Shown in pieces: positions 1 to 60,274 of a stretch of DNA of 60,274 nt. The notes below the pieces were generated by a model. The model saw only the letters and a list, made by a program, of their open reading frames with translations. It ran no database searches and was not told where the DNA came from. Both the position numbers and the translations under genes were made by a program. Position 1 is the first letter of the stretch, and every line of letters starts with the position of its first letter. This DNA is from Melioribacteraceae bacterium (GTDB taxonomy: Bacteria > Bacteroidota > Ignavibacteria > Ignavibacteriales > Melioribacteraceae). The stretch covers positions 1 through 60,274 of the forward strand of contig JAIOZI010000027.1 of assembly GCA_021740785.1 (NCBI GenBank), written 5' to 3'.

Positions 1-1
1 T

Positions 2-124
2 CCTAGGTTTAACAGAGCGGCAAAACGATTGGCCGAATTATTAAATGAAACTCACACAATATTTCCGGGTACAAATTTACGCTTAATTTTCAAAACCACT
101 GCACTTTCATTTTGCGGGGGGTAA
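2..124 (+). CDS. C-terminal tail of a probable transposase (partial, runs off left edge)
   Basis: An open frame enters from the left edge and stops at 122-124. The last residues include KRLAELLNETHTIFPGTNLR, a tail that resembles the C-terminus of IS1380-type DDE transposases from memory. No catalytic residue is in view, so the family is a guess. The reading frame is intact up to its stop. If correct, an insertion sequence borders the accessory block at 0.3-3.7 kb. No convincing terminal inverted repeat was identified after the stop. Confidence 0.45.
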   Translation, partial: PRFNRAAKRLAELLNETHTIFPGTNLRLIFKTTALSFCGG

Positions 125-309
125 GGTGTTCTGAATTTAAAAATAATATGGTGAGCCTAGAAACAATTATTTACTAAAACATTTTTAAATTGTCGAATTA
201 TTGATAATCACATAGATATAATAGTTGCAAAATAAAATTAAGCCGAGTTTAATTAATAGGTATCATCTCATTGATGTCACTAACATAGAAATAATTACGA
301 GGAGAAATA

Positions 310-996
310 ATGATTCGATATTTATCACTTTTAATAAAAATAATATTCTTTTCATTTTTTATTCTCGGATGTGCCTCTATTCCACCCGAAGCTCCAAAGC
401 TATCAAGTGAACTTGGAGAAAGAATCTCACAACTTGAAAATTCTAATTTGAGTTTGCTGCATAAATATTTCGATTTCAAGAGAAAAGCTGTGGATGAATT
501 TATGGAATTGGAATGGGCCCCACTCTTCATCAAGAATTTTTACGATAAACCCAACATTATTAAAACATGGGATGAAATTGTATCAAGTAATAATCCTGAA
601 GATAGAATAAAATTTCTGAAATTAACTCAAAAAGATATCCTGAATACAATCTATAAGAAAAGGCAAACCATGATTAATGCCCTCAATGAAATTGAAAAAA
701 GTATAGAGGACAATATTCGCAAGGAATTCTTACTTGCAAAAAGCGTTAACAATTCCATAACCAGTTACTTACTTTCTGCTTCTGAAGTAGCTACAAACAG
801 AGACCGGCTATTAAATACAATAGGGGTAAAAGAGGATTCAATTACTAATATCCTGGAAAGCATTGACAAAGCGACAAAACAAATAACGGAAGTTTCTGAT
901 ACCGCAGAATCAGCAACCAATAAAATTGACAGCTACATAAACGAATTAACCGAAATTAAAAACACATTTCACATAGGGGGCAACAATGGCAACTGA
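310..996 (+). CDS. Coiled-coil lipoprotein of unknown function
   Basis: 228-aa protein. The N-terminus has a basic start, a hydrophobic stretch and a lipobox LGC-A with the lipidated Cys near residue 21, so it should be an envelope lipoprotein. The rest is charged and helical, with a long heptad-like stretch at about residues 110-220 rich in E, K, N and I and few aromatics, suggesting a coiled coil. A GAGGAG Shine-Dalgarno motif precedes ATG 310. It overlaps the next gene by 11 nt and is followed by a DUF6765-like gene, so the three are probably one transcript. I do not recognise a named family. Function unknown; a structural or tethering role is only a guess. Confidence 0.75.
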   Translation: MIRYLSLLIKIIFFSFFILGCASIPPEAPKLSSELGERISQLENSNLSLLHKYFDFKRKAVDEFMELEWAPLFIKNFYDKPNIIKTWDEIVSSNNPEDRIKFLKLTQKDILNTIYKKRQTMINALNEIEKSIEDNIRKEFLLAKSVNNSITSYLLSASEVATNRDRLLNTIGVKEDSITNILESIDKATKQITEVSDTAESATNKIDSYINELTEIKNTFHIGGNNGN

Positions 997-1270
997 TTGG
1001 GAACAACTAGAAAAAGATTCAGCCAAAGCCGCTGAACATGCCAATGAAGAAACCGACTATATTCTTGCAGGCAAAATATCCTCGCTAACAAGAATGACAG
1101 ATGAAGAAGTAAAAGAACTTTTCCCGAAACCTGCAGACGTTAAAAAATTAGCAGAGTTAATGAAAATAGTTAAAAGCACTGAAGATAGAAATGAAAAGAT
1201 TAACAAAATCATTGAAAGAAGCGAAGAGTTCGGAAACGTAATAGTAACTCTATTAGATAAATTTATTTAA
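986..1270 (+). CDS. Small helical hypothetical protein
   Basis: 94-aa acidic protein with no signal peptide or membrane segment, predicted cytoplasmic. The sequence is amphipathic and helix-rich (many E, K, A, L). ATG 986 follows a strong purine-rich ribosome site (ATAGGGGG) that lies inside the end of the upstream lipoprotein gene, an 11-nt overlap typical of translational coupling. The next gene starts 17 nt after its stop. No family recognised; its role is presumably tied to its two neighbours. Confidence 0.7.
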   Translation: MATDWEQLEKDSAKAAEHANEETDYILAGKISSLTRMTDEEVKELFPKPADVKKLAELMKIVKSTEDRNEKINKIIERSEEFGNVIVTLLDKFI

Positions 1271-1287
1271 CAATCTTGGGGGTAATT

Positions 1288-2325
1288 ATGGATATTGAAT
1301 TTCATTATTACATAACTTATTTGATATGCAAAAGAGCCGGGTTTACAAACTCAGAGGCAAAAATAATCGCTTACTCGTCACAATTTGTTGATGATAACTC
1401 TATGATATTCGAAATAAATAAGGATACTGCGGAATATTATAGTAATTATATCAGTCAGACGATGAACATTCTGAAGCCGAAAGCAAAACTATTCAGAATA
1501 TATCCTATCTTTCATTTTATTCCGGGCGATCCGCTTTCCCCAACTACTTATAGAGCTGACGGTAAACTTCACTGGTTAAACACAACACCCAATAGTGAAA
1601 ACGCACAAAGGATTTTTAATGCTGCATTAGGAACAAATAATATTTACAGAATCGGTATAGCCATACATTCTTATGCGGATACATGGGCACATCAAAATTT
1701 TATCGGTTATTATGATTCTTTTAACTCTATGTCTGGAATACTTGAAACAGGAATACCAGACATAGGACATGCAGATGCGCAGCATAATCCTGATTGGCCC
1801 GGTTTGGTGTGGAAAGACAAAAGACTGCTGGGAAATCTTAAACGCGTTTCTAATAAAAATAGATTCATTGAAGCCGCAACCACAATAATGGAATCCTTGT
1901 GGTATCATAATTCGAAAGAACCTGATGAATTAGAGGAAAACAAAAACGAATTGATAAAAGATTTGGGAACTGCAATCGCTGAAAGAGATCAAACCAATGA
2001 TCTACAAGATGAAAGGATTGAAAGGTATATCAAGTTATCCGAAACATCAAACTATGGTGACGAGACATTAAAAAAATATGACGAAGAAGAGTGGTTTGAT
2101 GAAACTGTAAATGAAAATGTTCGCGGGCTTAGAGATAAAAGTGATATGTATGTTTCAAGATGGGATCCGTTTACAGATGTTTATACATGGAAAGACCCAG
2201 CTAATTATCAATCAACAAATTGGTATAAATTTCAGGAAGCAGTAAAATCTCATCAGAATGATGCGGAAGAGATTTTAAAACAAAAAACATTTATTAAGCT
2301 TGAAATGGATGTAAATACTTATTGA
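1288..2325 (+). CDS. DUF6765-like protein (zinc-dependent phospholipase-like fold suspected)
   Basis: 345 aa from ATG 1288, chosen because GGGGGTAATT sits just before it; an upstream TTG at 1276 is less likely. The N-terminus (MDIEFHYYITYLICKRAGF) and spaced motifs FHFIPGD, IAIHSYADTWAHQNFIGY and IGHADAQHNPD match what I recall of DUF6765 proteins. The many conserved His and Asp residues in helices resemble the layout of zinc-dependent phospholipase C/P1-nuclease folds, but that is inference. No signal peptide is present, so it is probably cytoplasmic or exported by another route. Third gene of a compact cassette with a lipoprotein and a small helical protein. Enzymatic activity is not established for the family. 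Confidence 0.65.
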   Translation: MDIEFHYYITYLICKRAGFTNSEAKIIAYSSQFVDDNSMIFEINKDTAEYYSNYISQTMNILKPKAKLFRIYPIFHFIPGDPLSPTTYRADGKLHWLNTTPNSENAQRIFNAALGTNNIYRIGIAIHSYADTWAHQNFIGYYDSFNSMSGILETGIPDIGHADAQHNPDWPGLVWKDKRLLGNLKRVSNKNRFIEAATTIMESLWYHNSKEPDELEENKNELIKDLGTAIAERDQTNDLQDERIERYIKLSETSNYGDETLKKYDEEEWFDETVNENVRGLRDKSDMYVSRWDPFTDVYTWKDPANYQSTNWYKFQEAVKSHQNDAEEILKQKTFIKLEMDVNTY

Positions 2326-2620
2326 TATTGTTAAATATGAATTAAAGACCAATAATTCAAAAAGCTTTTAATAACACAAGGTGGTTTAAGTTTAAAATAG
2401 AGAATTACAATTTGATTTTGTTATCCAATATATTTAGTTTGCTGGTACTTCAATAAGCTAAAATATCTTTTAAGTGTATTTAAAAATAAAATCTAACAAA
2501 TATTTTCAATAAGTAAATCTTTATTCAACACCTTGGAATTATTTGTGATTTAAGAAAAGAACTTAAGTTGCGCATTAATTTGATCTAATTAATAATATAT
2601 AAACTAATCGGGAGACTAAT

Positions 2621-2851
2621 ATGCTAAAAACGGATAACTACTGGACTAGCCCAAGAAAGGATGGGAGTTGGTCAGTAAAAAAAACGGGTTCTAGTAGAGT
2701 AAATTCAATTCATGAAACTCAAGCCTCAGCATGGAAAGAAACAAGACGATTGGCAAGAGGATCTGGTTCAGAAGCTTTTCTCCAAGGGCGAGATGGTAAA
2801 ATTCGGGCACGTAATTCATATGGTCATGACCCATTTCCACCACGTGGCTAG
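2621..2851 (+). CDS. DUF2188 family small protein
   Basis: 76-aa protein. The pattern W-x-V-K-x-x-GSSR, a short alternating helix (TQASAWKETRRLARGSGSEA), then GRDGKIRARNSYGHDPFPPRG-like tail is the typical DUF2188 signature: a double-stranded-RNA-binding-like small fold of unknown function. Length is normal for the family. GGGAG precedes ATG 2621. The downstream HAD gene starts 7 nt after its stop, so both are probably co-transcribed. Such genes occur widely in islands and on plasmids; nothing here reveals its specific role. Confidence 0.8.
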   Translation: MLKTDNYWTSPRKDGSWSVKKTGSSRVNSIHETQASAWKETRRLARGSGSEAFLQGRDGKIRARNSYGHDPFPPRG

Positions 2852-2858
2852 TTAACAA

Positions 2859-3734
2859 ATGAAAAAGCATATTCCATTTGCGATTGCATACGATTTCGAT
2901 GGAACCCTTGCCCCAGGAAATATGCAAGAGAGGGATTTTATTCCTGCTATAGGAATGAACAAAAAAAGGTTTTGGGATGAAGTTAAGAATGATTCAAAAA
3001 AACATGAGGCAGATAACATCCTTATCTATATGCATCTCATGCTAAAAAAAGCTGAAGCTCAATCGGTTCAAGTAAGAAAAAAAGATTTTGAGGAATTTGG
3101 AAAAGACCTACCCTTTTTCGAAGGTGTCCTCCCATATGAAGATAAGTTCAAAAAACAAAAAGGGTGGTTTGATCGAATAAATGAATATGGCAAACATAGC
3201 AATGTCGCTGTTGACCATTTTATCATCTCCTCTGGCATTAGAGAAATGGTAACGGGCACAAAAATTTCAAAAAAGTTTAAGGCAATTTTTGCATCCTCAT
3301 TTTGCTACGATCATCATGGGGTAGCAAAATGGCCTGCGCTCGCTTTAAATTACACATCAAAAACTCAATTCTTGTTTAGGATAAATAAGGGATGCCTCAA
3401 TGTTTATGAACATAAAGATATTAATAGATATGTACCCGACAAAGATAGAGCGGTACCGTTTAAAAATATTATATACATTGGTGATGGCGAAACGGATATT
3501 CCCTGTTTTAGACTTGTAAAAGATAGAGGAGGAAATTCAGTAGCTGTATATAAACCACATACGCCAAAGGCAAAAACGAAATCTGAAGAAATGTTTAACG
3601 ATGGTCGGGTTAATTTTATAGCTCCTGCTGATTTTCGTGATGGAACGTTACTCGATAGAATAGTAAAATCGCTCATAGATAAAATACAGCACGATGCAGA
3701 AATATATAGTCTTGCCAAGCAATTACATAGATAA
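2859..3734 (+). CDS. HAD-superfamily phosphatase
   Basis: 291 aa. HAD motif I is AYDFDGTLAPG near residue 12, motif II is probably IISSG near residue 120, and motif IV is YIGDGETDIPCF near residue 205. These support an Mg-dependent phosphatase with an aspartyl-phosphate intermediate. The insert between motifs I and II is a helical cap. No signal peptide; cytoplasmic. The substrate cannot be read from sequence. It follows the DUF2188 gene by 7 nt with no clear ribosome site of its own, suggesting coupling, and it converges on the prolyl oligopeptidase gene. Confidence 0.8.
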   Translation: MKKHIPFAIAYDFDGTLAPGNMQERDFIPAIGMNKKRFWDEVKNDSKKHEADNILIYMHLMLKKAEAQSVQVRKKDFEEFGKDLPFFEGVLPYEDKFKKQKGWFDRINEYGKHSNVAVDHFIISSGIREMVTGTKISKKFKAIFASSFCYDHHGVAKWPALALNYTSKTQFLFRINKGCLNVYEHKDINRYVPDKDRAVPFKNIIYIGDGETDIPCFRLVKDRGGNSVAVYKPHTPKAKTKSEEMFNDGRVNFIAPADFRDGTLLDRIVKSLIDKIQHDAEIYSLAKQLHR

Positions 3735-3741
3735 TATTTAA

Positions 3742-3765
3742 CCGCCGATTTTATAAAACCGGCGG
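3742..3765. terminator. Hairpin between convergent genes
   Basis: CCGCCG at 3742-3747 pairs with CGGCGG at 3760-3765, and the intervening bases contain a self-complementary TTTTATAAAA core that extends the stem. It sits in the 43-bp gap between the convergent HAD and prolyl oligopeptidase genes, a position expected of a bidirectional terminator. There is no strong T-run on either side, so termination is inferred from position. Confidence 0.45.
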
Positions 3766-3777
3766 AGGTTTGCAAAG

Positions 3778-5895
3778 TCAATTTAGTTCCGGTTCCAGAC
3801 CAAAATTATAAAACATGAATGACCACAGGTCTGTGTAAAGATCAATTGTTTTGGAAGTGCTTGTTCCGGCGCCGTGTCCGACCTTTGTTTCAATTCTAAT
3901 CAGCAAAGGATTATCTTTAGCTGCTTTTTCCTGTAAGGCGGCAGCATACTTAAATGAATGCGCCGGGAATACACGGTCGTCATGATCAGCAGTTGTTACC
4001 ATAGTTGCAGGATAACGTACGCCTTCCTTAATATTATGAAGCGGTGAATATGCATACAAAAACTCAAATTGATCTTCATTATCACTTGAACCATATTCGG
4101 GAACCCACGCCCAGCCAATAGTAAATTTATGAAACCGCAGCATATCCATCACACCCACTGCAGGCAGAGCAACCTTAAATAAATCGGGACGTTGATTAAT
4201 CACAGCGCCAACCAGCAGTCCGCCGTTGGATCCGCCCTGACATGCGAGCATCTCAGGGTTTGTATAATTTTCAGCAATCAAGTATTCAGCGGCTGAAATG
4301 AAGTCATCAAACACATTTTGTTTTTTATCTAACATTCCCGCTTCATGCCAATCTTTTCCGTATTCACCGCCGCCGCGCAGACACGCCATTGCATAAATGC
4401 CTCCGCTTTCAATTATCGGAATTGCAGTTAACCTAAAGCTTGGTGTCATTGAAATATCAAATCCACCATAAGCGTAAAGAAGTGTCGGATTATTACCGTT
4501 TAATTCCAATCCTTTTTTATGCACTATAAATAATGGGATCTCCTTACCGTCCTTGCTTTTGTAAAACACTTGCTTTGTTTCATAATCATCGGGATTAAAT
4601 TTTACATCGGATTTTCTAAACAACTCCGATTTATTCTCAACCACGTCATATTTAAAAATCGTAGGCGGATAGGTAAACGAAGTGAATGTGTAGAATAATT
4701 CCGTGTCTTCTTTTTCACCGCCAAAACCATAAGCTGTTCCAATGCCGGGTAACTCGATATCATAAAGCTTGTTCCCTTCAATATCAAAAGCGAATACTTT
4801 TGTATTTGCATCAACCAAATATGAAACCAATAATTTATCGCTTACATAAGCGGCACTATTAATAACATTTTCAGATTCGGGTATAACGGTTGTCCAATTT
4901 GATTTTTCAGGGTTAGCAGGATCAATCATAACCAATTTTTTGTTTGGTGCGTCATAGTTGGTCATAATCAAAAACTTTTCATTTATATTTTCAACAAAAC
5001 CATATTCTGCTTCAAATTCTTCAATAAGCATTTTTATTGGTGAGCCGGTACTGAGGTTTTGATAATATAAAACATTTTCGCTTGCAGAACCTTCCCACCC
5101 GGAAATAATCAAATAATTTTCATCGCTTGTCACTCCGGCTGAAAATCCTCTTTGCGGATTTGTTTTATCCTCCAGTACTAAAACATCTTCCGACTGAGGC
5201 GTACCGAGTTTATGATAATACAATTTTTGAAATTCATTTTTTGCTTTCAATTCTTCGCCTTCTTTCGGCGCATCATATCGGCTGTAATAAAATCCGTCCT
5301 TATACCACGCCATTCCCGTAAATTTTGCCCAGATAATATGATCGTCAAGTTTCTCTCGTGTGTCTACGTCCATAACAAAAATTTCCCGCCAGTCTGATCC
5401 GCCTTTAGAAATTGCGTACGAGCAGTATTTATCATCGTTTGAAAAAGCCATACCGGCTAAACTAATTGAACCGTCATCAGAAAATGTATTCGGATCTAAA
5501 AACACAACCGGTTCACCGTCTAAACCCTCTTGATAATAAACAACACTCTGCTCTTGGAGTCCGTCGTTCTTTGAGAAGAAATAATATTTACCGATTTTTC
5601 TTGGAGCCGAATATTTTTCATAATCCCAAAGTTCAGTCAAACGTTTTCTAAAATCTTCGCGAAATGGTATTTGATCAAGATAGCCGTAAGTAACATTATT
5701 CTGTGCATTGACCCATTCAGTTGTTTCCTCCGAATTATTATCTTCAAGCCACCTGTAAGGATCGGCAACCTGTGTACCGAAATAATCATCTACCGCATCA
5801 CCCTTCTTCGTTTCAGGATATTTAACATCCGGTTTTTGTGAGCACGCCGATAAAATGATCAGCATAATGAAAAGAAAAGACAGTTTTGATTTCAT
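3778..5895 (-). CDS. Prolyl oligopeptidase (S9A), lipoprotein
   Basis: 705 aa, the usual length for S9A. It should cut short peptides after proline. The N-terminal signal ends in a lipobox (ILSAC, Cys18), so it is membrane-anchored in the envelope. A beta-propeller covers roughly residues 70-420 and the alpha/beta-hydrolase domain follows. The triad is visible: Ser556 in QGGSNGG, Asp640 in DHDDRV and His674 in VGHGAGTS, with spacing very close to the porcine enzyme. AGGGGGAAGT lies before the ATG. It is divergent from the M14 peptidase cluster that starts at 6233, fitting a joint role in extracellular peptide use. Confidence 0.95.
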   Translation of the reverse strand: MKSKLSFLFIMLIILSACSQKPDVKYPETKKGDAVDDYFGTQVADPYRWLEDNNSEETTEWVNAQNNVTYGYLDQIPFREDFRKRLTELWDYEKYSAPRKIGKYYFFSKNDGLQEQSVVYYQEGLDGEPVVFLDPNTFSDDGSISLAGMAFSNDDKYCSYAISKGGSDWREIFVMDVDTREKLDDHIIWAKFTGMAWYKDGFYYSRYDAPKEGEELKAKNEFQKLYYHKLGTPQSEDVLVLEDKTNPQRGFSAGVTSDENYLIISGWEGSASENVLYYQNLSTGSPIKMLIEEFEAEYGFVENINEKFLIMTNYDAPNKKLVMIDPANPEKSNWTTVIPESENVINSAAYVSDKLLVSYLVDANTKVFAFDIEGNKLYDIELPGIGTAYGFGGEKEDTELFYTFTSFTYPPTIFKYDVVENKSELFRKSDVKFNPDDYETKQVFYKSKDGKEIPLFIVHKKGLELNGNNPTLLYAYGGFDISMTPSFRLTAIPIIESGGIYAMACLRGGGEYGKDWHEAGMLDKKQNVFDDFISAAEYLIAENYTNPEMLACQGGSNGGLLVGAVINQRPDLFKVALPAVGVMDMLRFHKFTIGWAWVPEYGSSDNEDQFEFLYAYSPLHNIKEGVRYPATMVTTADHDDRVFPAHSFKYAAALQEKAAKDNPLLIRIETKVGHGAGTSTSKTIDLYTDLWSFMFYNFGLEPELN

Positions 5896-6232
5896 ACTTC
5901 CCCCTAAAATGTAATTTGAAATGATGTTTAAGATAATAAGAAAATTTGAAAATGATAAATGAAAAGACTAACTTGTTACGTTTTATCATGGAAAGGAAGT
6001 ATTTATTAATAACCGGCAATTAATTTAATCGGAACTTATCTAACAAGAATTCAAAAAAGAAACTACGTAATGGGGGAAAGGTTTTTTGCAGCATGAGATC
6101 CCGCCATATTAGAAAGAAATTAATGTTCAATAAAATTATATAATCAGTTATTGCTAAGAACAAACAAAAATATTCACATGCCTCATAAGCAGCAAAAAAG
6201 TTAAGTCATATTAATTTTATGGAGATCCGCTA
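5896..6232. other. 337-bp intergenic region between divergent peptidase genes
   Basis: AT-rich spacer between the divergently transcribed prolyl oligopeptidase and M14 genes. It must contain both promoters, but I see no clear Bacteroidota -33/-7 pair, no strong hairpin and no convincing open frame with a ribosome site. Confidence 0.5.
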
Positions 6233-6793
6233 ATGAATATCATTAGATCAGCAATTGTATTGTTAATTCTCATTACACTTTCCTTATCAGCGCAATCGAA
6301 ATACCTTTCACACAATGATCAGTATTCCACAATAAAAGGATTAGTTAATGATCACAGCAGCATCAGCAGGATAATAGAAATCGGAAAAACCACCAGCGAC
6401 AAAGAACTTTACGTTGTTGAAATCGCGAAAGGCGATGTTCAAAACAAACCGGGATTTCTTGTTATTGCCGGTGTTGAACCGGATGATCTTGCCGGAACGG
6501 CTGCGGCACAAGATTTTATCGAAATGATCTTGAATAATGCAGAGGTTGATTCGATCAAATCATTGATTGAAAATTATTCGCTTTATGTTTTACCGCGCCT
6601 TTCTCCAGATGCACTGGACGGATATTTTGAAAATGTGAAATCAGAATATCTTGGCAATCATCAATCGTATGACTTGGATAGAGACGGGTTTAATGATGAA
6701 GATGGATTTAATGATCTAAACAACGACAACCTAATTTCAATGATGCGAATCGAAGACCCGGAAGGTGAATGGATCGAGGAGATAATAAACTAG
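6233..6793 (+). CDS. M14-peptidase homologue, N-terminal part (frameshifted; zinc ligands replaced)
   Basis: 186 aa with a cleavable signal peptide (…TLSLSAQS). It aligns by eye with the two M14 paralogues downstream: GEPL-like core, YVLPRLSPDALDGYF, and the Asp-rich insert DLDRDGFNDEDGFNDLNND. Where the paralogues carry the HxxE zinc motif (HANE), this copy reads E82-P-D-D85, so both zinc ligands of motif 1 are substituted. The frame ends soon after GEWIE, and the rest of the domain continues in another frame from 6769, an apparent 1-nt loss around 6770-6790. Either a recent pseudogene, an assembly error or a recoded gene. Confidence 0.75.
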   Translation: MNIIRSAIVLLILITLSLSAQSKYLSHNDQYSTIKGLVNDHSSISRIIEIGKTTSDKELYVVEIAKGDVQNKPGFLVIAGVEPDDLAGTAAAQDFIEMILNNAEVDSIKSLIENYSLYVLPRLSPDALDGYFENVKSEYLGNHQSYDLDRDGFNDEDGFNDLNNDNLISMMRIEDPEGEWIEEIIN

Positions 6794-7866
6794 GCGGACT
6801 AATGATCAAAGCTGATCCGAAAAAAGGTCAAGCAGGAAAATACAAACTTTTATTCGAAGGAAAAGATGATGACGGCGACGGGAAAGTTAATGAAGATCCC
6901 GTTGGAGGAATTAACGTAAACATGAACGGGACAAACGAATACAAGCCTTATGAAACGTATGGCGGCGTTCACCCATTTGCTGCAAAAGAGTTGATTGCAC
7001 TTGCAGATTTTTTATTTGAGCGTCCGAACATTTTATCGGTTTTCACTTTTAACTATCACAACAATTTCGATAAAGGCTGGAAGATCAAATACAAGGGACG
7101 CAGATCGAAAGGAAATATGTTCAGTACAGATTCCGCTGCATATAATGCATTAGCGTCGGATTTAAAACCACTTGCAAAATATCCCGGAGAAAAGTTAAAC
7201 AACGGAAGTATTGCCGGCTGGGCTTTTTATGATGCGGGCAGATTTAGTTTTTCCGCTCCTGCCTGGACATATCCCGAAGTGAAGGATTCCACAGAAGAAA
7301 AAAACAAAAAGAACAAAAAGAAAACCGATGATAATAGAGAAACATTAGCTTATAAATGGATAGTAAAAAACACACCGGGAAATTATTTGGAATGGAAGGA
7401 AATTAAACATCCGGATTTTCCAAATCAAAAAGTTGAGGTTGGGGGATTTGTACCGTTCGCTAAAAATAATCCGCCGGAAGACAGCCTAACAATAATTTCA
7501 AAAAACGCCAACAAACTTCTATTCCGGTTATATAAAAGTCTGCCATTGTTGAAAGTACCCGAACCTTTGGTAGAAGATCTCGGGAATGATGTTTTCAGGG
7601 TGACTCTCACAATTAAAAATGAAGGAACGTTGCCGACGCATACTGAAGTCGGGAGGGGAGTAAAAGCATTACAGCCTGTATTAATTAAAACAAAGCCGGC
7701 GAAAAGTCAAACCATTGCCTCCGGAAATGAGATCACATTTATCCAAGATCCGATAACTGGCGGTTCAGCAGTAACAAAAACTTTTGTAATTGTTGGCAAA
7801 GGCAGGGTAGTATTTAATGTTGGTTCTCCCTCTGCCGGTTACAATGAATTGAATGTCCAATTGTAA
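6769..7866 (+). CDS. M14-peptidase homologue, C-terminal part (continuation after frameshift)
   Basis: 365 aa that lacks its own start context; it overlaps the preceding fragment by 25 nt and continues the same domain order as the downstream paralogues: Asp-rich loop (DDDGDGKVNEDPVGG), NVNMNG in place of NRNWG, then NYHNNFDKG where the third zinc His lies, and a C-terminal beta domain ending in SAGYNELNVQL. A Lys/Asn-rich stretch (about residues 176-190) is a local insertion. The long open frame implies the frameshift is recent or not real. With motif 1 altered, the full product is probably a non-catalytic M14-like protein. Confidence 0.7.
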   Translation: MDRGDNKLGGLMIKADPKKGQAGKYKLLFEGKDDDGDGKVNEDPVGGINVNMNGTNEYKPYETYGGVHPFAAKELIALADFLFERPNILSVFTFNYHNNFDKGWKIKYKGRRSKGNMFSTDSAAYNALASDLKPLAKYPGEKLNNGSIAGWAFYDAGRFSFSAPAWTYPEVKDSTEEKNKKNKKKTDDNRETLAYKWIVKNTPGNYLEWKEIKHPDFPNQKVEVGGFVPFAKNNPPEDSLTIISKNANKLLFRLYKSLPLLKVPEPLVEDLGNDVFRVTLTIKNEGTLPTHTEVGRGVKALQPVLIKTKPAKSQTIASGNEITFIQDPITGGSAVTKTFVIVGKGRVVFNVGSPSAGYNELNVQL

Positions 7867-7882
7867 TCCGGGGGAGACGTTA

Positions 7883-9619
7883 ATGTTTAAATTCACTTTT
7901 TTCTATTTACTAATTTTTCCGCTTTCTCTTTTTGCACAAAGCGGTTTACCTTCTACTCTAAAAGCTGTAGGAGCGCCTAATGATCCCGCGGTGGAAGTCA
8001 GTTGGAATCGATATCATGATTATGCCGGCATGACTGATATTTTGAATGAATTAAATAATGCATACCAAAATTTATCCTCGCTTGAATCAATTGGAAAATC
8101 TTACGAAGGAAAAGATCTTTGGTGTATTACAATAACAAATTTTGAAAGCGGCAAACCTGAAGATAAACCGGCTTATTATATTGATGCATCAATTCATGCG
8201 AATGAGGCGCAAGCCGTTGAAGTGGCTCTTTATACAGCCTGGTTTTTATTGGAAACTTATGACGAAATTGATTTCACTAAACAGCTTCTGAATCGTGTTA
8301 CGTTTTATATTATTCCCATGCAGAGCCCGGACAGCCGAGACAAATTTTTCTATGAACCCAATACCGCACATTCACCTCGCTCGGGACAAATACCTCGGGA
8401 CGATGACGGTGACGGATTAATGGACGAAGACGGTTATGACGATCTGAACAACGACGGTTTTATTACCCAGATGAGGATTAAATCAAAATACGGAAGATGG
8501 AAAACCGATCCGGACGATTCACGCATAATGGTTAGATGCAAACCGGATGAAATCGGAAGCTACGATCTTATCTGGAGCGAGGGAATAGACAATGACGGAG
8601 ATGGAATAATTAATGAAGACGGCGACGGTTATTATGATCCTAATAGAAATTGGGGAAGGTTATGGCGCCCTCATTACATTCAATACGGTGCAGACCGTTA
8701 CCCTTTCAGTCTGCCGGAAACAAAAGCAATTGAGAATTTTCTGTCGAAACATCCGAACATACTCGGTTCACAATCTTATCACAATACGGGCGGAATGATT
8801 TTAATAGGTCCATATCAAAATGAAGCTGACTTTAGATTTGAAGACGATCTGCAGTTAATTGATTTCATTGGTAAAAAAGGATTGGAATTGCTGCCCGGTT
8901 ATAAATATATCAATTCATATAAAGATTTTTATCCAACCTACGGAGATGAAACGAACTGGCACTATGCGGGTCATGGTATTATGTCGTTTGTTAACGAATT
9001 GTGGACACAGTACAACATGTTCCGGGAAGATCCCGAAAACTCAACCGAAACGATTTATAAGTTTGATAAATATTTACTATTCGGTGATGCGTTTGTAGAC
9101 TGGGAAGAGGTTGAACATCCAAAATATGGAAAGGTTGAAGTCGGCGGAATCAAAAAAACATTCGGAAGAATGCCTCCTTCGTTTTTACTCGAAGAAGAGT
9201 GTCACCGTAACATGGCATTCACATTGATGCATGCAGATATGCTGCCGCAGCTCTCAATTGAGAATGAAAAAATAGATGAGCTTGATGGCGGACTTTATAA
9301 AATTACGGTCGATATAATTAATAAAAGGTTGATGCCGACCAAGTTAAGCGTTGATAAAGAATATAAAATCACAAGACCTGATTGGATTGAAATAAGCGGC
9401 GCCGAAGTGATCAGCGGGGGGATTAAAAAATCAGAGTATGATAAAGATTTTTCAGCACAGGAATATAAACCGGAAAAATTGATGATAGAAAGAATTGACG
9501 GAAATTCCAAAGTTACAGCCTCGTGGCTTGTATCCGGCAGCGGATCATACACAATAAAAGTGAACAGTATTAAAGGTGGAAAAATTGAAAAAGTTATCAA
9601 ACCCAAAAACACAAATTAA
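7883..9619 (+). CDS. M14 zinc carboxypeptidase, secreted
   Basis: 578 aa from ATG 7883, preceded by GGGGGAG. Signal peptide ends in SLFAQS. The zinc motif is H105-A-N-E108, the third zinc His is H300 in SQSYHNTGG, and the substrate carboxylate site is represented by DPNRNWG. Two Asp-rich inserts (DDDGDGLMDEDGYDDLNNDG and DNDGDGIINEDGDG) resemble calcium-binding thrombospondin type 3/EF-like loops. The C-terminal 120 residues form a separate beta domain seen in all three local copies. It should release C-terminal amino acids from peptides outside the cytoplasm. The next paralogue starts 13 nt after its stop. Confidence 0.9.
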   Translation: MFKFTFFYLLIFPLSLFAQSGLPSTLKAVGAPNDPAVEVSWNRYHDYAGMTDILNELNNAYQNLSSLESIGKSYEGKDLWCITITNFESGKPEDKPAYYIDASIHANEAQAVEVALYTAWFLLETYDEIDFTKQLLNRVTFYIIPMQSPDSRDKFFYEPNTAHSPRSGQIPRDDDGDGLMDEDGYDDLNNDGFITQMRIKSKYGRWKTDPDDSRIMVRCKPDEIGSYDLIWSEGIDNDGDGIINEDGDGYYDPNRNWGRLWRPHYIQYGADRYPFSLPETKAIENFLSKHPNILGSQSYHNTGGMILIGPYQNEADFRFEDDLQLIDFIGKKGLELLPGYKYINSYKDFYPTYGDETNWHYAGHGIMSFVNELWTQYNMFREDPENSTETIYKFDKYLLFGDAFVDWEEVEHPKYGKVEVGGIKKTFGRMPPSFLLEEECHRNMAFTLMHADMLPQLSIENEKIDELDGGLYKITVDIINKRLMPTKLSVDKEYKITRPDWIEISGAEVISGGIKKSEYDKDFSAQEYKPEKLMIERIDGNSKVTASWLVSGSGSYTIKVNSIKGGKIEKVIKPKNTN

Positions 9620-9632
9620 AGCGGGATTTGAA

Positions 9633-11363
9633 ATGAGAAAAAATTATTTGTTAGTTGTAACTCTAATTTTAACACAATTTGTATTTGCGCAGAACGAGCT
9701 TACCGAATCTGCTTTAAAAGCAATCGGAGCGCCTAACAAACCAAAGGTTGACGTATCATGGAATAGATACTACGACTGGAAGGGCGTAACCGAAATAATT
9801 CAGAAACTCAATAACGCATACCCTGAGCTATCCACGCTTGAAAGCATAGGCAAATCCAACGAAGGGAAAGACCTGTGGTGTTTGACTATCACAAATCCGG
9901 AAACCGGTAATCACAATGAGAAACCTGCTTTTTATATAGATGCTTCAATTCATGCAAATGAAATACAAGCGGTTGAAGTTGCAATGTATACTGCCTGGTA
10001 TCTGCTTGAAAGCTATGATCAAAATAAATTTATAAAAGAGTTGGTTGACAGATTAACGTTTTATATAGTTCCGTTTCAAAGCCCGGACAGTCGCGACATA
10101 TTCATACATGAAGCAAGATCAAATCGTTCCGGGACCGTTGCGCGAGATGATGACGGGGACGGACTGATAAACGAAGACTTTCCCGATGATCTCAACAACG
10201 ACGGATTCATTTCTCAGATGCGTGTGAAATCATCAACCGGGAGATGGAAAACTCACCCTGATTATCCTCACTTAATGGTTAGATGTGAACCGGATGAAAC
10301 AGGCGAATACGAGGTTTTCTGGAGAGAAGGAATTGATAACGACGGTGACGGTGAAATTAATGAAGACGGCGACGGCTATTATGATCCGAATAGAAATTGG
10401 GGCTGGTACTGGCGCCCGCATTATGTACAATACGGCGCTGATCGTTATCCTTTCAGTCTGCCTGAAACTCGAGCAATCGGGAATTTTTTAAAGTCACATC
10501 CTAATGTTCTGGCTTCACAGTCGTATCATAACGCAGGTGGAATGATCTTGCGCGGACCGGGAACAAAAGAAGATGATGTTTACCGTGACGACGAACAATT
10601 GTTTGATTTTGTCGGAAAGACGGGTGAAGATATTCTTCCCGGTTATGATTACATGATTACTTACAAAGATCTTTATACTGTTTACGGCGGAGAAACCGAT
10701 TGGCAGTATAAGTCACTGGGAATAATGCCTTATGTAAATGAGTTGTGGACTTCATTCAACATGTTTAGAAAAGAATCGGAGGGAGGATTTTTCGGTTCGC
10801 GGGAAACAATGTATAAGTTTGATAAATATTTATTATTCGGCGATGCACTTATCGAATGGGAAGAAGTAGATCATCCAAAATACGGCAAAGTTGAGGTTGG
10901 CGGAATGAAAAAAACATTCGGAAGAATGCCTCCTTCATTTTTGCTTGAAGAAGAATGTCACAGAAATATGGCTTTCACATTGTTCCAAGCATCTCTTCTT
11001 CCGATGATTTCAATAGAAGATTTTGAAAAAAAATTTCTTGGAAACGGTTTGTATGAAATTACTGTCGTTATTTTCAATCAAAAGACTCTGCCGACAAAAC
11101 TTGCGGTTGATGTAGAGCATAAATTAACTCGTCCCGATTGGATAAGACTGAAGGGCGCAACCGTGATAAGCGGCGGGGTTAAAGATTCGGAATATGAAAC
11201 CGACTTTGACGAACAGAAACACAACCCTGAAAAAATTACTATTGATAGAATAGATGGAAACTCTACCGTGGTAGTAAGCTGGATTGTTTCCGGAAGCGGA
11301 CCTTATGCAATCGAAGTGAATTCAGTAAAAGGCGGAAAGGTAGAAAAAACTTTTAAGCAGTAA
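9633..11363 (+). CDS. M14 zinc carboxypeptidase, secreted (tandem paralogue)
   Basis: 576 aa from ATG 9633; longer upstream starts would lack the signal peptide (LTQFVFAQN) at the N-terminus. Zinc ligands are H107-A-N-E110 and H299 in SQSYHNAGG, with DPNRNWG for substrate binding and the same two Asp-rich, probably calcium-binding, inserts. It is highly similar throughout to the gene just upstream, so the pair arose by tandem duplication. Last gene of the three-copy cluster, probably one transcript from 6233. Specificity is not predictable. Confidence 0.9.
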   Translation: MRKNYLLVVTLILTQFVFAQNELTESALKAIGAPNKPKVDVSWNRYYDWKGVTEIIQKLNNAYPELSTLESIGKSNEGKDLWCLTITNPETGNHNEKPAFYIDASIHANEIQAVEVAMYTAWYLLESYDQNKFIKELVDRLTFYIVPFQSPDSRDIFIHEARSNRSGTVARDDDGDGLINEDFPDDLNNDGFISQMRVKSSTGRWKTHPDYPHLMVRCEPDETGEYEVFWREGIDNDGDGEINEDGDGYYDPNRNWGWYWRPHYVQYGADRYPFSLPETRAIGNFLKSHPNVLASQSYHNAGGMILRGPGTKEDDVYRDDEQLFDFVGKTGEDILPGYDYMITYKDLYTVYGGETDWQYKSLGIMPYVNELWTSFNMFRKESEGGFFGSRETMYKFDKYLLFGDALIEWEEVDHPKYGKVEVGGMKKTFGRMPPSFLLEEECHRNMAFTLFQASLLPMISIEDFEKKFLGNGLYEITVVIFNQKTLPTKLAVDVEHKLTRPDWIRLKGATVISGGVKDSEYETDFDEQKHNPEKITIDRIDGNSTVVVSWIVSGSGPYAIEVNSVKGGKVEKTFKQ

Positions 11364-11524
11364 ATGATTAACACGGCGTGACCGTATTATTAAAAATGGA
11401 ATAAGTTCACGGGGGGAAGATCATTTCTTTTCAATCTGTGATTCCTTTTAGTTCGAGGCATTCATTTATTGTTTGCCATTATTATTTTAAGTAACGAAGC
11501 AGCTCAAAATAAATTTATGATTAT

Positions 11525-12136
11525 ATGAAAAATTATTCTGTAATAGTTTTTGATTTGGGAAATGTTTTAATCCCTTTCGATTACTCAAAAATGATTAACA
11601 AACTCAATGATATTGCTGATGGATTGGGCGATCACTTTGAGAAACTGTACCGCGATAATTATGAAGCGGGGCACCGTAAATTTGAAAGGTGGCAGATAAC
11701 AAATGATCAGTTCCTCGATCTGATGATGGAGTGGACAAAGAATAACATTACCCGTGAGGAATTCTGCCACATTTATTCCGATATATTTGAAGTGAACAAA
11801 GAGGTGTCGTCGCTTCTCCCGCAACTAAAAGAAAAGTATCAATTGGTCTTGCTTTCGAATACAAACGATATTCATAAAAAGTACGGTTGGGAAAAATATG
11901 ATTTCCTCAAACATTTTGATAAACTGATTCTCTCTCACGAAATCGGAGCTGTTAAACCGGAAGAAAAAATTTATAAAGCGGTCGAACAGTTCACTCAAAA
12001 GCCTGCGGATGAACATATTTTTATCGACGACATAAAGGAATATGTTGACGCAGCCAAAAATTTAAATTGGGATGGAATACAATTCACCGGTTATGATAAT
12101 TTGGTTGCGGAATTACAACTAAGAAATATCTTATGA
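11525..12136 (+). CDS. HAD-family phosphatase (YihX-like)
   Basis: 203 aa. Motif I is VFDLGNVLIPFD, motif II LLSNTN near residue 117, Lys in AVKPEEKIYK near residue 143, and motif IV FIDDIKEY near residue 165. This arrangement with an alpha-helical C1 cap fits the YihX/alpha-D-glucose-1-phosphate phosphatase-like branch; other sugar phosphates or FMN are possible. No signal peptide. It converges with the GHL10 gene, 32 nt apart. The 161-bp gap upstream contains no recognised feature. Confidence 0.85.
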   Translation: MKNYSVIVFDLGNVLIPFDYSKMINKLNDIADGLGDHFEKLYRDNYEAGHRKFERWQITNDQFLDLMMEWTKNNITREEFCHIYSDIFEVNKEVSSLLPQLKEKYQLVLLSNTNDIHKKYGWEKYDFLKHFDKLILSHEIGAVKPEEKIYKAVEQFTQKPADEHIFIDDIKEYVDAAKNLNWDGIQFTGYDNLVAELQLRNIL

Positions 12137-12168
12137 TGCTATAGAAACAACAGATTATCGACTTATAA

Positions 12169-13875
12169 CTACAAAAGAAGTTTATGTTCTTTTCCGCTTT
12201 TTACAAATTTGATTTTTAGAAAATCAAATTTATCAACTCCGGGTTCAAGTTCAATTATCATATTTCCAAAACTAACATTAACACTTTTGCTTGTTTGCTC
12301 GGAGAAGCCGCTGCCTAAAATTACTTCGACTTTGTCATTCGTATCTGAAAAAAACAGAACTGCAAAGCTCCCGTTTTTTCGTTTAATCAAAACCGGGTTA
12401 TCCAATATGTCAATGTTATCGGCAAGTTGTTTCATCTCAGGTATAGTTACCTTCAAAACGTTAGAACTGTTTTCACTTTCATTCCAAAGTTTATCAACTG
12501 ATTTTAATGTGAGGTAATAATTGACAGTTTGTGGTTTGTCGACTGCCAATGTTACCGATGTGTTATGTGCATCAAGCAAATCAATTAAATAATCGGAATC
12601 GGTTTGAGCTTTATCTGTAGGAAGTTTATAAAGCGAATAATACTGCACACCGCTGTTCCGGTGGTCATCTTCTGCGGCAGTCCAGCTAAGTTTCAGCTTA
12701 GATGGTTTACCTGAAATATATTCATATGTCAGGTTCTGCGGCGCTTTGGGATTGACTGAATCTATCCATGGCATCGGTGCCGGATATACCCTGCCCGAGA
12801 ATGATTTGAAATTATAATCCGCGATAAATTGATAACGAAAAAAAGAAACTCCTGCCGCCCCGGCATCGCGTGAAAATTGAATCATTCTTTCGATTTCGTT
12901 TAACACTTCGGATTTGTAAGGTGCGGTGCCGAGCACAATACTTTTTCCAAATGAATTTTTGAGCCAGTCATTTGCAACAACATCAAATTTTGGATTGCGT
13001 TCAAAGTCCCAATAAATTTGCGGAACAACATAATCCATTATCCCGCGCTTAAGCCACTCGCGTGCATCCTGGTTCACGTCAACATAACCTTGAAAACCTT
13101 TCCCGTTTTCGATGTTCTTATAAATACCAATCGGAGCCGCACCGACCTTCACATACGGTTTGACTGTCTTCACCTTTTTGTACAAATCGCCGATAAAAAT
13201 ATTAAGGTTCTCTCTTCTCCAATCATCACGCGCTAATCCATTTCCGTAGAGCGAGTACGATTCATTATCATTAAAAGCCGCACCGGGGTAACGAATAAAA
13301 TCGAGATGAATGCCGTCTACATCATAATTGCTTACCAGTTCAGTAAAGGATTTCACTAAATATTCTCTAACTTCCGGGTAACCCATGTCAAGCCAGTATT
13401 GATTTTTTCCTTCGAGACTTATTTTTACTGACCAGTATTTATACTTATTAACTACATGTTCTGCAGATTGAATATGCTCTGATTCCTGTCCGGCAAAACA
13501 TCTAACTACATTTACCCATACATGAATTTCCAAACCATTTTTGCGCGCAAGTTTAATCGCAAATTCCAGCGGATCGTATGATGGCGCGGCGCCCTCTTTT
13601 CCGCTAATGTACGGAGACCACGGATCATAAGAGGAGTTATACATGACTGTCCCGTTGCTCCTAACCTGAAAGTAAACCGTGTTAAGATTCTTCTTCTTTA
13701 TATTCTCAAATATTTTTTCTAGTGATCTCTTTTGTTCGGCTTCATTAAAAGTATTCGGCGGCCAATCCAGCCTGTAGTTTGTAGTCAGCCAAACAGCCCT
13801 TGTCTCTCTTTCGCCCTGTGCCGCTATTATTGTTGAGAGCAGCACTAGACTTATTAAAATAAAATTGATTTTCAT
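12169..13875 (-). CDS. GHL10 (DUF187) family secreted glycoside hydrolase
   Basis: 568 aa with signal peptide (STIIAAQG). The TIM-barrel part, about residues 20-360, contains the hallmarks RAVWLTT, FQVRSNGTVMYNSSYDPWSP, GLEIHVWVNVVR, DGIHLDFIRYP and VVPQIYWDFER, matching the YngK/GHL10 family that acts on polysaccharides. The remaining 200 residues look like a fibronectin-III-like domain plus a beta tail. In the family, conserved Asp/Glu in the barrel are likely catalytic, and DGIHLDFIRY is the best candidate site. Located downstream of aroB on the same strand with a 33-nt gap. Confidence 0.88.
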   Translation of the reverse strand: MKINFILISLVLLSTIIAAQGERETRAVWLTTNYRLDWPPNTFNEAEQKRSLEKIFENIKKKNLNTVYFQVRSNGTVMYNSSYDPWSPYISGKEGAAPSYDPLEFAIKLARKNGLEIHVWVNVVRCFAGQESEHIQSAEHVVNKYKYWSVKISLEGKNQYWLDMGYPEVREYLVKSFTELVSNYDVDGIHLDFIRYPGAAFNDNESYSLYGNGLARDDWRRENLNIFIGDLYKKVKTVKPYVKVGAAPIGIYKNIENGKGFQGYVDVNQDAREWLKRGIMDYVVPQIYWDFERNPKFDVVANDWLKNSFGKSIVLGTAPYKSEVLNEIERMIQFSRDAGAAGVSFFRYQFIADYNFKSFSGRVYPAPMPWIDSVNPKAPQNLTYEYISGKPSKLKLSWTAAEDDHRNSGVQYYSLYKLPTDKAQTDSDYLIDLLDAHNTSVTLAVDKPQTVNYYLTLKSVDKLWNESENSSNVLKVTIPEMKQLADNIDILDNPVLIKRKNGSFAVLFFSDTNDKVEVILGSGFSEQTSKSVNVSFGNMIIELEPGVDKFDFLKIKFVKSGKEHKLLL

Positions 13876-13908
13876 CGATGGATAGTTTTTAGTTGTTTAT
13901 TTGATGGA

Positions 13909-14997
13909 TTAGTTGATGAACAGCGATAGACCATTTTCGATTGCTTTCTTAATTTGTTTCTTCTCGACTGAAACATCAACGAGCAACTCGCCAATTCCTT
14001 TCAGTAAAACAAATTTAATTTTCCCGTCACGATTTTTTTTATCCCGCAACATAATTTTGATTATTTCATTTTCATCCGGTTTTTCAAGATCAAACTTTTG
14101 TGTGAATAATTTAATCGGCTCTAAGTGTTTTTCAAGTTCTGCAGTGGTTATCAAATTTAGTTGATGTGACAAGTATAACGCGCAGCTGATTCCCGTCACA
14201 ACGGCTTCCCCGTGTTTTAGTTTATGATTCTGCTGAACTTCAAGCGCATGTGCAAATGTATGACCGAGGTTCAGAATTTTCCTTAAACCGCTTTCTTTTT
14301 CATCTTGCCGAACTACTGCAGCTTTTATTTTTACAGACTCATAAATAATTTTTGTGATCACATCGCTTTTTAATTTAACAGCGTCTCGATAATTTTTTAT
14401 AAAGTATTTATTAAACGAATCATTCGACAAGAAAGCATACTTAACAACTTCTCCTAGCCCGCAATTTATTTCCTCCGGGGGAAGTGTTTTGAAAAACTTC
14501 GTGTCGACAATTACAAGTTCCGGTTGATAGAACGTACCGATAAGGTTTTTAGTGTTGTGGAAGTTGATTCCCGTCTTTCCTCCAATTGCACTATCGACAG
14601 AAGCAAGAAGTGTTGTTGGAAGATGGACCAATTGAATTCCCCGCATGTAGGTTGAGGCTGCAAAGCCGGCAATGTCACCGACAATTCCACCGCAGATAGC
14701 AATCAACGCCGAATCTCTTCCGTATCCGTTTTTTATTAATCTCTCATGAATTTTCTGTAATGTCTCGTAAGTTTTATTCTCTTCCTTTGCAGTGATAATC
14801 AACTTTTTTGCACCGGGATTTGCTTTAATTATTTTATCTATTACAGCTTTATGATACTTATAAACTTTACTGTCGATTACAAAAAAACGCTTTGCTTTAA
14901 TTTTATGTTTTTTCAGAAGAACATTAACATCCTTAATTCCCGAATCAATTATTACATCATAGTCTTGCGTTTGAGTGCTAACTTTAATTTTTCTCAT
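13909..14997 (-). CDS. aroB: 3-dehydroquinate synthase
   Basis: 362 aa from ATG 14997, chosen because it starts inside the end of aroK (14-nt overlap) and matches the family N-terminus; a longer frame up to 15066 would overlap aroK more. It turns DAHP into 3-dehydroquinate in the shikimate pathway, using NAD and a divalent metal. Visible motifs: GGIVGDIAGFAASTYMRG, LPTTLLASVDSAIGGKTG, GEVVKYAFL, the metal ligands within LNLGHTFAHALE and KHGEAV. Full length. Co-transcribed with aroK. Confidence 0.96.
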   Translation of the reverse strand: MRKIKVSTQTQDYDVIIDSGIKDVNVLLKKHKIKAKRFFVIDSKVYKYHKAVIDKIIKANPGAKKLIITAKEENKTYETLQKIHERLIKNGYGRDSALIAICGGIVGDIAGFAASTYMRGIQLVHLPTTLLASVDSAIGGKTGINFHNTKNLIGTFYQPELVIVDTKFFKTLPPEEINCGLGEVVKYAFLSNDSFNKYFIKNYRDAVKLKSDVITKIIYESVKIKAAVVRQDEKESGLRKILNLGHTFAHALEVQQNHKLKHGEAVVTGISCALYLSHQLNLITTAELEKHLEPIKLFTQKFDLEKPDENEIIKIMLRDKKNRDGKIKFVLLKGIGELLVDVSVEKKQIKKAIENGLSLFIN

Positions 14998-15535
14998 TAA
15001 TAAATCTCTTAATTTTTTTTGCAATTTTATCAACTGTAATTCCGACGGGATAGTTATCGGAATCAATAATTAAATCAGAGCCTTCATAATATTTAGATCT
15101 CTCGTTCAACATTCTCTCAATCCGTTCAATAAATTCCTCCTTTGAATTTTCTGCCAGAACAAGATCGCGGAATAACGGTCTATCGATTTTATTCTTCAAT
15201 CTTTTATAGAGCATTTCCGGTGTTACTTTCAAATATATCAGCGTACCGGTAGATTTCAGCTTCGAGTAAATTTCATCGACGGTAATCGTTCCGCCGCCTA
15301 ATGATAAAACCAGGTTCTCCTGTGAAGCTATTCTCGAAATTGTTTCGTGCTCAATTTTACGAAACTTTTCTTCACCAAGTTCTTCAAAAATTTCAACTAT
15401 GGATTTTCCTTGTTCTTTTTCAATCACTTTGTCGAGATCATAAAAATCCCAGCCCAGTACATTTGCAAGAATCGGTCCGATTGTACTCTTACCGCTTGTC
15501 ATAAATCCGGTTAAATAAATTCTTTTTGTTCTCAT
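14984..15535 (-). CDS. aroK: Shikimate kinase
   Basis: 183 aa. Walker A is GFMTSGKST (residues 10-18), followed by the shikimate-binding DLD (FYDLDKVIE), FRKIEHE and the GGGT loop (LSLGGGTIT), with the lid Arg in IDRPLF. It phosphorylates shikimate with ATP. Length is standard. It is translationally coupled to aroB through a 14-nt overlap. On the minus strand a TATATTTG (reverse complement at 15554-15561) lies 18 nt before the ATG and fits the Bacteroidota -7 element, although no clear -33 TTG was found. Confidence 0.95.
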   Translation of the reverse strand: MRTKRIYLTGFMTSGKSTIGPILANVLGWDFYDLDKVIEKEQGKSIVEIFEELGEEKFRKIEHETISRIASQENLVLSLGGGTITVDEIYSKLKSTGTLIYLKVTPEMLYKRLKNKIDRPLFRDLVLAENSKEEFIERIERMLNERSKYYEGSDLIIDSDNYPVGITVDKIAKKIKRFINEKN

Positions 15536-15582
15536 TTGTATTTTTCTTTATACCAAATATATAATCAACCAAATTCTTAATC

Positions 15583-15694
15583 TTTTTCTTACTCTTATTC
15601 TTACTCTTATTCTTACTCTTACTCGAAGTTGGTTTTTGCATCCCTTTCTTAAATTCTTAGATTAAGATTAGGAGTAAGATAAAGAGTAAGAAAA
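15583..15694. repeat. Inverted-repeat hairpin, copy 1 of 3
   Basis: The left arm is a pyrimidine-rich run made of TTCTTACTCTTA units (15583-15624). The right arm GAGTAAGATAAAGAGTAAGA (15672-15691, continuing AAA) is its reverse complement with a one-base shift. Between them lies GAAGTTGGTTTTTGCATCCC, shared by all three copies. This copy has an expanded left arm with additional 12-bp units. It abuts four-helix-bundle remnant A. Confidence 0.85.
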
Positions 15695-15811
15695 CTAAAA
15701 TTTAGTCAGCATCATAAGGAAATTGTTTTTCAACTTTTCTTCCCAAGCTACGAATTCTAATGCTTTTTGATATACTTTCAATTTCTCGTGATCAAAATAA
15801 TATTTACTCAT
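15695..15811 (-). pseudogene. Four-helix-bundle (23S rRNA IVS-type, TIGR02436-like) remnant A
   Basis: A 38-codon frame on the minus strand beginning MSKYYFDHEKLKVYQKALEF, then VAWEEKL. This N-terminus is characteristic of four-helix-bundle proteins encoded in 23S rRNA intervening sequences and in dispersed stand-alone copies. Those are normally about 115-130 aa, so only the first helix remains; after EEKLKNNF the rest is deleted and the frame ends in LTKF-stop. A GGGGAT motif precedes the ATG. Repeated almost exactly at 15951-16094, with an offset of 283 bp between starts. Confidence 0.75.
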
Positions 15812-15890
15812 TTTATCCCCGGGCTGTTGACTGACAAAACCAATGTGATTTTATATTTCCTGATCAACTTTTGCTTTCTTAATCATAATC

Positions 15891-15977
15891 TTTTTCTTAC
15901 TCTTACTCGAAGTTGGTTTTTGCATCTCCTTTTAAATTCTTAGATTAAGATTAGGAGTAAGATAAAGAGTAAGAAAA
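15891..15977. repeat. Inverted-repeat hairpin, copy 2 of 3
   Basis: Left arm TTTTTCTTACTCTTACTC (15891-15908) and right arm 15955-15977 (GAGTAAGATAAAGAGTAAGA plus AAA) are complementary, enclosing the same GAAGTTGGTTTTTGCATC core. The left flank CTTAATCATAATC is shared with copy 3. It separates the two four-helix-bundle remnants. Confidence 0.85.
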
Positions 15978-16094
15978 CTGAAATTTAGTCAGCATCATAC
16001 GGAAATTGTTTTTCAACTTTTCTTCCCAAGCTACGAATTCTAATGCTTTTTGATATACTTTCAATTTCTCGTGATCAAAATAATATTTACTCAT
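15951..16094 (-). pseudogene. Four-helix-bundle (IVS-type) remnant B
   Basis: Second copy of the truncated frame, 47 codons on the minus strand. It is nearly identical to remnant A including the ATAAAATGAG start context; differences include LKNNFRMM instead of LKNNFLMM and CAG where A has the TAG stop, so the frame reads on into the hairpin arm and ends at 15951. The same internal deletion in both copies shows that truncation came before the tandem duplication. Confidence 0.75.
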
Positions 16095-16172
16095 TTTATC
16101 CCCGGGTTGTTGACTGACAAAACCAATGTGATTTCATAATTCATGAACAACTTTTGTTTTCTTAATCATAAT

Positions 16173-16261
16173 CTTTTTCTTACTCTTACTCGAAGTTGGT
16201 TTTTGCATCCCTTTCTTAAATTCTTAGATTAAGATTAGGAGTAAGATAAAGAGTAAGAAAA
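16173..16261. repeat. Inverted-repeat hairpin, copy 3 of 3
   Basis: Left arm TTTTTCTTACTCTTACTC begins near 16174 and the right arm is 16239-16261. Core and flanks match copies 1 and 2. It closes the block hairpin-remnant-hairpin-remnant-hairpin that fills the 788-bp gap between the aroK promoter side and the barrel-protein gene. Nothing else coding is seen in this gap. Confidence 0.85.
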
Positions 16262-16323
16262 AAGTAAAACAAAATCATTTTGTTGCATAAATATAGTTAA
16301 ATGAAGTCTCTTTTGAATTGATA

Positions 16324-17052
16324 TTATAAATGATATGCTGCGCCAATCGCAAAGGTAATTCCATTAATATTTACTTTTGACGGAAATGATGACACGGGAA
16401 TTCTATAAATATTATTTCCGTGTTCAAATTCATTTTTATCATAAGTACTAATAAACTCTATATCCGGATCGCGGAAACGCATTTCAGTCCGGATTGAAAT
16501 ATTGTCTCTAATCATATAATCCATTCCTACGCTCACCTGAATACCGTAAGCGACCTCGCGTGTTTCGCTTGAAACAGTTACATCTATAATATTACGAATA
16601 TGTTTTCCGAAGTAAATACCGAGTCCCCCGCCCATAAAAAACTTGAACCGTTCTGTTGAGAATGGAAGAAGATAGAAACCATTAAATTCAACCGGGATAA
16701 TACTGTAACCGTCTTCAACCGAAAAGTTTGAAATCAATCCCAAACTTGGAATGGTTCTTCCGCTTACATTTATCGTTTTCCTAATGTACTCTGCATTTAT
16801 CCCGACAGCAAACTCATCACTAATTTTATATCTAATTTCAACCGAAGGATGCAGCAGCCCGTCCATTGGAATAGATTGATTTCTTAAAAAAGGATCGGAT
16901 GCGTTCGGGTAATAGAACATTTCGGAAGTGGTTGTGTAACTGTAGCTCGCCGAAATTGAAAAGCCGTTATCGTAATACTGCGCATTGAGTTCGGCTGAAG
17001 AAAGAATAAAGATTACGGAAACCAAAAATATGTTAGAAAATAATTTCATCAT
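16324..17052 (-). CDS. Outer-membrane beta-barrel protein, OmpA/OmpX-type
   Basis: 242 aa. Signal peptide (ILSSAELNAQ). The mature part alternates hydrophobic and polar residues in short strands with aromatic girdles (SISASYSYTTTS, FFMGGGLGIYFGKH, VSVGMDYMI) and ends in the strand FAIGAAYHL, typical of a small porin-like barrel (PF13505-like). Function unknown. It follows PhzF on the same strand with a 50-nt gap, and its 3' end faces the IVS-like repeat block. Confidence 0.75.
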   Translation of the reverse strand: MMKLFSNIFLVSVIFILSSAELNAQYYDNGFSISASYSYTTTSEMFYYPNASDPFLRNQSIPMDGLLHPSVEIRYKISDEFAVGINAEYIRKTINVSGRTIPSLGLISNFSVEDGYSIIPVEFNGFYLLPFSTERFKFFMGGGLGIYFGKHIRNIIDVTVSSETREVAYGIQVSVGMDYMIRDNISIRTEMRFRDPDIEFISTYDKNEFEHGNNIYRIPVSSFPSKVNINGITFAIGAAYHL

Positions 17053-17102
17053 TGATTAAAATAATAAATCTCACCTTACTATAAAGTGCAAAAAAAATGT
17101 AA

Positions 17103-17882
17103 TCATAATTCAAATTCTGTCTGAAAATAAATTACTGCTTTACCTGAAATTTTAATGCGGGCGCCGCAATCTTCAACAATCAAATCGCCGCCTCGTTTTG
17201 ATACTTGCTTTGCGTGAAGCTTTTTCTTGTTTAGTTCTTTCGACCAATAAGGCGTAAGAAGCGTGTGCGCGTAACCAGTAACCGGATCTTCATCTATACC
17301 GACATCGGGTGCAAAAAAACGTGATACAAAATCGACTTCATTTCCTTTTGATGTAATAATCACTCCGTGCGTATCCCAATTTAGGAACCGTTTGATATCA
17401 GGTTTCATACTGCGGACAACCTCCTCGTTTTCAAACACCGCCACAGTTGATTTGTTAAACAAAACCTTACTCGGCTTTACCGGCAAAGCTTTAATAAGTT
17501 CACTGTTTGGTTCAATCTCTTCGATTATTCGTGACGGGAAATCCAATGTGATGAGATCTTCGCTGCGTGTAACTTTTAACATGCCGCTCAATGAATCAAA
17601 AATGATTTCGTTTTTATTACAATCTAGAAAATTGAAAATGACGAATGATGAAGCGAGTGTCGCATGTCCGCATAAATCAACTTCATCCGTAGGTGTGAAC
17701 CATCTGATGTGATATCCGTTATCCTTCTCAACAAAGAAAGCAGTTTCAGAAAGATTATTTTCCATCGCAATATTCTGCAATCTTTCATCGCTTAGCCACG
17801 ATTCGAGCGGAACTACTGCAGCCGGGTTTCCGCCGAAAAGTTTATCTGTGAATGCATCCACTTGATAAAGTCTGAATTTCAT
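17103..17882 (-). CDS. PhzF-family isomerase-like protein
   Basis: 259 aa, standard length. The family signature is at the start: YQVDAFTDKLFGGNPAAVV, then the catalytic Glu in LSETAFF near residue 46, WFTPTDEVDLCGHATLAS, and FFAPDVGIDEDPVTGYAH in the second half. PhzF folds are diaminopimelate-epimerase-like; most members outside phenazine loci have unknown substrates, and no phenazine gene is nearby. The start codon overlaps the end of the GNAT gene by 4 nt, showing co-translation. Confidence 0.92.
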   Translation of the reverse strand: MKFRLYQVDAFTDKLFGGNPAAVVPLESWLSDERLQNIAMENNLSETAFFVEKDNGYHIRWFTPTDEVDLCGHATLASSFVIFNFLDCNKNEIIFDSLSGMLKVTRSEDLITLDFPSRIIEEIEPNSELIKALPVKPSKVLFNKSTVAVFENEEVVRSMKPDIKRFLNWDTHGVIITSKGNEVDFVSRFFAPDVGIDEDPVTGYAHTLLTPYWSKELNKKKLHAKQVSKRGGDLIVEDCGARIKISGKAVIYFQTEFEL

Positions 17883-18376
17883 TTCTCCCCCTTTGATTTT
17901 TTATATTCCCGGCTCAGCAATCCGTAACGAAAAATATCCCAATACTTTCCGTCCGAATATTTTGCCTCACGCAAAACGCCTTCTTTTACGAATCCGAGTT
18001 TTTCCAATAATTTAATTGATCCAACATTGAACTCGAGTACTTCGGCTTCAAGTCTGTAAAAGTTCATCTTATTGAATGCATAATCCATTATTGATTTCAA
18101 TGCATTGGTTCCGAAACCTTTTCCGTAAAATTCTTTTTTCAGAATTATTCCGATTTCCGCCTTACGGTTATACCATTTGATATTTTTCAAACTTATCTCA
18201 CCTAACAATTGATCATCCTTCTCAATACGGAAGATCATTTCTTTCGGCATCGGTGACGGGTATAAACGGACTTCAGACATCGGAAAAAGCTCCGAAGCAT
18301 CATCAATAAGATTTATTAATTCCTCATCACCCGGGTTAGTTTGACGAAGTATAAGATCACCCGATTTTAAATACAT
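17879..18376 (-). CDS. GNAT-family N-acetyltransferase (RimJ/RimL-like)
   Basis: 165 aa. Acetyl-CoA-binding motif A is visible as EIGIILKKEFYGKGFGTNAL (near residues 90-110), followed by NFYRLEAEVLEFNVGSIKLLEKLGFVKEG and the aromatic tail YWDIFRYGLL, typical of the Acetyltransf_3 group that modifies N-terminal or side-chain amines. The substrate is unknown. It overlaps the PhzF gene by 4 nt (ATGA type) and lies downstream of yjjX by 111 nt. Confidence 0.9.
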   Translation of the reverse strand: MYLKSGDLILRQTNPGDEELINLIDDASELFPMSEVRLYPSPMPKEMIFRIEKDDQLLGEISLKNIKWYNRKAEIGIILKKEFYGKGFGTNALKSIMDYAFNKMNFYRLEAEVLEFNVGSIKLLEKLGFVKEGVLREAKYSDGKYWDIFRYGLLSREYKKSKGEK

Positions 18377-18487
18377 TTTTATTTCCCCTAATATTCAGCA
18401 AATCACTTTTACATGAAAATAAATCTATGCTGTTCTATTACCAAAAATTTTATTACATCAATCATTGATACAACTTACGCATTTGGA

Positions 18488-19030
18488 TCAACAATTTTTA
18501 AAGAACAAGTTTTCATGCATCAATGGAATGAGCGCAGTAATCAAACCCGGGACATACAAATCCTTTCTATTCATTACGCCCTTTGTAAAAAAATGAATCG
18601 CACCGGTTTTCCTTTTCGTATCCGAAGTGTCGAGTAATTCATCCATGATATAACCCAACTCTTCACCGTTCAGCAGCCGTTCAACAATACAGTCGGGCAG
18701 TTCAAAATGAGCGGATGTTCCGTAACCTTCCAATCCTTTTTCATTTATGATACACATTCCACCGTAAGCAAACCACCGGTTAAAATTTTTCCCGATTCCG
18801 CCTTCAACTCCGACAAAATAATCCGCCCCGAGTTTCTCATCATTATTTATTTGTTTTAGCTGTAATGCCCTGTTTCGAGCGCCGATTAATGTATCCTCAT
18901 TTACAGGTTGATCCGGAACCTTCGAATCAACATCAAAACCCAAAACAGTTAAGCTATCAAAATAATTTGAGAAAGCATCTTTTACTGCATCAAGTTTCAC
19001 GGGATTTTTAGATCCAACCAATACTTTCAT
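18488..19030 (-). CDS. yjjX: Inosine/xanthosine triphosphatase (DUF84, YjjX)
   Basis: 180 aa from ATG 19030, which begins MKVLVGSKNPVKLDAV, the conserved family N-terminus; a longer frame to 19072 would run into the esterase gene. Other motifs are GFDVDSKVPDQPVNEDTLIGARNRA and DYFVGVEGGIG. It hydrolyses ITP/XTP to remove damaged nucleotides. It follows the esterase gene with an 8-nt gap, so it is likely in the same transcript. Confidence 0.92.
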   Translation of the reverse strand: MKVLVGSKNPVKLDAVKDAFSNYFDSLTVLGFDVDSKVPDQPVNEDTLIGARNRALQLKQINNDEKLGADYFVGVEGGIGKNFNRWFAYGGMCIINEKGLEGYGTSAHFELPDCIVERLLNGEELGYIMDELLDTSDTKRKTGAIHFFTKGVMNRKDLYVPGLITALIPLMHENLFFKNC

Positions 19031-19038
19031 AACACCAC

Positions 19039-20193
19039 TCACTTTCCGAAAAAAATTTTTAACGGTCGCCATGCACGTTCAGCCCATGCAGCCTCGGTGT
19101 GCTGCGCCTCTTTATCAAAATAGAAAAACAAATCCTTATTCACTTCATATCCTTTTACCTGCAGCAATTCAATCATTCTATCAATACCCGGCTGCAGTGC
19201 CGCTTCTAATGCGATGCCTCCGTTATCAATATAAAATGTGATGTCTTTCTTTGGACTTTCATCATTGTGGAATTCCTCAATGTAAAAGTCGCGCTTTGGG
19301 ACTGCAAAGGCGGGAGAGAAACATGCCGATTTTGAAAACACTTCGGGATAATTCCATGCAATCACAAATGAGATTAATCCGCCCATTGACGATCCGGCAA
19401 CAGCCGTGTTTTCTCTTCCGGGTAATGTTCGGTAGGTTTCATCAATCATCGGTTTTAACTCATCAACAATAAACCGCATGTATGATTTCCCGGTATCGTT
19501 GTATGAGTATTCCGGTCCCCGGTGCCTTGTGTTATTTATTCCAACAATTATTAACGGTTCAATTATGCCTTGCGTAATTAAACTGTCTGCGGTTTCATCC
19601 ATCTGCCAATCAACTCCGAATGAAGATGTCGAAGGATCGAACAGGTTCTGACCGTCATGCATGTAAAGTACGGGATAATGTTTGTTTGGATTTTCATCAT
19701 AACCTGGCGGAAGCCAAACTAATACATCGCGCGGAAGCAATTTCTCGAATGTAAGGTTCCGATGATAGTGTACGGTTCCTGTTATTTGCCCATGAAACCT
19801 TGTTAATGATTCAACATCATCACTCCATTTTTCGACCGTAATTTCGAAAGTTGTATCAGATGATAATTTAAGAACATGATTCTTCGGAATTTGCTTTTTC
19901 TCATTGAGCGCTTCTTTATCCCATGAGCCTTTTGTCAGTTTGAATTCGATTGAAATATTTTTTAAAAAAGTTAACTTTCCAATCCATTCGTTTTCTTCTG
20001 ATTTGGTAAGTTTAAATCCATCCGCACGCCATCCGCCCAATTTAGGGTGGCTTCCGGCAATGTAAATCGTTTCGCCGGATTCAACATTCTCGGAATAGAC
20101 AATAAATTTCACATTTACGGAATCCGGGTCCTTGCTTAACAAACAACTAGAAATAAATACAATCAGTACAATAAAAAAAAGTTTTATCTTCAT
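19039..20193 (-). CDS. CBM20-esterase fusion lipoprotein
   Basis: 384 aa from ATG 20193, giving a clean lipoprotein signal (FISSC). Residues about 28-125 look like a CBM20 starch-binding domain: FIVYSENVESGETIYIAGSH, LGGWRADGFKL, IEFKLTKGSWDKE. Residues about 140-384 are an esterase-D-like alpha/beta hydrolase with the nucleophile elbow AGSSMGG, DGQNLFDP and a C-terminal His in AQHTEAAW. It probably removes ester groups from polysaccharide or siderophore-like substrates at the cell surface. First gene of the minus-strand run through yjjX, GNAT and PhzF. Confidence 0.85.
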   Translation of the reverse strand: MKIKLFFIVLIVFISSCLLSKDPDSVNVKFIVYSENVESGETIYIAGSHPKLGGWRADGFKLTKSEENEWIGKLTFLKNISIEFKLTKGSWDKEALNEKKQIPKNHVLKLSSDTTFEITVEKWSDDVESLTRFHGQITGTVHYHRNLTFEKLLPRDVLVWLPPGYDENPNKHYPVLYMHDGQNLFDPSTSSFGVDWQMDETADSLITQGIIEPLIIVGINNTRHRGPEYSYNDTGKSYMRFIVDELKPMIDETYRTLPGRENTAVAGSSMGGLISFVIAWNYPEVFSKSACFSPAFAVPKRDFYIEEFHNDESPKKDITFYIDNGGIALEAALQPGIDRMIELLQVKGYEVNKDLFFYFDKEAQHTEAAWAERAWRPLKIFFGK

Positions 20194-20337
20194 TGTATAT
20201 TTTCTTCTTTTGAAAATAATTTTATGCAAAATAGTGAAATAACCACTTAAAATTCAGCACACATATAGATTTGGTTTTCTGTTTAGCATAATTTTTTTGA
20301 TGATGACAAAAAAAATATTTTTATCTATCTTTATCAT

Positions 20338-20562
20338 ATGAATGAATTAATAAAACATATTCAAATCGATCCATCTAAGCGGTTTGGAAGACCAATAATC
20401 ATTGGTACCAGAATAAGCGTTTATGATGTGCTCAATTGGCTTGCGAATGGGATGAGCAAAACAGAGATTCTTTCAGATTTTCCTGAGTTGAAGAATGAGC
20501 ATATTAATGCATGCTTATTATACGCCGCTAATAGAGAATCAAATATTAGAACAGCTTCGTGA
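20338..20562 (+). CDS. DUF433 antitoxin-like protein (orphan)
   Basis: 74 aa. The pattern IDPSKRFGRPIIIGTRISVYDVLNWLANGMS followed by EILSDFPELKNEHINACLLYAA is the DUF433 (VapB45-type) HTH domain. These usually pair with a DUF5615 PIN-like toxin encoded directly downstream. Here the downstream frame begins like such a toxin but stops after 11 codons (see 20559-20594), so the antitoxin is orphaned. On the plus strand a TAGATTTG at 20266-20273 could be a -7 element. Confidence 0.88.
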   Translation: MNELIKHIQIDPSKRFGRPIIIGTRISVYDVLNWLANGMSKTEILSDFPELKNEHINACLLYAANRESNIRTAS

Positions 20563-20594
20563 GATTATTATTTGATCAGAATAACTCATTTTGA
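20559..20594 (+). pseudogene. DUF5615 PIN-like toxin remnant
   Basis: GTG at 20559 overlaps the TGA of the DUF433 gene and opens a frame reading (M)RLLFDQNNSF then stop. DUF5615 toxins begin with nearly this sequence (MKLLFDQNLS) and run to about 110-120 aa. The radical SAM gene starts only 10 nt after the stop, so the toxin body appears to have been deleted rather than mutated. Confidence 0.6.
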
Positions 20595-20604
20595 AAACTA
20601 TTAA

Positions 20605-22749
20605 ATGAAAACACTTCTCATAATTCCCCCTTTTACGCAGATCAACACAACCTACTCTTCGGTTACACAGCTTGCCGGTTATCTTAAATCAAAAGGTTAC
20701 GATACTGAATGTTCCGACTTATCACTGAATGTTTTCCTTAAAATTTTCTGTAGAGATGGACTCTCAAAAATTTTTGATGAAATAGATTCCACTAAAAATA
20801 AGAACGATACTGCATTGCGCATGCTGGCATTAAAGGAAAACTATCTATTTGCTATTGAGCCGGTAATAAAATTTTTACAAGGGAAGGATCCAAGTCTGGC
20901 ATATAAAATTATATCGGAAAACTATATGCCTCACGGGGATTCATTTTCAATTAAGATTGATGAATCATCAGCCTTCGGTGATGTGGGTCTGCACGATAAA
21001 GCAAAATATTATTCATCAATGATGATTGATGACATTGTAAATTTGATTCAAAAAAATATTACCCCGCACTTCGGGTTGAGCCGTTACGCAGAGAGACTTT
21101 CATCAAGCACACCGGAATTTCTTCCTATACTTAAAGAGCTTCATCGCAAACCGAACATTATTGAACAATTCATAATAAATGAAACCAATCATTTGATCAG
21201 TAAAACAAAACCGGATCTGGTTGGATTTACAATCCCGTTTCCGGGAAATCTTTTAGGTGCGTTAGTTTCCGCAAAACATATTAGAGCGATTAACAAAAAC
21301 ATTAAAATAGTTTTCGGCGGAGGATATGTAAATACAGAGCTTCGAAATATTAGTGATGCGCAAATTTTCAATTATATTGATTACCTCACATTTGACGACG
21401 GGGAACTGCCTCTGTTTAATATCATCAGGAATATTGAGAGCCCAAACCATAATGAGTGGACAAGAACCCTCACTTGGGTTGATAACAAACTGACTTACCT
21501 GGATAACTCAATTCAAAAAAATGTTCATCACAACGAACTTAATCCGCCTTCACTTGATGGAATTACGCCGGATGAATATGTATCTATGACGGAAATGTTG
21601 AATCCCATGCACCGTTTGTGGTCCGACGGATATTGGAATAAGCTTACCGCAGCACACGGATGTTACTGGCGTAAGTGTACTTTCTGTGATGTTACACTTG
21701 ATTATATCGGCAGATATTCTCCGGCGAAAGCTTCAACAGTTGTTGATTGGATGGAAGAATTAATTCGTCAGTCCGGAAGAACATCATTCCATTTTACAGA
21801 TGAAGCTGCACCGCCTGCATTGCTGCGCGAGATTGCCACTGAAATACTTCGCCGCAGACTTTCCGTAACTTGGTGGGGGAATATTAGGTTCGAGAAAGCA
21901 TTTACATTTGATTTGTGCAGACTGCTGGCTGCCTCCGGGTTTGTTGCGGTTAGCGGAGGTTTGGAAGTTGCCGACGACCGCCTGCTAAAACTTATTGATA
22001 AAGGTGTAACCGTTGAACAGGTTGCAAATTCATGTAAAAATTTTGTTGATGCCGGAATTATGGTTCACTCTTATCTAATGTACGGCTTCCCGACTCAAAC
22101 GGAACAGGAAATAATTAACTCACTAGAAATTGTACGGCAGATGATCAATCACGGATTAATACATTCGGGATATTGGCATTTGTTTGCTCTTACTATTCAC
22201 AGTCCCGTAGCAAAACAACCAGGCAAGTATTCAGTTGAAATTACATCTTCAACAAACAACAAATTTGCGAACAATGATTTGGTTCATAAAGATTTAACCG
22301 GAGTCGATCATAAAAAATATTCAGCGGGATTAAACAAAGCTCTTTACAATTATATGCACGGGGTCGGGCTGGATTGGGAAGTAGATGAATGGTTCGATTT
22401 CGAAACGCAGAAAACTACAGTTGATAAAAATTTGATTGAAAATTATATCAGAAATTATACGGAAGATATAAATCCGAATGCACGTGCAATTTGGATCGGC
22501 GGAGAAGCTTCAATTAAGAAAATTTCAGATGCAAAAAGTAAACTGACTATTCACACAAACGCCCTCGAAGGAAGCTGGGAGCTGAAAGATAGTGAGGTAA
22601 GAAAAGTAACTAAAATCATCAACTCGTGCGCTATCACAAATTCAAGCAAACATTCTATAAGATTTTCTGATTTAGCCGAACTGGCTTCTGTCTCGCAAGA
22701 GGATATAATTTTTCGAGAACTTCGAGAGATAGGGCTTTTATTTATTTGA
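20605..22749 (+). CDS. B12-binding-type radical SAM protein
   Basis: 714 aa. The N-terminus (TLLIIPPFTQINTTYSSVTQLAGYLKSKGY) is a cobalamin-binding-like Rossmann domain extending to about residue 290 (VGFTIPF, IVFGGGYVN). There is no DxHxxG motif. The radical SAM core has GC353-YWRK-C358-TF-C361, a CX4CX2C arrangement rather than the canonical CX3CX2C, then FTDEAAP, WWGNIRFEKAF, SGGLEVADDR and HSYLMYGFPTQT. The last about 95 residues form a helical domain that is duplicated at 25773-26072. Substrate unknown; no obvious precursor peptide lies nearby. Three related outer-membrane protein genes follow on the same strand. Confidence 0.85.
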   Translation: MKTLLIIPPFTQINTTYSSVTQLAGYLKSKGYDTECSDLSLNVFLKIFCRDGLSKIFDEIDSTKNKNDTALRMLALKENYLFAIEPVIKFLQGKDPSLAYKIISENYMPHGDSFSIKIDESSAFGDVGLHDKAKYYSSMMIDDIVNLIQKNITPHFGLSRYAERLSSSTPEFLPILKELHRKPNIIEQFIINETNHLISKTKPDLVGFTIPFPGNLLGALVSAKHIRAINKNIKIVFGGGYVNTELRNISDAQIFNYIDYLTFDDGELPLFNIIRNIESPNHNEWTRTLTWVDNKLTYLDNSIQKNVHHNELNPPSLDGITPDEYVSMTEMLNPMHRLWSDGYWNKLTAAHGCYWRKCTFCDVTLDYIGRYSPAKASTVVDWMEELIRQSGRTSFHFTDEAAPPALLREIATEILRRRLSVTWWGNIRFEKAFTFDLCRLLAASGFVAVSGGLEVADDRLLKLIDKGVTVEQVANSCKNFVDAGIMVHSYLMYGFPTQTEQEIINSLEIVRQMINHGLIHSGYWHLFALTIHSPVAKQPGKYSVEITSSTNNKFANNDLVHKDLTGVDHKKYSAGLNKALYNYMHGVGLDWEVDEWFDFETQKTTVDKNLIENYIRNYTEDINPNARAIWIGGEASIKKISDAKSKLTIHTNALEGSWELKDSEVRKVTKIINSCAITNSSKHSIRFSDLAELASVSQEDIIFRELREIGLLFI

Positions 22750-22959
22750 TTTATATGTATTAATTTTTATTTTCTGTTTAATAAATCATTTGTTTGATTT
22801 ATAAACTAGTTTTAATATCGCATGTTGGGGAGACAGTTTATTTGATTTGGAATCAATGTTTATCTAGAGCTATTAATATATTTTTTGTGCGCTTATCATA
22901 TAACACATCAATAAATCCAACAATCAACTTACTAAATAATAAAATAGGGGCATTCTATT

Positions 22960-24336
22960 ATGATTTTAAAACTAATCGCAGGATTGATGGTTATAATAAG
23001 CATAAACAACTATTCGCAGTCATATTACGATGTTTTCTCAAATTCTTTACCGCACTCAACTATTAAAAACATAGATGATTTTGAATCTAATGTGGAATAT
23101 TACGGTTCAATAGATCCGGCATTATTATATTTTTATTTTAATCTGCTGGATAAACAGTCGTCCGGTAATAATGAACAAATTGAAACTGCTGAATTCGACC
23201 TTGAATTCAGCTTGAATAATGCTCTCTATTTTAAAACTTCCTTTCTTAAAGATGAACTAAAACTACTTGATGAAAGTCAATATTCCGGGGGACCAGCACT
23301 TGAAACTTCGGCACTTATTGAAAACGAACAGAATGATGTGTTTATAAGTACATTACGTACCAAAGAAAAAATAGATTCCGCTAAACAGCTGTTTTATATT
23401 TATCTTTATTTCTCAAAAGATACAAGTGCTGTATTTGATTCAACTTCCGAATTCAAATCCCAAATTTCACAATTTACAAATGCTTACGTTTCGAAGTTTT
23501 CTGCAGCTCATACGCTGAAGGGGAAGTTTGATAATGAGGAAAAACAGGAACTGTTAGAGACTACTTTTGATTATTACTATGTATTTAAAAACTCACCGAT
23601 TTATTATATTAAAAAAAGAACTGATTTTAACCTTTATGAATTTCTAATTGGATTTTACCTGGACAGCTACAAAGAAAATTCAGCTTTGCGACTCACATTT
23701 GATTATGGACTGGGAAATCCAACTGAAAATTTTCAGGATGCTTATTATCATGAATTTAAAACTTACTTAGTAGATTCTTACACATCACATAAATGGAACA
23801 CAAGAGTTGAGCCTCAAATGGCTGTGGGATTGTCGGGTAAAATTCAACTGAGGCAGAGCAAAGGATTTTTATCCTTCATTCAAGTTGGAGCAAGTTATAT
23901 TTTTGGTTTCAGTAATACAGAAGAGAGTGTTTACTTAACCCCGATAATTGAAGACATGCAAACAATTAACGATGTTGAGTATTATAATCGAATTAGTATT
24001 AGTGATAGAAAGAACAATACCCAGTGGGGATTTTCAGTTGCGGTAGATATTCCCGGATATTATTTAACCTCATTCATATACCTGGGATTAGGAGTTCAAT
24101 ACTCGCAAATAAATTATGGTTATGACGTAGAAATTGAAAGTTATTCTTATACGAAAAACGCTTCTTCTTTTGAGGAAAAAAGTGAAAAACTTACCGAAAC
24201 TTATTCAAGATCATTCAAATATTTTAAACCATTTGCAACAGTTAACATTGAAGCAACCGAAAACATTTACTTATCCGTAAAATATTTTTTAATAAAAAAT
24301 GTTTGGCTAAGCGCAGGTATAAATTATTCTCTATAA
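22960..24336 (+). CDS. Predicted outer-membrane protein, paralogue 1 of 3
   Basis: 458 aa. Signal peptide ends INNYSQS. After it comes a helical N-terminal half (about residues 20-240) and a beta-rich C-terminal half with alternating strands and the ending VWLSAGINYSL, consistent with a barrel. Shares YYGSIDPALLYFYF and the second-half layout with 26318-27706 and, more weakly, with 24383-25771. An AATAGGGGC ribosome site precedes ATG 22960; a longer overlapping frame from 22794 in another phase lacks support. Family and function not recognised. Sits 210 bp after the radical SAM gene. Confidence 0.7.
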   Translation: MILKLIAGLMVIISINNYSQSYYDVFSNSLPHSTIKNIDDFESNVEYYGSIDPALLYFYFNLLDKQSSGNNEQIETAEFDLEFSLNNALYFKTSFLKDELKLLDESQYSGGPALETSALIENEQNDVFISTLRTKEKIDSAKQLFYIYLYFSKDTSAVFDSTSEFKSQISQFTNAYVSKFSAAHTLKGKFDNEEKQELLETTFDYYYVFKNSPIYYIKKRTDFNLYEFLIGFYLDSYKENSALRLTFDYGLGNPTENFQDAYYHEFKTYLVDSYTSHKWNTRVEPQMAVGLSGKIQLRQSKGFLSFIQVGASYIFGFSNTEESVYLTPIIEDMQTINDVEYYNRISISDRKNNTQWGFSVAVDIPGYYLTSFIYLGLGVQYSQINYGYDVEIESYSYTKNASSFEEKSEKLTETYSRSFKYFKPFATVNIEATENIYLSVKYFLIKNVWLSAGINYSL

Positions 24337-24382
24337 TTTAAACAGTGGATCATACAATAATAATTTTAACAAGGAGTTAACA

Positions 24383-25771
24383 ATGGCAAAAACTTATATA
24401 TTAATTTTTGCAATTTGCTTATTTTTTGTTCAGCCTAGTTATTCACAATCATTAGTTTATCTTTTTAATGAGGAATTGCCGGAATTATTTAAATATGAAA
24501 ACGATTATCTCGATGGTATTAATACATCGATGGAAGCTTACGGAAAATTGAATCCAGACCTTTTGTATTTCTATATCCTTCAGCTAAGCGAATCAATTTG
24601 GAAAAACGAGAGAAGCGGCAATGTTGATTACAAAAAGTTATTTAAAAACCTTCTGAATAATGAACGTGTAAAAAGAAATAATTGGGTGAACAATGAAATA
24701 GAATATTTAATAAATCTCCCCAACCCAAAGATTAAGACCAACGAACTGAAATCATTTTTAAATAATCTATCTGTTGAAACAAAAAATTATATCCCGGATA
24801 ATATTCCGGAGTCCAAAATTGACAGCAACAAACTCTACTACTGTTCATATATTTATTTAATAGAGAAAAAGAGTAAGTATGCGGATACCGAAGACTATAA
24901 GTCACAGTGTAAACAAACTGCCGAAACACTGAAAGATTATTTTGAAAATGCATATAATAATTATGAAAAACTTTCTCAAACTGAAATTGAACATGCCGTT
25001 GAAAAGTCACTAGATTATTTGTATTTGTTTAAAAACAACACAGATAATTTTTATGGTGTTCAGACTTCCTTTCGTTATTCTGATTTTCTTTCGAAACTGC
25101 TGAGTGAGAAATACAAGCTGCATGATATGATAAAACTTAGACTCTCCTTAAGCACATTCATTTATTCATTGGACGAAGTAATAAATATTGAGGATAATAG
25201 ATTCCCATATATACTAATAGAAAACGATCTAAATATTGATGTATATACAGCTATGAGTATCGGCGTGGGATATCGGTTTGTATTGAAAGAGGATCCCGGA
25301 TTATTTTCTTATTTGGATTTCGATCTTATGTATTTGCTGCATATAGTTGACAATACATCAGTTTATCCTGATTCTATTTACAGGGAAGCATATCCGTTAA
25401 ATGGAAAGCGTTTCCGAGGGCTTTTCAAAATTTCAGAATCTGACGAAACAGCTTTTGCCATTGCCGCTCAGGTTCAGTCCCCCCTGTATTATTTTAACAA
25501 TAGATTTTTTATAGGAGCCGGAGTTCAATTTATTTATTCTAAGTACAGTGTTAATTATCTGTTGCATAAAAGAATTGATTATTTGGTCTCTGATGATCCC
25601 GAGGATGCTATTGCCGAAGATTTGGTTACTAATGTAAAGAAAGAAGTAAATCAAATTCGTCCCATGATTTTTGTTCAATATGATATTTCTAAATACTTTA
25701 CCGCATTGGCTGAGTATGTACCGGGGAAAGTGTTTAATGTGGGGATTCAATATAATTACGAGCTAAAATAA
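24383..25771 (+). CDS. Predicted outer-membrane protein, paralogue 2 of 3 (divergent)
   Basis: 462 aa with signal peptide (QPSYSQS) and an AAGGAG site before ATG. It shares the EAYGKLNPDLLYFYI motif, a helical N-terminal half and a beta-rich C-terminal half (TAMSIGVGYRFVL, FFIGAGVQFIYS, VFNVGIQYNYELK) with the flanking paralogues but is clearly more diverged. Its stop codon lies directly at the junction with the duplicated radical SAM 3' fragment. Function unknown. Confidence 0.7.
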   Translation: MAKTYILIFAICLFFVQPSYSQSLVYLFNEELPELFKYENDYLDGINTSMEAYGKLNPDLLYFYILQLSESIWKNERSGNVDYKKLFKNLLNNERVKRNNWVNNEIEYLINLPNPKIKTNELKSFLNNLSVETKNYIPDNIPESKIDSNKLYYCSYIYLIEKKSKYADTEDYKSQCKQTAETLKDYFENAYNNYEKLSQTEIEHAVEKSLDYLYLFKNNTDNFYGVQTSFRYSDFLSKLLSEKYKLHDMIKLRLSLSTFIYSLDEVINIEDNRFPYILIENDLNIDVYTAMSIGVGYRFVLKEDPGLFSYLDFDLMYLLHIVDNTSVYPDSIYREAYPLNGKRFRGLFKISESDETAFAIAAQVQSPLYYFNNRFFIGAGVQFIYSKYSVNYLLHKRIDYLVSDDPEDAIAEDLVTNVKKEVNQIRPMIFVQYDISKYFTALAEYVPGKVFNVGIQYNYELK

Positions 25772-25772
25772 T

Positions 25773-26072
25773 AGAGATTATCCGGTAGAAATAAATCCAA
25801 ATGCACGTGCTATATGGATGGGAAGCGATCCGGTTGTTGAGAAAATATCAGAAACAAAATCCAGGCTTTTCATTCACACAAATGTTCATAAAGGAAGATT
25901 GGAACCGAATGATAATGAAGTAAGAAAAGCGATTAAAATCATTAAGTGGTGCGTTATCACAAATTCAAGCAACCATGCACAAAGATTTTTTGATTTAGCC
26001 GAACTGACTTCTGTCTCGCAAGAGGATATAATTTTCCGAGAGCTAAAAGAGATGGGACTTTTATTTATTTGA
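25773..26072 (+). pseudogene. Duplicated 3' fragment of the radical SAM gene
   Basis: The frame from 25773 reads INPNARAIW, FIHTNVHKGR, WCVITNSSNHAQRFFDLAEL and SVSQEDIIFRELKEMGLLFI, matching the last about 95 residues of the radical SAM protein encoded at 20605-22749. Identity continues past the stop: 39 nt at 26058-26096 are identical to 22735-22773. It begins at the stop codon of the preceding gene and has no ribosome site or catalytic core. It marks a tandem duplication with loss of the front of the gene. An internal ATG at 25818 could give an 84-aa peptide, but I regard this as a relic. Confidence 0.8.
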
Positions 26073-26317
26073 TTTATATGTATTAATTTTTATTTTAATA
26101 TTAAGGAATTTGGCTGTAAGCATTTGTCTCAAATAAATAATCTAATTGCTGATTGTAATTAGGTGAGTTATTAATATTCGTTATCTTGAATCAATCGAAA
26201 CTTATTTCTCGATCAATTTTTTGATTATAAATATAAATGCGGCATTATTAATTTAAATGATAGACTCTCTCAATAAAAATTGAAAAATATTATAAAATAA
26301 TTAATGGATTAATCGAA

Positions 26318-27706
26318 ATGAAGTGGAAATTTATCTTTCTTATTTTATTCTCTTGCTTAACTACTTCTGCTCAAACTTATTACGAGGTATATTCAAAAAT
26401 TTTTCCAAAATCAGTTTTGGAACAAGATGAAAATTTTGAGAAAAAAGTGACGTTTTATGGCTCGATCAATCCCTCTTTGCTTTACTTCTACTTTGATTAT
26501 CTAGAAGCCAGGACTGACAATGACCTAAACAGAATTAATGCTGCAAATTACAAACTAGAAGTACTCGTAGTGAATGCCCTTTATCAACAAAAGATCTTTT
26601 TTGATAAACAAATCCAATTATTAAACGAAAGCAATTATAAAGGCGGGGCGGTAATTGAAGCAACTGGTTATTTGGAACCCAAGTTTAAGTATGCTTATAA
26701 AGTTGAATTAAAAACAAGAGGATTTGTTGATGTCGAAAAGCAAAACAAAATAACTTTTTTGTATTTAACAAAGGGCAATATTGCCGGAGATCTCTCTAAT
26801 AAAGATTATGCTGAAGAAACAGCTCGATTTTTTAAGTCGCAGGTTTCGAAATTTTCCACAGCTTACGAAGCAAAAGATAACCTTGATCAAAACGAAAAAG
26901 AACATTTAATTAATGAGGCAATTAAATATTACTATCTATTTGAATCTTCGCCGATAAATTATATTGATAAAAAACCATCATTTCAATTGTACGTTTTTAT
27001 TGTCGAACTACTACGCGGGAAATACAAAGAAACTTTCTCAGTAAGTGTTGCTTTTAATTACTTTTTGCTTACTGAGAAATATAAAATGTATAACTCGTTT
27101 TCTAAAACTTTTAACACATTTTTATATAATATCGACTATTCGAATAGCTGGGAGACTACACTTGAGCCTAAAAGTGCAGTAGAATTATCGGGCAAATATA
27201 TTTTAAATAAAAGAAAAGGTATTTTTTCTTTTATTAAGTTTGGAGCCAGTTATATATTTGCTTACAAGGCAGATAAAGAACCTGTAAGTTGGGGTCCATA
27301 CCTGGAAAGCATGTTAATCACTAACGGTATTGAATACTATAATAAAATAACTTTCAGTAATAGAGAAAATGAATCTCTCAGTGGCTATGGTATTTCCCTT
27401 GAAACCCCAATTTTTTATTTGATACCCTCTGTTTACATTACTGCCGGAGTTCAGTATTGGAGTTATAGCTATAGTTATAATATAGGAATGGAAAGTTTTG
27501 CCTATATAAAAGAGGCTTCTTCTCCTAAACAAATCATGAATGAGTTTGGCGAAGAAAGTTATTCTGGTACTTTTTCTAATATTAATCCTCTTTTCTCTGT
27601 AAATATCGAATTGTTTGACTACACAATAATCTCAGCTAAGTTTCTGAGTTCAAAAGATTTTTGGTTAAGGGCTGGCGTAAATTATTCTTTTGAATTAATG
27701 AATTAG
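26318..27706 (+). CDS. Predicted outer-membrane protein, paralogue 3 of 3
   Basis: 462 aa; signal peptide ends TTSAQT. It is closest to the 22960 paralogue: YYEVYSKIFPKS, FYGSINPSLLYFYF, LLNESNYKGGAVIEATG, and the beta-rich C-terminal half with GASYIFAYK, YITAGVQYWSYSYSY and FWLRAGVNYSF. The 245-bp upstream gap begins with sequence duplicated from behind the radical SAM gene, so gene and leader were probably copied together. Function unknown; likely barrel with a periplasmic helical domain. Confidence 0.7.
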   Translation: MKWKFIFLILFSCLTTSAQTYYEVYSKIFPKSVLEQDENFEKKVTFYGSINPSLLYFYFDYLEARTDNDLNRINAANYKLEVLVVNALYQQKIFFDKQIQLLNESNYKGGAVIEATGYLEPKFKYAYKVELKTRGFVDVEKQNKITFLYLTKGNIAGDLSNKDYAEETARFFKSQVSKFSTAYEAKDNLDQNEKEHLINEAIKYYYLFESSPINYIDKKPSFQLYVFIVELLRGKYKETFSVSVAFNYFLLTEKYKMYNSFSKTFNTFLYNIDYSNSWETTLEPKSAVELSGKYILNKRKGIFSFIKFGASYIFAYKADKEPVSWGPYLESMLITNGIEYYNKITFSNRENESLSGYGISLETPIFYLIPSVYITAGVQYWSYSYSYNIGMESFAYIKEASSPKQIMNEFGEESYSGTFSNINPLFSVNIELFDYTIISAKFLSSKDFWLRAGVNYSFELMN

Positions 27707-27756
27707 TCATCCGGTTTCTGTAATTTGAAGTAATCATTAATTATTACTCACTTACT

Positions 27757-29028
27757 ATGCAGAATAAATTCTATAATAAATTCGATTGCGAACGGCTTCA
27801 TGAAAGCAAGCGCACTGACGACTACCGGACCCCTTTTCAAATTGACCGCGACAGGTTAATTCATTCATCCGAATTCCGCAGGCTGCAGGGTAAAACGCAG
27901 GTGTTTTTACCCGGTGAATATGACTTTTACCGAACACGTTTAACTCATTCAATCGAAGTCGCACAGATCGGAAGATCGCTTTGTAATTATCTCACTAATA
28001 AATACACGGACTTGTTTTCAAAAGATTATTTTATTGACCCTGATCTTGTTGAAGCCTCTTGTTTGGCGCATGATTTCGGTCACCCGCCTTTTGGGCATGC
28101 AGGAGAAAGAACGCTTCATAAACTGATGAAACCATACGGAGCATTCGAAGGCAATGCGCAAACTCTGCGACTGATAACTGAAATTTTTTACACGGAAGAA
28201 AACCGGCGGCGCGGAATGAATCCAACCCGGGCTTTCGTTGACGGTATTTTAAAATACAAAACTCTTTTTGGTCAACTCGATGATCCTCCTAATCATTTTC
28301 TCTACGATTATCAAAAAGTGTTTCTGGAATTTGTTTTCGCTAATAGAAATTTTCCCGCGGAATTATTACCCGGCAGCAAGTTAAATGATTTCCGCAGTAT
28401 CGAATGCCAAATCATGGATTGGGCTGACGACAGTGCTTATATTATTAACGATCTTGTTGATAGTATTTCAGGCGGATTCTTAACAGTCACAAAAATTGAA
28501 TCATGGAAACGCGACAACGGAAATTTCTCTCAAACTCAAATTGCCTATCTCGATGAAATAATCGAATGGATGAAGACGAATAAATATAAAGCAAAGTTCG
28601 GATCGTTGATTGGCGAGTTCATTCGTACCTGCAGCATAAAAACCCGTTCTACCTTTATGGATGATTTAACAAACCGTTATAAATACGAACTCATTATTGA
28701 TGAAGAGATTTTTGAGCGGTCACAGCTTTATAAACAGCTCGCAGTTGAATTGGTCTTCCGCTCGTTCCAGCTTCACCAGATGGAATTCAAGGGCGATCAT
28801 ATGTTGATAAAAATATTTGATATCCTTAAAAATAATTACATCGATAAAAACGAAACATTGAACCTGCTTCCGAAATTTACAGGCAAGTTGATTAAACGCG
28901 AAGCTGATGCAATGGATAGAGCGCGTTTAATTTGTGATTATGTTGCCGGAATGACGGACTCTCACGCAATGCGCACATATAGAAGATTGTTCGATCCGGA
29001 TTACAGCTCGCTTGTCGATCTTGTATAA
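27757..29028 (+). CDS. dgt: Deoxyguanosinetriphosphate triphosphohydrolase-like protein
   Basis: 423 aa. HD-domain signatures: RDRLIHSSEFRRLQGKTQVF, RTRLTHSIEVAQIGR and the metal-binding HD in CLAHDFGHPPFGHAGE, then DWADDSAYIINDLVD. It should hydrolyse dNTPs to nucleoside and triphosphate, controlling dNTP pools. Length is that of the type-I/II dGTPase-like group. No signal peptide. The start ATG 27757 has no strong ribosome site, but the family N-terminus matches. Transcribed alone between the outer-membrane gene and the convergent SGNH hydrolase. Confidence 0.9.
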   Translation: MQNKFYNKFDCERLHESKRTDDYRTPFQIDRDRLIHSSEFRRLQGKTQVFLPGEYDFYRTRLTHSIEVAQIGRSLCNYLTNKYTDLFSKDYFIDPDLVEASCLAHDFGHPPFGHAGERTLHKLMKPYGAFEGNAQTLRLITEIFYTEENRRRGMNPTRAFVDGILKYKTLFGQLDDPPNHFLYDYQKVFLEFVFANRNFPAELLPGSKLNDFRSIECQIMDWADDSAYIINDLVDSISGGFLTVTKIESWKRDNGNFSQTQIAYLDEIIEWMKTNKYKAKFGSLIGEFIRTCSIKTRSTFMDDLTNRYKYELIIDEEIFERSQLYKQLAVELVFRSFQLHQMEFKGDHMLIKIFDILKNNYIDKNETLNLLPKFTGKLIKREADAMDRARLICDYVAGMTDSHAMRTYRRLFDPDYSSLVDLV

Positions 29029-29037
29029 TTATTTTGA

Positions 29038-29998
29038 TCAGTAATACTGCTCAATGTAATCAAATACTTTTCTGTGACCTTTAACCGAAAAGTGAATTCC
29101 ATCCGAGTATAAATAATAATCTTTATAATTATCTTCATTGCCCCTGAACGCTCTAGCACAGTTGATGATCTTCAAATCAAGTTTATCAAATAATTGTCTG
29201 AAAATTTCGGGGGGGGGGGGCAGAATAAGTTCTTAGCTGATATTCATAGGGTAAAATAAAAATTGTTAGTTCAACTCCCGACGCTCTGCATATTTCATTT
29301 ATTGAGTTCAACTTTAGAATTGCATTTTCAACAAGCTCCGGAAATTCGTTGTATACTTTGATATCGTGTTTATAGTACGCTTCCGATCTATCGCTGACGG
29401 TATTTTTAATAAAATGAAACATTTTGGAATTTTCCCGTAAAAAATCGAGTGCCGCACCCAAATAATTATTTTCGTTTGCGAATTGTGGGTTTTCTTTTCC
29501 CGGAAAATTCGAGTAAAGATCATTAAGACACCAAAAAATGTTTACCGAGCTGATGCCTAATTTATTGTTATCATCATACAACAGTTTTTCAACCACGTCT
29601 TTATAATTGTTAACATTATAGCCTATCAACGAGGCATTCAACACTCTTGGTGAATCAATTGAATTAGCCAGCCGCCCAGTAAATGTAGAATCATTCTCAA
29701 CACCGATTCCCATTGTTACTGAGTCCCCGATAATTAATAGATTTTTATCTGCATTTTTGTTGGAAGAATATTTCCAGAAACCCAATGAATCAACTTCTTT
29801 CATTGTCCCGTGAGATTTTCCAAATGAACCTGGATTTAAACCCGCGGATGAATAGTAAACGCTGTCGGAAATTAAATTGTGGTCTGTTCCGCTAAGTATG
29901 ATTTTGGTATCGAATACTCTTAAAAAGAATTCAAACAATAGGAATAAGGAGATAACCGCAACAACATTATAAACAACAAAGAGAATTTTCTTTTTCAC
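29038..29998 (-). CDS. SGNH/GDSL hydrolase, membrane-anchored, interrupted by a C12 tract
   Basis: The frame from 29998 encodes 270 aa and ends at 29186: an N-terminal membrane anchor (VVYNVVAVISLFLLFEFFLRVF), block I LLIIGDSVTMGIG, and YNVNNYK. It shifts at twelve Cs on the coding strand (29209-29220). In the next frame the C-terminus EIFRQLFDKLDL…SDGIHFSVKGH…YIEQYY continues to a stop at 29038, restoring block V with the catalytic Asp-x-x-His. Removing one C joins both parts into about 320 aa. As written the product lacks the catalytic His. Phase variation or a homopolymer error are both possible. Confidence 0.8.
29209..29220. repeat. Poly-G/C homopolymer of 12
   Basis: Twelve consecutive G on the plus strand, in the middle of an otherwise AT-rich SGNH hydrolase gene. 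Tract lengths of 8, 11 or 14 would keep the gene in frame; 12 does not. It is the longest G tract noticed in the window. Confidence 0.95.
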
Positions 29999-30049
29999 TA
30001 GAACAATTATTTATTATAAAAAATATTAGAAGAAAGCTATTTAATTTCC

Positions 30050-30448
30050 TTAAGTATTCCAATCTGTGTTCTGTATAACCACTCTATATCCATCCGGGTC
30101 CTCAAACGTTTTTCCTTTAACATCCCAATAAGGATTGAAAGATTTTACTTCTTTGAATCCGGCTTCCATCATCCTGAGGCATCGTGAATTCCAATCATCA
30201 ATACCGGGAAAATAAAACACAAGGAGATTATCTTCGGTCGGCGCTCGTCCCGCTTCATGCCCCGATTTACTTGTAAATTCAAGATGATAAGATTCACCGG
30301 GAATTCCGAGCATCACTCCGTCAAAACCGGAATGATTTTCGAAGCTTCCCAATATTTCAAATCCCAATCCATCTTTATACATTCGCAAAACCTGCCGGAG
30401 GTTGTTGGTCGGGCGGGCGACTCGCATTTTTATTTCAGAAGACATCAA
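30050..30448 (-). CDS. VOC-superfamily (glyoxalase/bleomycin-resistance) protein
   Basis: 132 aa with the two-module VOC pattern: an N-terminal half from RVARPTNNLRQVLRMYKDGLGFE to YHLEFTS, and a C-terminal half ending in GKTFEDPDGYRVVIQNT. His and Glu residues in YHLEF and the DPDGYRVV strand are the likely metal or ligand positions. The substrate is unknown. Start is either of two adjacent Met codons. Upstream exonuclease III ends 13 nt before it, so the two probably share a transcript. Confidence 0.88.
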   Translation of the reverse strand: MMSSEIKMRVARPTNNLRQVLRMYKDGLGFEILGSFENHSGFDGVMLGIPGESYHLEFTSKSGHEAGRAPTEDNLLVFYFPGIDDWNSRCLRMMEAGFKEVKSFNPYWDVKGKTFEDPDGYRVVIQNTDWNT

Positions 30449-30461
30449 TCATACTTTCAAA

Positions 30462-31235
30462 TTATATCTTCAATTCAATTCCAACGGGACAATGATCCGA
30501 GCCCATCACATCTTGCATTATAAACGCATTGGTGATATTTTTCCTCAGATTATCGCTGATAAAAAAGTAATCAATTCTCCAGCCTACATTCCTATCGCGT
30601 GCACGTGTCAACATGTCCCACCATGTGTAAAGTTCACCGGCATCTGTAAACATCCGAAGTGTATCTATAAATCCTTCGTTAAAAAATTTATCCATCCACT
30701 CGCGTTCTTCGGGCAGAAATCCCGATGTCTTTTCATTTGCTTTCGGACGGGCGAGGTCAATTTCCTTATGGGCAGTATTTACATCTCCGCAAATTATGAT
30801 TTTCTTCCCCTTGCTTTTTAAGTCAGCCGCATGTTTCCGGAAGGCTTCGTAAAAATCCATTTTATATTGCAGCCGCTCTTTCGATCTTTTTCCATTGGGA
30901 TAATAAATGTTGTACAAAACAAAGTTTTTATATTCGGCAATTATCGTTCTGCCCTCGCTGTCAAATTGGGGAATACCCAAACCATACTGAATTTTGATCG
31001 GCTCTTCCTTTGTATAAATCACTACTCCGCTGTAGCCTTTCTTTTCAGCTTCGGCAAAATATGATTTGTAACCTGGTACGTTTATCAATTCATCATTAAG
31101 CTGCTCTTTCCATGCTTTTGTTTCCTGCAGACAAAGGATATCAGGCTGCTCCTTCTCAAACCATTCGAGAAATCCCTTTTTTGAAACGGCTCTTATTCCG
31201 TTTACATTCCAACTAAGCAATCTATATTTTTTCAT
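30462..31235 (-). CDS. xth: Exodeoxyribonuclease III (AP endonuclease)
   Basis: 257 aa from ATG 31235, preceded by GAAGGG; the longer frame to 31346 adds a hydrophobic non-family extension. EEP-family motifs: [65 protein letters not shown] and the terminal [11 protein letters not shown] with the catalytic Asp-His. It acts in base-excision repair at abasic sites. Probably followed in the same transcript by the VOC protein. Confidence 0.95.
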
Positions 31236-31353
31236 AAAGAACCCTTCTACGTTTATTATTAATAAGCCAAATATAATAATGGATGGATAAAATATCTTGC
31301 CGAGTGTGTCTCTGAACGAGAAAGCAAAAATATGCTTTTCGAACATGTCAAGT

Positions 31354-31426
31354 ATTCACTGACTCACTAACCTAAAAACTCATAAACTCAACAACCTAAT
31401 AACTTATTAACTCAATAACCTAATAA
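31354..31426. repeat. Low-complexity intergenic repeat (AACTCAATAACCTAATAAC family)
   Basis: About 70 bp built from variants of ACTCA, ACCTAATA and AATAAC units directly after the GTPase stop. It contains the 19-mer AACTCAATAACCTAATAAC, also present in reverse complement at 50041-50087. No coding potential. Confidence 0.8.
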
Positions 31427-32416
31427 CTAAACATGCAGTTCCACAATATCGCCGTCGTGCAGAATATGATCTTTGCCAACCTTTTGACCATCATGAACTT
31501 CCTTTCCCCAAACACGTGCACTCTTTAAATTTTCTAAAAAATCTTTATGAACCGCTATTGCAAAATCTTCAACACAAGCGTTTTCTTTTAAAACAAATGG
31601 TTTTGATTTGTCTGCTTCTTCATGCGGTGGTTTAGAAAAAACTCTTATCACTCTCAATTCTTTAATTACAAAGTTGAGTAATTCTTCAAGATTTCTTCCT
31701 TCCTTTACAGATACCGGTAGCAGCGTCCACCCTTCTTCTCTAAGCAATTCGTTAAGAACATCGAAATCATCGTCAAGCGCTTCACCGTCATCTTTATTAA
31801 CCGTTACGATCATCGGGATACATTTCGTTTTAGTATCGCCGTCACATTTAGGCGTATGACGCGGAACCACTCGAATTTTTTCAAGCGTGTCAACCGTTTT
31901 CTGAAACTGCGGGATAGGGAATGCCTGTAGATCAATCATGATAAGAATTAGATCAGAATTTTTAATTAAGTCGGCAAACTCAGGTTCAACGTAATCGCGG
32001 TCAATTGCCGGTGTATCGATTAATTGAATATGTACACCTCTGTGATCCAGCATGCCCGGTGTCGGCGCCCAGGTTGAGAATGGACTTTCGGATATATCCG
32101 GTTCTGCGTGTGTTAACTTTTTTACCAGCGAAGACTTACCAACATTTGCCGCTCCGATTACTATAACCCTTGCGTCCCCCTCTTTTTCAATATGAAAATT
32201 AGATTCGAATTTAGCGCTCTTCTTTTTCGATTGCTGCGCCTGCGATTTTATTTTTGATAATTTTTTTCGAAGATCTGCCCTGAGTTTATCCGTCCCCTTG
32301 TGCTTCGGTATTGTACTCAGCAGTTCTTCAAGTGCATCCGATTTTTCCTGCGGATCGATTGCTTCTTTGTAACGCCTTTCGGCATCAAAATATTCGGGAG
32401 GTAAGTTTGTTGGCAT
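31427..32416 (-). CDS. DRG/Obg-type GTPase with C-terminal TGS domain
   Basis: 329 aa. An N-terminal helical region rich in Lys and Ser (about residues 40-70) is followed by the G domain: G1 GAANVGKSS near residue 87, G3 DTPAIDRDYVEPEFADLI, G4-like TVNKDD near residue 207 and G5-like PVSVKEGRN. Residues about 262-329 form a TGS domain (ACVEDFAIAVHKDFLENLKSARVWG). This is the layout of DRG-like GTPases, which in archaea and eukaryotes associate with ribosomes; bacterial copies are uncharacterised. Short low-complexity repeat lies just past its stop. Confidence 0.88.
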   Translation of the reverse strand: MPTNLPPEYFDAERRYKEAIDPQEKSDALEELLSTIPKHKGTDKLRADLRKKLSKIKSQAQQSKKKSAKFESNFHIEKEGDARVIVIGAANVGKSSLVKKLTHAEPDISESPFSTWAPTPGMLDHRGVHIQLIDTPAIDRDYVEPEFADLIKNSDLILIMIDLQAFPIPQFQKTVDTLEKIRVVPRHTPKCDGDTKTKCIPMIVTVNKDDGEALDDDFDVLNELLREEGWTLLPVSVKEGRNLEELLNFVIKELRVIRVFSKPPHEEADKSKPFVLKENACVEDFAIAVHKDFLENLKSARVWGKEVHDGQKVGKDHILHDGDIVELHV

Positions 32417-32568
32417 AGTTATTTATCCTATTTAGTTGAGAATAATAACCGGATGATTTCGAAATTTATTTGTAGAAAATTGTGTTGTTAAATAACAAAT
32501 ACTTTTTTCAACTCAATATTTTCTTCTTTCTTTTTTTCAGAAGCTGATCTTACATTTCTTTACGCTGA

Positions 32569-32640
32569 TTAGACAGCACCATGTTTCTTAAACGCTTCTA
32601 TTATTGGTTCAATTACAGATGGTATTTCTCTTTTAATCAT
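32569..32640 (-). pseudogene. Truncated nucleotidyltransferase-like partner gene
   Basis: ATG 32640 overlaps the stop of the preceding small gene and opens a 23-codon frame, MIKREIPSVIEPIIEAFKKH plus GAV, then stop. I recall nucleotidyltransferase (AbiEii-like) partners that start with a similar helix before a GGSVAS motif. That motif is absent here, so if the assignment is right the gene has lost its catalytic body. Assignment rests on a short match. Confidence 0.4.
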
Positions 32641-32926
32641 TTTTACTTTTGGTATAATAAGATTTCACTTTGTTGAACATATCATCACCATATTGATGTT
32701 TGATAAAAATCAATTTTAACTCGCTTTTATCTAGACCCGGGTTGCTTCGTGTAATTGCCCTCATTGATAGCTTTCTTGTAATAGCGCTGAGTTCGAATAC
32801 TTTAGAAATTCTTTCGGAAACATTTTTTCCACGAATCAATTCGATTAATATTTTTTCTACTTTTGGATTAGTGTCGCCTGCGGGAAAACGCATTTTTATT
32901 CTTTTTCCTTCTAACATTTCTCGCAA
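32633..32926 (-). CDS. Small hypothetical protein, possible antitoxin-like partner
   Basis: 97 aa from ATG 32926; an internal ATG at 32893 (MRFPAGDTNPKVEKILIELI) is also plausible and has AGAAGGA upstream. The pattern DTNPKVEKILIELIRGK, SAITRKLSMRAITRSNPGL and IKHQYGDDMFNKV resembles small helical proteins that I recall preceding AbiEii-like nucleotidyltransferases. Next to it lies a truncated frame fitting that partner. It follows the SMUG2-like gene by 5 nt. Function unproven. Confidence 0.55.
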   Translation of the reverse strand: MREMLEGKRIKMRFPAGDTNPKVEKILIELIRGKNVSERISKVFELSAITRKLSMRAITRSNPGLDKSELKLIFIKHQYGDDMFNKVKSYYTKSKND

Positions 32927-32931
32927 AGTAA

Positions 32932-33606
32932 TTAAAATGAATTTAAAACCGTAATATATTTTTCAAGATATTGATCGAGTTTCTTAAGTCTGTACTGCAT
33001 TATAAACCTGGGATGATCAAACGTAATAATCTGCTTCCAAAATTTTAACTCCTCATTGATTTCTTTTAGATACTTTTCATTCTTTTTACCCAAACAAATT
33101 ACGGCTCTATTTTCGGCTCCGAATGAAATTTGCTGATTCAATAATCTAATAATTTCCGGTTTCAATGATTTATAAATTTTTTCAGAATCGTAAAAGTTAT
33201 AATTCCTTCCCTCTTTAATTAACGCAAGCGGATAAACAGCCGAAATAAAAAACTTTTCATAAAACCTTTTAACTCCGCCGAAGGAATCGATTAGTGAATA
33301 AACAAATCGACTCGAAAGCTCCGGTTTTTTATCGAGATTATTTTTTATCCCGCATTTTACTTCAAGATTTATCGGATCAGTAAAACCGATACCCGTTACA
33401 CCACCGCCAAATCTGCCCGGATTAATACCAATGATATAAATCCGTTTATTGTTATCGTTGAAATATTCTTTGTAGAATTGTTTAACTAATTTGCTCGTAA
33501 TTTCATTTTCGTACGGATTCATAACGGTCACACCGTGAGTTAACCTCCCCGGTGTTTTAAGATTCACAAAGAATTCCGTTGCTCTGCTTCCGAAAGTTTT
33601 TTTCAT
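32932..33606 (-). CDS. SMUG2-like uracil-DNA glycosylase (DUF4918)
   Basis: 224 aa. The active-site segment YIIGINPGRFGGGVTGIGFTDP near residues 57-78 and the C-terminal DHPRFIMQYR, which holds the catalytic-type His, match the SMUG2/DUF4918 group of uracil-DNA glycosylases. The middle contains SRFVYSLIDSFGG and FFISAVYPLALI. It should excise uracil from DNA. Length is normal for the group. It is followed closely by the small gene at 32926. Confidence 0.85.
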   Translation of the reverse strand: MKKTFGSRATEFFVNLKTPGRLTHGVTVMNPYENEITSKLVKQFYKEYFNDNNKRIYIIGINPGRFGGGVTGIGFTDPINLEVKCGIKNNLDKKPELSSRFVYSLIDSFGGVKRFYEKFFISAVYPLALIKEGRNYNFYDSEKIYKSLKPEIIRLLNQQISFGAENRAVICLGKKNEKYLKEINEELKFWKQIITFDHPRFIMQYRLKKLDQYLEKYITVLNSF

Positions 33607-33673
33607 TTAAGAATTTCCCCGCAACCAATTACTCAATGCCTGAGAATTTCTAAATTTATTATCGATTTAAAAG

Positions 33674-34267
33674 TTATTTGCTACTCAAATTTTCGACAGC
33701 AAACTCGCTGAAATTGGGCAAATTTTTCCAATCAACCGGACCGTTTTCGAATCGATATCTAAACCTCGCAAGTACTATAGTTCCCCAAGCCTTTTCAAAA
33801 TATTCGTAACACTTATCCCATTCCTCACCGTCACCCCAGCCTGTTTGTAAAAACTTCACTCTTGTTGAGTTTTCATCCAACTGCTGAAACCGGATCAAAA
33901 CAACAGTTCTTTGATGATTTCGAATCGTTGGTAAACTCGGCGGGGAATCCCAAGTAAATGAAAACATTTTTCCGGGTTCATGTGATAACACCACATTATT
34001 TTCCGATCCCCGCTGACCTTCAGGAGCTTCCGGGAAAAAATAGATGTGATATTTTCCAAACAACTCTGCATTTACATCGCTGCCCGGAGCAAAGAATGTT
34101 TGAACACCCTTATTTGTTGCCCACGCGTTGTATGCATCTTCTGCCGCAGCGTTAACAGTAAATTCAAAATACAATTTTCGTTCGTTCATTGATTGTCCCC
34201 CGGTATAATTATTTACTAAAAGAAGAAAAATGAAAAACGCGATTAAATAATCCTTTCTATTCATCAA
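33674..34267 (-). CDS. SRPBCC/AHSA1-like protein with N-terminal signal
   Basis: 197 aa. An N-terminal hydrophobic segment (YLIAFFIFLLLVNNYTGGQS) looks like a signal peptide or anchor, unusual for this family. The remainder is the Activator-of-Hsp90-ATPase/START-like fold: FEFTVNAAAEDAYNAWAT, GKYHIYFFPEAPEG, FSFTWDSPP, RTVVLIRFQQLDENSTRVKFLQTGWGDGEEW and a C-terminal helix. It would bind a hydrophobic ligand. Substrate unknown. An internal Met (MNERKLYFEF) could give a cytoplasmic form. Confidence 0.8.
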   Translation of the reverse strand: MMNRKDYLIAFFIFLLLVNNYTGGQSMNERKLYFEFTVNAAAEDAYNAWATNKGVQTFFAPGSDVNAELFGKYHIYFFPEAPEGQRGSENNVVLSHEPGKMFSFTWDSPPSLPTIRNHQRTVVLIRFQQLDENSTRVKFLQTGWGDGEEWDKCYEYFEKAWGTIVLARFRYRFENGPVDWKNLPNFSEFAVENLSSK

Positions 34268-34442
34268 GCCCTCAGTATTTTTTTTGGATATGAATTTAAT
34301 TCAGCAGAAGATCAGACGCAAATTTTCACAGAGTATCTACAATTTAGAAATCTGATTTAAGACAGTATTATTATGGGCTGTTTTTTTATGGATTATCTTA
34401 ATTAGATTAATGTTACTTTCGAACAAAAAAACAAGGAACATT

Positions 34443-35498
34443 ATGAGGTATGTGTTTTCAGTGTTAATACTTTTGCTTCCCCTGGTTAGTATAAGTGGAG
34501 AAGATAAGAATCAAATTCATCAAACCCCGCCCGCCGATTCAATCCAAATTCGATATCAAGAAATATTTAAAAATATATTAAAGAATTCTGAGAATTATTT
34601 ATATAAAGGCAGACTTAATGAAGGTATAAATTTACTAATAACCGCTGCCGGCATCGCAAAACAAGCCGGCGACCCGGAAAATAAAATGAGAATTTACACT
34701 CAGCTCGGGAAATTGTCTGCATTTAAATCCTTTACTGAAAATGTAGGATATGACGAAACAATAACTTTCCTGGATACGGCTGTTGCTCTTGCACGGAAGT
34801 TAAATGACAAAAAAGAATTGGCAAATGCTCTTACATACAAGGGCTTTTCTCTTTATGCAAAAAAGTATAACAAAGATGAGGGAGAATATCCCGCTGCGCT
34901 GAAATATTTTAATGATGCATTAAGCATAAGAAAAAATATTAACGATAAGCGCGGCGTTGCCGAGTCGTATATTTACATCGGGATAATCAATGAAAGGCTT
35001 GGAGATAATGAAACCGCTCTAAAATATTACAATGATGCTTTAAAAATTTCCGAAGAAAATAATTTTAAGCTGGAGTTATCCTATGCTGCAAGACACATAG
35101 CATTTCAGCAATCTGCAAGGGGAGAAACAAAGAAAGCGCTTGAAAACTTTTTGTTATCACTCAAACTTCGCGAAGAAATTGGATTTAAAATTTACCTTCA
35201 TTTCAGCAACTTATCAGTAGGAAACACATACTCGGAATTGAAAGAATATAGCACGGCGCTGGCTTATTATAATAAAGCTCTAGCTATTGCGGATGAATTA
35301 AATTCTGCCAGAGTAAAAGTATTGTGCGAACTTTCTATTGGCGATACGTTAATGGAACTAAACAAAAAACCCGGTGCGGCAGCACATTTTAAAAATGCAC
35401 TGCGGCTATCGAAGGAAATCGACTATCCCCGTGGAATAAAATTGGCAAATAACCGGCTGGAAAAATTCTCAAAGCAAATAAAAAATGGGAATGAATAG
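34443..35498 (+). CDS. TPR-repeat protein, exported
   Basis: 351 aa from ATG 34443, preceded by AAGGAA, giving a signal peptide (LLLLPLVSISG). Residues about 90-330 are tandem TPR units: ALKYFNDALSIRKNINDKRG, ALKYYNDALKISEENN, ALENFLLSLKLREEIG and ALAYYNKALAIADELN. TPR solenoids bind proteins; in related bacteria such exported TPR arrays often form the sensor part of two-component proteins, but here no kinase domain follows and the gene ends normally. Partner unknown. Confidence 0.85.
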   Translation: MRYVFSVLILLLPLVSISGEDKNQIHQTPPADSIQIRYQEIFKNILKNSENYLYKGRLNEGINLLITAAGIAKQAGDPENKMRIYTQLGKLSAFKSFTENVGYDETITFLDTAVALARKLNDKKELANALTYKGFSLYAKKYNKDEGEYPAALKYFNDALSIRKNINDKRGVAESYIYIGIINERLGDNETALKYYNDALKISEENNFKLELSYAARHIAFQQSARGETKKALENFLLSLKLREEIGFKIYLHFSNLSVGNTYSELKEYSTALAYYNKALAIADELNSARVKVLCELSIGDTLMELNKKPGAAAHFKNALRLSKEIDYPRGIKLANNRLEKFSKQIKNGNE

Positions 35499-35634
35499 CC
35501 TGCCGCAGATCAAACACTTGTTGTTATAATTAGGTTCTTGATTTATAAAAATGAACAATCTTATAATGATATTGATTTCTAGTCAATCAAAAAAAATCCC
35601 CGAAACTCACCAATTTTAAAAATTATTTGCTATA

Positions 35635-35660
35635 TTGATACTATCATATGATAGTATCAA
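35635..35660. promoter_or_regulatory. 26-bp perfect palindrome at the Fic gene start (putative operator)
   Basis: The half-site TTGATACTATCAT at 35635-35647 is followed directly by its exact reverse complement through 35660. It lies 11 nt before the preferred Fic start at 35672, and an alternative ATG at 35648 is inside it. Position and perfect symmetry suggest an operator, perhaps for autoregulation by the Fic protein's C-terminal winged helix. A transcript hairpin hiding the ribosome site is an alternative. Confidence 0.7.
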
Positions 35661-35671
35661 AAAAGAGCATT

Positions 35672-36628
35672 ATGAAACCGCCGTATGAAATTACATCAAT
35701 AACCTTGAAGCTTATTTCTTCAATTTCGGAAAAGATAGGAGAAATAAATGCAAAATATTTGCCGCGACCATCCCCGGTTCTGAGGAAGAAAAACAAGATA
35801 AAAACGATCCATTCATCATTAAAAATAGAAGGTAATTCCCTATCCGAAGAACAAGTTACGGCGCTGGTTCAAAATAAAAGAGTGATCGGCTCGAAAAAAG
35901 ATATCTTGGAAGTAAACAATGCAATACAAGTTTACGATAAGATTGGTAGTTATAAAGCTTTTTCCGTAAAATCATTTTTGGCGGCACATAAAACTCTAAT
36001 GCAGGGACTTGCCGAAAAGGCAGGAGTATTTAGAACTGAGGAAGTCGGGATTTTTGAAGGATCAAATATTGCGCATTTAGCTCCGCCTGCAAAGTATGTA
36101 GAAAGTCAGGTTAAATCTTTGTTTGAATATTTAATACAGTCCGATGAATTAATTCTAATCAAAAGTTGTGTTTTCCATTATGAAATTGAGTTTATCCATC
36201 CATTCATTGACGGCAACGGTAGAATGGGCAGGCTTTGGCAGACTGTTTTACTGATGAATGAACACCCTGTATTTGAGTTTATACCTTTCGAAACTTTGAT
36301 AAGCAATTCACATGCTGATTATTACAATGCATTGGCAGAGAGTGACAAAGCAGGGAAATCCACAAAATTTATCGAGTATATTCTGGATATAATTGATCGT
36401 TCGCTTAAAGAGTTGCTGGAATTAAGCAGCAAGAAATTAACGAGTCTTGATAGGTTAGAATATTTTCTTTCAAGCAATAAAAAAGAATTTTCAAGAAAAG
36501 ATTTTATGAATGTATTCAAAGATATTTCCTCGGCAACTGCAAGCAGAGATTTAAAAAAAGGTATTGAATTGAACTTGCTGACTAAATCCGGAAATAAAAA
36601 CAATACTATTTATAAGCCGGTAGTGTAG
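35672..36628 (+). CDS. Fic-domain protein with C-terminal winged helix
   Basis: 318 aa from ATG 35672; ATG 35648 would put the palindrome inside the gene. An N-terminal inhibitory helix of class II type is present (SSLKIEGN, matching S-x-x-x-E-G/N) near residue 45. The Fic motif HPFIDGNGRMGR has its catalytic His at 176. It should transfer AMP from ATP to a hydroxyl side chain, held in check by the inhibitory Glu. The last about 70 residues (FSRKDFMNVF, SATASRDLKKGIELNLL) form a winged helix-turn-helix for DNA binding, fitting control at the adjacent palindrome. Confidence 0.92.
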   Translation: MKPPYEITSITLKLISSISEKIGEINAKYLPRPSPVLRKKNKIKTIHSSLKIEGNSLSEEQVTALVQNKRVIGSKKDILEVNNAIQVYDKIGSYKAFSVKSFLAAHKTLMQGLAEKAGVFRTEEVGIFEGSNIAHLAPPAKYVESQVKSLFEYLIQSDELILIKSCVFHYEIEFIHPFIDGNGRMGRLWQTVLLMNEHPVFEFIPFETLISNSHADYYNALAESDKAGKSTKFIEYILDIIDRSLKELLELSSKKLTSLDRLEYFLSSNKKEFSRKDFMNVFKDISSATASRDLKKGIELNLLTKSGNKNNTIYKPVV

Positions 36629-36672
36629 ATTATAAAGTCAACATTATAATAAAAAACTTTCCCAATCAATCC

Positions 36673-36689
36673 GTGATATTTTTGTGATA
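36673..36689 (+). promoter_or_regulatory. GTGATA direct repeat, 11-bp period, upstream of the two-component operon
   Basis: GTGATA at 36673-36678 and again at 36684-36689, exactly one helical turn apart, in the tract TGATATTTTTGTGATAATTA. Direct repeats at 11 bp are the classic site type for OmpR/PhoB response regulators. It lies about 40 bp before the response regulator gene, so autoregulation is likely. A matching site is at 39100-39116. Confidence 0.6.
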
Positions 36690-36727
36690 ATTAATCCCTA
36701 TATTTATTTTAAAACAAAACAATGGTT

Positions 36728-37423
36728 ATGAAAAAAGTACTGATAATAGAAGACGATATCGAAATTGCAGATCTCGTTAAAATTCATTTACGTGATCTTG
36801 ATTGCGAGGTAACAAAAGCATTTGACGGCAAAACGGGATTGAATCTTGCGCTGGCAAACACATTCGACTTGATAATTCTAGATATAATGCTGCCGGAGAT
36901 GGACGGTTTCGATGTATGTAAAAACATTCGAAAGAATGAAGATATGACGCCGGTATTAATGCTTACATCAAAATCGGAAGAGATGGATAAAGTTCTAGGT
37001 TTGGAATTCGGCGCTGATGATTACATGGTTAAACCGTTTGGTATTCGTGAATTTATTGCACGTGTAAAAGCTATCTTCCGGCGGGTTGAATCGTTGGAAA
37101 AAACAAAGGATGATTTGAAGGATATGCACATAGGGAAGGTAATTATAGAAGGATCCAAACGAAAAGTTCTAGTCGGGAAGGATAGAATCGATCTAACTCC
37201 GAAAGAATTTGAGCTTTTGTATTTGCTGGCTTCTAACCCGGGCAAGACTTTCACAAGAGAGAGTTTATTAAATCAGATTTGGGGTTATCAATACAGCGGG
37301 TATGAACACACGGTAAATTCCCACATTAATCGTTTACGCGGTAAAATTGAATCCGATATTGCAAATCCCGAGTATATTTTAACCACGTGGGGTGTGGGCT
37401 ACCGCTTTAATGATCAGATATAA
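36728..37423 (+). CDS. OmpR-family response regulator
   Basis: 231 aa from ATG 36728 (an ATG two codons upstream is also possible). Receiver domain: acidic pocket IIEDD near residues 6-10, phospho-acceptor D52 in LIILDIMLPEMDG, Thr in MLTSKS near residue 80, and Lys in DDYMVKPFG near residue 103. Residues about 130-231 form a winged helix with DLTPKEFELLYLLASNPGKTFTRESLL and ILTTWGVGYRF. Partner kinase follows 9 nt downstream. Upstream direct repeats suggest it regulates itself. Confidence 0.95.
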   Translation: MKKVLIIEDDIEIADLVKIHLRDLDCEVTKAFDGKTGLNLALANTFDLIILDIMLPEMDGFDVCKNIRKNEDMTPVLMLTSKSEEMDKVLGLEFGADDYMVKPFGIREFIARVKAIFRRVESLEKTKDDLKDMHIGKVIIEGSKRKVLVGKDRIDLTPKEFELLYLLASNPGKTFTRESLLNQIWGYQYSGYEHTVNSHINRLRGKIESDIANPEYILTTWGVGYRFNDQI

Positions 37424-37432
37424 AAGATAATT

Positions 37433-38899
37433 ATGAAAGACTTTTTCAATTCACTTTTCTGGAAAATTTCCGCAACGTTTCTGTTGATACTTTTGATAAT
37501 CTCTGCGGTATATATGTATATATCTATATTCACCGCTGAAATGTATTTTCAAGAAACGCGGCAGAAATTGGATATCAACATTGCTGAACACATTGCAAAA
37601 GAAAACGACTGTTTTTCCGGTGATTCTGTAAACTCACGGGTTTTGGAGCAAGTTTTTTATAATGTTATGGTGATAAATCCAAGTATTGAAGTATATCTGC
37701 TTGATACCGAAGGAAAGATACTTACTTATTATGCGCCCGATAAAATAATAAAAATCAACAATGTTCCGCTCGAACCAATTTATGAATTTATTAATGCAGA
37801 CGATGAAACTTTTGTGATGGGAATCGATCCAAAGAATCCAAAACAAGAGAAAGCTTTTTCAGCCGCAAAAGTAATTGAAGATGGCTTAATGAAAGGATAC
37901 ATATACGTTATACTGGGCGGCGAAGAATATGAAAACGCATCCCAGCTTGTTTTCGGGAGTTACATTTTAAGATTAGGTATTCGTTCGATGGTTATTGCTC
38001 TGGTTATGGCTGCGATAATCGGATTTATTGCTATCGGTTATATAACGCGCAACATGCGGCGCATTACTTCGGTTATACATGATTTCAAAAAAGGAAATTT
38101 AAACGCTAGAATTAAATTGAAAGGCAAAGGGGAGCTGAGTGAATTCGGTGATGCATTCAATGAGATGGCTGATACGATTGTGAGTAGCATCGAAGAAATA
38201 AAAAATATGGATACCCTGCGCCGCGAATTGATTGCCAACGTTTCCCATGATCTGCGCACACCGCTTGCGGTTCTTCACGGTTACATCGAGACGGTTCTTA
38301 TTAAAAGCGACTCTCTCTCTCAAGAAGATAAGCAGCAATACATGGAAACGATACTCAGCAATACTAAGCGGCTGCTGAGCTTGGTTGAGGAACTATTTGA
38401 ACTTTCGAAACTGGAAGCCAAACAGATTGAACCCAAACGCGAAGTCTTTTCACTGGCAGAGCTGGCGCAAGACATTCATCAGAAAAACATGATAATTGCA
38501 GAAGAAAAAAAAATCGAATTGCTGCTGGAAATAGACGACAAACTTCCCATGGTAAATGCCGATATCGGGATGGTTGAAAAAGTTTATCAAAATCTGATTG
38601 ATAATGCATTTAAGTTTACGCCCGAGGGAGAGACTATTACAATTAGATTAACCAATAATAACGGCAGAATAAAAACAGAAATTTCAGATACCGGGCAGGG
38701 TATAAGTAAAGATAACCTTCCGTTTATTTTCGACCGCTACCATAAAAACAAGCGCACCTCCGATCAAAAAAATAAAGGATTGGGCTTGGGGCTTGCGATC
38801 GTAAACAAAATTCTTGAATTGCATAACGTAAAGATAATTGTTGAATCAGAAGAGGGGAAAGGAACAACATTTTCATTTGAGATGCCGGCACACCAGTAA
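37433..38899 (+). CDS. Membrane sensor histidine kinase
   Basis: 488 aa. Two membrane helices (about residues 10-32 and 183-205) flank a periplasmic sensor domain of about 150 residues with no recognised ligand motif. A HAMP segment follows (ITRNMRRITSVIHDFKKGN). The HisKA box is ELIANVSHDLRTPL with H272, and the ATPase domain has the N-box NLIDNAFKF, G1 EISDTGQGI and G2 GLGLGLAIV. It should phosphorylate the response regulator just upstream. It resembles BaeS/PhoR-type sensors in layout; the signal is unknown. Confidence 0.95.
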   Translation: MKDFFNSLFWKISATFLLILLIISAVYMYISIFTAEMYFQETRQKLDINIAEHIAKENDCFSGDSVNSRVLEQVFYNVMVINPSIEVYLLDTEGKILTYYAPDKIIKINNVPLEPIYEFINADDETFVMGIDPKNPKQEKAFSAAKVIEDGLMKGYIYVILGGEEYENASQLVFGSYILRLGIRSMVIALVMAAIIGFIAIGYITRNMRRITSVIHDFKKGNLNARIKLKGKGELSEFGDAFNEMADTIVSSIEEIKNMDTLRRELIANVSHDLRTPLAVLHGYIETVLIKSDSLSQEDKQQYMETILSNTKRLLSLVEELFELSKLEAKQIEPKREVFSLAELAQDIHQKNMIIAEEKKIELLLEIDDKLPMVNADIGMVEKVYQNLIDNAFKFTPEGETITIRLTNNNGRIKTEISDTGQGISKDNLPFIFDRYHKNKRTSDQKNKGLGLGLAIVNKILELHNVKIIVESEEGKGTTFSFEMPAHQ

Positions 38900-39099
38900 A
38901 AGATAAAAGACACAGAATGAGTGTACCCGGGTAATTTATGGTAACGCAGTCAATTAATATTTTACCACTCATCTCCCGCCCCCTTTTCACTCAACCTCCC
39001 CATCAAAAACCAGTATAATAACAGTTCACATTCAATCACGCTTCTATTCACTCATGCGAAAAATAATCACAAAAACTATTTAAGATTCTTTATCCTTTT

Positions 39100-39116
39100 G
39101 TTACAATTTCGTGATA
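39100..39116 (+). promoter_or_regulatory. GTTACA/GTGATA direct repeat, 11-bp period, upstream of lipoprotein gene
   Basis: GTTACA at 39100-39105 and GTGATA at 39111-39116, the same spacing and flank (TTTCGTGATAATTG) as the site before the response regulator gene. An inverted half-site lies at 39064-39074 (AATCACAAAAA). It is about 50 bp before the ribosome site of the 39163 lipoprotein gene, so this gene is a likely target of the two-component system. Confidence 0.55.
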
Positions 39117-39162
39117 ATTGAAATGTAGTTTGGGGTCATCCAAAAAACAAAAAGGAGCAAAA

Positions 39163-40125
39163 ATGTTTTACAAAAAACTTCTCACAATGTTATTCGTTTT
39201 ATCGATAGCCTTTGTTGCAATTGGCTGCGATGATGAAGATTCACCGACAGAGAATATGGGTGTTACACCGAAAGATCCCAACACGGCGCCCAAAGTTTCT
39301 GTAGATAGATTCAGCAATGATGCCGGAACTCTTTTTATCCGTGACGATTCAAACGGCTTGCCGGCAGCAAACGCACCGATAGATTTCGATATGGCGCCTT
39401 TCATCACAAAGGGATTGGGTCCTAACGGTGAAATGGTTCAGTATTATAACTTTGACGTACAGCCGGTAGTATCCGCCCCGATCTTTGCGCTTTTCAAAGA
39501 AGGTGAAGATATGCCGGTCGAAGGTCAGTTGAATATTATTGATGTAATTCCCGGAGACGCCGGGTATAATGATTTCTGGCATGTACATAAAGTAACCGTA
39601 CCGAAAGATTATACTGCCAACACAATTACAAATGTTTCCGATTTAATGGCGGCAGGTTATACAATAGAGCGGACAAATATGATTGTTAATTGCCCGGTAG
39701 TGCCTGAAGCTTCAACTGCAAAATTAAGATATAAATCTGATGAGGATAAAGGACTTACGAGAGGATGGTACAAAGATCAAGTTGTATTTTATTTTAATTT
39801 TGTTGAAAAAGCTATTATGGTAGATCCACCGGCAAGCGGTCACCCACATGTACCCCTAGCTGATATATTAGTTACGTTTAACATCAACCCGGGTGAAGCC
39901 GGCGGCGGTCCGCCATCAGGATTTGTAACTGAAGATGGTTCAGACCAGACACACAACGTTGTTGATACTCTTCCTGAAGATGATGGTTATTCACCCCTAT
40001 GGGATGTGGATATTTATGACAACATTGATTTTGACAGTGTAATGGATTGGCAGACGGCAGCAATGTCGAATTTATTGGCTGCCGGCGCAGCAATTGTGAA
40101 CTGTCCGATAGTTTCAGTTAATTAA
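39163..40125 (+). CDS. Secreted lipoprotein of unknown function
   Basis: 320 aa from ATG 39163, preceded by AAAGGAG. Lipobox AIGC then DDEDSP, an acidic start that in Bacteroidota is often a lipoprotein export signal. It contains an internal pattern PIFALFKEGEDMPVEGQLNI, IDVIPGDAGYNDFWHVHKV and a related second copy DGYSPLWDVDIYDN, each ending near a NCP motif (IVNCPVV, IVNCPIV), so two repeats are likely. I suspect a DUF7482-type protein but am not sure. It may bind a metal or cofactor through the conserved Cys and His; that is inference. Likely controlled by the neighbouring two-component system. Confidence 0.7.
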   Translation: MFYKKLLTMLFVLSIAFVAIGCDDEDSPTENMGVTPKDPNTAPKVSVDRFSNDAGTLFIRDDSNGLPAANAPIDFDMAPFITKGLGPNGEMVQYYNFDVQPVVSAPIFALFKEGEDMPVEGQLNIIDVIPGDAGYNDFWHVHKVTVPKDYTANTITNVSDLMAAGYTIERTNMIVNCPVVPEASTAKLRYKSDEDKGLTRGWYKDQVVFYFNFVEKAIMVDPPASGHPHVPLADILVTFNINPGEAGGGPPSGFVTEDGSDQTHNVVDTLPEDDGYSPLWDVDIYDNIDFDSVMDWQTAAMSNLLAAGAAIVNCPIVSVN

Positions 40126-40133
40126 TTTTGGAC

Positions 40134-40155
40134 CCGGCTGTCGGGGGGCAGCCGG
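40134..40155 (+). terminator. Stem-loop after the lipoprotein gene
   Basis: CCGGCTG at 40134-40140 and CAGCCGG at 40149-40155 form a perfect 7-bp GC stem with an 8-nt loop, 9 nt after the lipoprotein stop. It has no following T-run, so it may be an mRNA-stabilising hairpin or a weak terminator before the Msr gene. Confidence 0.5.
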
Positions 40156-40239
40156 AATATTCCAATTGAAAAATGCAACTTTTCCCTTCAGTAATAGGTT
40201 TTTAAAATGAAAAGAGAAAACATAAAATTAGGTTCGATC

Positions 40240-41319
40240 ATGAAAAAGATATTATTAATAAATCTGGCGCTCATCTTTTTTATTGCATGCAGCGAAGGAA
40301 ACACACAGGATATGAAAAAGAATAATTCCCCGATGAGCAGCTACAGCGGCAAATATGATACCGCAACATTTGCCGGCGGATGTTTCTGGTGCATGGAAGC
40401 TCCGTTTGAAAATATTACCGGAGTTAAAGAGGTTAATTCCGGTTACTCAGGCGGCATGGAAGATAATCCAACTTACAAAGAAGTGTCATCGGGTAGTACG
40501 GGACATAAAGAGTCGGTACAGGTAATCTATGATCCGGCAATAATAAGTTATGCGGAACTTTTGGATATTTACTGGAAACAATTCGATCCCACAGATTCCG
40601 GCGGTTCATTTTATGACAGGGGATCGCAGTATGAATCGGCTATTTTCTATCACAATGAAAGACAAAAAATGTTAGCCGAAGAATCAAAAAATCGGCTGGA
40701 TAAATCCGGAATTTTTGATAGCCCGATTGTAACTAAAATCGAAGAATTCACGGCGTTCTATCCTGCCGAAGAAAATCATCAGGATTATGCTGAAAAAAAT
40801 CCGCTGCGTTATGAAAATTATAAAAAAGGCTCCGGCAGAGAAGCATTTATTATGGGAGTCTGGGGAGATAAGAACATAGAAAAATACACAAGACCCGGCG
40901 ATGAAATTTTGAAGAAAGAACTTACAGCATTGCAGTACAACGTAACACAAAAAAGCGCTACGGAATCACCTTATGATAATGAGTATTTCAAAAATGACGT
41001 ACCCGGGATTTATGTTGATGTTGTTTCGGGTGAGCCGTTGTTTTCGTCTAAAGATAAATATGAATGTGAATCCGGCTGGCCCAGTTTTACCAAACCGATC
41101 GATCCGAGATTCGTTCAGAAGAAGCTGGATAAATCACACGGTATGAAACGCGTTGAAGTTAGGAGCACATTCGGCGATTCACATTTAGGTCATGTTTTTC
41201 ACGACGGTCCTGAGCCGACTGATTTGCGCTACTGCATAAATTCCGCTTCACTAAAATTTATACCGAAAGAAGAAATGAAAGAAAAAGGTTACGATGAATA
41301 TCTTTGGATGGTTGAGTAA
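40240..41319 (+). CDS. Bifunctional methionine sulfoxide reductase MsrA-MsrB, lipoprotein
   Basis: 359 aa from ATG 40240, giving a lipoprotein-type signal (FFIACSEG); ATG 40207 would add 11 residues. MsrA domain about residues 40-200: catalytic C48 in [19 protein letters not shown], and [16 protein letters not shown]. MsrB domain about residues 215-350: [24 protein letters not shown] and catalytic C332 in RYCINSASL; the zinc CxxC pairs are absent. It repairs both S- and R-methionine sulfoxide in envelope proteins. It follows the two-component system and lipoprotein, which may point to an oxidative envelope stress group. Confidence 0.94.
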
Positions 41320-41613
41320 ATACTATAATGTTATAGAGCAATGTGATTCGTCGCTCGCTACAATCCTAATGCCCCCAAAATGTAGAGCGGCATTCATGTT
41401 GCTTAGTTTTGTATCTCTTGAGCAAGTAGTCATTTCATCTTTATAAATAAACGATCTGCCCGCTCTAGATCATGATGCACCAATTTCTATTGATCCAAGG
41501 GCAAAATAATTTATTAACTTAATAACTATCCAGACAAGGAACAAGGAAGCGCATCATTCGAAACACCACATTTTTAATTGATAAGACTTCATCCGGGAAT
41601 GTCCGAATTGCAG

Positions 41614-42141
41614 TTACCTATTTATATACCAACCAAATGATAAATCAATTCCAGGAATAAACTTAGATTTATCATATTTCTGAAGAAGCAATTGTGCCCG
41701 CACTTCGGATTGAATATAAAATTCTCCACTTTTATAAAACACATATCCGAAATCCAACGAAGCATTGCCTCCATTAATGTATCCGGAGTTATATGTAGGC
41801 TGATTGGAATTTAATATCCCGGCTTCAACCGATGTATAAATTGTTTGATCACCGTTAAGAAAGTATTTCATACCCAAGTTAACAGTGTTGTAATCACTAC
41901 CATAGCCGGTTGTAATTTTATCATACCGAAGTATGATTTCCCATCGATTATTAAATAAGTATCCGAAACCGGCACCGAGTTTTATAGGCGGGAATCCTAA
42001 ATCAAAGTACAGATCGAAATCATTATAATACCGGCTTGCATTATTTGTTGATAAATTTGTTTGAACAAGAATCTGCCCGTAAGATTCCGTACAAAAGACA
42101 AAAGCAAACACATAGAGAAGTGATATTAATAGTGACCTCAA
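41614..42141 (-). CDS. Small outer-membrane barrel-like protein
   Basis: 175 aa with signal peptide (FCTESYGQ). Beta-strand pattern throughout (LGAGFGYLFNNRWEIILRYD, YNTVNLGMKYFL, ASLDFGYVFY) and a last strand IDLSFGWYINR suggest a small barrel. The start is TTG 42141 because no ATG gives a full signal peptide; GGGG lies 8 nt ahead. The start region GGGGCATTAGGATTG also occurs at 41361-41375 on the same strand. Family unknown. Confidence 0.6.
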   Translation of the reverse strand: MRSLLISLLYVFAFVFCTESYGQILVQTNLSTNNASRYYNDFDLYFDLGFPPIKLGAGFGYLFNNRWEIILRYDKITTGYGSDYNTVNLGMKYFLNGDQTIYTSVEAGILNSNQPTYNSGYINGGNASLDFGYVFYKSGEFYIQSEVRAQLLLQKYDKSKFIPGIDLSFGWYINR

Positions 42142-42462
42142 TCCTAATGCCCCAGTAGTTAACGATTTTGTGAGTTTTCTTTACACATCGAAAATTAATA
42201 TAGCGTAATTTAAATAGAAACTCTATAGATACACATATGCCAATCTTAATAATGAACATAAAGTATTAATCAGTACGAGAAAATCGGGCTTAAAAATAAA
42301 GCTTAATTACTAGCTGCTGATCTGAGCGATTTGGAATGAAACTTCTGTTGTGTTATAATTGTACATTAATTTCATCAGTGCATTCGCCGCTTTTAATTCT
42401 CTTCTCGAAAGAAATTTTTGTAATTTAATCCCGCAAAGTATTTACTCACTTTCTTTTGATAT
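42142..42462. other. 321-bp intergenic region between divergent genes
   Basis: AT-rich spacer between the small barrel gene and alanine racemase. It must hold promoters for both. No repeat, clear hairpin or additional gene was found. Confidence 0.5.
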
Positions 42463-43620
42463 ATGAATAATTCATTCAATCATGATACGATCAGCACGAC
42501 GGAAAATGTGACACGCCCGACACGTGTAATTGTTGATTTGAATATTCTTAGGGAAAATTTCAAGAAGATAAAATTACATGCGGCTCCGGCAAAGGTGATG
42601 ATAGTTCTTAAAGCTAATGCTTACGGACACGGACTTGTTCGAACCGCAAAGCTGCTTCAAGAATTGGAAGCCGACTATATCAGCGTTGCCGTTGTTGAAG
42701 AAGGCGTTTTACTGCGGCAGTCCGGAATCACTATCCCCATTTTGGTTTTAGGCGGCATCTGGGGAAATCAAATTCCGCTCTTCATAAAATATAATCTTGC
42801 TATTACCGCTTCATCAATTGAAAAATTAAAACAGATAAATGAATACGCCGGGGAATTGAATTCAAAGGCAAAGGTTCATCTTAAAATCGATACAGGGATG
42901 GAACGAATCGGCGTTCATTATTATAACTCAGATAAGTTTATTGAAACTGCATACAAATGTGAAAACATAATAGTTGAAGGAATTTACTCTCACTTTGCAA
43001 ATGCCGATTCAACCGATCTTACCCACACAAAATTACAGTTGGAAAGATTCAACGAATCACTTGCCTATTTTGATAAACATTCAATTGAACATCCGGTCCG
43101 CCACATTGCAAACTCGGGCGCACTATTGCAAATGAAAGAAACATACTTTGATATGGTTCGACCCGGAATTTTATTTTACGGAGTTTACCCGTCAAACGAT
43201 TTACCAAAAACGATTCATGTTGCGCCGGCACTGACGTGGAAATCACTCGTCGTATATTTTAAGGTGATTAAACCCGGTCACCCGGTAGGTTACGGATTAA
43301 CATGGCAGAGCGATGAAAACATTCGCGCGGTTACGATTCCGGTTGGTTACGGTGACGGATACCTTCGCAGCATGTCCGGCAAAGCTAAGGTGCTGCTGCG
43401 CGGAAATGTGTATCCCGTAATCGGAACAATTTCAATGGACCAGATAATTGTTAATATTGGAAACGACAGCGCATACAATTCAGACGAAGTTACACTGATC
43501 GGGACGGACGGGAATAATTCAATCACATCCGAGAACCTCGCCGAATGGGCTGGCACTATTCCTTATGAAATTTTAACGAATATTAATACAAGAGTCCCTA
43601 GAATTTATCTCAATGAATAA
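42463..43620 (+). CDS. alr: Alanine racemase
   Basis: 385 aa. PLP Lys is in VLKANAYGHG near residue 50 and the second catalytic base Tyr is in IPVGYGDGYLR near residue 285. Additional motifs are HLKIDTGMERIG, GIYSHFANADS and PGILFYG. It makes D-alanine for peptidoglycan. N-terminal extension of about 18 residues (NHDTISTTENVTRP) is beyond the usual start; an internal start is not obvious. Monocistronic, with spacers on both sides. Confidence 0.95.
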   Translation: MNNSFNHDTISTTENVTRPTRVIVDLNILRENFKKIKLHAAPAKVMIVLKANAYGHGLVRTAKLLQELEADYISVAVVEEGVLLRQSGITIPILVLGGIWGNQIPLFIKYNLAITASSIEKLKQINEYAGELNSKAKVHLKIDTGMERIGVHYYNSDKFIETAYKCENIIVEGIYSHFANADSTDLTHTKLQLERFNESLAYFDKHSIEHPVRHIANSGALLQMKETYFDMVRPGILFYGVYPSNDLPKTIHVAPALTWKSLVVYFKVIKPGHPVGYGLTWQSDENIRAVTIPVGYGDGYLRSMSGKAKVLLRGNVYPVIGTISMDQIIVNIGNDSAYNSDEVTLIGTDGNNSITSENLAEWAGTIPYEILTNINTRVPRIYLNE

Positions 43621-43950
43621 TCTCCTAGATATATAAACAATCGATTTGTGTTATCAAGTCAGTGAAGTTGATAATTTACTATCAACAAAGCTACAGCTAC
43701 GGTGATAAAAATTGATTATTGTTGTTTGATATTTATTTGAAATTAGTTTTGTTTCTTTTGACTCACTGGTTACGTTATTTGTTTTTTTTCGATCCAGGTT
43801 CAATGAAAATTATTTGGTTCTTGAGATTTATTTGTCATTTGAGTTTTGTTTTTTGTTATCTATTTGCTTCTCGTTGATTGCAATTTATCGCTAATTTGAG
43901 AATTGTTCTTTAGGATTTATCGCATCTCATACATCAATCCGCAATCTCAA
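43621..43950. other. 330-bp AT-rich intergenic region
   Basis: Spacer between convergent alr and the MBL hydrolase. Very T-rich, with several TTTG-containing stretches but no clear hairpin, gene or repeated unit seen. Confidence 0.5.
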
Positions 43951-44862
43951 TTAATCTGATTTCAATTCATCATATGCTGTTTCTATATTCGCTTTCAGCG
44001 CTCCGTCCCACATCCCCTTATGATCTTCAAATCCCGGGATTGATTCAGCTTTGGAAATTTTTTCTTTGCTCATTCCGGCTTTCATTTTCTTTTCGGTGAA
44101 CTCCAATAATGCGGAAAGATAATTTTTCATGTGGTTTACATCTTTCAAACTACCGGTTAACTGATCCGTTGAAGCGGCATGACCAAAAATAAAAATAGTG
44201 TCGTTATCAAATTTGTTCTCAATAAATTCAAGGTACTTTACCCAGCCGGAAAGCGATGCATCATCAACCAAATTAACAAACGGGTAAACACGGTTAAATA
44301 CCAAATCGCCGAGGTGAGCAATATTTCTATCCTCAAAATGAATCACGGAGTCGCCGCCTGTGTGAGCGGGATTAACATGAAACATTACCACCCTATCTTT
44401 ACCGAAACTTTCCTGCCATGTGTTTTTATATGTTTCATTTGCATAGACTTGTTTGTCTGCGTTTTTACCCGAGCCGTATCTCTTCCGCTGAAGTTCGGGA
44501 CAGTTTTCATGCGCAACAATCCTGTTTGTGAAATCTTTCAGATAAATATTCCCCGAAGTGTGATCGCCGTGATGATGCGTGTTGAATAGAACATCAATTT
44601 TTCGTGATGATTTTTCTTTAATTCCCGTCATCATATTTTTCGCCGTTTCCGGGAATTGTGTATCGACAATCAATAACGCATCATCGGAAACAAACCAGCC
44701 GATAGTTCCGCCGCGTTCGGAATATATTCCAACATTATCTCTAATTTCACGGAACCCGGATGGGCTTTTAAGCATTCCCGCCCAAACCCTTTCGCCTTGA
44801 AAAATAAGTCCGCCTGCCAGCAAAGACGATGCTTTTATAAACTGCTTTCTTGTTATCGTCAT
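43951..44862 (-). CDS. MBL-fold metallo-hydrolase with Tat-like signal
   Basis: 303 aa. The N-terminus TITRKQFIKASSLLAGGLIF resembles a Tat signal with Lys in place of the second Arg. Metal-binding motif THHHGDHTSG near residue 95, then HTGGDSVIHF and HLGDLVFNR, and FGHAASTDQ near residue 230, are the beta-lactamase-fold ligands. It should hydrolyse an exported ester or thioester substrate; true beta-lactamase activity cannot be inferred. Start region preceded by AGGGG. Confidence 0.87.
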   Translation of the reverse strand: MTITRKQFIKASSLLAGGLIFQGERVWAGMLKSPSGFREIRDNVGIYSERGGTIGWFVSDDALLIVDTQFPETAKNMMTGIKEKSSRKIDVLFNTHHHGDHTSGNIYLKDFTNRIVAHENCPELQRKRYGSGKNADKQVYANETYKNTWQESFGKDRVVMFHVNPAHTGGDSVIHFEDRNIAHLGDLVFNRVYPFVNLVDDASLSGWVKYLEFIENKFDNDTIFIFGHAASTDQLTGSLKDVNHMKNYLSALLEFTEKKMKAGMSKEKISKAESIPGFEDHKGMWDGALKANIETAYDELKSD

Positions 44863-45092
44863 ATAAAACCCCTATAAATATTGGTGTTTATGTTGATTCG
44901 AAACTTAAAAATAATATAAAACCGGTAAAAAACAGTACCGAATTTTTGACCTAAAAAATTTGATCATCTACGTACTTATACTGATTCTTTTTAAAAATTC
45001 CTTCCGTACATTATTCCTAACCAAAAGTAAAAAATTTTAGTTTCTTAGTGAATGTTGGTGAAAAAATATTCATTAAAGTCGCCCATGCATAG

Positions 45093-45148
45093 AATGGAAG
45101 CGCTGTGATTCCGCCGGTTTCGGGGGAAGCGGATCAGGCGCTTTCATT
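45093..45148 (+). terminator. Stem-loop followed by T-run upstream of the kinase gene
   Basis: AATGGAAGCGC (45093-45103) pairs with GCGCTTTCATT (45138-45148) with one mismatch, and an inner stem ATTCCGC/GCGGAT adds stability. The right arm runs into ATTATTTTTTTTG, like an intrinsic terminator on the plus strand. No plus-strand gene ends nearby, so it may be a leader attenuator for the gene at 45285 or the 3' end of an unseen small RNA. The rest of the 422-bp gap 44863-45284 shows no other feature. Confidence 0.45.
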
Positions 45149-45284
45149 ATTTTTTTTGAGAGCTGTTTTTTTAATCACCCGTCCATTTCAATTATTCATC
45201 TATTTTCATTACTTGGTTGTAATAATTTTAATGATAACTTAAATTGTTGTTCGTTATTAATTAATCCTAAGCAATGGTGAAGAA

Positions 45285-46628
45285 ATGGGAAAAATAAAAT
45301 ATGTTATAAAACGAAGCGGTTCGACAGTTCCGTTCAAAGAGGAAAGAATTGCAAATGCTATTTACCGCGCGGCAGTAGCGGTTGGCGGGCGCGATAAAGA
45401 CAAAGCGGAAAGTTTGGCTAAAAAAGTTATCGAACTTCTCGAATCTAATTTTGAAGAAGGCTGCAAACCTCAAATTGAAGAAGTGCAGGACGCAGTTGAG
45501 AAAGTGCTGATTGAAAACGGTCACGCTAAAGTTGCAAAAGAGTTTATACTTTACCGCGAGGAGGCTGCAAAAAGGAGAAAAGCAGATTCGCTTCATTTCT
45601 CGAAACCATCGACATATATCCCGTGGAAGAAAGTCTGGCGTTCACTCAACTGGGCGGTTGAACACGGGCTAAATACAATCGAATCAACAAATGAAAGAAT
45701 CCGCAAAGGAGAGTTTCCGGATATCGTTCACGAGTCGGAAAGTTATTACGAAGATCAGCTAGATACCGCAGCGGAAATGATTAAGGAGAGAAGCGATTCA
45801 TTAAAGATGGTGATGGTAAGCGGTCCGTCCTCTTCTGGCAAAACCACAACAACCTTGAAATTAGAACAGCGATTAGAGAAAAAAGGAATGAGCTTTGTTC
45901 CGCTTATTGTCGATCATTATTTTTTTGATCTCGAGCTGCATCCCAAGGATGAGTTCGGCGACTATGATTTCGAAACTCCCCAGGCACTCGATCTCGATTT
46001 GATAAATGATCACCTTAAAAGATTGGCTGAAGGTGAAAAAGTATTAATTCCTTATTATGATTTTAAACTGGGCAAGCGTCACCTCGATCAAACACCATTG
46101 AAAATTGAAGAGAATCAAGTTCTGCTGATTGACAGTCTGCACGGACTCTTTCCCGAATTCAGCAGAGGAATTCCCGCCGAGCAGAAATTCAAATTGTACC
46201 TTGAACCGCTGCTTCAGATGAAAGGGAATGATGGTGAGTACATCCGGTGGACGGATTTACGGTTGATCCGCCGAATGCTTCGTGATTCGGTTCACCGTGC
46301 GTATAATCCCGAGCAGACATTGCTGCACTGGCATTATGTGCGGTCATCGGAAAAAAGAAATATTCTGCCGTATTGCAGTACCGCGGATTATACAATCAAT
46401 ACCTCAATGCCGTACGAAGTGCCGCTCTACAGACCGAAACTTTTAAGCAGCTTTAATGAGTGGGCGGAAAAATATAAAGACGATCCGCTGCGGATTGACG
46501 CATATAACAGATCGAAAAGATTGAGCAGTGTGTTGTCATCAATCGAACCTGTCGAGGATGATTCCCCTGTTCCGGGTGATTCGGTTCTGCGTGAATTTAT
46601 CGGCGGCAGTACGCTTGAGTATGATTAA
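45285..46628 (+). CDS. ATP-cone/uridine-kinase fusion nucleoside kinase
   Basis: 447 aa. Residues about 1-95 form an ATP-cone regulatory domain (YVIKRSGSTVPFKEERIANAIYRAA, EVQDAVEKVLIENGHAKVAKEFI). The kinase domain starts near residue 170 with Walker A GPSSSGKTT (residues 180-188), DHYFFD, DFETPQALD and IDSLHGLFPE. It would phosphorylate uridine/cytidine or a related nucleoside. The ATP-cone, normally on nucleotide reductases, suggests allosteric sensing of ATP/dATP. A lipoprotein gene follows 26 nt after its stop. Confidence 0.85.
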   Translation: MGKIKYVIKRSGSTVPFKEERIANAIYRAAVAVGGRDKDKAESLAKKVIELLESNFEEGCKPQIEEVQDAVEKVLIENGHAKVAKEFILYREEAAKRRKADSLHFSKPSTYIPWKKVWRSLNWAVEHGLNTIESTNERIRKGEFPDIVHESESYYEDQLDTAAEMIKERSDSLKMVMVSGPSSSGKTTTTLKLEQRLEKKGMSFVPLIVDHYFFDLELHPKDEFGDYDFETPQALDLDLINDHLKRLAEGEKVLIPYYDFKLGKRHLDQTPLKIEENQVLLIDSLHGLFPEFSRGIPAEQKFKLYLEPLLQMKGNDGEYIRWTDLRLIRRMLRDSVHRAYNPEQTLLHWHYVRSSEKRNILPYCSTADYTINTSMPYEVPLYRPKLLSSFNEWAEKYKDDPLRIDAYNRSKRLSSVLSSIEPVEDDSPVPGDSVLREFIGGSTLEYD

Positions 46629-46654
46629 CAATTATAAATATTGTGGAAAATAAA

Positions 46655-47269
46655 ATGCTGAAATTAAAACTAGTTGTACTTGTTCTGCTGATTGTTTTTA
46701 CATCGTGCAATAAAGATTCCTCTTTTGATCAGGATGAAAATCTTAATCAATCTCCGGAGGAACGTAAACTAAAAAGTGTAAAAGATTCACTCAGAAGCGA
46801 GAAAGAATCTTTGAAGGACGACCTTCAAAAACTCCGCGATTCGTTAAACCGGATTGATGAAATTGCCCCGGCTGAAATGATCCCCGACTCACAAGAAACT
46901 TCACAGGTTCCCAATGATCCCGAACATTTTACTTGGATTATTTTCCTGAGCGAAGGTCCGACAGAATGGTTTATGAAAGATGACTCCGAATACGGAATCG
47001 CTTACAGGGTTTCAATTGATCAAGTAGAAATTTACCGTGGACTTTATATTGAAAAAGTTTCATTTCAACCGGAAGGATTCGGGAAGAAACTTACTTATGT
47101 AAAGGAGGTTGATATTGTTAACAAACTTAATCTCTTCGGCGAAGCGACTTCAACTCTTGAATTTATAGAATGGATTGATTACAAAACCTTCGTGTTTCAA
47201 GTCGCAGGAAACAAATACAAGGCGGAGATCGACCGGAACGAAAATGTAAGTATAAAACCGGTGAAATAA
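46655..47269 (+). CDS. Hypothetical lipoprotein with coiled coil
   Basis: 204 aa from ATG 46655; a GTG at 46643 would add four residues. Lipobox VFTSC and then an acidic linker. Residues about 40-75 are heptad-like (KSVKDSLRSEKESLKDDLQKLRDSL). The C-terminal half (HFTWIIFLSEGPTEWFMKDDSEYG and after) is beta-rich with no recognised family. Next gene starts directly after its stop, so the two are co-translated. Confidence 0.7.
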   Translation: MLKLKLVVLVLLIVFTSCNKDSSFDQDENLNQSPEERKLKSVKDSLRSEKESLKDDLQKLRDSLNRIDEIAPAEMIPDSQETSQVPNDPEHFTWIIFLSEGPTEWFMKDDSEYGIAYRVSIDQVEIYRGLYIEKVSFQPEGFGKKLTYVKEVDIVNKLNLFGEATSTLEFIEWIDYKTFVFQVAGNKYKAEIDRNENVSIKPVK

Positions 47270-47686
47270 ATGGAGAATACACCGAAGATTGTTTTTACCG
47301 ACAAAGAAAACATTCCCGGCGAATCCGACTTAAAAGAAACTCTGGGAAAAACATATTCACTTTTTTCCGAATTGAGAGACTTAACTGCGATTCATAATAG
47401 CGAGTGGAAATATTACAATAAAAAGAGCGGATGGATATATAAAGTTAACGGTCCTAAAAAAGCAGTCTGTTACGTTTCGTTTTATGAAAAACATTTCATG
47501 ATCGGATTGCTGGTTAACGAAAAGGAAAAAGAAATACTTCTGAATAGTAAGGTTGATGAAATTGCGAAAGACACACTTAATGACGCACGTAAATACCCGG
47601 AAGGTTATGCGCTCCGGTTTAATATTCGGTTAAAATCGAATCTCAACATTGTTCTTTCGGTATTAAAAGAACTAAAAAGATTATAG
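47270..47686 (+). CDS. DUF3788 family protein
   Basis: 138 aa, no signal. The pattern SEWKYYNKKSGWIYKVNGPKKAVCYVSFYEKHFMIGL is typical of DUF3788, and the C-terminal EGYALRFNI/LNIVLSVLKELKR fits as well. The family is of unknown function with a compact alpha/beta fold, possibly nucleic-acid or small-ligand binding. It starts at the base right after the upstream lipoprotein stop. GH92 follows with a 24-nt gap. Confidence 0.75.
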   Translation: MENTPKIVFTDKENIPGESDLKETLGKTYSLFSELRDLTAIHNSEWKYYNKKSGWIYKVNGPKKAVCYVSFYEKHFMIGLLVNEKEKEILLNSKVDEIAKDTLNDARKYPEGYALRFNIRLKSNLNIVLSVLKELKRL

Positions 47687-47710
47687 AACAAAAACATAGA
47701 GTACCCCCCG

Positions 47711-50038
47711 ATGAAATCTATCAAAATTATTTTGGGCTTACTGATTTACACCGCATTAGTCGCACAAACGAAAACTTCATACAATTACGTAAATCCTTTT
47801 ATCGGTACGGACGATATGGGTCATACTTTTCCCGGCGCTTCGGTTCCTTTCGGACTTGTACAATTAAGTCCCGATACAGACACGGCAATGTACAGCTACG
47901 GTGATGGATACAATCCCGAGGTTTACCGGTACTGTTCCGGTTATCAATATAAAGATGAAACGATTGTCGGATTTTCTCATACTCACTTCAACGGAACGGG
48001 TCATTCCGATTTGGGTGATTTTTTAATAATGCCGGCAACCGGAGATTTAAAGTTGAATCCCGGAACAAAAGAAAACCCGGATGCAGGTTACCGTTCGAGA
48101 TTCAGACATGAAACAGAATCGGCACAACCGGGGTATTACACCGTTAAACTTGACGATTACAACATCACCGCCGAGTTAACCGCTTCGGAACACTCGGGAT
48201 TCCACAAATATAATTTCCCTCCTTCAGAAAACGCACACGTAATTTTAGATTTGGTTCATGCAATCTATAATTACGACGGCAAGGTTGTTTGGTCTTCAGT
48301 TAGAGTTGAAAACGATACATTGGTTACCGGGTACAGACAGACAAACGGCTGGGCACGTGAGAGAACCGCATATTTTGCGATGTCATTTTCTTTACCGGTT
48401 GAATCTTACGGATTGATTAACGATGAAGAATTGATTTACAAAGGTTTTTGGCGGAGATGGAATGAGGATAAAAACTTTCCCGAAAGAGCCGGGCATAATC
48501 TAAAATGCTATTTCAATTTTGATTTGAAAGACGGCGGTGATTTGATGATTAAATTCGCACTCTCCGGCGTAAGTACAGAAAATGCAATTGAAAATATGAA
48601 TGCAGAAATCCCCACCTGGGATTTTGATGAAATTAAAAACAAAGCAAAAGAAAAATGGGAAAAGGAATTATCTAAGATTACAATCGAAGCGAGTGACGAA
48701 CGTAAAATAAATTTCTACACTTCGATGTATCATAGTTTTTTGAATCCCTCCGTTTTCTCCGATGTTAACGGTGAATACCGGGGACTAGATAAAAACATCC
48801 ATCACTCTGATGAATTCACAAACTACACAATCTTTTCGCTTTGGGATACATACCGCGCGCTTCACCCGCTTTATACAATAATCCAACAGAAGAGAACAAA
48901 CGATATAATAAATTCAATGCTCGCACATTACGAACAAAGCGTGCATAAAATTCTCCCGGTATGGTCTCACTGGGCAAATGAAAACTGGTGCATGATCGGT
49001 TATCACGCTGTGCCGGTAATCGTTGATGCATATATGAAAGGTATCCGCGGTTACGATGCTGCGATAGCATTTGAAGCAGTAACGGCAAGCGCAAATTACG
49101 ATTCCTTTGACGGTATCGGTTATTATAAAAAATGCGGATTCGTTCCGGAAGATTTTATATCCAGCTCCGCTTCCAAAACACTTGAATATGCTTATGATGA
49201 CTGGACAATTTACAAGTTTGCCGAACTGCTCGGTAAGCACAAAACCGCTGCTGAATTTAAAGAGCGTGCCGGGTATTTTAAAAATCTGTATGATAAAAAA
49301 ACCGGATTCATACGAGCGAAAAATTCAAACGGCGGGTGGAAATCAAATTTTGATGCGACGGCAACGGGCGGACAGGGTTACATCGAAGGAAATGCCTGGA
49401 ATTATTCGCTTTATGTTCCGCATGATATAAAAGGATTTATTGACCTGCTCGGCGGTGACGACAAACTCGTAACATGGCTCGATTCACTTTTCATTATGGA
49501 AGTTTCCGACGAAAGCATATCGCACAGTGAAGACGTAACACGCGTCGGAATGATAGGTAATTATGTTCACGGTAATGAACCGAGTCACCACGTACCCTAC
49601 ATGTATAACTACGCAAAGCAGCCGTGGAAAACTCAGGAAAGAATTCATCAAATTGTTAACACGATGTACAAACCGAAACCGGATGGATTATGCGGCAACG
49701 ATGATTGCGGACAGATGTCGGCATGGTACATCTTCAGCAGTTTGGGGTTTTATCCCGTTGCGCCCGGCAGCAATGAATATGTAATCGGGAGTCCGTGTGT
49801 AAATCATGCTGTAATAACTTTGGAAAATGGAAATACCTTTGTGATCGAAGCAGAGAATTTGACCGACGAAAACATTTACATCCAATCGGTTGAATTGAAC
49901 GGCGTGGAATACAACAAAAGTTATCTTCTCCATGAAGATATCACGAACGGCGGGAAAATAATTTTCCGAATGGGAAGCTCACCCAATAAAACATGGGGCG
50001 TTTCGGACGATGCGATTCCGTATTCGATGACGGAATAG
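47711..50038 (+). CDS. GH92 alpha-mannosidase, secreted
   Basis: 775 aa, family length. Signal peptide TALVAQ. N-terminal beta-sandwich domain starts YVNPFIGTDDMGHTFPGASVPFG, with FSHTHFNGTGHSDLGDF and SGYQYKDETIVGFSH. The (alpha/alpha)6 barrel follows with SLWDTYRALHPL, ILPVWSHWANENWCMIGYHA and GNEPSHHVPYMYN, the region of the calcium site and general acid. It removes alpha-linked mannose from glycans. Together with GH20 downstream, it points to N-glycan or chitin-type glycan use. Confidence 0.93.
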   Translation: MKSIKIILGLLIYTALVAQTKTSYNYVNPFIGTDDMGHTFPGASVPFGLVQLSPDTDTAMYSYGDGYNPEVYRYCSGYQYKDETIVGFSHTHFNGTGHSDLGDFLIMPATGDLKLNPGTKENPDAGYRSRFRHETESAQPGYYTVKLDDYNITAELTASEHSGFHKYNFPPSENAHVILDLVHAIYNYDGKVVWSSVRVENDTLVTGYRQTNGWARERTAYFAMSFSLPVESYGLINDEELIYKGFWRRWNEDKNFPERAGHNLKCYFNFDLKDGGDLMIKFALSGVSTENAIENMNAEIPTWDFDEIKNKAKEKWEKELSKITIEASDERKINFYTSMYHSFLNPSVFSDVNGEYRGLDKNIHHSDEFTNYTIFSLWDTYRALHPLYTIIQQKRTNDIINSMLAHYEQSVHKILPVWSHWANENWCMIGYHAVPVIVDAYMKGIRGYDAAIAFEAVTASANYDSFDGIGYYKKCGFVPEDFISSSASKTLEYAYDDWTIYKFAELLGKHKTAAEFKERAGYFKNLYDKKTGFIRAKNSNGGWKSNFDATATGGQGYIEGNAWNYSLYVPHDIKGFIDLLGGDDKLVTWLDSLFIMEVSDESISHSEDVTRVGMIGNYVHGNEPSHHVPYMYNYAKQPWKTQERIHQIVNTMYKPKPDGLCGNDDCGQMSAWYIFSSLGFYPVAPGSNEYVIGSPCVNHAVITLENGNTFVIEAENLTDENIYIQSVELNGVEYNKSYLLHEDITNGGKIIFRMGSSPNKTWGVSDDAIPYSMTE

Positions 50039-50040
50039 GT

Positions 50041-50087
50041 GTTTGGTTATTAGGTTATTGAGTTATTGGGTTATTAAGTTATTGAGA
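50041..50087. repeat. Low-complexity GGTTATTGAGTTATT repeat
   Basis: Short degenerate tandem of about 10-bp TTATTGAG units just after GH92. Its reverse complement contains the 19-mer found at 31354-31426. Bases 50100-50135 continue with another short-period pattern (ATTGAATATTGACAATTGAC). Confidence 0.8.
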
Positions 50088-50195
50088 TCGGGCGAATTGA
50101 ATATTGAATATTGACAATTGACTATTGAAAAACAGACAAACACGAAATAACGGAGTAAAACTCAAGCGATAAGAATTAAGATAAAATGAAATAAT

Positions 50196-50305
50196 CAATC
50201 ATCCAATCCTGCAATCATCCAATCCTGCAATCATCCAATCCTGCACGCATCCATCCCTCCATCCAATCGTCAAATCATGCAATCCTGCACACATCCATTC
50301 ATCCA
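50196..50305. repeat. Tandem CAATCATCCAATCCTG repeats
   Basis: Three exact 16-bp copies at 50196-50243, then degenerate CATCCAT/CAATCCTGCA units to about 50305. No spacers, so this is not CRISPR. It fills the gap before the cytochrome gene's 3' end. Confidence 0.85.
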
Positions 50306-50333
50306 AATAACTATTTCTTCTAACAGCAGCCCC

Positions 50334-53060
50334 TTAATAATCCGGCAGCACGCATTTATCACTTATGGATTTTAATACCGCATCGAAATCAATTAATGAA
50401 TTCTGCATTACCCGGGATTTTTCATCATGACAAACCAAACATGAACCGACACGCAGACTATTCTTCTGTTCTTCCAGGTTGAACGGACGCGCATTGCTCC
50501 GTGTGGCAGTGAGTTCATTACTTCGACTCATAAAGCCGATCCATGCATCTTCGGGCAGCCCGTCATATTTTACCGATGCATACTTCGGTGTGAATTTCCA
50601 TCGCCCGGTTTTTCCCATAATTATATATTCCAGCTCACCTCTGCCGAAGCCGATTGCAAGTGGATTGTTGTGACACGATTTACAATCCCGGCTCTCTTTT
50701 ACAATCGTATGCGAAAATGAAGGAGCAAATAATCTTTTAAAAATTATATCTTCTTCTGATTTTAGATATTCACTTTTATCGAGAGTCATTATCATTCCGG
50801 GCATAAACGTGTCAATCTTTCTCGCACCTTTATTTTCTTTTACACCGAGGGTCGGCAGCTCCGAAAAAAAGTCGCCGACATGCTCAACCCATTCACCGGT
50901 TATCTCTTTATTCTCAAGCAGATCAAAACTTTGTGCTTCCGGATCATAATCAGTATGGCATCCGATGCATTGGGGCATCCAGGAAGTATGACATGTACTG
51001 CATGATAAATCCTTATGCGATTTTCCTTCAATGCAAACGGGAAGCGGGGGATTCATCGGCAGATCTTTTTTCGTACGTTTTGTCACAAGCCTGGGTTCGT
51101 TCAATTCGTTAACATAAGTATTGATAAGCGGGAAGCCGCTCTCTGCAGAGATCAAATAATTTTTTCCAGTATCGTCAAGTTCTCTTATTTCGGCTATCTT
51201 TTTCGATTCAAAATCAAATTCCGAATACTTCATTGTTTTTGGTTCGCCGGTAAGATGGCAGTCGGTACATTTAATTTTAACCTGTTCTTCTTTATGCTGA
51301 TAAATATTCCCGTCACCCATTACTTCGTAAGAGTTGTGGCAGTCGATACAATCCATTCCGCTCTCATGATGAACATCGGCTTTAACAAATTCGAATACCC
51401 GTTCATCTTCCAAAACCCTGTAACCGTCCTTGCCTTCAACTTCACTCTTTTCAAATTTGGTTTCGTGCCAGCCTTCGTAATTGGCGGCAATCCTTCCCGA
51501 ACGGCTGTGGCATCCGAAACAGTGATCATTCGAAATATCGAGTGATAAGCTCGGGTGAAGTTTCGGCAGCGAGGATTCATTAGGCTGCAAGATGTATTCA
51601 TTTAGTTGATCTTCCGCCTGAGTGCTGTAGTTCAGGTGACAAGCATTACATCCGCCGCCGCGTGAAAGCTGGGTGATCGGTCCGTATTCATTTTTCATTC
51701 CGCCGATATGGCACGAAGCACAGAGATTACGCAAGTGACTTTCAGCCGGAGTACCTCCAATTTCCTTAATGTGAAAAACTCCATCCGGATTTTCAATTTC
51801 ATCGAAAACCCATTTGTTAACGCTTATCATTCCGCTTAATGTTGTCATTATTGAATTTTCGACACGTGAAATTACTGCAGGGTGACAGTCGATGTTTCCG
51901 CATGTACGCGATGCAAAATCGAGATTACCCGGAATTAGAATCATCTCCGAATGTGCGGTGTTCTTATTTAGCGTGAACGGATTTCCGGCGTGACATGAAG
52001 AGCATCCTATTGCATTCGGATCATGCGCTGGTGAAAATCCTTCTACATTCGAATGACAAACCAAACACCCCTCTGCTCTTCCCATTACCACGGGAATTTC
52101 TTTTTGGGTGAGTAGTGAATCATCGACGTCGTTTGTGAAATCAAAAGAGGTAAAGTTTGATGAGGTTACATAAGGATTGTTCCACGGTAAAACGAAATTC
52201 CAATTTTCACCCCGGAAGTAATAAGCAAAAACAGTTAGAATAAGATAAAACCAGAACGTATAAAGTAGAATATATTTTACCTGCCGTGATTTATTTTCAG
52301 AGAATTTCGGTATAAAATAAAACAGCGTCAGAAGCAGAGCAATCAATAATATTGAATAAACCGGGTAGCTGATCCAGTGAAGAATTTCTTGTAAGCCGAG
52401 AAAATACCAAGGTCCTTTTATGATTGGATTAAAATTATCATGTAAATACGGAGTGAAGATAAAGCTCAAAATCACAGTATAGAAAATCGTGAAAATGGTT
52501 GTTGATGCTTTTGTCCATATATACCTGGCATGTTCATAAATTATTATAGCAAGAAATATTGATGCCGTCGCAATGTGATTCATATAAAGTATCTGTAAAT
52601 CTTCTTCCGAGCCGATGAATGTAAACGACATGGCTGAGCCAATTAACGGGATACTGTTAATTATCGATTCCAATATTCTAAATGCCTGCATACTGTCGGC
52701 ATCACCTTTTAAAATGAATCCCGAGAGCATAACAAAGAGCATTGCAAGAATTGAAATTGTAAGTCGAAGCCACACGGCACTTTTCAATTTTCCTTCGGTT
52801 TTCTTTTTGAAGTGATCCCAGATGTGTAAAAACGAAAAGACTAAAAACAACTGGGCACTCCAATAGTGAAGATTACGGGCAAAACTTGCAAAAGGATTAG
52901 TTAATATCATTTGGGCAGTGGATTCATAAGGTTTGGCAATATCAAACGGAAGCGCGAGAAATATCCCGGAAACGACACAGATTAGAAATGATGCGGTCGC
53001 TATATTTCCGTATGTATCAAATATCAAAAAGGATTTTATTTTCTTCAATAATTCTTTCAT
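50334..53060 (-). CDS. Cytochrome b6-type membrane protein fused to a twelve-haem cytochrome c
   Basis: 908 aa. Residues 1-290 are membrane-embedded with b-haem ligands H65, H79, H162 and H177; spacings of 14 and 15 match cytochrome b6. After a last helix near 262-282 the soluble part carries eleven CXXCH (first at 332-336) and one CX4CH (CGNIDCH), so twelve c-type haems are likely. It should pass electrons from quinol through b haems to the haem chain on the outer side. The Rieske gene ends 7 nt upstream. Canonical bc complexes have separate b and c1 subunits, so this is a divergent quinol-oxidising complex. Confidence 0.9.
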   Translation of the reverse strand: MKELLKKIKSFLIFDTYGNIATASFLICVVSGIFLALPFDIAKPYESTAQMILTNPFASFARNLHYWSAQLFLVFSFLHIWDHFKKKTEGKLKSAVWLRLTISILAMLFVMLSGFILKGDADSMQAFRILESIINSIPLIGSAMSFTFIGSEEDLQILYMNHIATASIFLAIIIYEHARYIWTKASTTIFTIFYTVILSFIFTPYLHDNFNPIIKGPWYFLGLQEILHWISYPVYSILLIALLLTLFYFIPKFSENKSRQVKYILLYTFWFYLILTVFAYYFRGENWNFVLPWNNPYVTSSNFTSFDFTNDVDDSLLTQKEIPVVMGRAEGCLVCHSNVEGFSPAHDPNAIGCSSCHAGNPFTLNKNTAHSEMILIPGNLDFASRTCGNIDCHPAVISRVENSIMTTLSGMISVNKWVFDEIENPDGVFHIKEIGGTPAESHLRNLCASCHIGGMKNEYGPITQLSRGGGCNACHLNYSTQAEDQLNEYILQPNESSLPKLHPSLSLDISNDHCFGCHSRSGRIAANYEGWHETKFEKSEVEGKDGYRVLEDERVFEFVKADVHHESGMDCIDCHNSYEVMGDGNIYQHKEEQVKIKCTDCHLTGEPKTMKYSEFDFESKKIAEIRELDDTGKNYLISAESGFPLINTYVNELNEPRLVTKRTKKDLPMNPPLPVCIEGKSHKDLSCSTCHTSWMPQCIGCHTDYDPEAQSFDLLENKEITGEWVEHVGDFFSELPTLGVKENKGARKIDTFMPGMIMTLDKSEYLKSEEDIIFKRLFAPSFSHTIVKESRDCKSCHNNPLAIGFGRGELEYIIMGKTGRWKFTPKYASVKYDGLPEDAWIGFMSRSNELTATRSNARPFNLEEQKNSLRVGSCLVCHDEKSRVMQNSLIDFDAVLKSISDKCVLPDY

Positions 53061-53067
53061 TGATTTC

Positions 53068-53475
53068 TCATACCGGTTTTACGATATAATTTCCGGTTTT
53101 GGGATCAACTTTATAATCCAGCTTTGTAAGCGAGTTTACCGCCGGACCTTCAATTACATTTCCGTTAAGGTCGTATTTTGATCCGTGGCATGGACAAACA
53201 ATAACGCCGTTTTCCATTTTATTAATTGTGCACCCAAGGTGTGTACATTTGGAGCTGTAAAAAGTTATGCTGCTTTTATCTTTATAAACAATCACTTTTC
53301 CTTTAAAAGTAATTCCCCCGGCTATGTCCGGCGTAATAATAACGGATTGCTTAAGTGCATTCAATTTTTGCTGACGATTTATTAATTCAATCCATGCCCA
53401 TCCGGCAGGAATAATCATGAGCCTTGAAAGATATTTGAAAAATTTTCGTCTTGATATTTTCGAGATGCTGATCAA
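53068..53475 (-). CDS. Rieske iron-sulfur protein with Tat signal
   Basis: 135 aa from TTG 53475, chosen because it gives a twin-arginine signal (ISRRKFFKYLSRL) followed by a hydrophobic anchor and starts right after mobA stops. The [2Fe-2S] site is CTHLGC near residue 86 and CPCHGSKYD near residue 104; both Cys-x-His and Cys-x-x-His pairs and the disulfide Cys are present. It would oxidise quinol with the fused cytochrome b encoded 7 nt downstream. Confidence 0.93.
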   Translation of the reverse strand: MISISKISRRKFFKYLSRLMIIPAGWAWIELINRQQKLNALKQSVIITPDIAGGITFKGKVIVYKDKSSITFYSSKCTHLGCTINKMENGVIVCPCHGSKYDLNGNVIEGPAVNSLTKLDYKVDPKTGNYIVKPV

Positions 53476-54090
53476 TTAACCGCCGCTTTCATATTTTGAT
53501 TTTACGTACTGATAATCATCCTGTGTATTCATGTTGAAAAATTCAACTTCGGATACTGACGGTAAATCCGACATATCCAGTATATTTGTTCTAACATTTT
53601 CGATCAGCGAAAATATTGATGTCCGCTTTTGTTTCATTTCGGATGAGGAATTCATAAGCAGTTTTTCAGCAGCGGGCAGCACCAACTTATCATAAACGCC
53701 GCAAGCAAAGTGAATCCGGCTGTTATATTTCGGAAGAGTAATCATGTTTTCTTCATGCCGGTCAACAATATATTGAATGGTGCTTTTCTTTAAAAGCGGC
53801 ATATCACATGAAACGACAAAATTAGTTTTTGCTGATGAATGAAGTAATCCCGAGTGAATTCCGGAAAGAGGTCCGCGGTTCGGGTAAACATCAGAAAAAA
53901 CATCAACCCCGAATTTCGAATATTTTTCGGTATCGTTTGCGGCAATAATAAGGTTGTTAAAAAGATCTCCCGCTAAATTTAACATCACTTCAATCACAAA
54001 TTTATTATCCAAACGTAAGAACGCTTTATCAATCCCCATTCTATTGCTTTTCCCACCCGATAATATTATGCAGGTTATTTCGTTATACAT
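53476..54090 (-). CDS. mobA: Molybdenum cofactor guanylyltransferase
   Basis: 204 aa. GTP-binding loop LSGGKSNRMGIDKAFL at the N-terminus, YPNRGPLSGIHSGL near residue 70 and the metal site SCDMPLL near residue 96 are MobA signatures. It attaches GMP to molybdopterin for DMSO-reductase-type enzymes. It ends at the base before the Rieske start, so it is the first gene of the electron-transfer operon, although no molybdoenzyme is in the window. IspD-type transferases share the fold but lack the DMPLL context. Confidence 0.9.
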   Translation of the reverse strand: MYNEITCIILSGGKSNRMGIDKAFLRLDNKFVIEVMLNLAGDLFNNLIIAANDTEKYSKFGVDVFSDVYPNRGPLSGIHSGLLHSSAKTNFVVSCDMPLLKKSTIQYIVDRHEENMITLPKYNSRIHFACGVYDKLVLPAAEKLLMNSSSEMKQKRTSIFSLIENVRTNILDMSDLPSVSEVEFFNMNTQDDYQYVKSKYESGG

Positions 54091-54213
54091 TTATAATTCC
54101 AAAGTTGAATCCAAAATTAAATTAATCCGGGAAGTTATGAAAGGTATTAAAAACTTGTTAGATTCACGGCGTATTCATAATTTGGAAGCGTTCTTTATAA
54201 AACGGAATTCAAT

Positions 54214-56496
54214 ATGAAAAATATCAGTCCGCATCTCAAATCAATTTTACTCTTCGTATTTATTTTATTCATCACCCCGCAATCATTGTTAATGCAAAAC
54301 AAAACCGGAGTTAATGTGATCCCGAAACCGACAAACATTACTGTCAAAGATGGATTTTATTCTTTATCTGAATCAGTAAAAATTTATTGTGAGAATGATC
54401 CCGACATAAACAAGACAGCTTTGCTTCTTCGGGATAAGTTGAAAACGTCAACCGGTTATGATATCGAAATCATAAGTTCAGCCGAGCCCAAAGATAACGG
54501 AATAAATTTATTTTTAGATGAATCGTTAAACGACCTCGGTAAAGAAGGTTACCGGTTAAAATCGACACAAAGTAAAATTGATTTAACGGCTTTTACTTCA
54601 ACCGGTTTATCCAGGGGAATTCAAACCATTCGCCAATTATTTCCGGCTGAAATTGAGAGTGATGAAGCTGTTGATAATATCAAATGGGAAATTCCCGCAG
54701 TAGAAATTATCGACAAACCGCAGTTCGAATGGCGCGGGATGCTGCTCGATTGCTGCCGACATTTTATGGAACCGGATTTTGTTAAGCGGTACATCGATCT
54801 TCTTGCTTACCATAAAATGAATACTCTTCACTGGCACCTCACCGAAGATCAAGGCTGGAGGATTGAAATTAAAAAGTATCCTAAGCTGACTGAAATAGGA
54901 GCATTCAGAACATATGAAAATGATTCAGTTTACGGCGGATTCTACACACAGGAACAGATAAGGGATATTGTTAAATATGCAGAGGAAAGACATATTAGAA
55001 TAGTGCCGGAAATTGAACTGCCCGGACATGCAGTTGCCGCACTCGCCGCTTATCCAGAGTTATCGTGTACCGGCGGTCCGTTTGAAGTTGCGACGACATG
55101 GGGAGTTTTTAAAGATGTTTACTGTGCCGGAAAGGATTCAACATTTGAGTTTCTGCAGAATGTGTTTGACGAAGTGATTGAACTATTCCCCGGACCATTT
55201 ATTCATATCGGTGGTGATGAAGTGCCGAAGGACAGATGGAAGGAATGCCCCGACTGCCAGGCTAGAATAAAGAATGAAGGACTAAAAGACGAGAATGAAT
55301 TGCAGACTTATTTCATTCAACGAATTCAAAAATATTTAGAGGATCACGGTCGTAGAATAATCGGCTGGGATGAAATTTTGGAAGGCGGAATTCCGAAGGG
55401 AGCAATGGTTCAATCTTGGCGCGGGGTTGAAGGCGCAATTGAAGCGGCGCATAAAAAACATTACGCAATTGTTTCGCCGACAAGCCACGCTTATTTTAAT
55501 TACGATATCGGAACAATCGATCTTCGCAAAGTTTATTCGTTCAACCCGGTTCCTGAAATTTTGGAAGATAAATTTAAGATGTTCATCCTTGGAGGTGAGT
55601 GCAATATGTGGACCGAACACGCACCGCAGCCTACGATCGACAGCAAAATGTTTCCCCGAATTCTCGCTATGTCGGAAGCGCTTTGGACTTCTGAACCTGA
55701 CAGTGATTATAATGAATTTTTAAATAGAGTTAGAAATCATTATGATAAATTGAAAATTCAGGGTGTTGATTTTGGTCCCGAGGCAAAACCGGTTTCAATA
55801 ATCCCTGCTTTTGATTCTAATAAAAACAGTTTCTTTGTAAAGTTGGAAGCGGGAGAAGAGGATATTGATATTTATTATGCTACAGGCGGACATGAGCCGG
55901 ATGAAAACTCCAACAAATACTCTGAACCTTTTGAGGTGGATAACACAACTGTTGTAAAAGCAAAAGGATATAAACTTGGCGCTCCGTACGGTGATTCGGT
56001 AGAACGTGAACTGCTGCTGCACAAAGGTGCGGGTAAAAAAGTAACTCTTGCAAATCAATTCAGTTCGCATTATAACGGCGGCGGCGAAAACGGTTTGTGC
56101 AACGGAATACTCGGCGGTATAAATTTCCGGGACGGATGGTGGCAGGGTTTTCAATTTTATGATTTGGACGCGGTGATTGATTTGGAAAAACATGGTCAAG
56201 TTAAACGTATCGCCGTGACGTGCAATCAAAACATGCATTCGTGGATATTCATGCCGCAGTGGGTTGAATTCTTTATTTCTGCAGATGGTGAAAATTGGGA
56301 ATCGGTCGGAAAAGTAATTAATGATATTTCGCCAAGAGAAACCGAAGCAGTGATAAAAGAATTTTCAGTCGAAAATCTAAATGCAGAAGCGAGATATATT
56401 AAAGTCTTCGCGAAAAATATTGAAACGTGTCCCGATTGGCATCCCGGCGCCGGCGGCAAAGCATGGATTTTTGCAGATGAAATTATTATAGAATAA
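54214..56496 (+). CDS. GH20 beta-N-acetylhexosaminidase, secreted
   Basis: 760 aa. Signal peptide (FITPQSLLMQN). Domain order: GH20b-like N-terminal domain (VIPKPTNITVKDG, about residues 30-165); TIM barrel with WRGMLLDCCRHF, HWHLTEDQGWR and the catalytic pair D335-E336 in HIGGDEVPKDRW; a small chitobiase-C-like domain near 530-600; and a C-terminal discoidin-like domain (about 620-760) for sugar binding. It removes terminal GlcNAc/GalNAc. Divergent from mobA across 123 bp. Confidence 0.94.
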   Translation: MKNISPHLKSILLFVFILFITPQSLLMQNKTGVNVIPKPTNITVKDGFYSLSESVKIYCENDPDINKTALLLRDKLKTSTGYDIEIISSAEPKDNGINLFLDESLNDLGKEGYRLKSTQSKIDLTAFTSTGLSRGIQTIRQLFPAEIESDEAVDNIKWEIPAVEIIDKPQFEWRGMLLDCCRHFMEPDFVKRYIDLLAYHKMNTLHWHLTEDQGWRIEIKKYPKLTEIGAFRTYENDSVYGGFYTQEQIRDIVKYAEERHIRIVPEIELPGHAVAALAAYPELSCTGGPFEVATTWGVFKDVYCAGKDSTFEFLQNVFDEVIELFPGPFIHIGGDEVPKDRWKECPDCQARIKNEGLKDENELQTYFIQRIQKYLEDHGRRIIGWDEILEGGIPKGAMVQSWRGVEGAIEAAHKKHYAIVSPTSHAYFNYDIGTIDLRKVYSFNPVPEILEDKFKMFILGGECNMWTEHAPQPTIDSKMFPRILAMSEALWTSEPDSDYNEFLNRVRNHYDKLKIQGVDFGPEAKPVSIIPAFDSNKNSFFVKLEAGEEDIDIYYATGGHEPDENSNKYSEPFEVDNTTVVKAKGYKLGAPYGDSVERELLLHKGAGKKVTLANQFSSHYNGGGENGLCNGILGGINFRDGWWQGFQFYDLDAVIDLEKHGQVKRIAVTCNQNMHSWIFMPQWVEFFISADGENWESVGKVINDISPRETEAVIKEFSVENLNAEARYIKVFAKNIETCPDWHPGAGGKAWIFADEIIIE

Positions 56497-56957
56497 TGGG
56501 TAAAATTTATTTGGTAACCGGACCAATACAAACCGGTAAAACAACAAAATTATCTGAATGGGTTAAACATCGGAATTGTGCCGGAATACTTCAGCCGGTA
56601 ATTGAAGGAAAGAGGCATGTAAAAAATATAAAAACCGGTGAAGTAAAATTGCTTGAAACAAAAGATGCCGCGAATGCCGTTGCAATCGGGAAATTTCTTT
56701 TTGATAAAAATGTAATCGCTTGGACAAAAGAAATACTAAATGAATCAATTCAATCGGATGCCGATTATATCATCATCGATGAATACGGCAAGCTAGAAAT
56801 GAAAAATGAAGGATTGGAACCGGCAGCCGGAGAAATAATTCGCAATACTGCTAAAAGTAATTATAACACAGTGATTGTTGTGAGAAATTATTTGAAAGAA
56901 AAGTTTTTGAAAAAATTTGATAATCCCGTTGTGGAGTATCTAATGAAACTCAGCTAA
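56496..56957 (+). CDS. Nucleotide-binding NTPase (THEP1/DUF2478-like)
   Basis: 153 aa. Walker A GPIQTGKTTKL near residue 9 and Walker B-like YIIIDEYGKLE near residue 88 match the THEP1-type NTPase group. The start overlaps the GH20 stop by one base, so translation is coupled. DUF2478 relatives occur in molybdate operons, and mobA is nearby on the other strand, but a link is speculative. Biological role unknown. Confidence 0.78.
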   Translation: MGKIYLVTGPIQTGKTTKLSEWVKHRNCAGILQPVIEGKRHVKNIKTGEVKLLETKDAANAVAIGKFLFDKNVIAWTKEILNESIQSDADYIIIDEYGKLEMKNEGLEPAAGEIIRNTAKSNYNTVIVVRNYLKEKFLKKFDNPVVEYLMKLS

Positions 56958-57360
56958 CGGTATTTGTTAATAATTTTATTGGTAAATATTTAGAATATTT
57001 TTTAAAGTCTTTATCACTGGTAAAAATACAACTGTCGCTAACCACGGAAGCTGCGCAAATTAGAAAATCTGTATTTGACCCTTGTACTCCCTTTGACCGG
57101 CAAATATTATAATATTCGGCAGCTAATTCATATACTTTGGAATCGATTGATAAGTCCGGGAAAGATCGCAAATAACTTCTGAGCTTTTCGAATTGTTTAG
57201 TACTTTTTATTCCTGATAGTAGTTCCTGCCTAATTGACCCAAGCATAATAATATTGTAATTGGTCAGTATCGATTTCAGTTGCTCAGCTTCTTTAGGCAT
57301 TGTTGCTGACCTTCTTCGTAGTACTAGTGACCATATACTTGTATCAACAATTAACCTCAC
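56950..57360 (-). CDS. vapC: VapC-type PIN toxin
   Basis: 136 aa, start GTG 57360 overlapping the antitoxin stop by 4 nt. PIN-domain acidic residues are visible: VDTSIW at the N-terminus, ELLSG near residue 46, the Asp in GSNTDFLICAAS near residue 97, and FTSDKDF near residue 114. It is expected to be an Mg-dependent RNase kept off by the adjacent VapB. Its 3' end meets the convergent NTPase gene with an 8-nt overlap. Confidence 0.92.
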   Translation of the reverse strand: MRLIVDTSIWSLVLRRRSATMPKEAEQLKSILTNYNIIMLGSIRQELLSGIKSTKQFEKLRSYLRSFPDLSIDSKVYELAAEYYNICRSKGVQGSNTDFLICAASVVSDSCIFTSDKDFKKYSKYLPIKLLTNTVS

Positions 57361-57557
57361 TTTACTTTTCTTTGTTTTTTATAATTATAATCTTCATCAT
57401 AATCAATCGAATTAAAAAGCTCGACTATTTTATATTGCTTTCTTCTTTGAATATATTCTACCAAAGCTTCGGTTACAGCAGCTTTTTTAGTTTTGTGCTT
57501 GCCTAATTTTAAAGCTTCTCTGATAAGCTTATCGTCTATTGCTAAATTGGTTGGCAT
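57357..57557 (-). CDS. vapB: VapB-type antitoxin
   Basis: 66 aa from ATG 57557, preceded by GGAGGT; a longer frame starts at 57572. MPTNLAIDDKLIREALKLGKHKTKKAAVTEALVEYIQRR is the ribbon-helix-helix/DUF2191-type motif, followed by a basic tail. It overlaps vapC by 4 nt (GTGA) and should bind both the toxin and its own promoter. Confidence 0.88.
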   Translation of the reverse strand: MPTNLAIDDKLIREALKLGKHKTKKAAVTEALVEYIQRRKQYKIVELFNSIDYDEDYNYKKQRKVK

Positions 57558-57624
57558 TATTGACCTCCACACATTTATTCACACGCTTCTCTACACAAAG
57601 TTACAAAAAATATTCTCTTATTAA

Positions 57625-57972
57625 TTAAAAAGTTTCAATCATCCCGGCCAAATCATCCGCATCGCATTCTTCAGCAGAATTCTTTTCATCTATTAACTGT
57701 ACAGTTGTTTCTGTTCCGCTGATCAGTTGATGTGTTAACAGCAGCAGTTCTTCTTCTGCATTGAATGATTTTGTGCATTCGTTGCAGATAAAAATTTCAT
57801 TTACCATTGAATTTTCATCATAGACTAAATCAATTCTCACCCCGTTAAATTCAACAGAATCGTTCCCGGTGTAGATATTGCTTGTAATATCCAAAAAGAA
57901 TCCGGATGAATCTTCCAGATCTTCGAACTTGTCCAATTCAACCGGATTATTAAACTTTACCCTGTAAATCAT
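57625..57972 (-). CDS. Hypothetical acidic protein
   Basis: 115 aa, acidic, no signal. It has FICNECTKSFNAEEELLLL near residue 70, with a single CxxC that is not a complete zinc site. Its start overlaps the M48 protease stop by 4 nt, so it is co-translated. No family recognised; possibly an accessory factor of the protease. Confidence 0.6.
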   Translation of the reverse strand: MIYRVKFNNPVELDKFEDLEDSSGFFLDITSNIYTGNDSVEFNGVRIDLVYDENSMVNEIFICNECTKSFNAEEELLLLTHQLISGTETTVQLIDEKNSAEECDADDLAGMIETF

Positions 57973-58811
57973 AATTTGTTCAGTATGTTTGATGTATATT
58001 CTGATTTATAAAAATCCGATCCATCATCATCATGTGATTTCACTTCCAGCCCGGCATCACGCAGACGCTGATCTATTTCGGAAATTCTATCAACCGGATC
58101 GGGATGAGTAGAAAGAAAAACTTCAATTCCCTGTCCGCCTGCATCAACCAACCCGTCGTCTCTCATTTTTTCGAAGAAGAATTTTACACCTCCGGGATAG
58201 TAACGAGTATCCCTCAGATAAGCGAATGAATCCTCATCACTTTCCGTTTCATCGGCTCGGCTGTTTGCCAGGAATGATAATCCCACAAATAAATTTGCTG
58301 CGATTTCGGCTAATTGCGAAGGGCTTTCACCGAGAACAATACTAACCAAAATTGAAACGCCGTAATACTTTGTCATTCGTTCGGTTGCATGACGATTTTC
58401 TGCATGCGCGATTTCATGTCCGATAACTCCCGCCAGGGCAGCTTCCGAATCAAGATATTTCATTAAACCGGTATAAACATAAACAGGTCCGCCCGGCAGA
58501 GCAAATGCATTAAACACATCGTCATCATCAATTATATCTATTGAATAATCAAACACATCTTTATAAACAATTTTATCGGAAGCTAAAATATGATCAAATA
58601 TTCTGGTTTTGAGATATGATTTCACAGCCGGGTTTTTAGTATAAAGCGGGTATTCCGCCGGGTCGCTTCTAATTTCATTTGAAACTTGGTTTCCCAATTG
58701 TACATCATCCGATGTGCTGAATAAATTTAAATTTTCTGCAACATCGCAGGCTTGGTAAATAAAAACCGAAAAAATTAAAAACACAAAACTGAAAAACAAC
58801 TTCTTCTTCAT
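57969..58811 (-). CDS. M48-family metalloprotease, lipoprotein-like
   Basis: 280 aa. N-terminal hydrophobic segment ends IYQACD, possibly a lipobox-like Cys. Zinc motif VIGHEIAHAENRHA near residue 136 and the downstream Glu in SRADETESDEDSFAYL are the M48 hallmarks, with FALPGGPVYVYTGLM before and STHPDPVDRI after. It resembles periplasmic BepA/LoiP-type proteases that handle outer-membrane proteins. It starts one base after the MFS gene's end and overlaps the next gene by 4 nt. Confidence 0.92.
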   Translation of the reverse strand: MKKKLFFSFVFLIFSVFIYQACDVAENLNLFSTSDDVQLGNQVSNEIRSDPAEYPLYTKNPAVKSYLKTRIFDHILASDKIVYKDVFDYSIDIIDDDDVFNAFALPGGPVYVYTGLMKYLDSEAALAGVIGHEIAHAENRHATERMTKYYGVSILVSIVLGESPSQLAEIAANLFVGLSFLANSRADETESDEDSFAYLRDTRYYPGGVKFFFEKMRDDGLVDAGGQGIEVFLSTHPDPVDRISEIDQRLRDAGLEVKSHDDDGSDFYKSEYTSNILNKL

Positions 58812-59990
58812 TTATTTTCCTTCATTAATATTTTTTGAATTTTCTTTGAATTTAAGTATGAATAATAATGAAAACAATGATAATATTACACATAACTGGT
58901 AGGTTAAATCAAGTCCGAGTTTGTCGCCTAAAAATCCAATAAACATAACTGCTAGCGAACCCATTAAAAAATTAATTGCCATAAACACACCGTTAAGAAA
59001 GGAGGGTCTTTCATGGCTGGCTTCTTGAACCATTGCAAGCATTATCGGTGTGCCGGCAAATAAAAAAAGTCCTAAAATTATTAATACCCCGATACTAATC
59101 AGTCCGTCTGTAAGAATAAAAGATTCCATTAATACCGGCGAAATAATTGCAATAAGAATTAACATTTTTTTACGTCCGAATTTATCGGAAAAAGTACCGG
59201 ACAATGAAGTGCCGACGGACCCCGCCAACTGGATAATCGAAAGTGAAATTCCGCCGATCCAAATACTTGCACCTTTGCTTGTGATGTAAGTAGGAAGATA
59301 AATTGTGACAGATGCTTTCATAACGGAGAAGAAGAAAGTTATTCCTGCCATTGCAATAAACAAAGGAAGCAAATTTACAAACAACTTCCAGGCGCGAGTA
59401 ACATTTTCATCACTTTCAACGGGTTTTACTGCTTTAATTTTCCTGAGACGTAAAAACAATATCACCGATACCAGAATACTCACAGGGATAAGCCTGTAAA
59501 TTCCTTCCAATCCCCACAAAGAGACAGCCCCGAGAATTACAATTGGACCGACACTCCGGGCAAGTTCACCGCCGAGCATAAAAAAGCTCATACCTTTACC
59601 GATGCGCGTCCCCGAAACTTCACGTATCATAACAGGCGCCGGAACATGGAAAAATGCCGAACTGATTCCCGCAAAAAAGAGCACAATTATTAATAATGAA
59701 TAATGAGAAACGACACCGAGCAGACTCATAAATATTCCCGTAACAGCAGGAAGAACGGCAACTAAAACTCTAATGCTGATTTTATCGGCGATTATTCCTA
59801 CCCAAGGATTAAACAGTGCCGGCAGCCGAGTGATTACACTAAGAGACCCGGCTAAAAAATACGACAGAGAAAATTTTTCGATGAGATATGGCAGCAGCGG
59901 CGCAAGAAATGATGAATATACATCATGCATGAAATGTGCGAAAGAAACTAAAATTACATTGGATGTTTGGAATTCTTTGTTCTGCTGCAT
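58812..59990 (-). CDS. MFS transporter (Fsr-like efflux)
   Basis: 392 aa from ATG 59990 (MQQNKEFQTSNVILVSFAHF); a longer frame to 60110 adds no family sequence. Twelve hydrophobic segments are expected. Motifs HFMHDVYSSFLAPLLPYLIEKF and the cytoplasmic loop GTFSDKFGRKKM between helices fit the fosmidomycin-resistance/DHA-type exporters. Substrate is unknown. It stops at the base before the M48 gene starts. Confidence 0.85.
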   Translation of the reverse strand: MQQNKEFQTSNVILVSFAHFMHDVYSSFLAPLLPYLIEKFSLSYFLAGSLSVITRLPALFNPWVGIIADKISIRVLVAVLPAVTGIFMSLLGVVSHYSLLIIVLFFAGISSAFFHVPAPVMIREVSGTRIGKGMSFFMLGGELARSVGPIVILGAVSLWGLEGIYRLIPVSILVSVILFLRLRKIKAVKPVESDENVTRAWKLFVNLLPLFIAMAGITFFFSVMKASVTIYLPTYITSKGASIWIGGISLSIIQLAGSVGTSLSGTFSDKFGRKKMLILIAIISPVLMESFILTDGLISIGVLIILGLFLFAGTPIMLAMVQEASHERPSFLNGVFMAINFLMGSLAVMFIGFLGDKLGLDLTYQLCVILSLFSLLFILKFKENSKNINEGK

Positions 59991-60100
59991 TAAATAAATT
60001 ATAAAGTTTTGAATAAGAAATATACCACAATAATATTTGATGCTCGGATTAAGAAAAGGAAGCTCGATGAACAGAGGGTGGAAAGCTAAGATGTAAGACT

Positions 60101-60140
60101 TAAGAAACAAGTATCAAGTATCAAGAAACAAGAAACAATG
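60101..60140. repeat. Low-complexity ATCAAGAAACAAG-type repeat
   Basis: Degenerate short-period sequence of TATCAAG and AAACAAG units between the MFS gene and the IS3-like end. Same style as the low-complexity intergenic tracts elsewhere in the window. Confidence 0.7.
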
Positions 60141-60155
60141 ACAATCCCTGAATAG

Positions 60156-60184
60156 TGTTGACCGAAAAAGGAAAGGGAAACATT
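60156..60184 (+). mobile_element. Probable left end of an IS3-family element
   Basis: TGTTGACCGAAAAAGGAAAG begins at 60156, 29 bp before an IS3-type OrfA start. IS3-family elements begin with TG and carry the start of orfA within 20-60 bp of the inverted repeat. The right end is outside the window. Confidence 0.5.
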
Positions 60185-60274
60185 ATGAAGAAGATAAGAT
60201 TACAGAGAAAGAAAGTCTATAGTGAGGAGTTCAAAAGAGCGCGGATAAAGGAATATGAAAGTGGAGAATTCAGT
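60185..60274 (+). CDS. IS3-family transposase OrfA (partial, runs off right edge)
   Basis: Thirty codons from ATG 60185 before the window ends: KKIRLQRKKVYSEEFKRARI then KEYESGEFS. This is the N-terminus of IS3/IS911-type OrfA with its helix-turn-helix (HTH_Tnp_1). Preceded by GAAAGGG. Confidence 0.85.
   Translation, partial: MKKIRLQRKKVYSEEFKRARIKEYESGEFS

Follow-up and report, generated by a model that had tools for sequence, protein, structure and literature searches.

A probable dead, tandemly duplicated copy of an IVS-like element family living outside rRNA, upstream of a presumed aroK gene in a Melioribacteraceae bacterium

The 788-bp spacer at positions 15,536-16,323 of the DNA described here (contig JAIOZI010000027.1 of assembly GCA_021740785.1, Melioribacteraceae bacterium; the window is the whole stretch of 60,274 nucleotides that was analysed) is very likely a dead, tandemly duplicated copy of an element family that resembles the intervening sequences (IVS) of 23S rRNA and lives outside rRNA. 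The family joins genes of one subfamily of S23 proteins, FDHEKL, to arrays of a conserved hexamer. It is real and widespread and, as far as found, undescribed: a literature search, which covered papers open without subscription, returned no description of hexamer hairpins at S23 genes outside rRNA.

The spacer has the order hairpin-ORF-hairpin-ORF-hairpin, and its features are read on the minus strand. Both neighbours are codirectional with the remnant: downstream lies an ORF with homologues in relatives (14984-15535, minus strand), which we take from its sequence to be aroK (shikimate kinase), and upstream an ORF (16324-17052, minus strand) that is presumably an outer-membrane-type protein gene, a name given by eye. 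The names of neighbours used further on (rpiA, miaB, E2, lpd, pilC and similar) are likewise assumed from the sequences. The spacer contains a direct repeat of 283 bp, with copy A at 15649-15931 and copy B at 15932-16214 (10 differences, 96% identity). Two truncated S23 ORFs are present, ORF A of 38 aa (15695-15811), whose N-terminal part resembles FDHEKL-type S23 proteins, and ORF B of 47 aa (15951-16094), in which a change to the stop codon seen in copy A lets the frame read on into the arm. Hairpin 1, on the 3' side in the direction of the ORFs, spans 15583-15694 with hexamer-array arms at 15584-15619 and 15659-15694; hairpin 2 spans 15892-15977 (core arms 15892-15904 and 15965-15977) and hairpin 3, on the 5' side, 16174-16262 (core arms 16174-16187 and 16249-16262). 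The arms are of the TTCTTACTC/GAGTAAGAA type and consist of arrays of the hexamer GANTAN, which, at no more than 1 mismatch in 17, are confined within the window to the spacer except for one match at 57388. Folded as sense (minus) RNA, hairpins 1, 2 and 3 gave z scores of -4.60, -2.48 and -3.37, with 1, 0 and 0 of 200 shuffles equally stable, and the entire 690 nt gave -5.93 (20 shuffles), the outermost arms also pairing. Repeat and fold scores confirm the arrangement and the duplicated unit of the preliminary description. Inverted-repeat arms that form a stem around the ORFs are found at this locus and widely in the family; no Rfam match reached the gathering score in the window, and the locus is not within an rRNA gene.

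Both ORFs begin with MSKYYFDHEKLKVYQKALEFVAW, the start of four-helix-bundle genes elsewhere, and the protein query matched genes or parts of genes in 33 further genomes (146 searched including the source genome; E <= 0.01, best 8e-9). In the 5' coding part 53 of 60 bases are identical to the full-length gene at locus L090. All 12 aligned full-length relatives that are homologous to the ORF N-termini match PF05635 and TIGR02436, while neither ORF alone matches Pfam. The N-terminal homology supports the earlier assignment of the ORFs to the protein family of IVSs; as judged by sequence comparison, both begin as N-termini of the FDHEKL subfamily of S23/23S-rRNA-IVS four-helix-bundle proteins, a subfamily set apart here by its arrays. 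About 15 C-terminal codons of the ORFs are not assignable to any part of an S23 protein. The deletion is common to both copies, which is consistent with a deletion before the duplication.

Comparable decay and doubling occur elsewhere in the family. In G153, one of the Desulfococcaceae, a full gene (L295) is followed by a copy of its first 75 residues with 95% identity, and in G064, from another genus of the family to which the source organism belongs, a 121-residue gene (L317) is followed by a copy of its first 65. At both loci the downstream copy keeps the N-terminus and lacks the C-terminal part, as do both copies in the window. Several other FDHEKL copies contain stops or frameshifts. The case upstream of aroK is further along this path, both of its copies being short. 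A tandem copy of this kind needs no transposition, because two flanking hairpins recombining with each other would suffice for the doubling.

A subfamily profile built from the 12 full-length proteins found 438 stretches in GTDB genomes, the best 80 of which were analysed. Among the 73 of these that could be placed there are ten phylum-level labels, taken from submitters' titles, and some of the 80 loci are near relatives of one another. On viral contigs no relative was confirmed. Twenty of the loci were read by eye; in most, (TAATCN)n stands at one flank of the gene and (NGATTA)n at the opposite one, also in GC-rich genomes. The array motif (three hexamers GA[TGA]TAN or the complement) was defined after these 20 and the loci L031-L059 had been read; therefore no more than 60 of the 80 had gone unread beforehand, and some of the 80 coincide with L031-L059 places (e.g. 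L090 = L037, L096 = L036, L102 = L055). When as many as 2 mismatches per 17 bp are tolerated, arrays stand within 300 bp at 80 of the best 80 loci, on both sides at 72 and as an inverted pair at 71, against 29 of 743 control windows (320 bp, far from the S23 gene; a locus offers two such windows). The exact motif was found within 350 bp at 59 of these 80 loci (both sides 31, inverted 28), with 11 matches in 287,077 bases of far background; the reversed motif gave 4 matches near S23 genes and 0 far. Among relatives of the source genome a 16-bp exact arm is present at 24 of 29 loci (both sides 16, inverted 15), with 2 far matches in 34,285 bases; these 29 loci are a retrieved subset of the matches, exclude the source genome and include several genes that are broken or cut.

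The arrays accompany 5 of 6 broken FDHEKL copies and 2 of 17 genes of other S23 subfamilies (1 of 7 in the source genome, 1 of 10 in relatives). GATTAN is the commonest hexamer and GAGTAN the next, in low-GC and high-GC hosts alike. Arms are more complementary within a locus than across loci (mean 19.3 vs 12.0 for 72 loci; maximum of 2000 permutations 13.8), which points to a common origin of the arms or to selection on pairing. The bias of wobble pairs toward the sense RNA is weak (102 vs 77, p 0.07; 40 vs 23, p 0.04).

At none of the best 80 of the 438 loci was rRNA detected at Rfam gathering scores, three tRNAs being the only matches; full-length genes with arms of this type, anticipated outside rRNA, do exist there in other genomes. 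Neighbour orientation is ++ at 47 of the 80, -+ at 13, -- at 4 and +- at 3, with at least one side undetermined at 13; between codirectional neighbours the gene runs in their direction by 47:4 (p 2.4e-10), and the remnant upstream of aroK follows this pattern. The first array begins a median of 13.5 bp past the stop codon of a near codirectional upstream neighbour (n=50), and the last ends a median of 25.5 bp ahead of the next start (n=46). Few pairs of neighbour proteins are common among the 80 loci. In many Ignavibacteria S23 elements are situated before lpd, mostly directly after E2 (L040, L042, L046, L049, L050, L100, L114, L123, L133, L135 and L148; L042 is cut before lpd). On the tree, six S23 proteins from this site fail to group as a single clade (AU p 0.034), a borderline value that argues weakly for possible repeated insertion at the E2-lpd site.

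Empty sites were found at the locus itself and in another spacer. Genes resembling aroK are present in 56 of the 58 genomes searched, the source genome included. Thirty loci were returned with that of the source genome, and in 21 of the 29 relatives read an outer-membrane-type gene lies directly upstream; in all 21, which thus have the same gene order, the spacer measures 20-143 bp and is without arrays, compared with 788 bp in the source genome. The suspected empty aroK site is thereby established in relatives; all of these sites come from other genera, so the ends of the element are not fixed to the base. The spacer ahead of miaB was compared within one Ignavibacterial genus (11 loci, 12 genomes searched). 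The gene with hairpin-type arrays on both sides is present there in L250, L252 and L253. L258 has arrays of both directions and lacks the gene; L251, L255, L256 and L257 have one-directional arrays just ahead of miaB (L255 covers 41 bp upstream); and L254, L259 and L260 have no arrays, the last two being without adjacent rpiA. From L250 to L258 the first miaB codons resemble, by eye, hexamer units (ATGAGCAAGATC..., ATGAACAAGAGC...), as though the coding start had absorbed an arm. Distribution and empty sites support mobility of the family, which we infer from these comparisons; the loci compared showed neither a transposition event nor a target-site duplication nor an excised form.

Arrays are also numerous away from the genes. 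Of 20 gene-bearing genomes drawn from several phyla, 19 contain exact 23-bp arrays, with up to 476 overlapping matches, and the reversed motif gave 4 matches in total over these 20. Most were found in G148, G164 and G153 (the genomes of L105, L113 and L093), with 476, 199 and 162 overlapping exact matches, and these genomes are good systems for studying how arrays spread. Both arms lie within 200 bp at 16 of 20 array places in G107 and 15 of 20 in G153 (31 of 40); many of these places are near-perfect short-loop hairpins, a few have longer loops (100 to 270 bases), and loop or flank sequence is common to some of the hairpin copies. Over 146 genomes exact 23-bp arrays are present in 25 of the 35 with the gene vs 18 of the 111 that lack a strong FDHEKL match, counts that include arrays beside the gene itself and genomes not independent by descent; 10 of the 35 are without such an array. 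With a cut of six matches the numbers are 14 of 35 vs 10 of 111. G052 and G107 are array-rich without the gene (37 matches each). A further search for arrays over the family brought up genomes that were already in these counts. Of 42 genomes listed, 35 were taken as gene-bearing because their profile match was strong (E about 2e-24 or better, including decayed copies); the remaining 7 have weak matches to other S23 subfamilies.

An AlphaFold model of a full-length relative (pLDDT 91.9) is a four-helix bundle. Its closest PDB matches are the S23 proteins 2GSC and 2RLD (E <= 6e-4); weaker ones (E 0.02 and above) are Avd (4DWL) and the ribonucleoprotein of a diversity-generating retroelement (DGR; 8UBE/8UB7). 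The modelled protein has the fold that S23 proteins share with Avd of such retroelements (4DWL, 8UB7). PMC10053308 links PF05635 and Avd by structure and describes Avd as essential for retrohoming. Unlike a DGR with Avd, the locus has no reverse transcriptase, and over the 146 genomes such genes are associated neither with the FDHEKL gene (13 of 35 gene-bearing vs 39 of 111 other genomes) nor with arrays (17 of 43 array-bearing vs 35 of 103 others); the sole RVT_1 match in the source genome lies on contig C17, outside the window. A cycle driven by a reverse transcriptase was set aside on these grounds. A 2023 CRISPR mining paper (PMC10910872) mentions the 23S rRNA IVP in the legend of a figure about adaptation modules.

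The closest likeness is to the IVSs of rRNA. As described in PMC4990558, these carry an S23 ORF within stem-forming inverted-repeat arms and are excised by RNase III; the ORF is often decayed, with a 176-bp deletion in one strain of Coxiella burnetii, heptamer short tandem repeats lie beside it, and the distribution is sporadic. The same text leaves the role of S23/IVS proteins and the mobility of rRNA IVSs open. With the 23S rRNA IVS of C. burnetii, as portrayed there, the FDHEKL elements have in common the S23-family ORF inside inverted arms, its decay, the tandem repeats and the sporadic distribution. They differ in location, none of the best 80 of 438 loci being in rRNA, in arms built from one conserved hexamer and in solo hairpins dispersed in the genome. 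Filing the locus as an rRNA IVS was rejected for the absence of rRNA from the window and from the 80 loci.

What stands upstream of aroK had been taken for a miniature, non-autonomous element, in which the short ORF-plus-hairpin unit spreads through intergenic DNA and is served in trans by full-length copies. The tandem duplication of the short form and the empty aroK site in relatives would fit this reading. The genome of the organism speaks against it and makes it very improbable. The 283-bp query gave 45 DNA matches including the aroK locus, those elsewhere being stretches of arms or hairpins, and no further copy of the unit was found; the spreading unit that had been proposed was thus seen at this one place only. 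Full-length copies acting in trans from the same genome were not found either: the subfamily profile search detected no full-length FDHEKL gene (genome 99.88% complete), and the 7 other S23 genes seen with the Pfam profile belong to other subfamilies, 6 of the 7 without arrays. When 50 S23 proteins were searched against 57 hairpin loci (17 from the source genome, 20 each from G107 and G153), the matches were the S23 locus of G153 itself (L295) and a weak one in L026. What is dispersed is the hairpin. Arm-hexamer arrays (22 bp exact) gave 74 overlapping matches in the source genome, with 0 for the reversed motif, at 18 separate places including the aroK locus; the idea of a dispersed element holds for hairpins without an ORF and fails for the ORF-bearing unit. 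From the searches, the intact FDHEKL gene appears to be missing from this genome while its hairpins remain, and the solo hairpins are likely non-autonomous copies.

Three further explanations concern the family as a whole. The hairpins could be palindromes of the REPIN kind that owe their movement to a Y1 (RAYT) transposase; the S23 gene would then be a passenger. REPINs, according to PMC3116915, are dispersed extragenic inverted doublets, and the hairpins described here are likewise dispersed, extragenic, built as inverted doublets and linked to a protein gene. Y1 genes are found in 42 of 43 array-bearing genomes vs 89 of 103 others (p 0.07), G085 with its one array match being the exception, and in 35 of 35 S23-bearing genomes vs 96 of 111 others (p 0.02). 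They are, however, nearly everywhere (131 of 146 genomes). Among 20 Y1 genes picked from genomes rich in arrays, a few of them with flanks truncated at a contig end, 5 have arrays beside them, compared with 80 of 80 S23 genes (best 80 of 438); in the source genome, which has 3 Y1 genes, they lie beside 1 of the 2 read. Unlike the REP/REPIN elements of that source, the linked gene is S23 and the arms are tandem hexamers in variable number. This explanation is improbable, though a Y1 partner may act in trans, for which the co-occurrence with S23 (p 0.02) would speak. We give the same low standing to a vertically inherited, non-mobile S23 gene whose arrays are binding sites controlling the neighbours, the patchiness being due to loss or decay. 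Strong conservation of the protein, the codirectional position between genes and arrays directly ahead of start codons agree with it, as does the S23 tree, whose branches mostly follow phylum (22 changes vs 43 shuffled), so that a large share of the spread may be ancient and vertical. It does not account well for locations that differ, with few neighbour pairs common to the 80 loci, for spacers that are empty in relatives of conserved gene order, or for up to hundreds of array matches per genome. Neutral hexanucleotide microsatellites beside a pseudogene by chance are scarcely credible: some arrays are indeed long simple runs, such as that at G000:C8:106252-106435, but the same hexamer recurs under about ten phylum labels, inverted around one gene subfamily, and the reversed-motif controls (0 in the source genome, 4 in 20 genomes) refute this as far as the family goes.

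The reading preferred here, a dead and doubled copy of an IVS-like family, can be put as follows. The intact element would be an FDHEKL-type S23 gene between inverted GANTAN arrays in a short intergenic spacer, mostly transcribed in the same direction as its neighbours, and the spacer would be transcribed with its operon. By analogy with rRNA IVSs, the arms may form hairpins of the RNase III type, and the S23 protein, with its Avd-like fold, would most likely bind the hexamer hairpins. The element would have spread by some mobility route; later, a large deletion in the ORF and then recombination between flanking hairpins would have doubled ORF and hairpin. More tentatively, and with some doubt on our part, the family could be a new class of mobile element in which an Avd-like S23 protein recognises hairpins of a conserved hexamer and moves or maintains gene-bearing copies in operons together with gene-less ones, the IVSs of rRNA being a specialised branch. 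The array-flanked subfamily offers a concrete candidate binding site and substrate with many natural solo copies, and its presence/absence sites allow tests of movement. The family also explains repeat hairpins and pseudogenes that are otherwise annotated as noise.

Some minor observations were made in the source genome (G000). The weak match in L026 (positions 1467-1652, contig C86) came from tblastn (E 2e-4, 35% over 63 columns). It is S23-like and riddled with stops, has a hexamer hairpin some 500 bp away, and may be chance or an old remnant. The array at G000:C8:106252-106435 is 184 bp long and has no inverted partner in the stretch read; an S23 gene from a different subfamily lies some 1.4 kb away. 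Four contig ends (the starts of C62, C4 and C80 and the end of C68; L003, L018, L022 and L023) have in common a sequence ATAGCAGCTTATT...CTGGCTCTGCCAGTTTAA, the first bases of which are absent in L022. It abuts a hexamer hairpin directly and appears to be the terminus of a multi-copy insertion sequence with a preference for hexamer hairpins.
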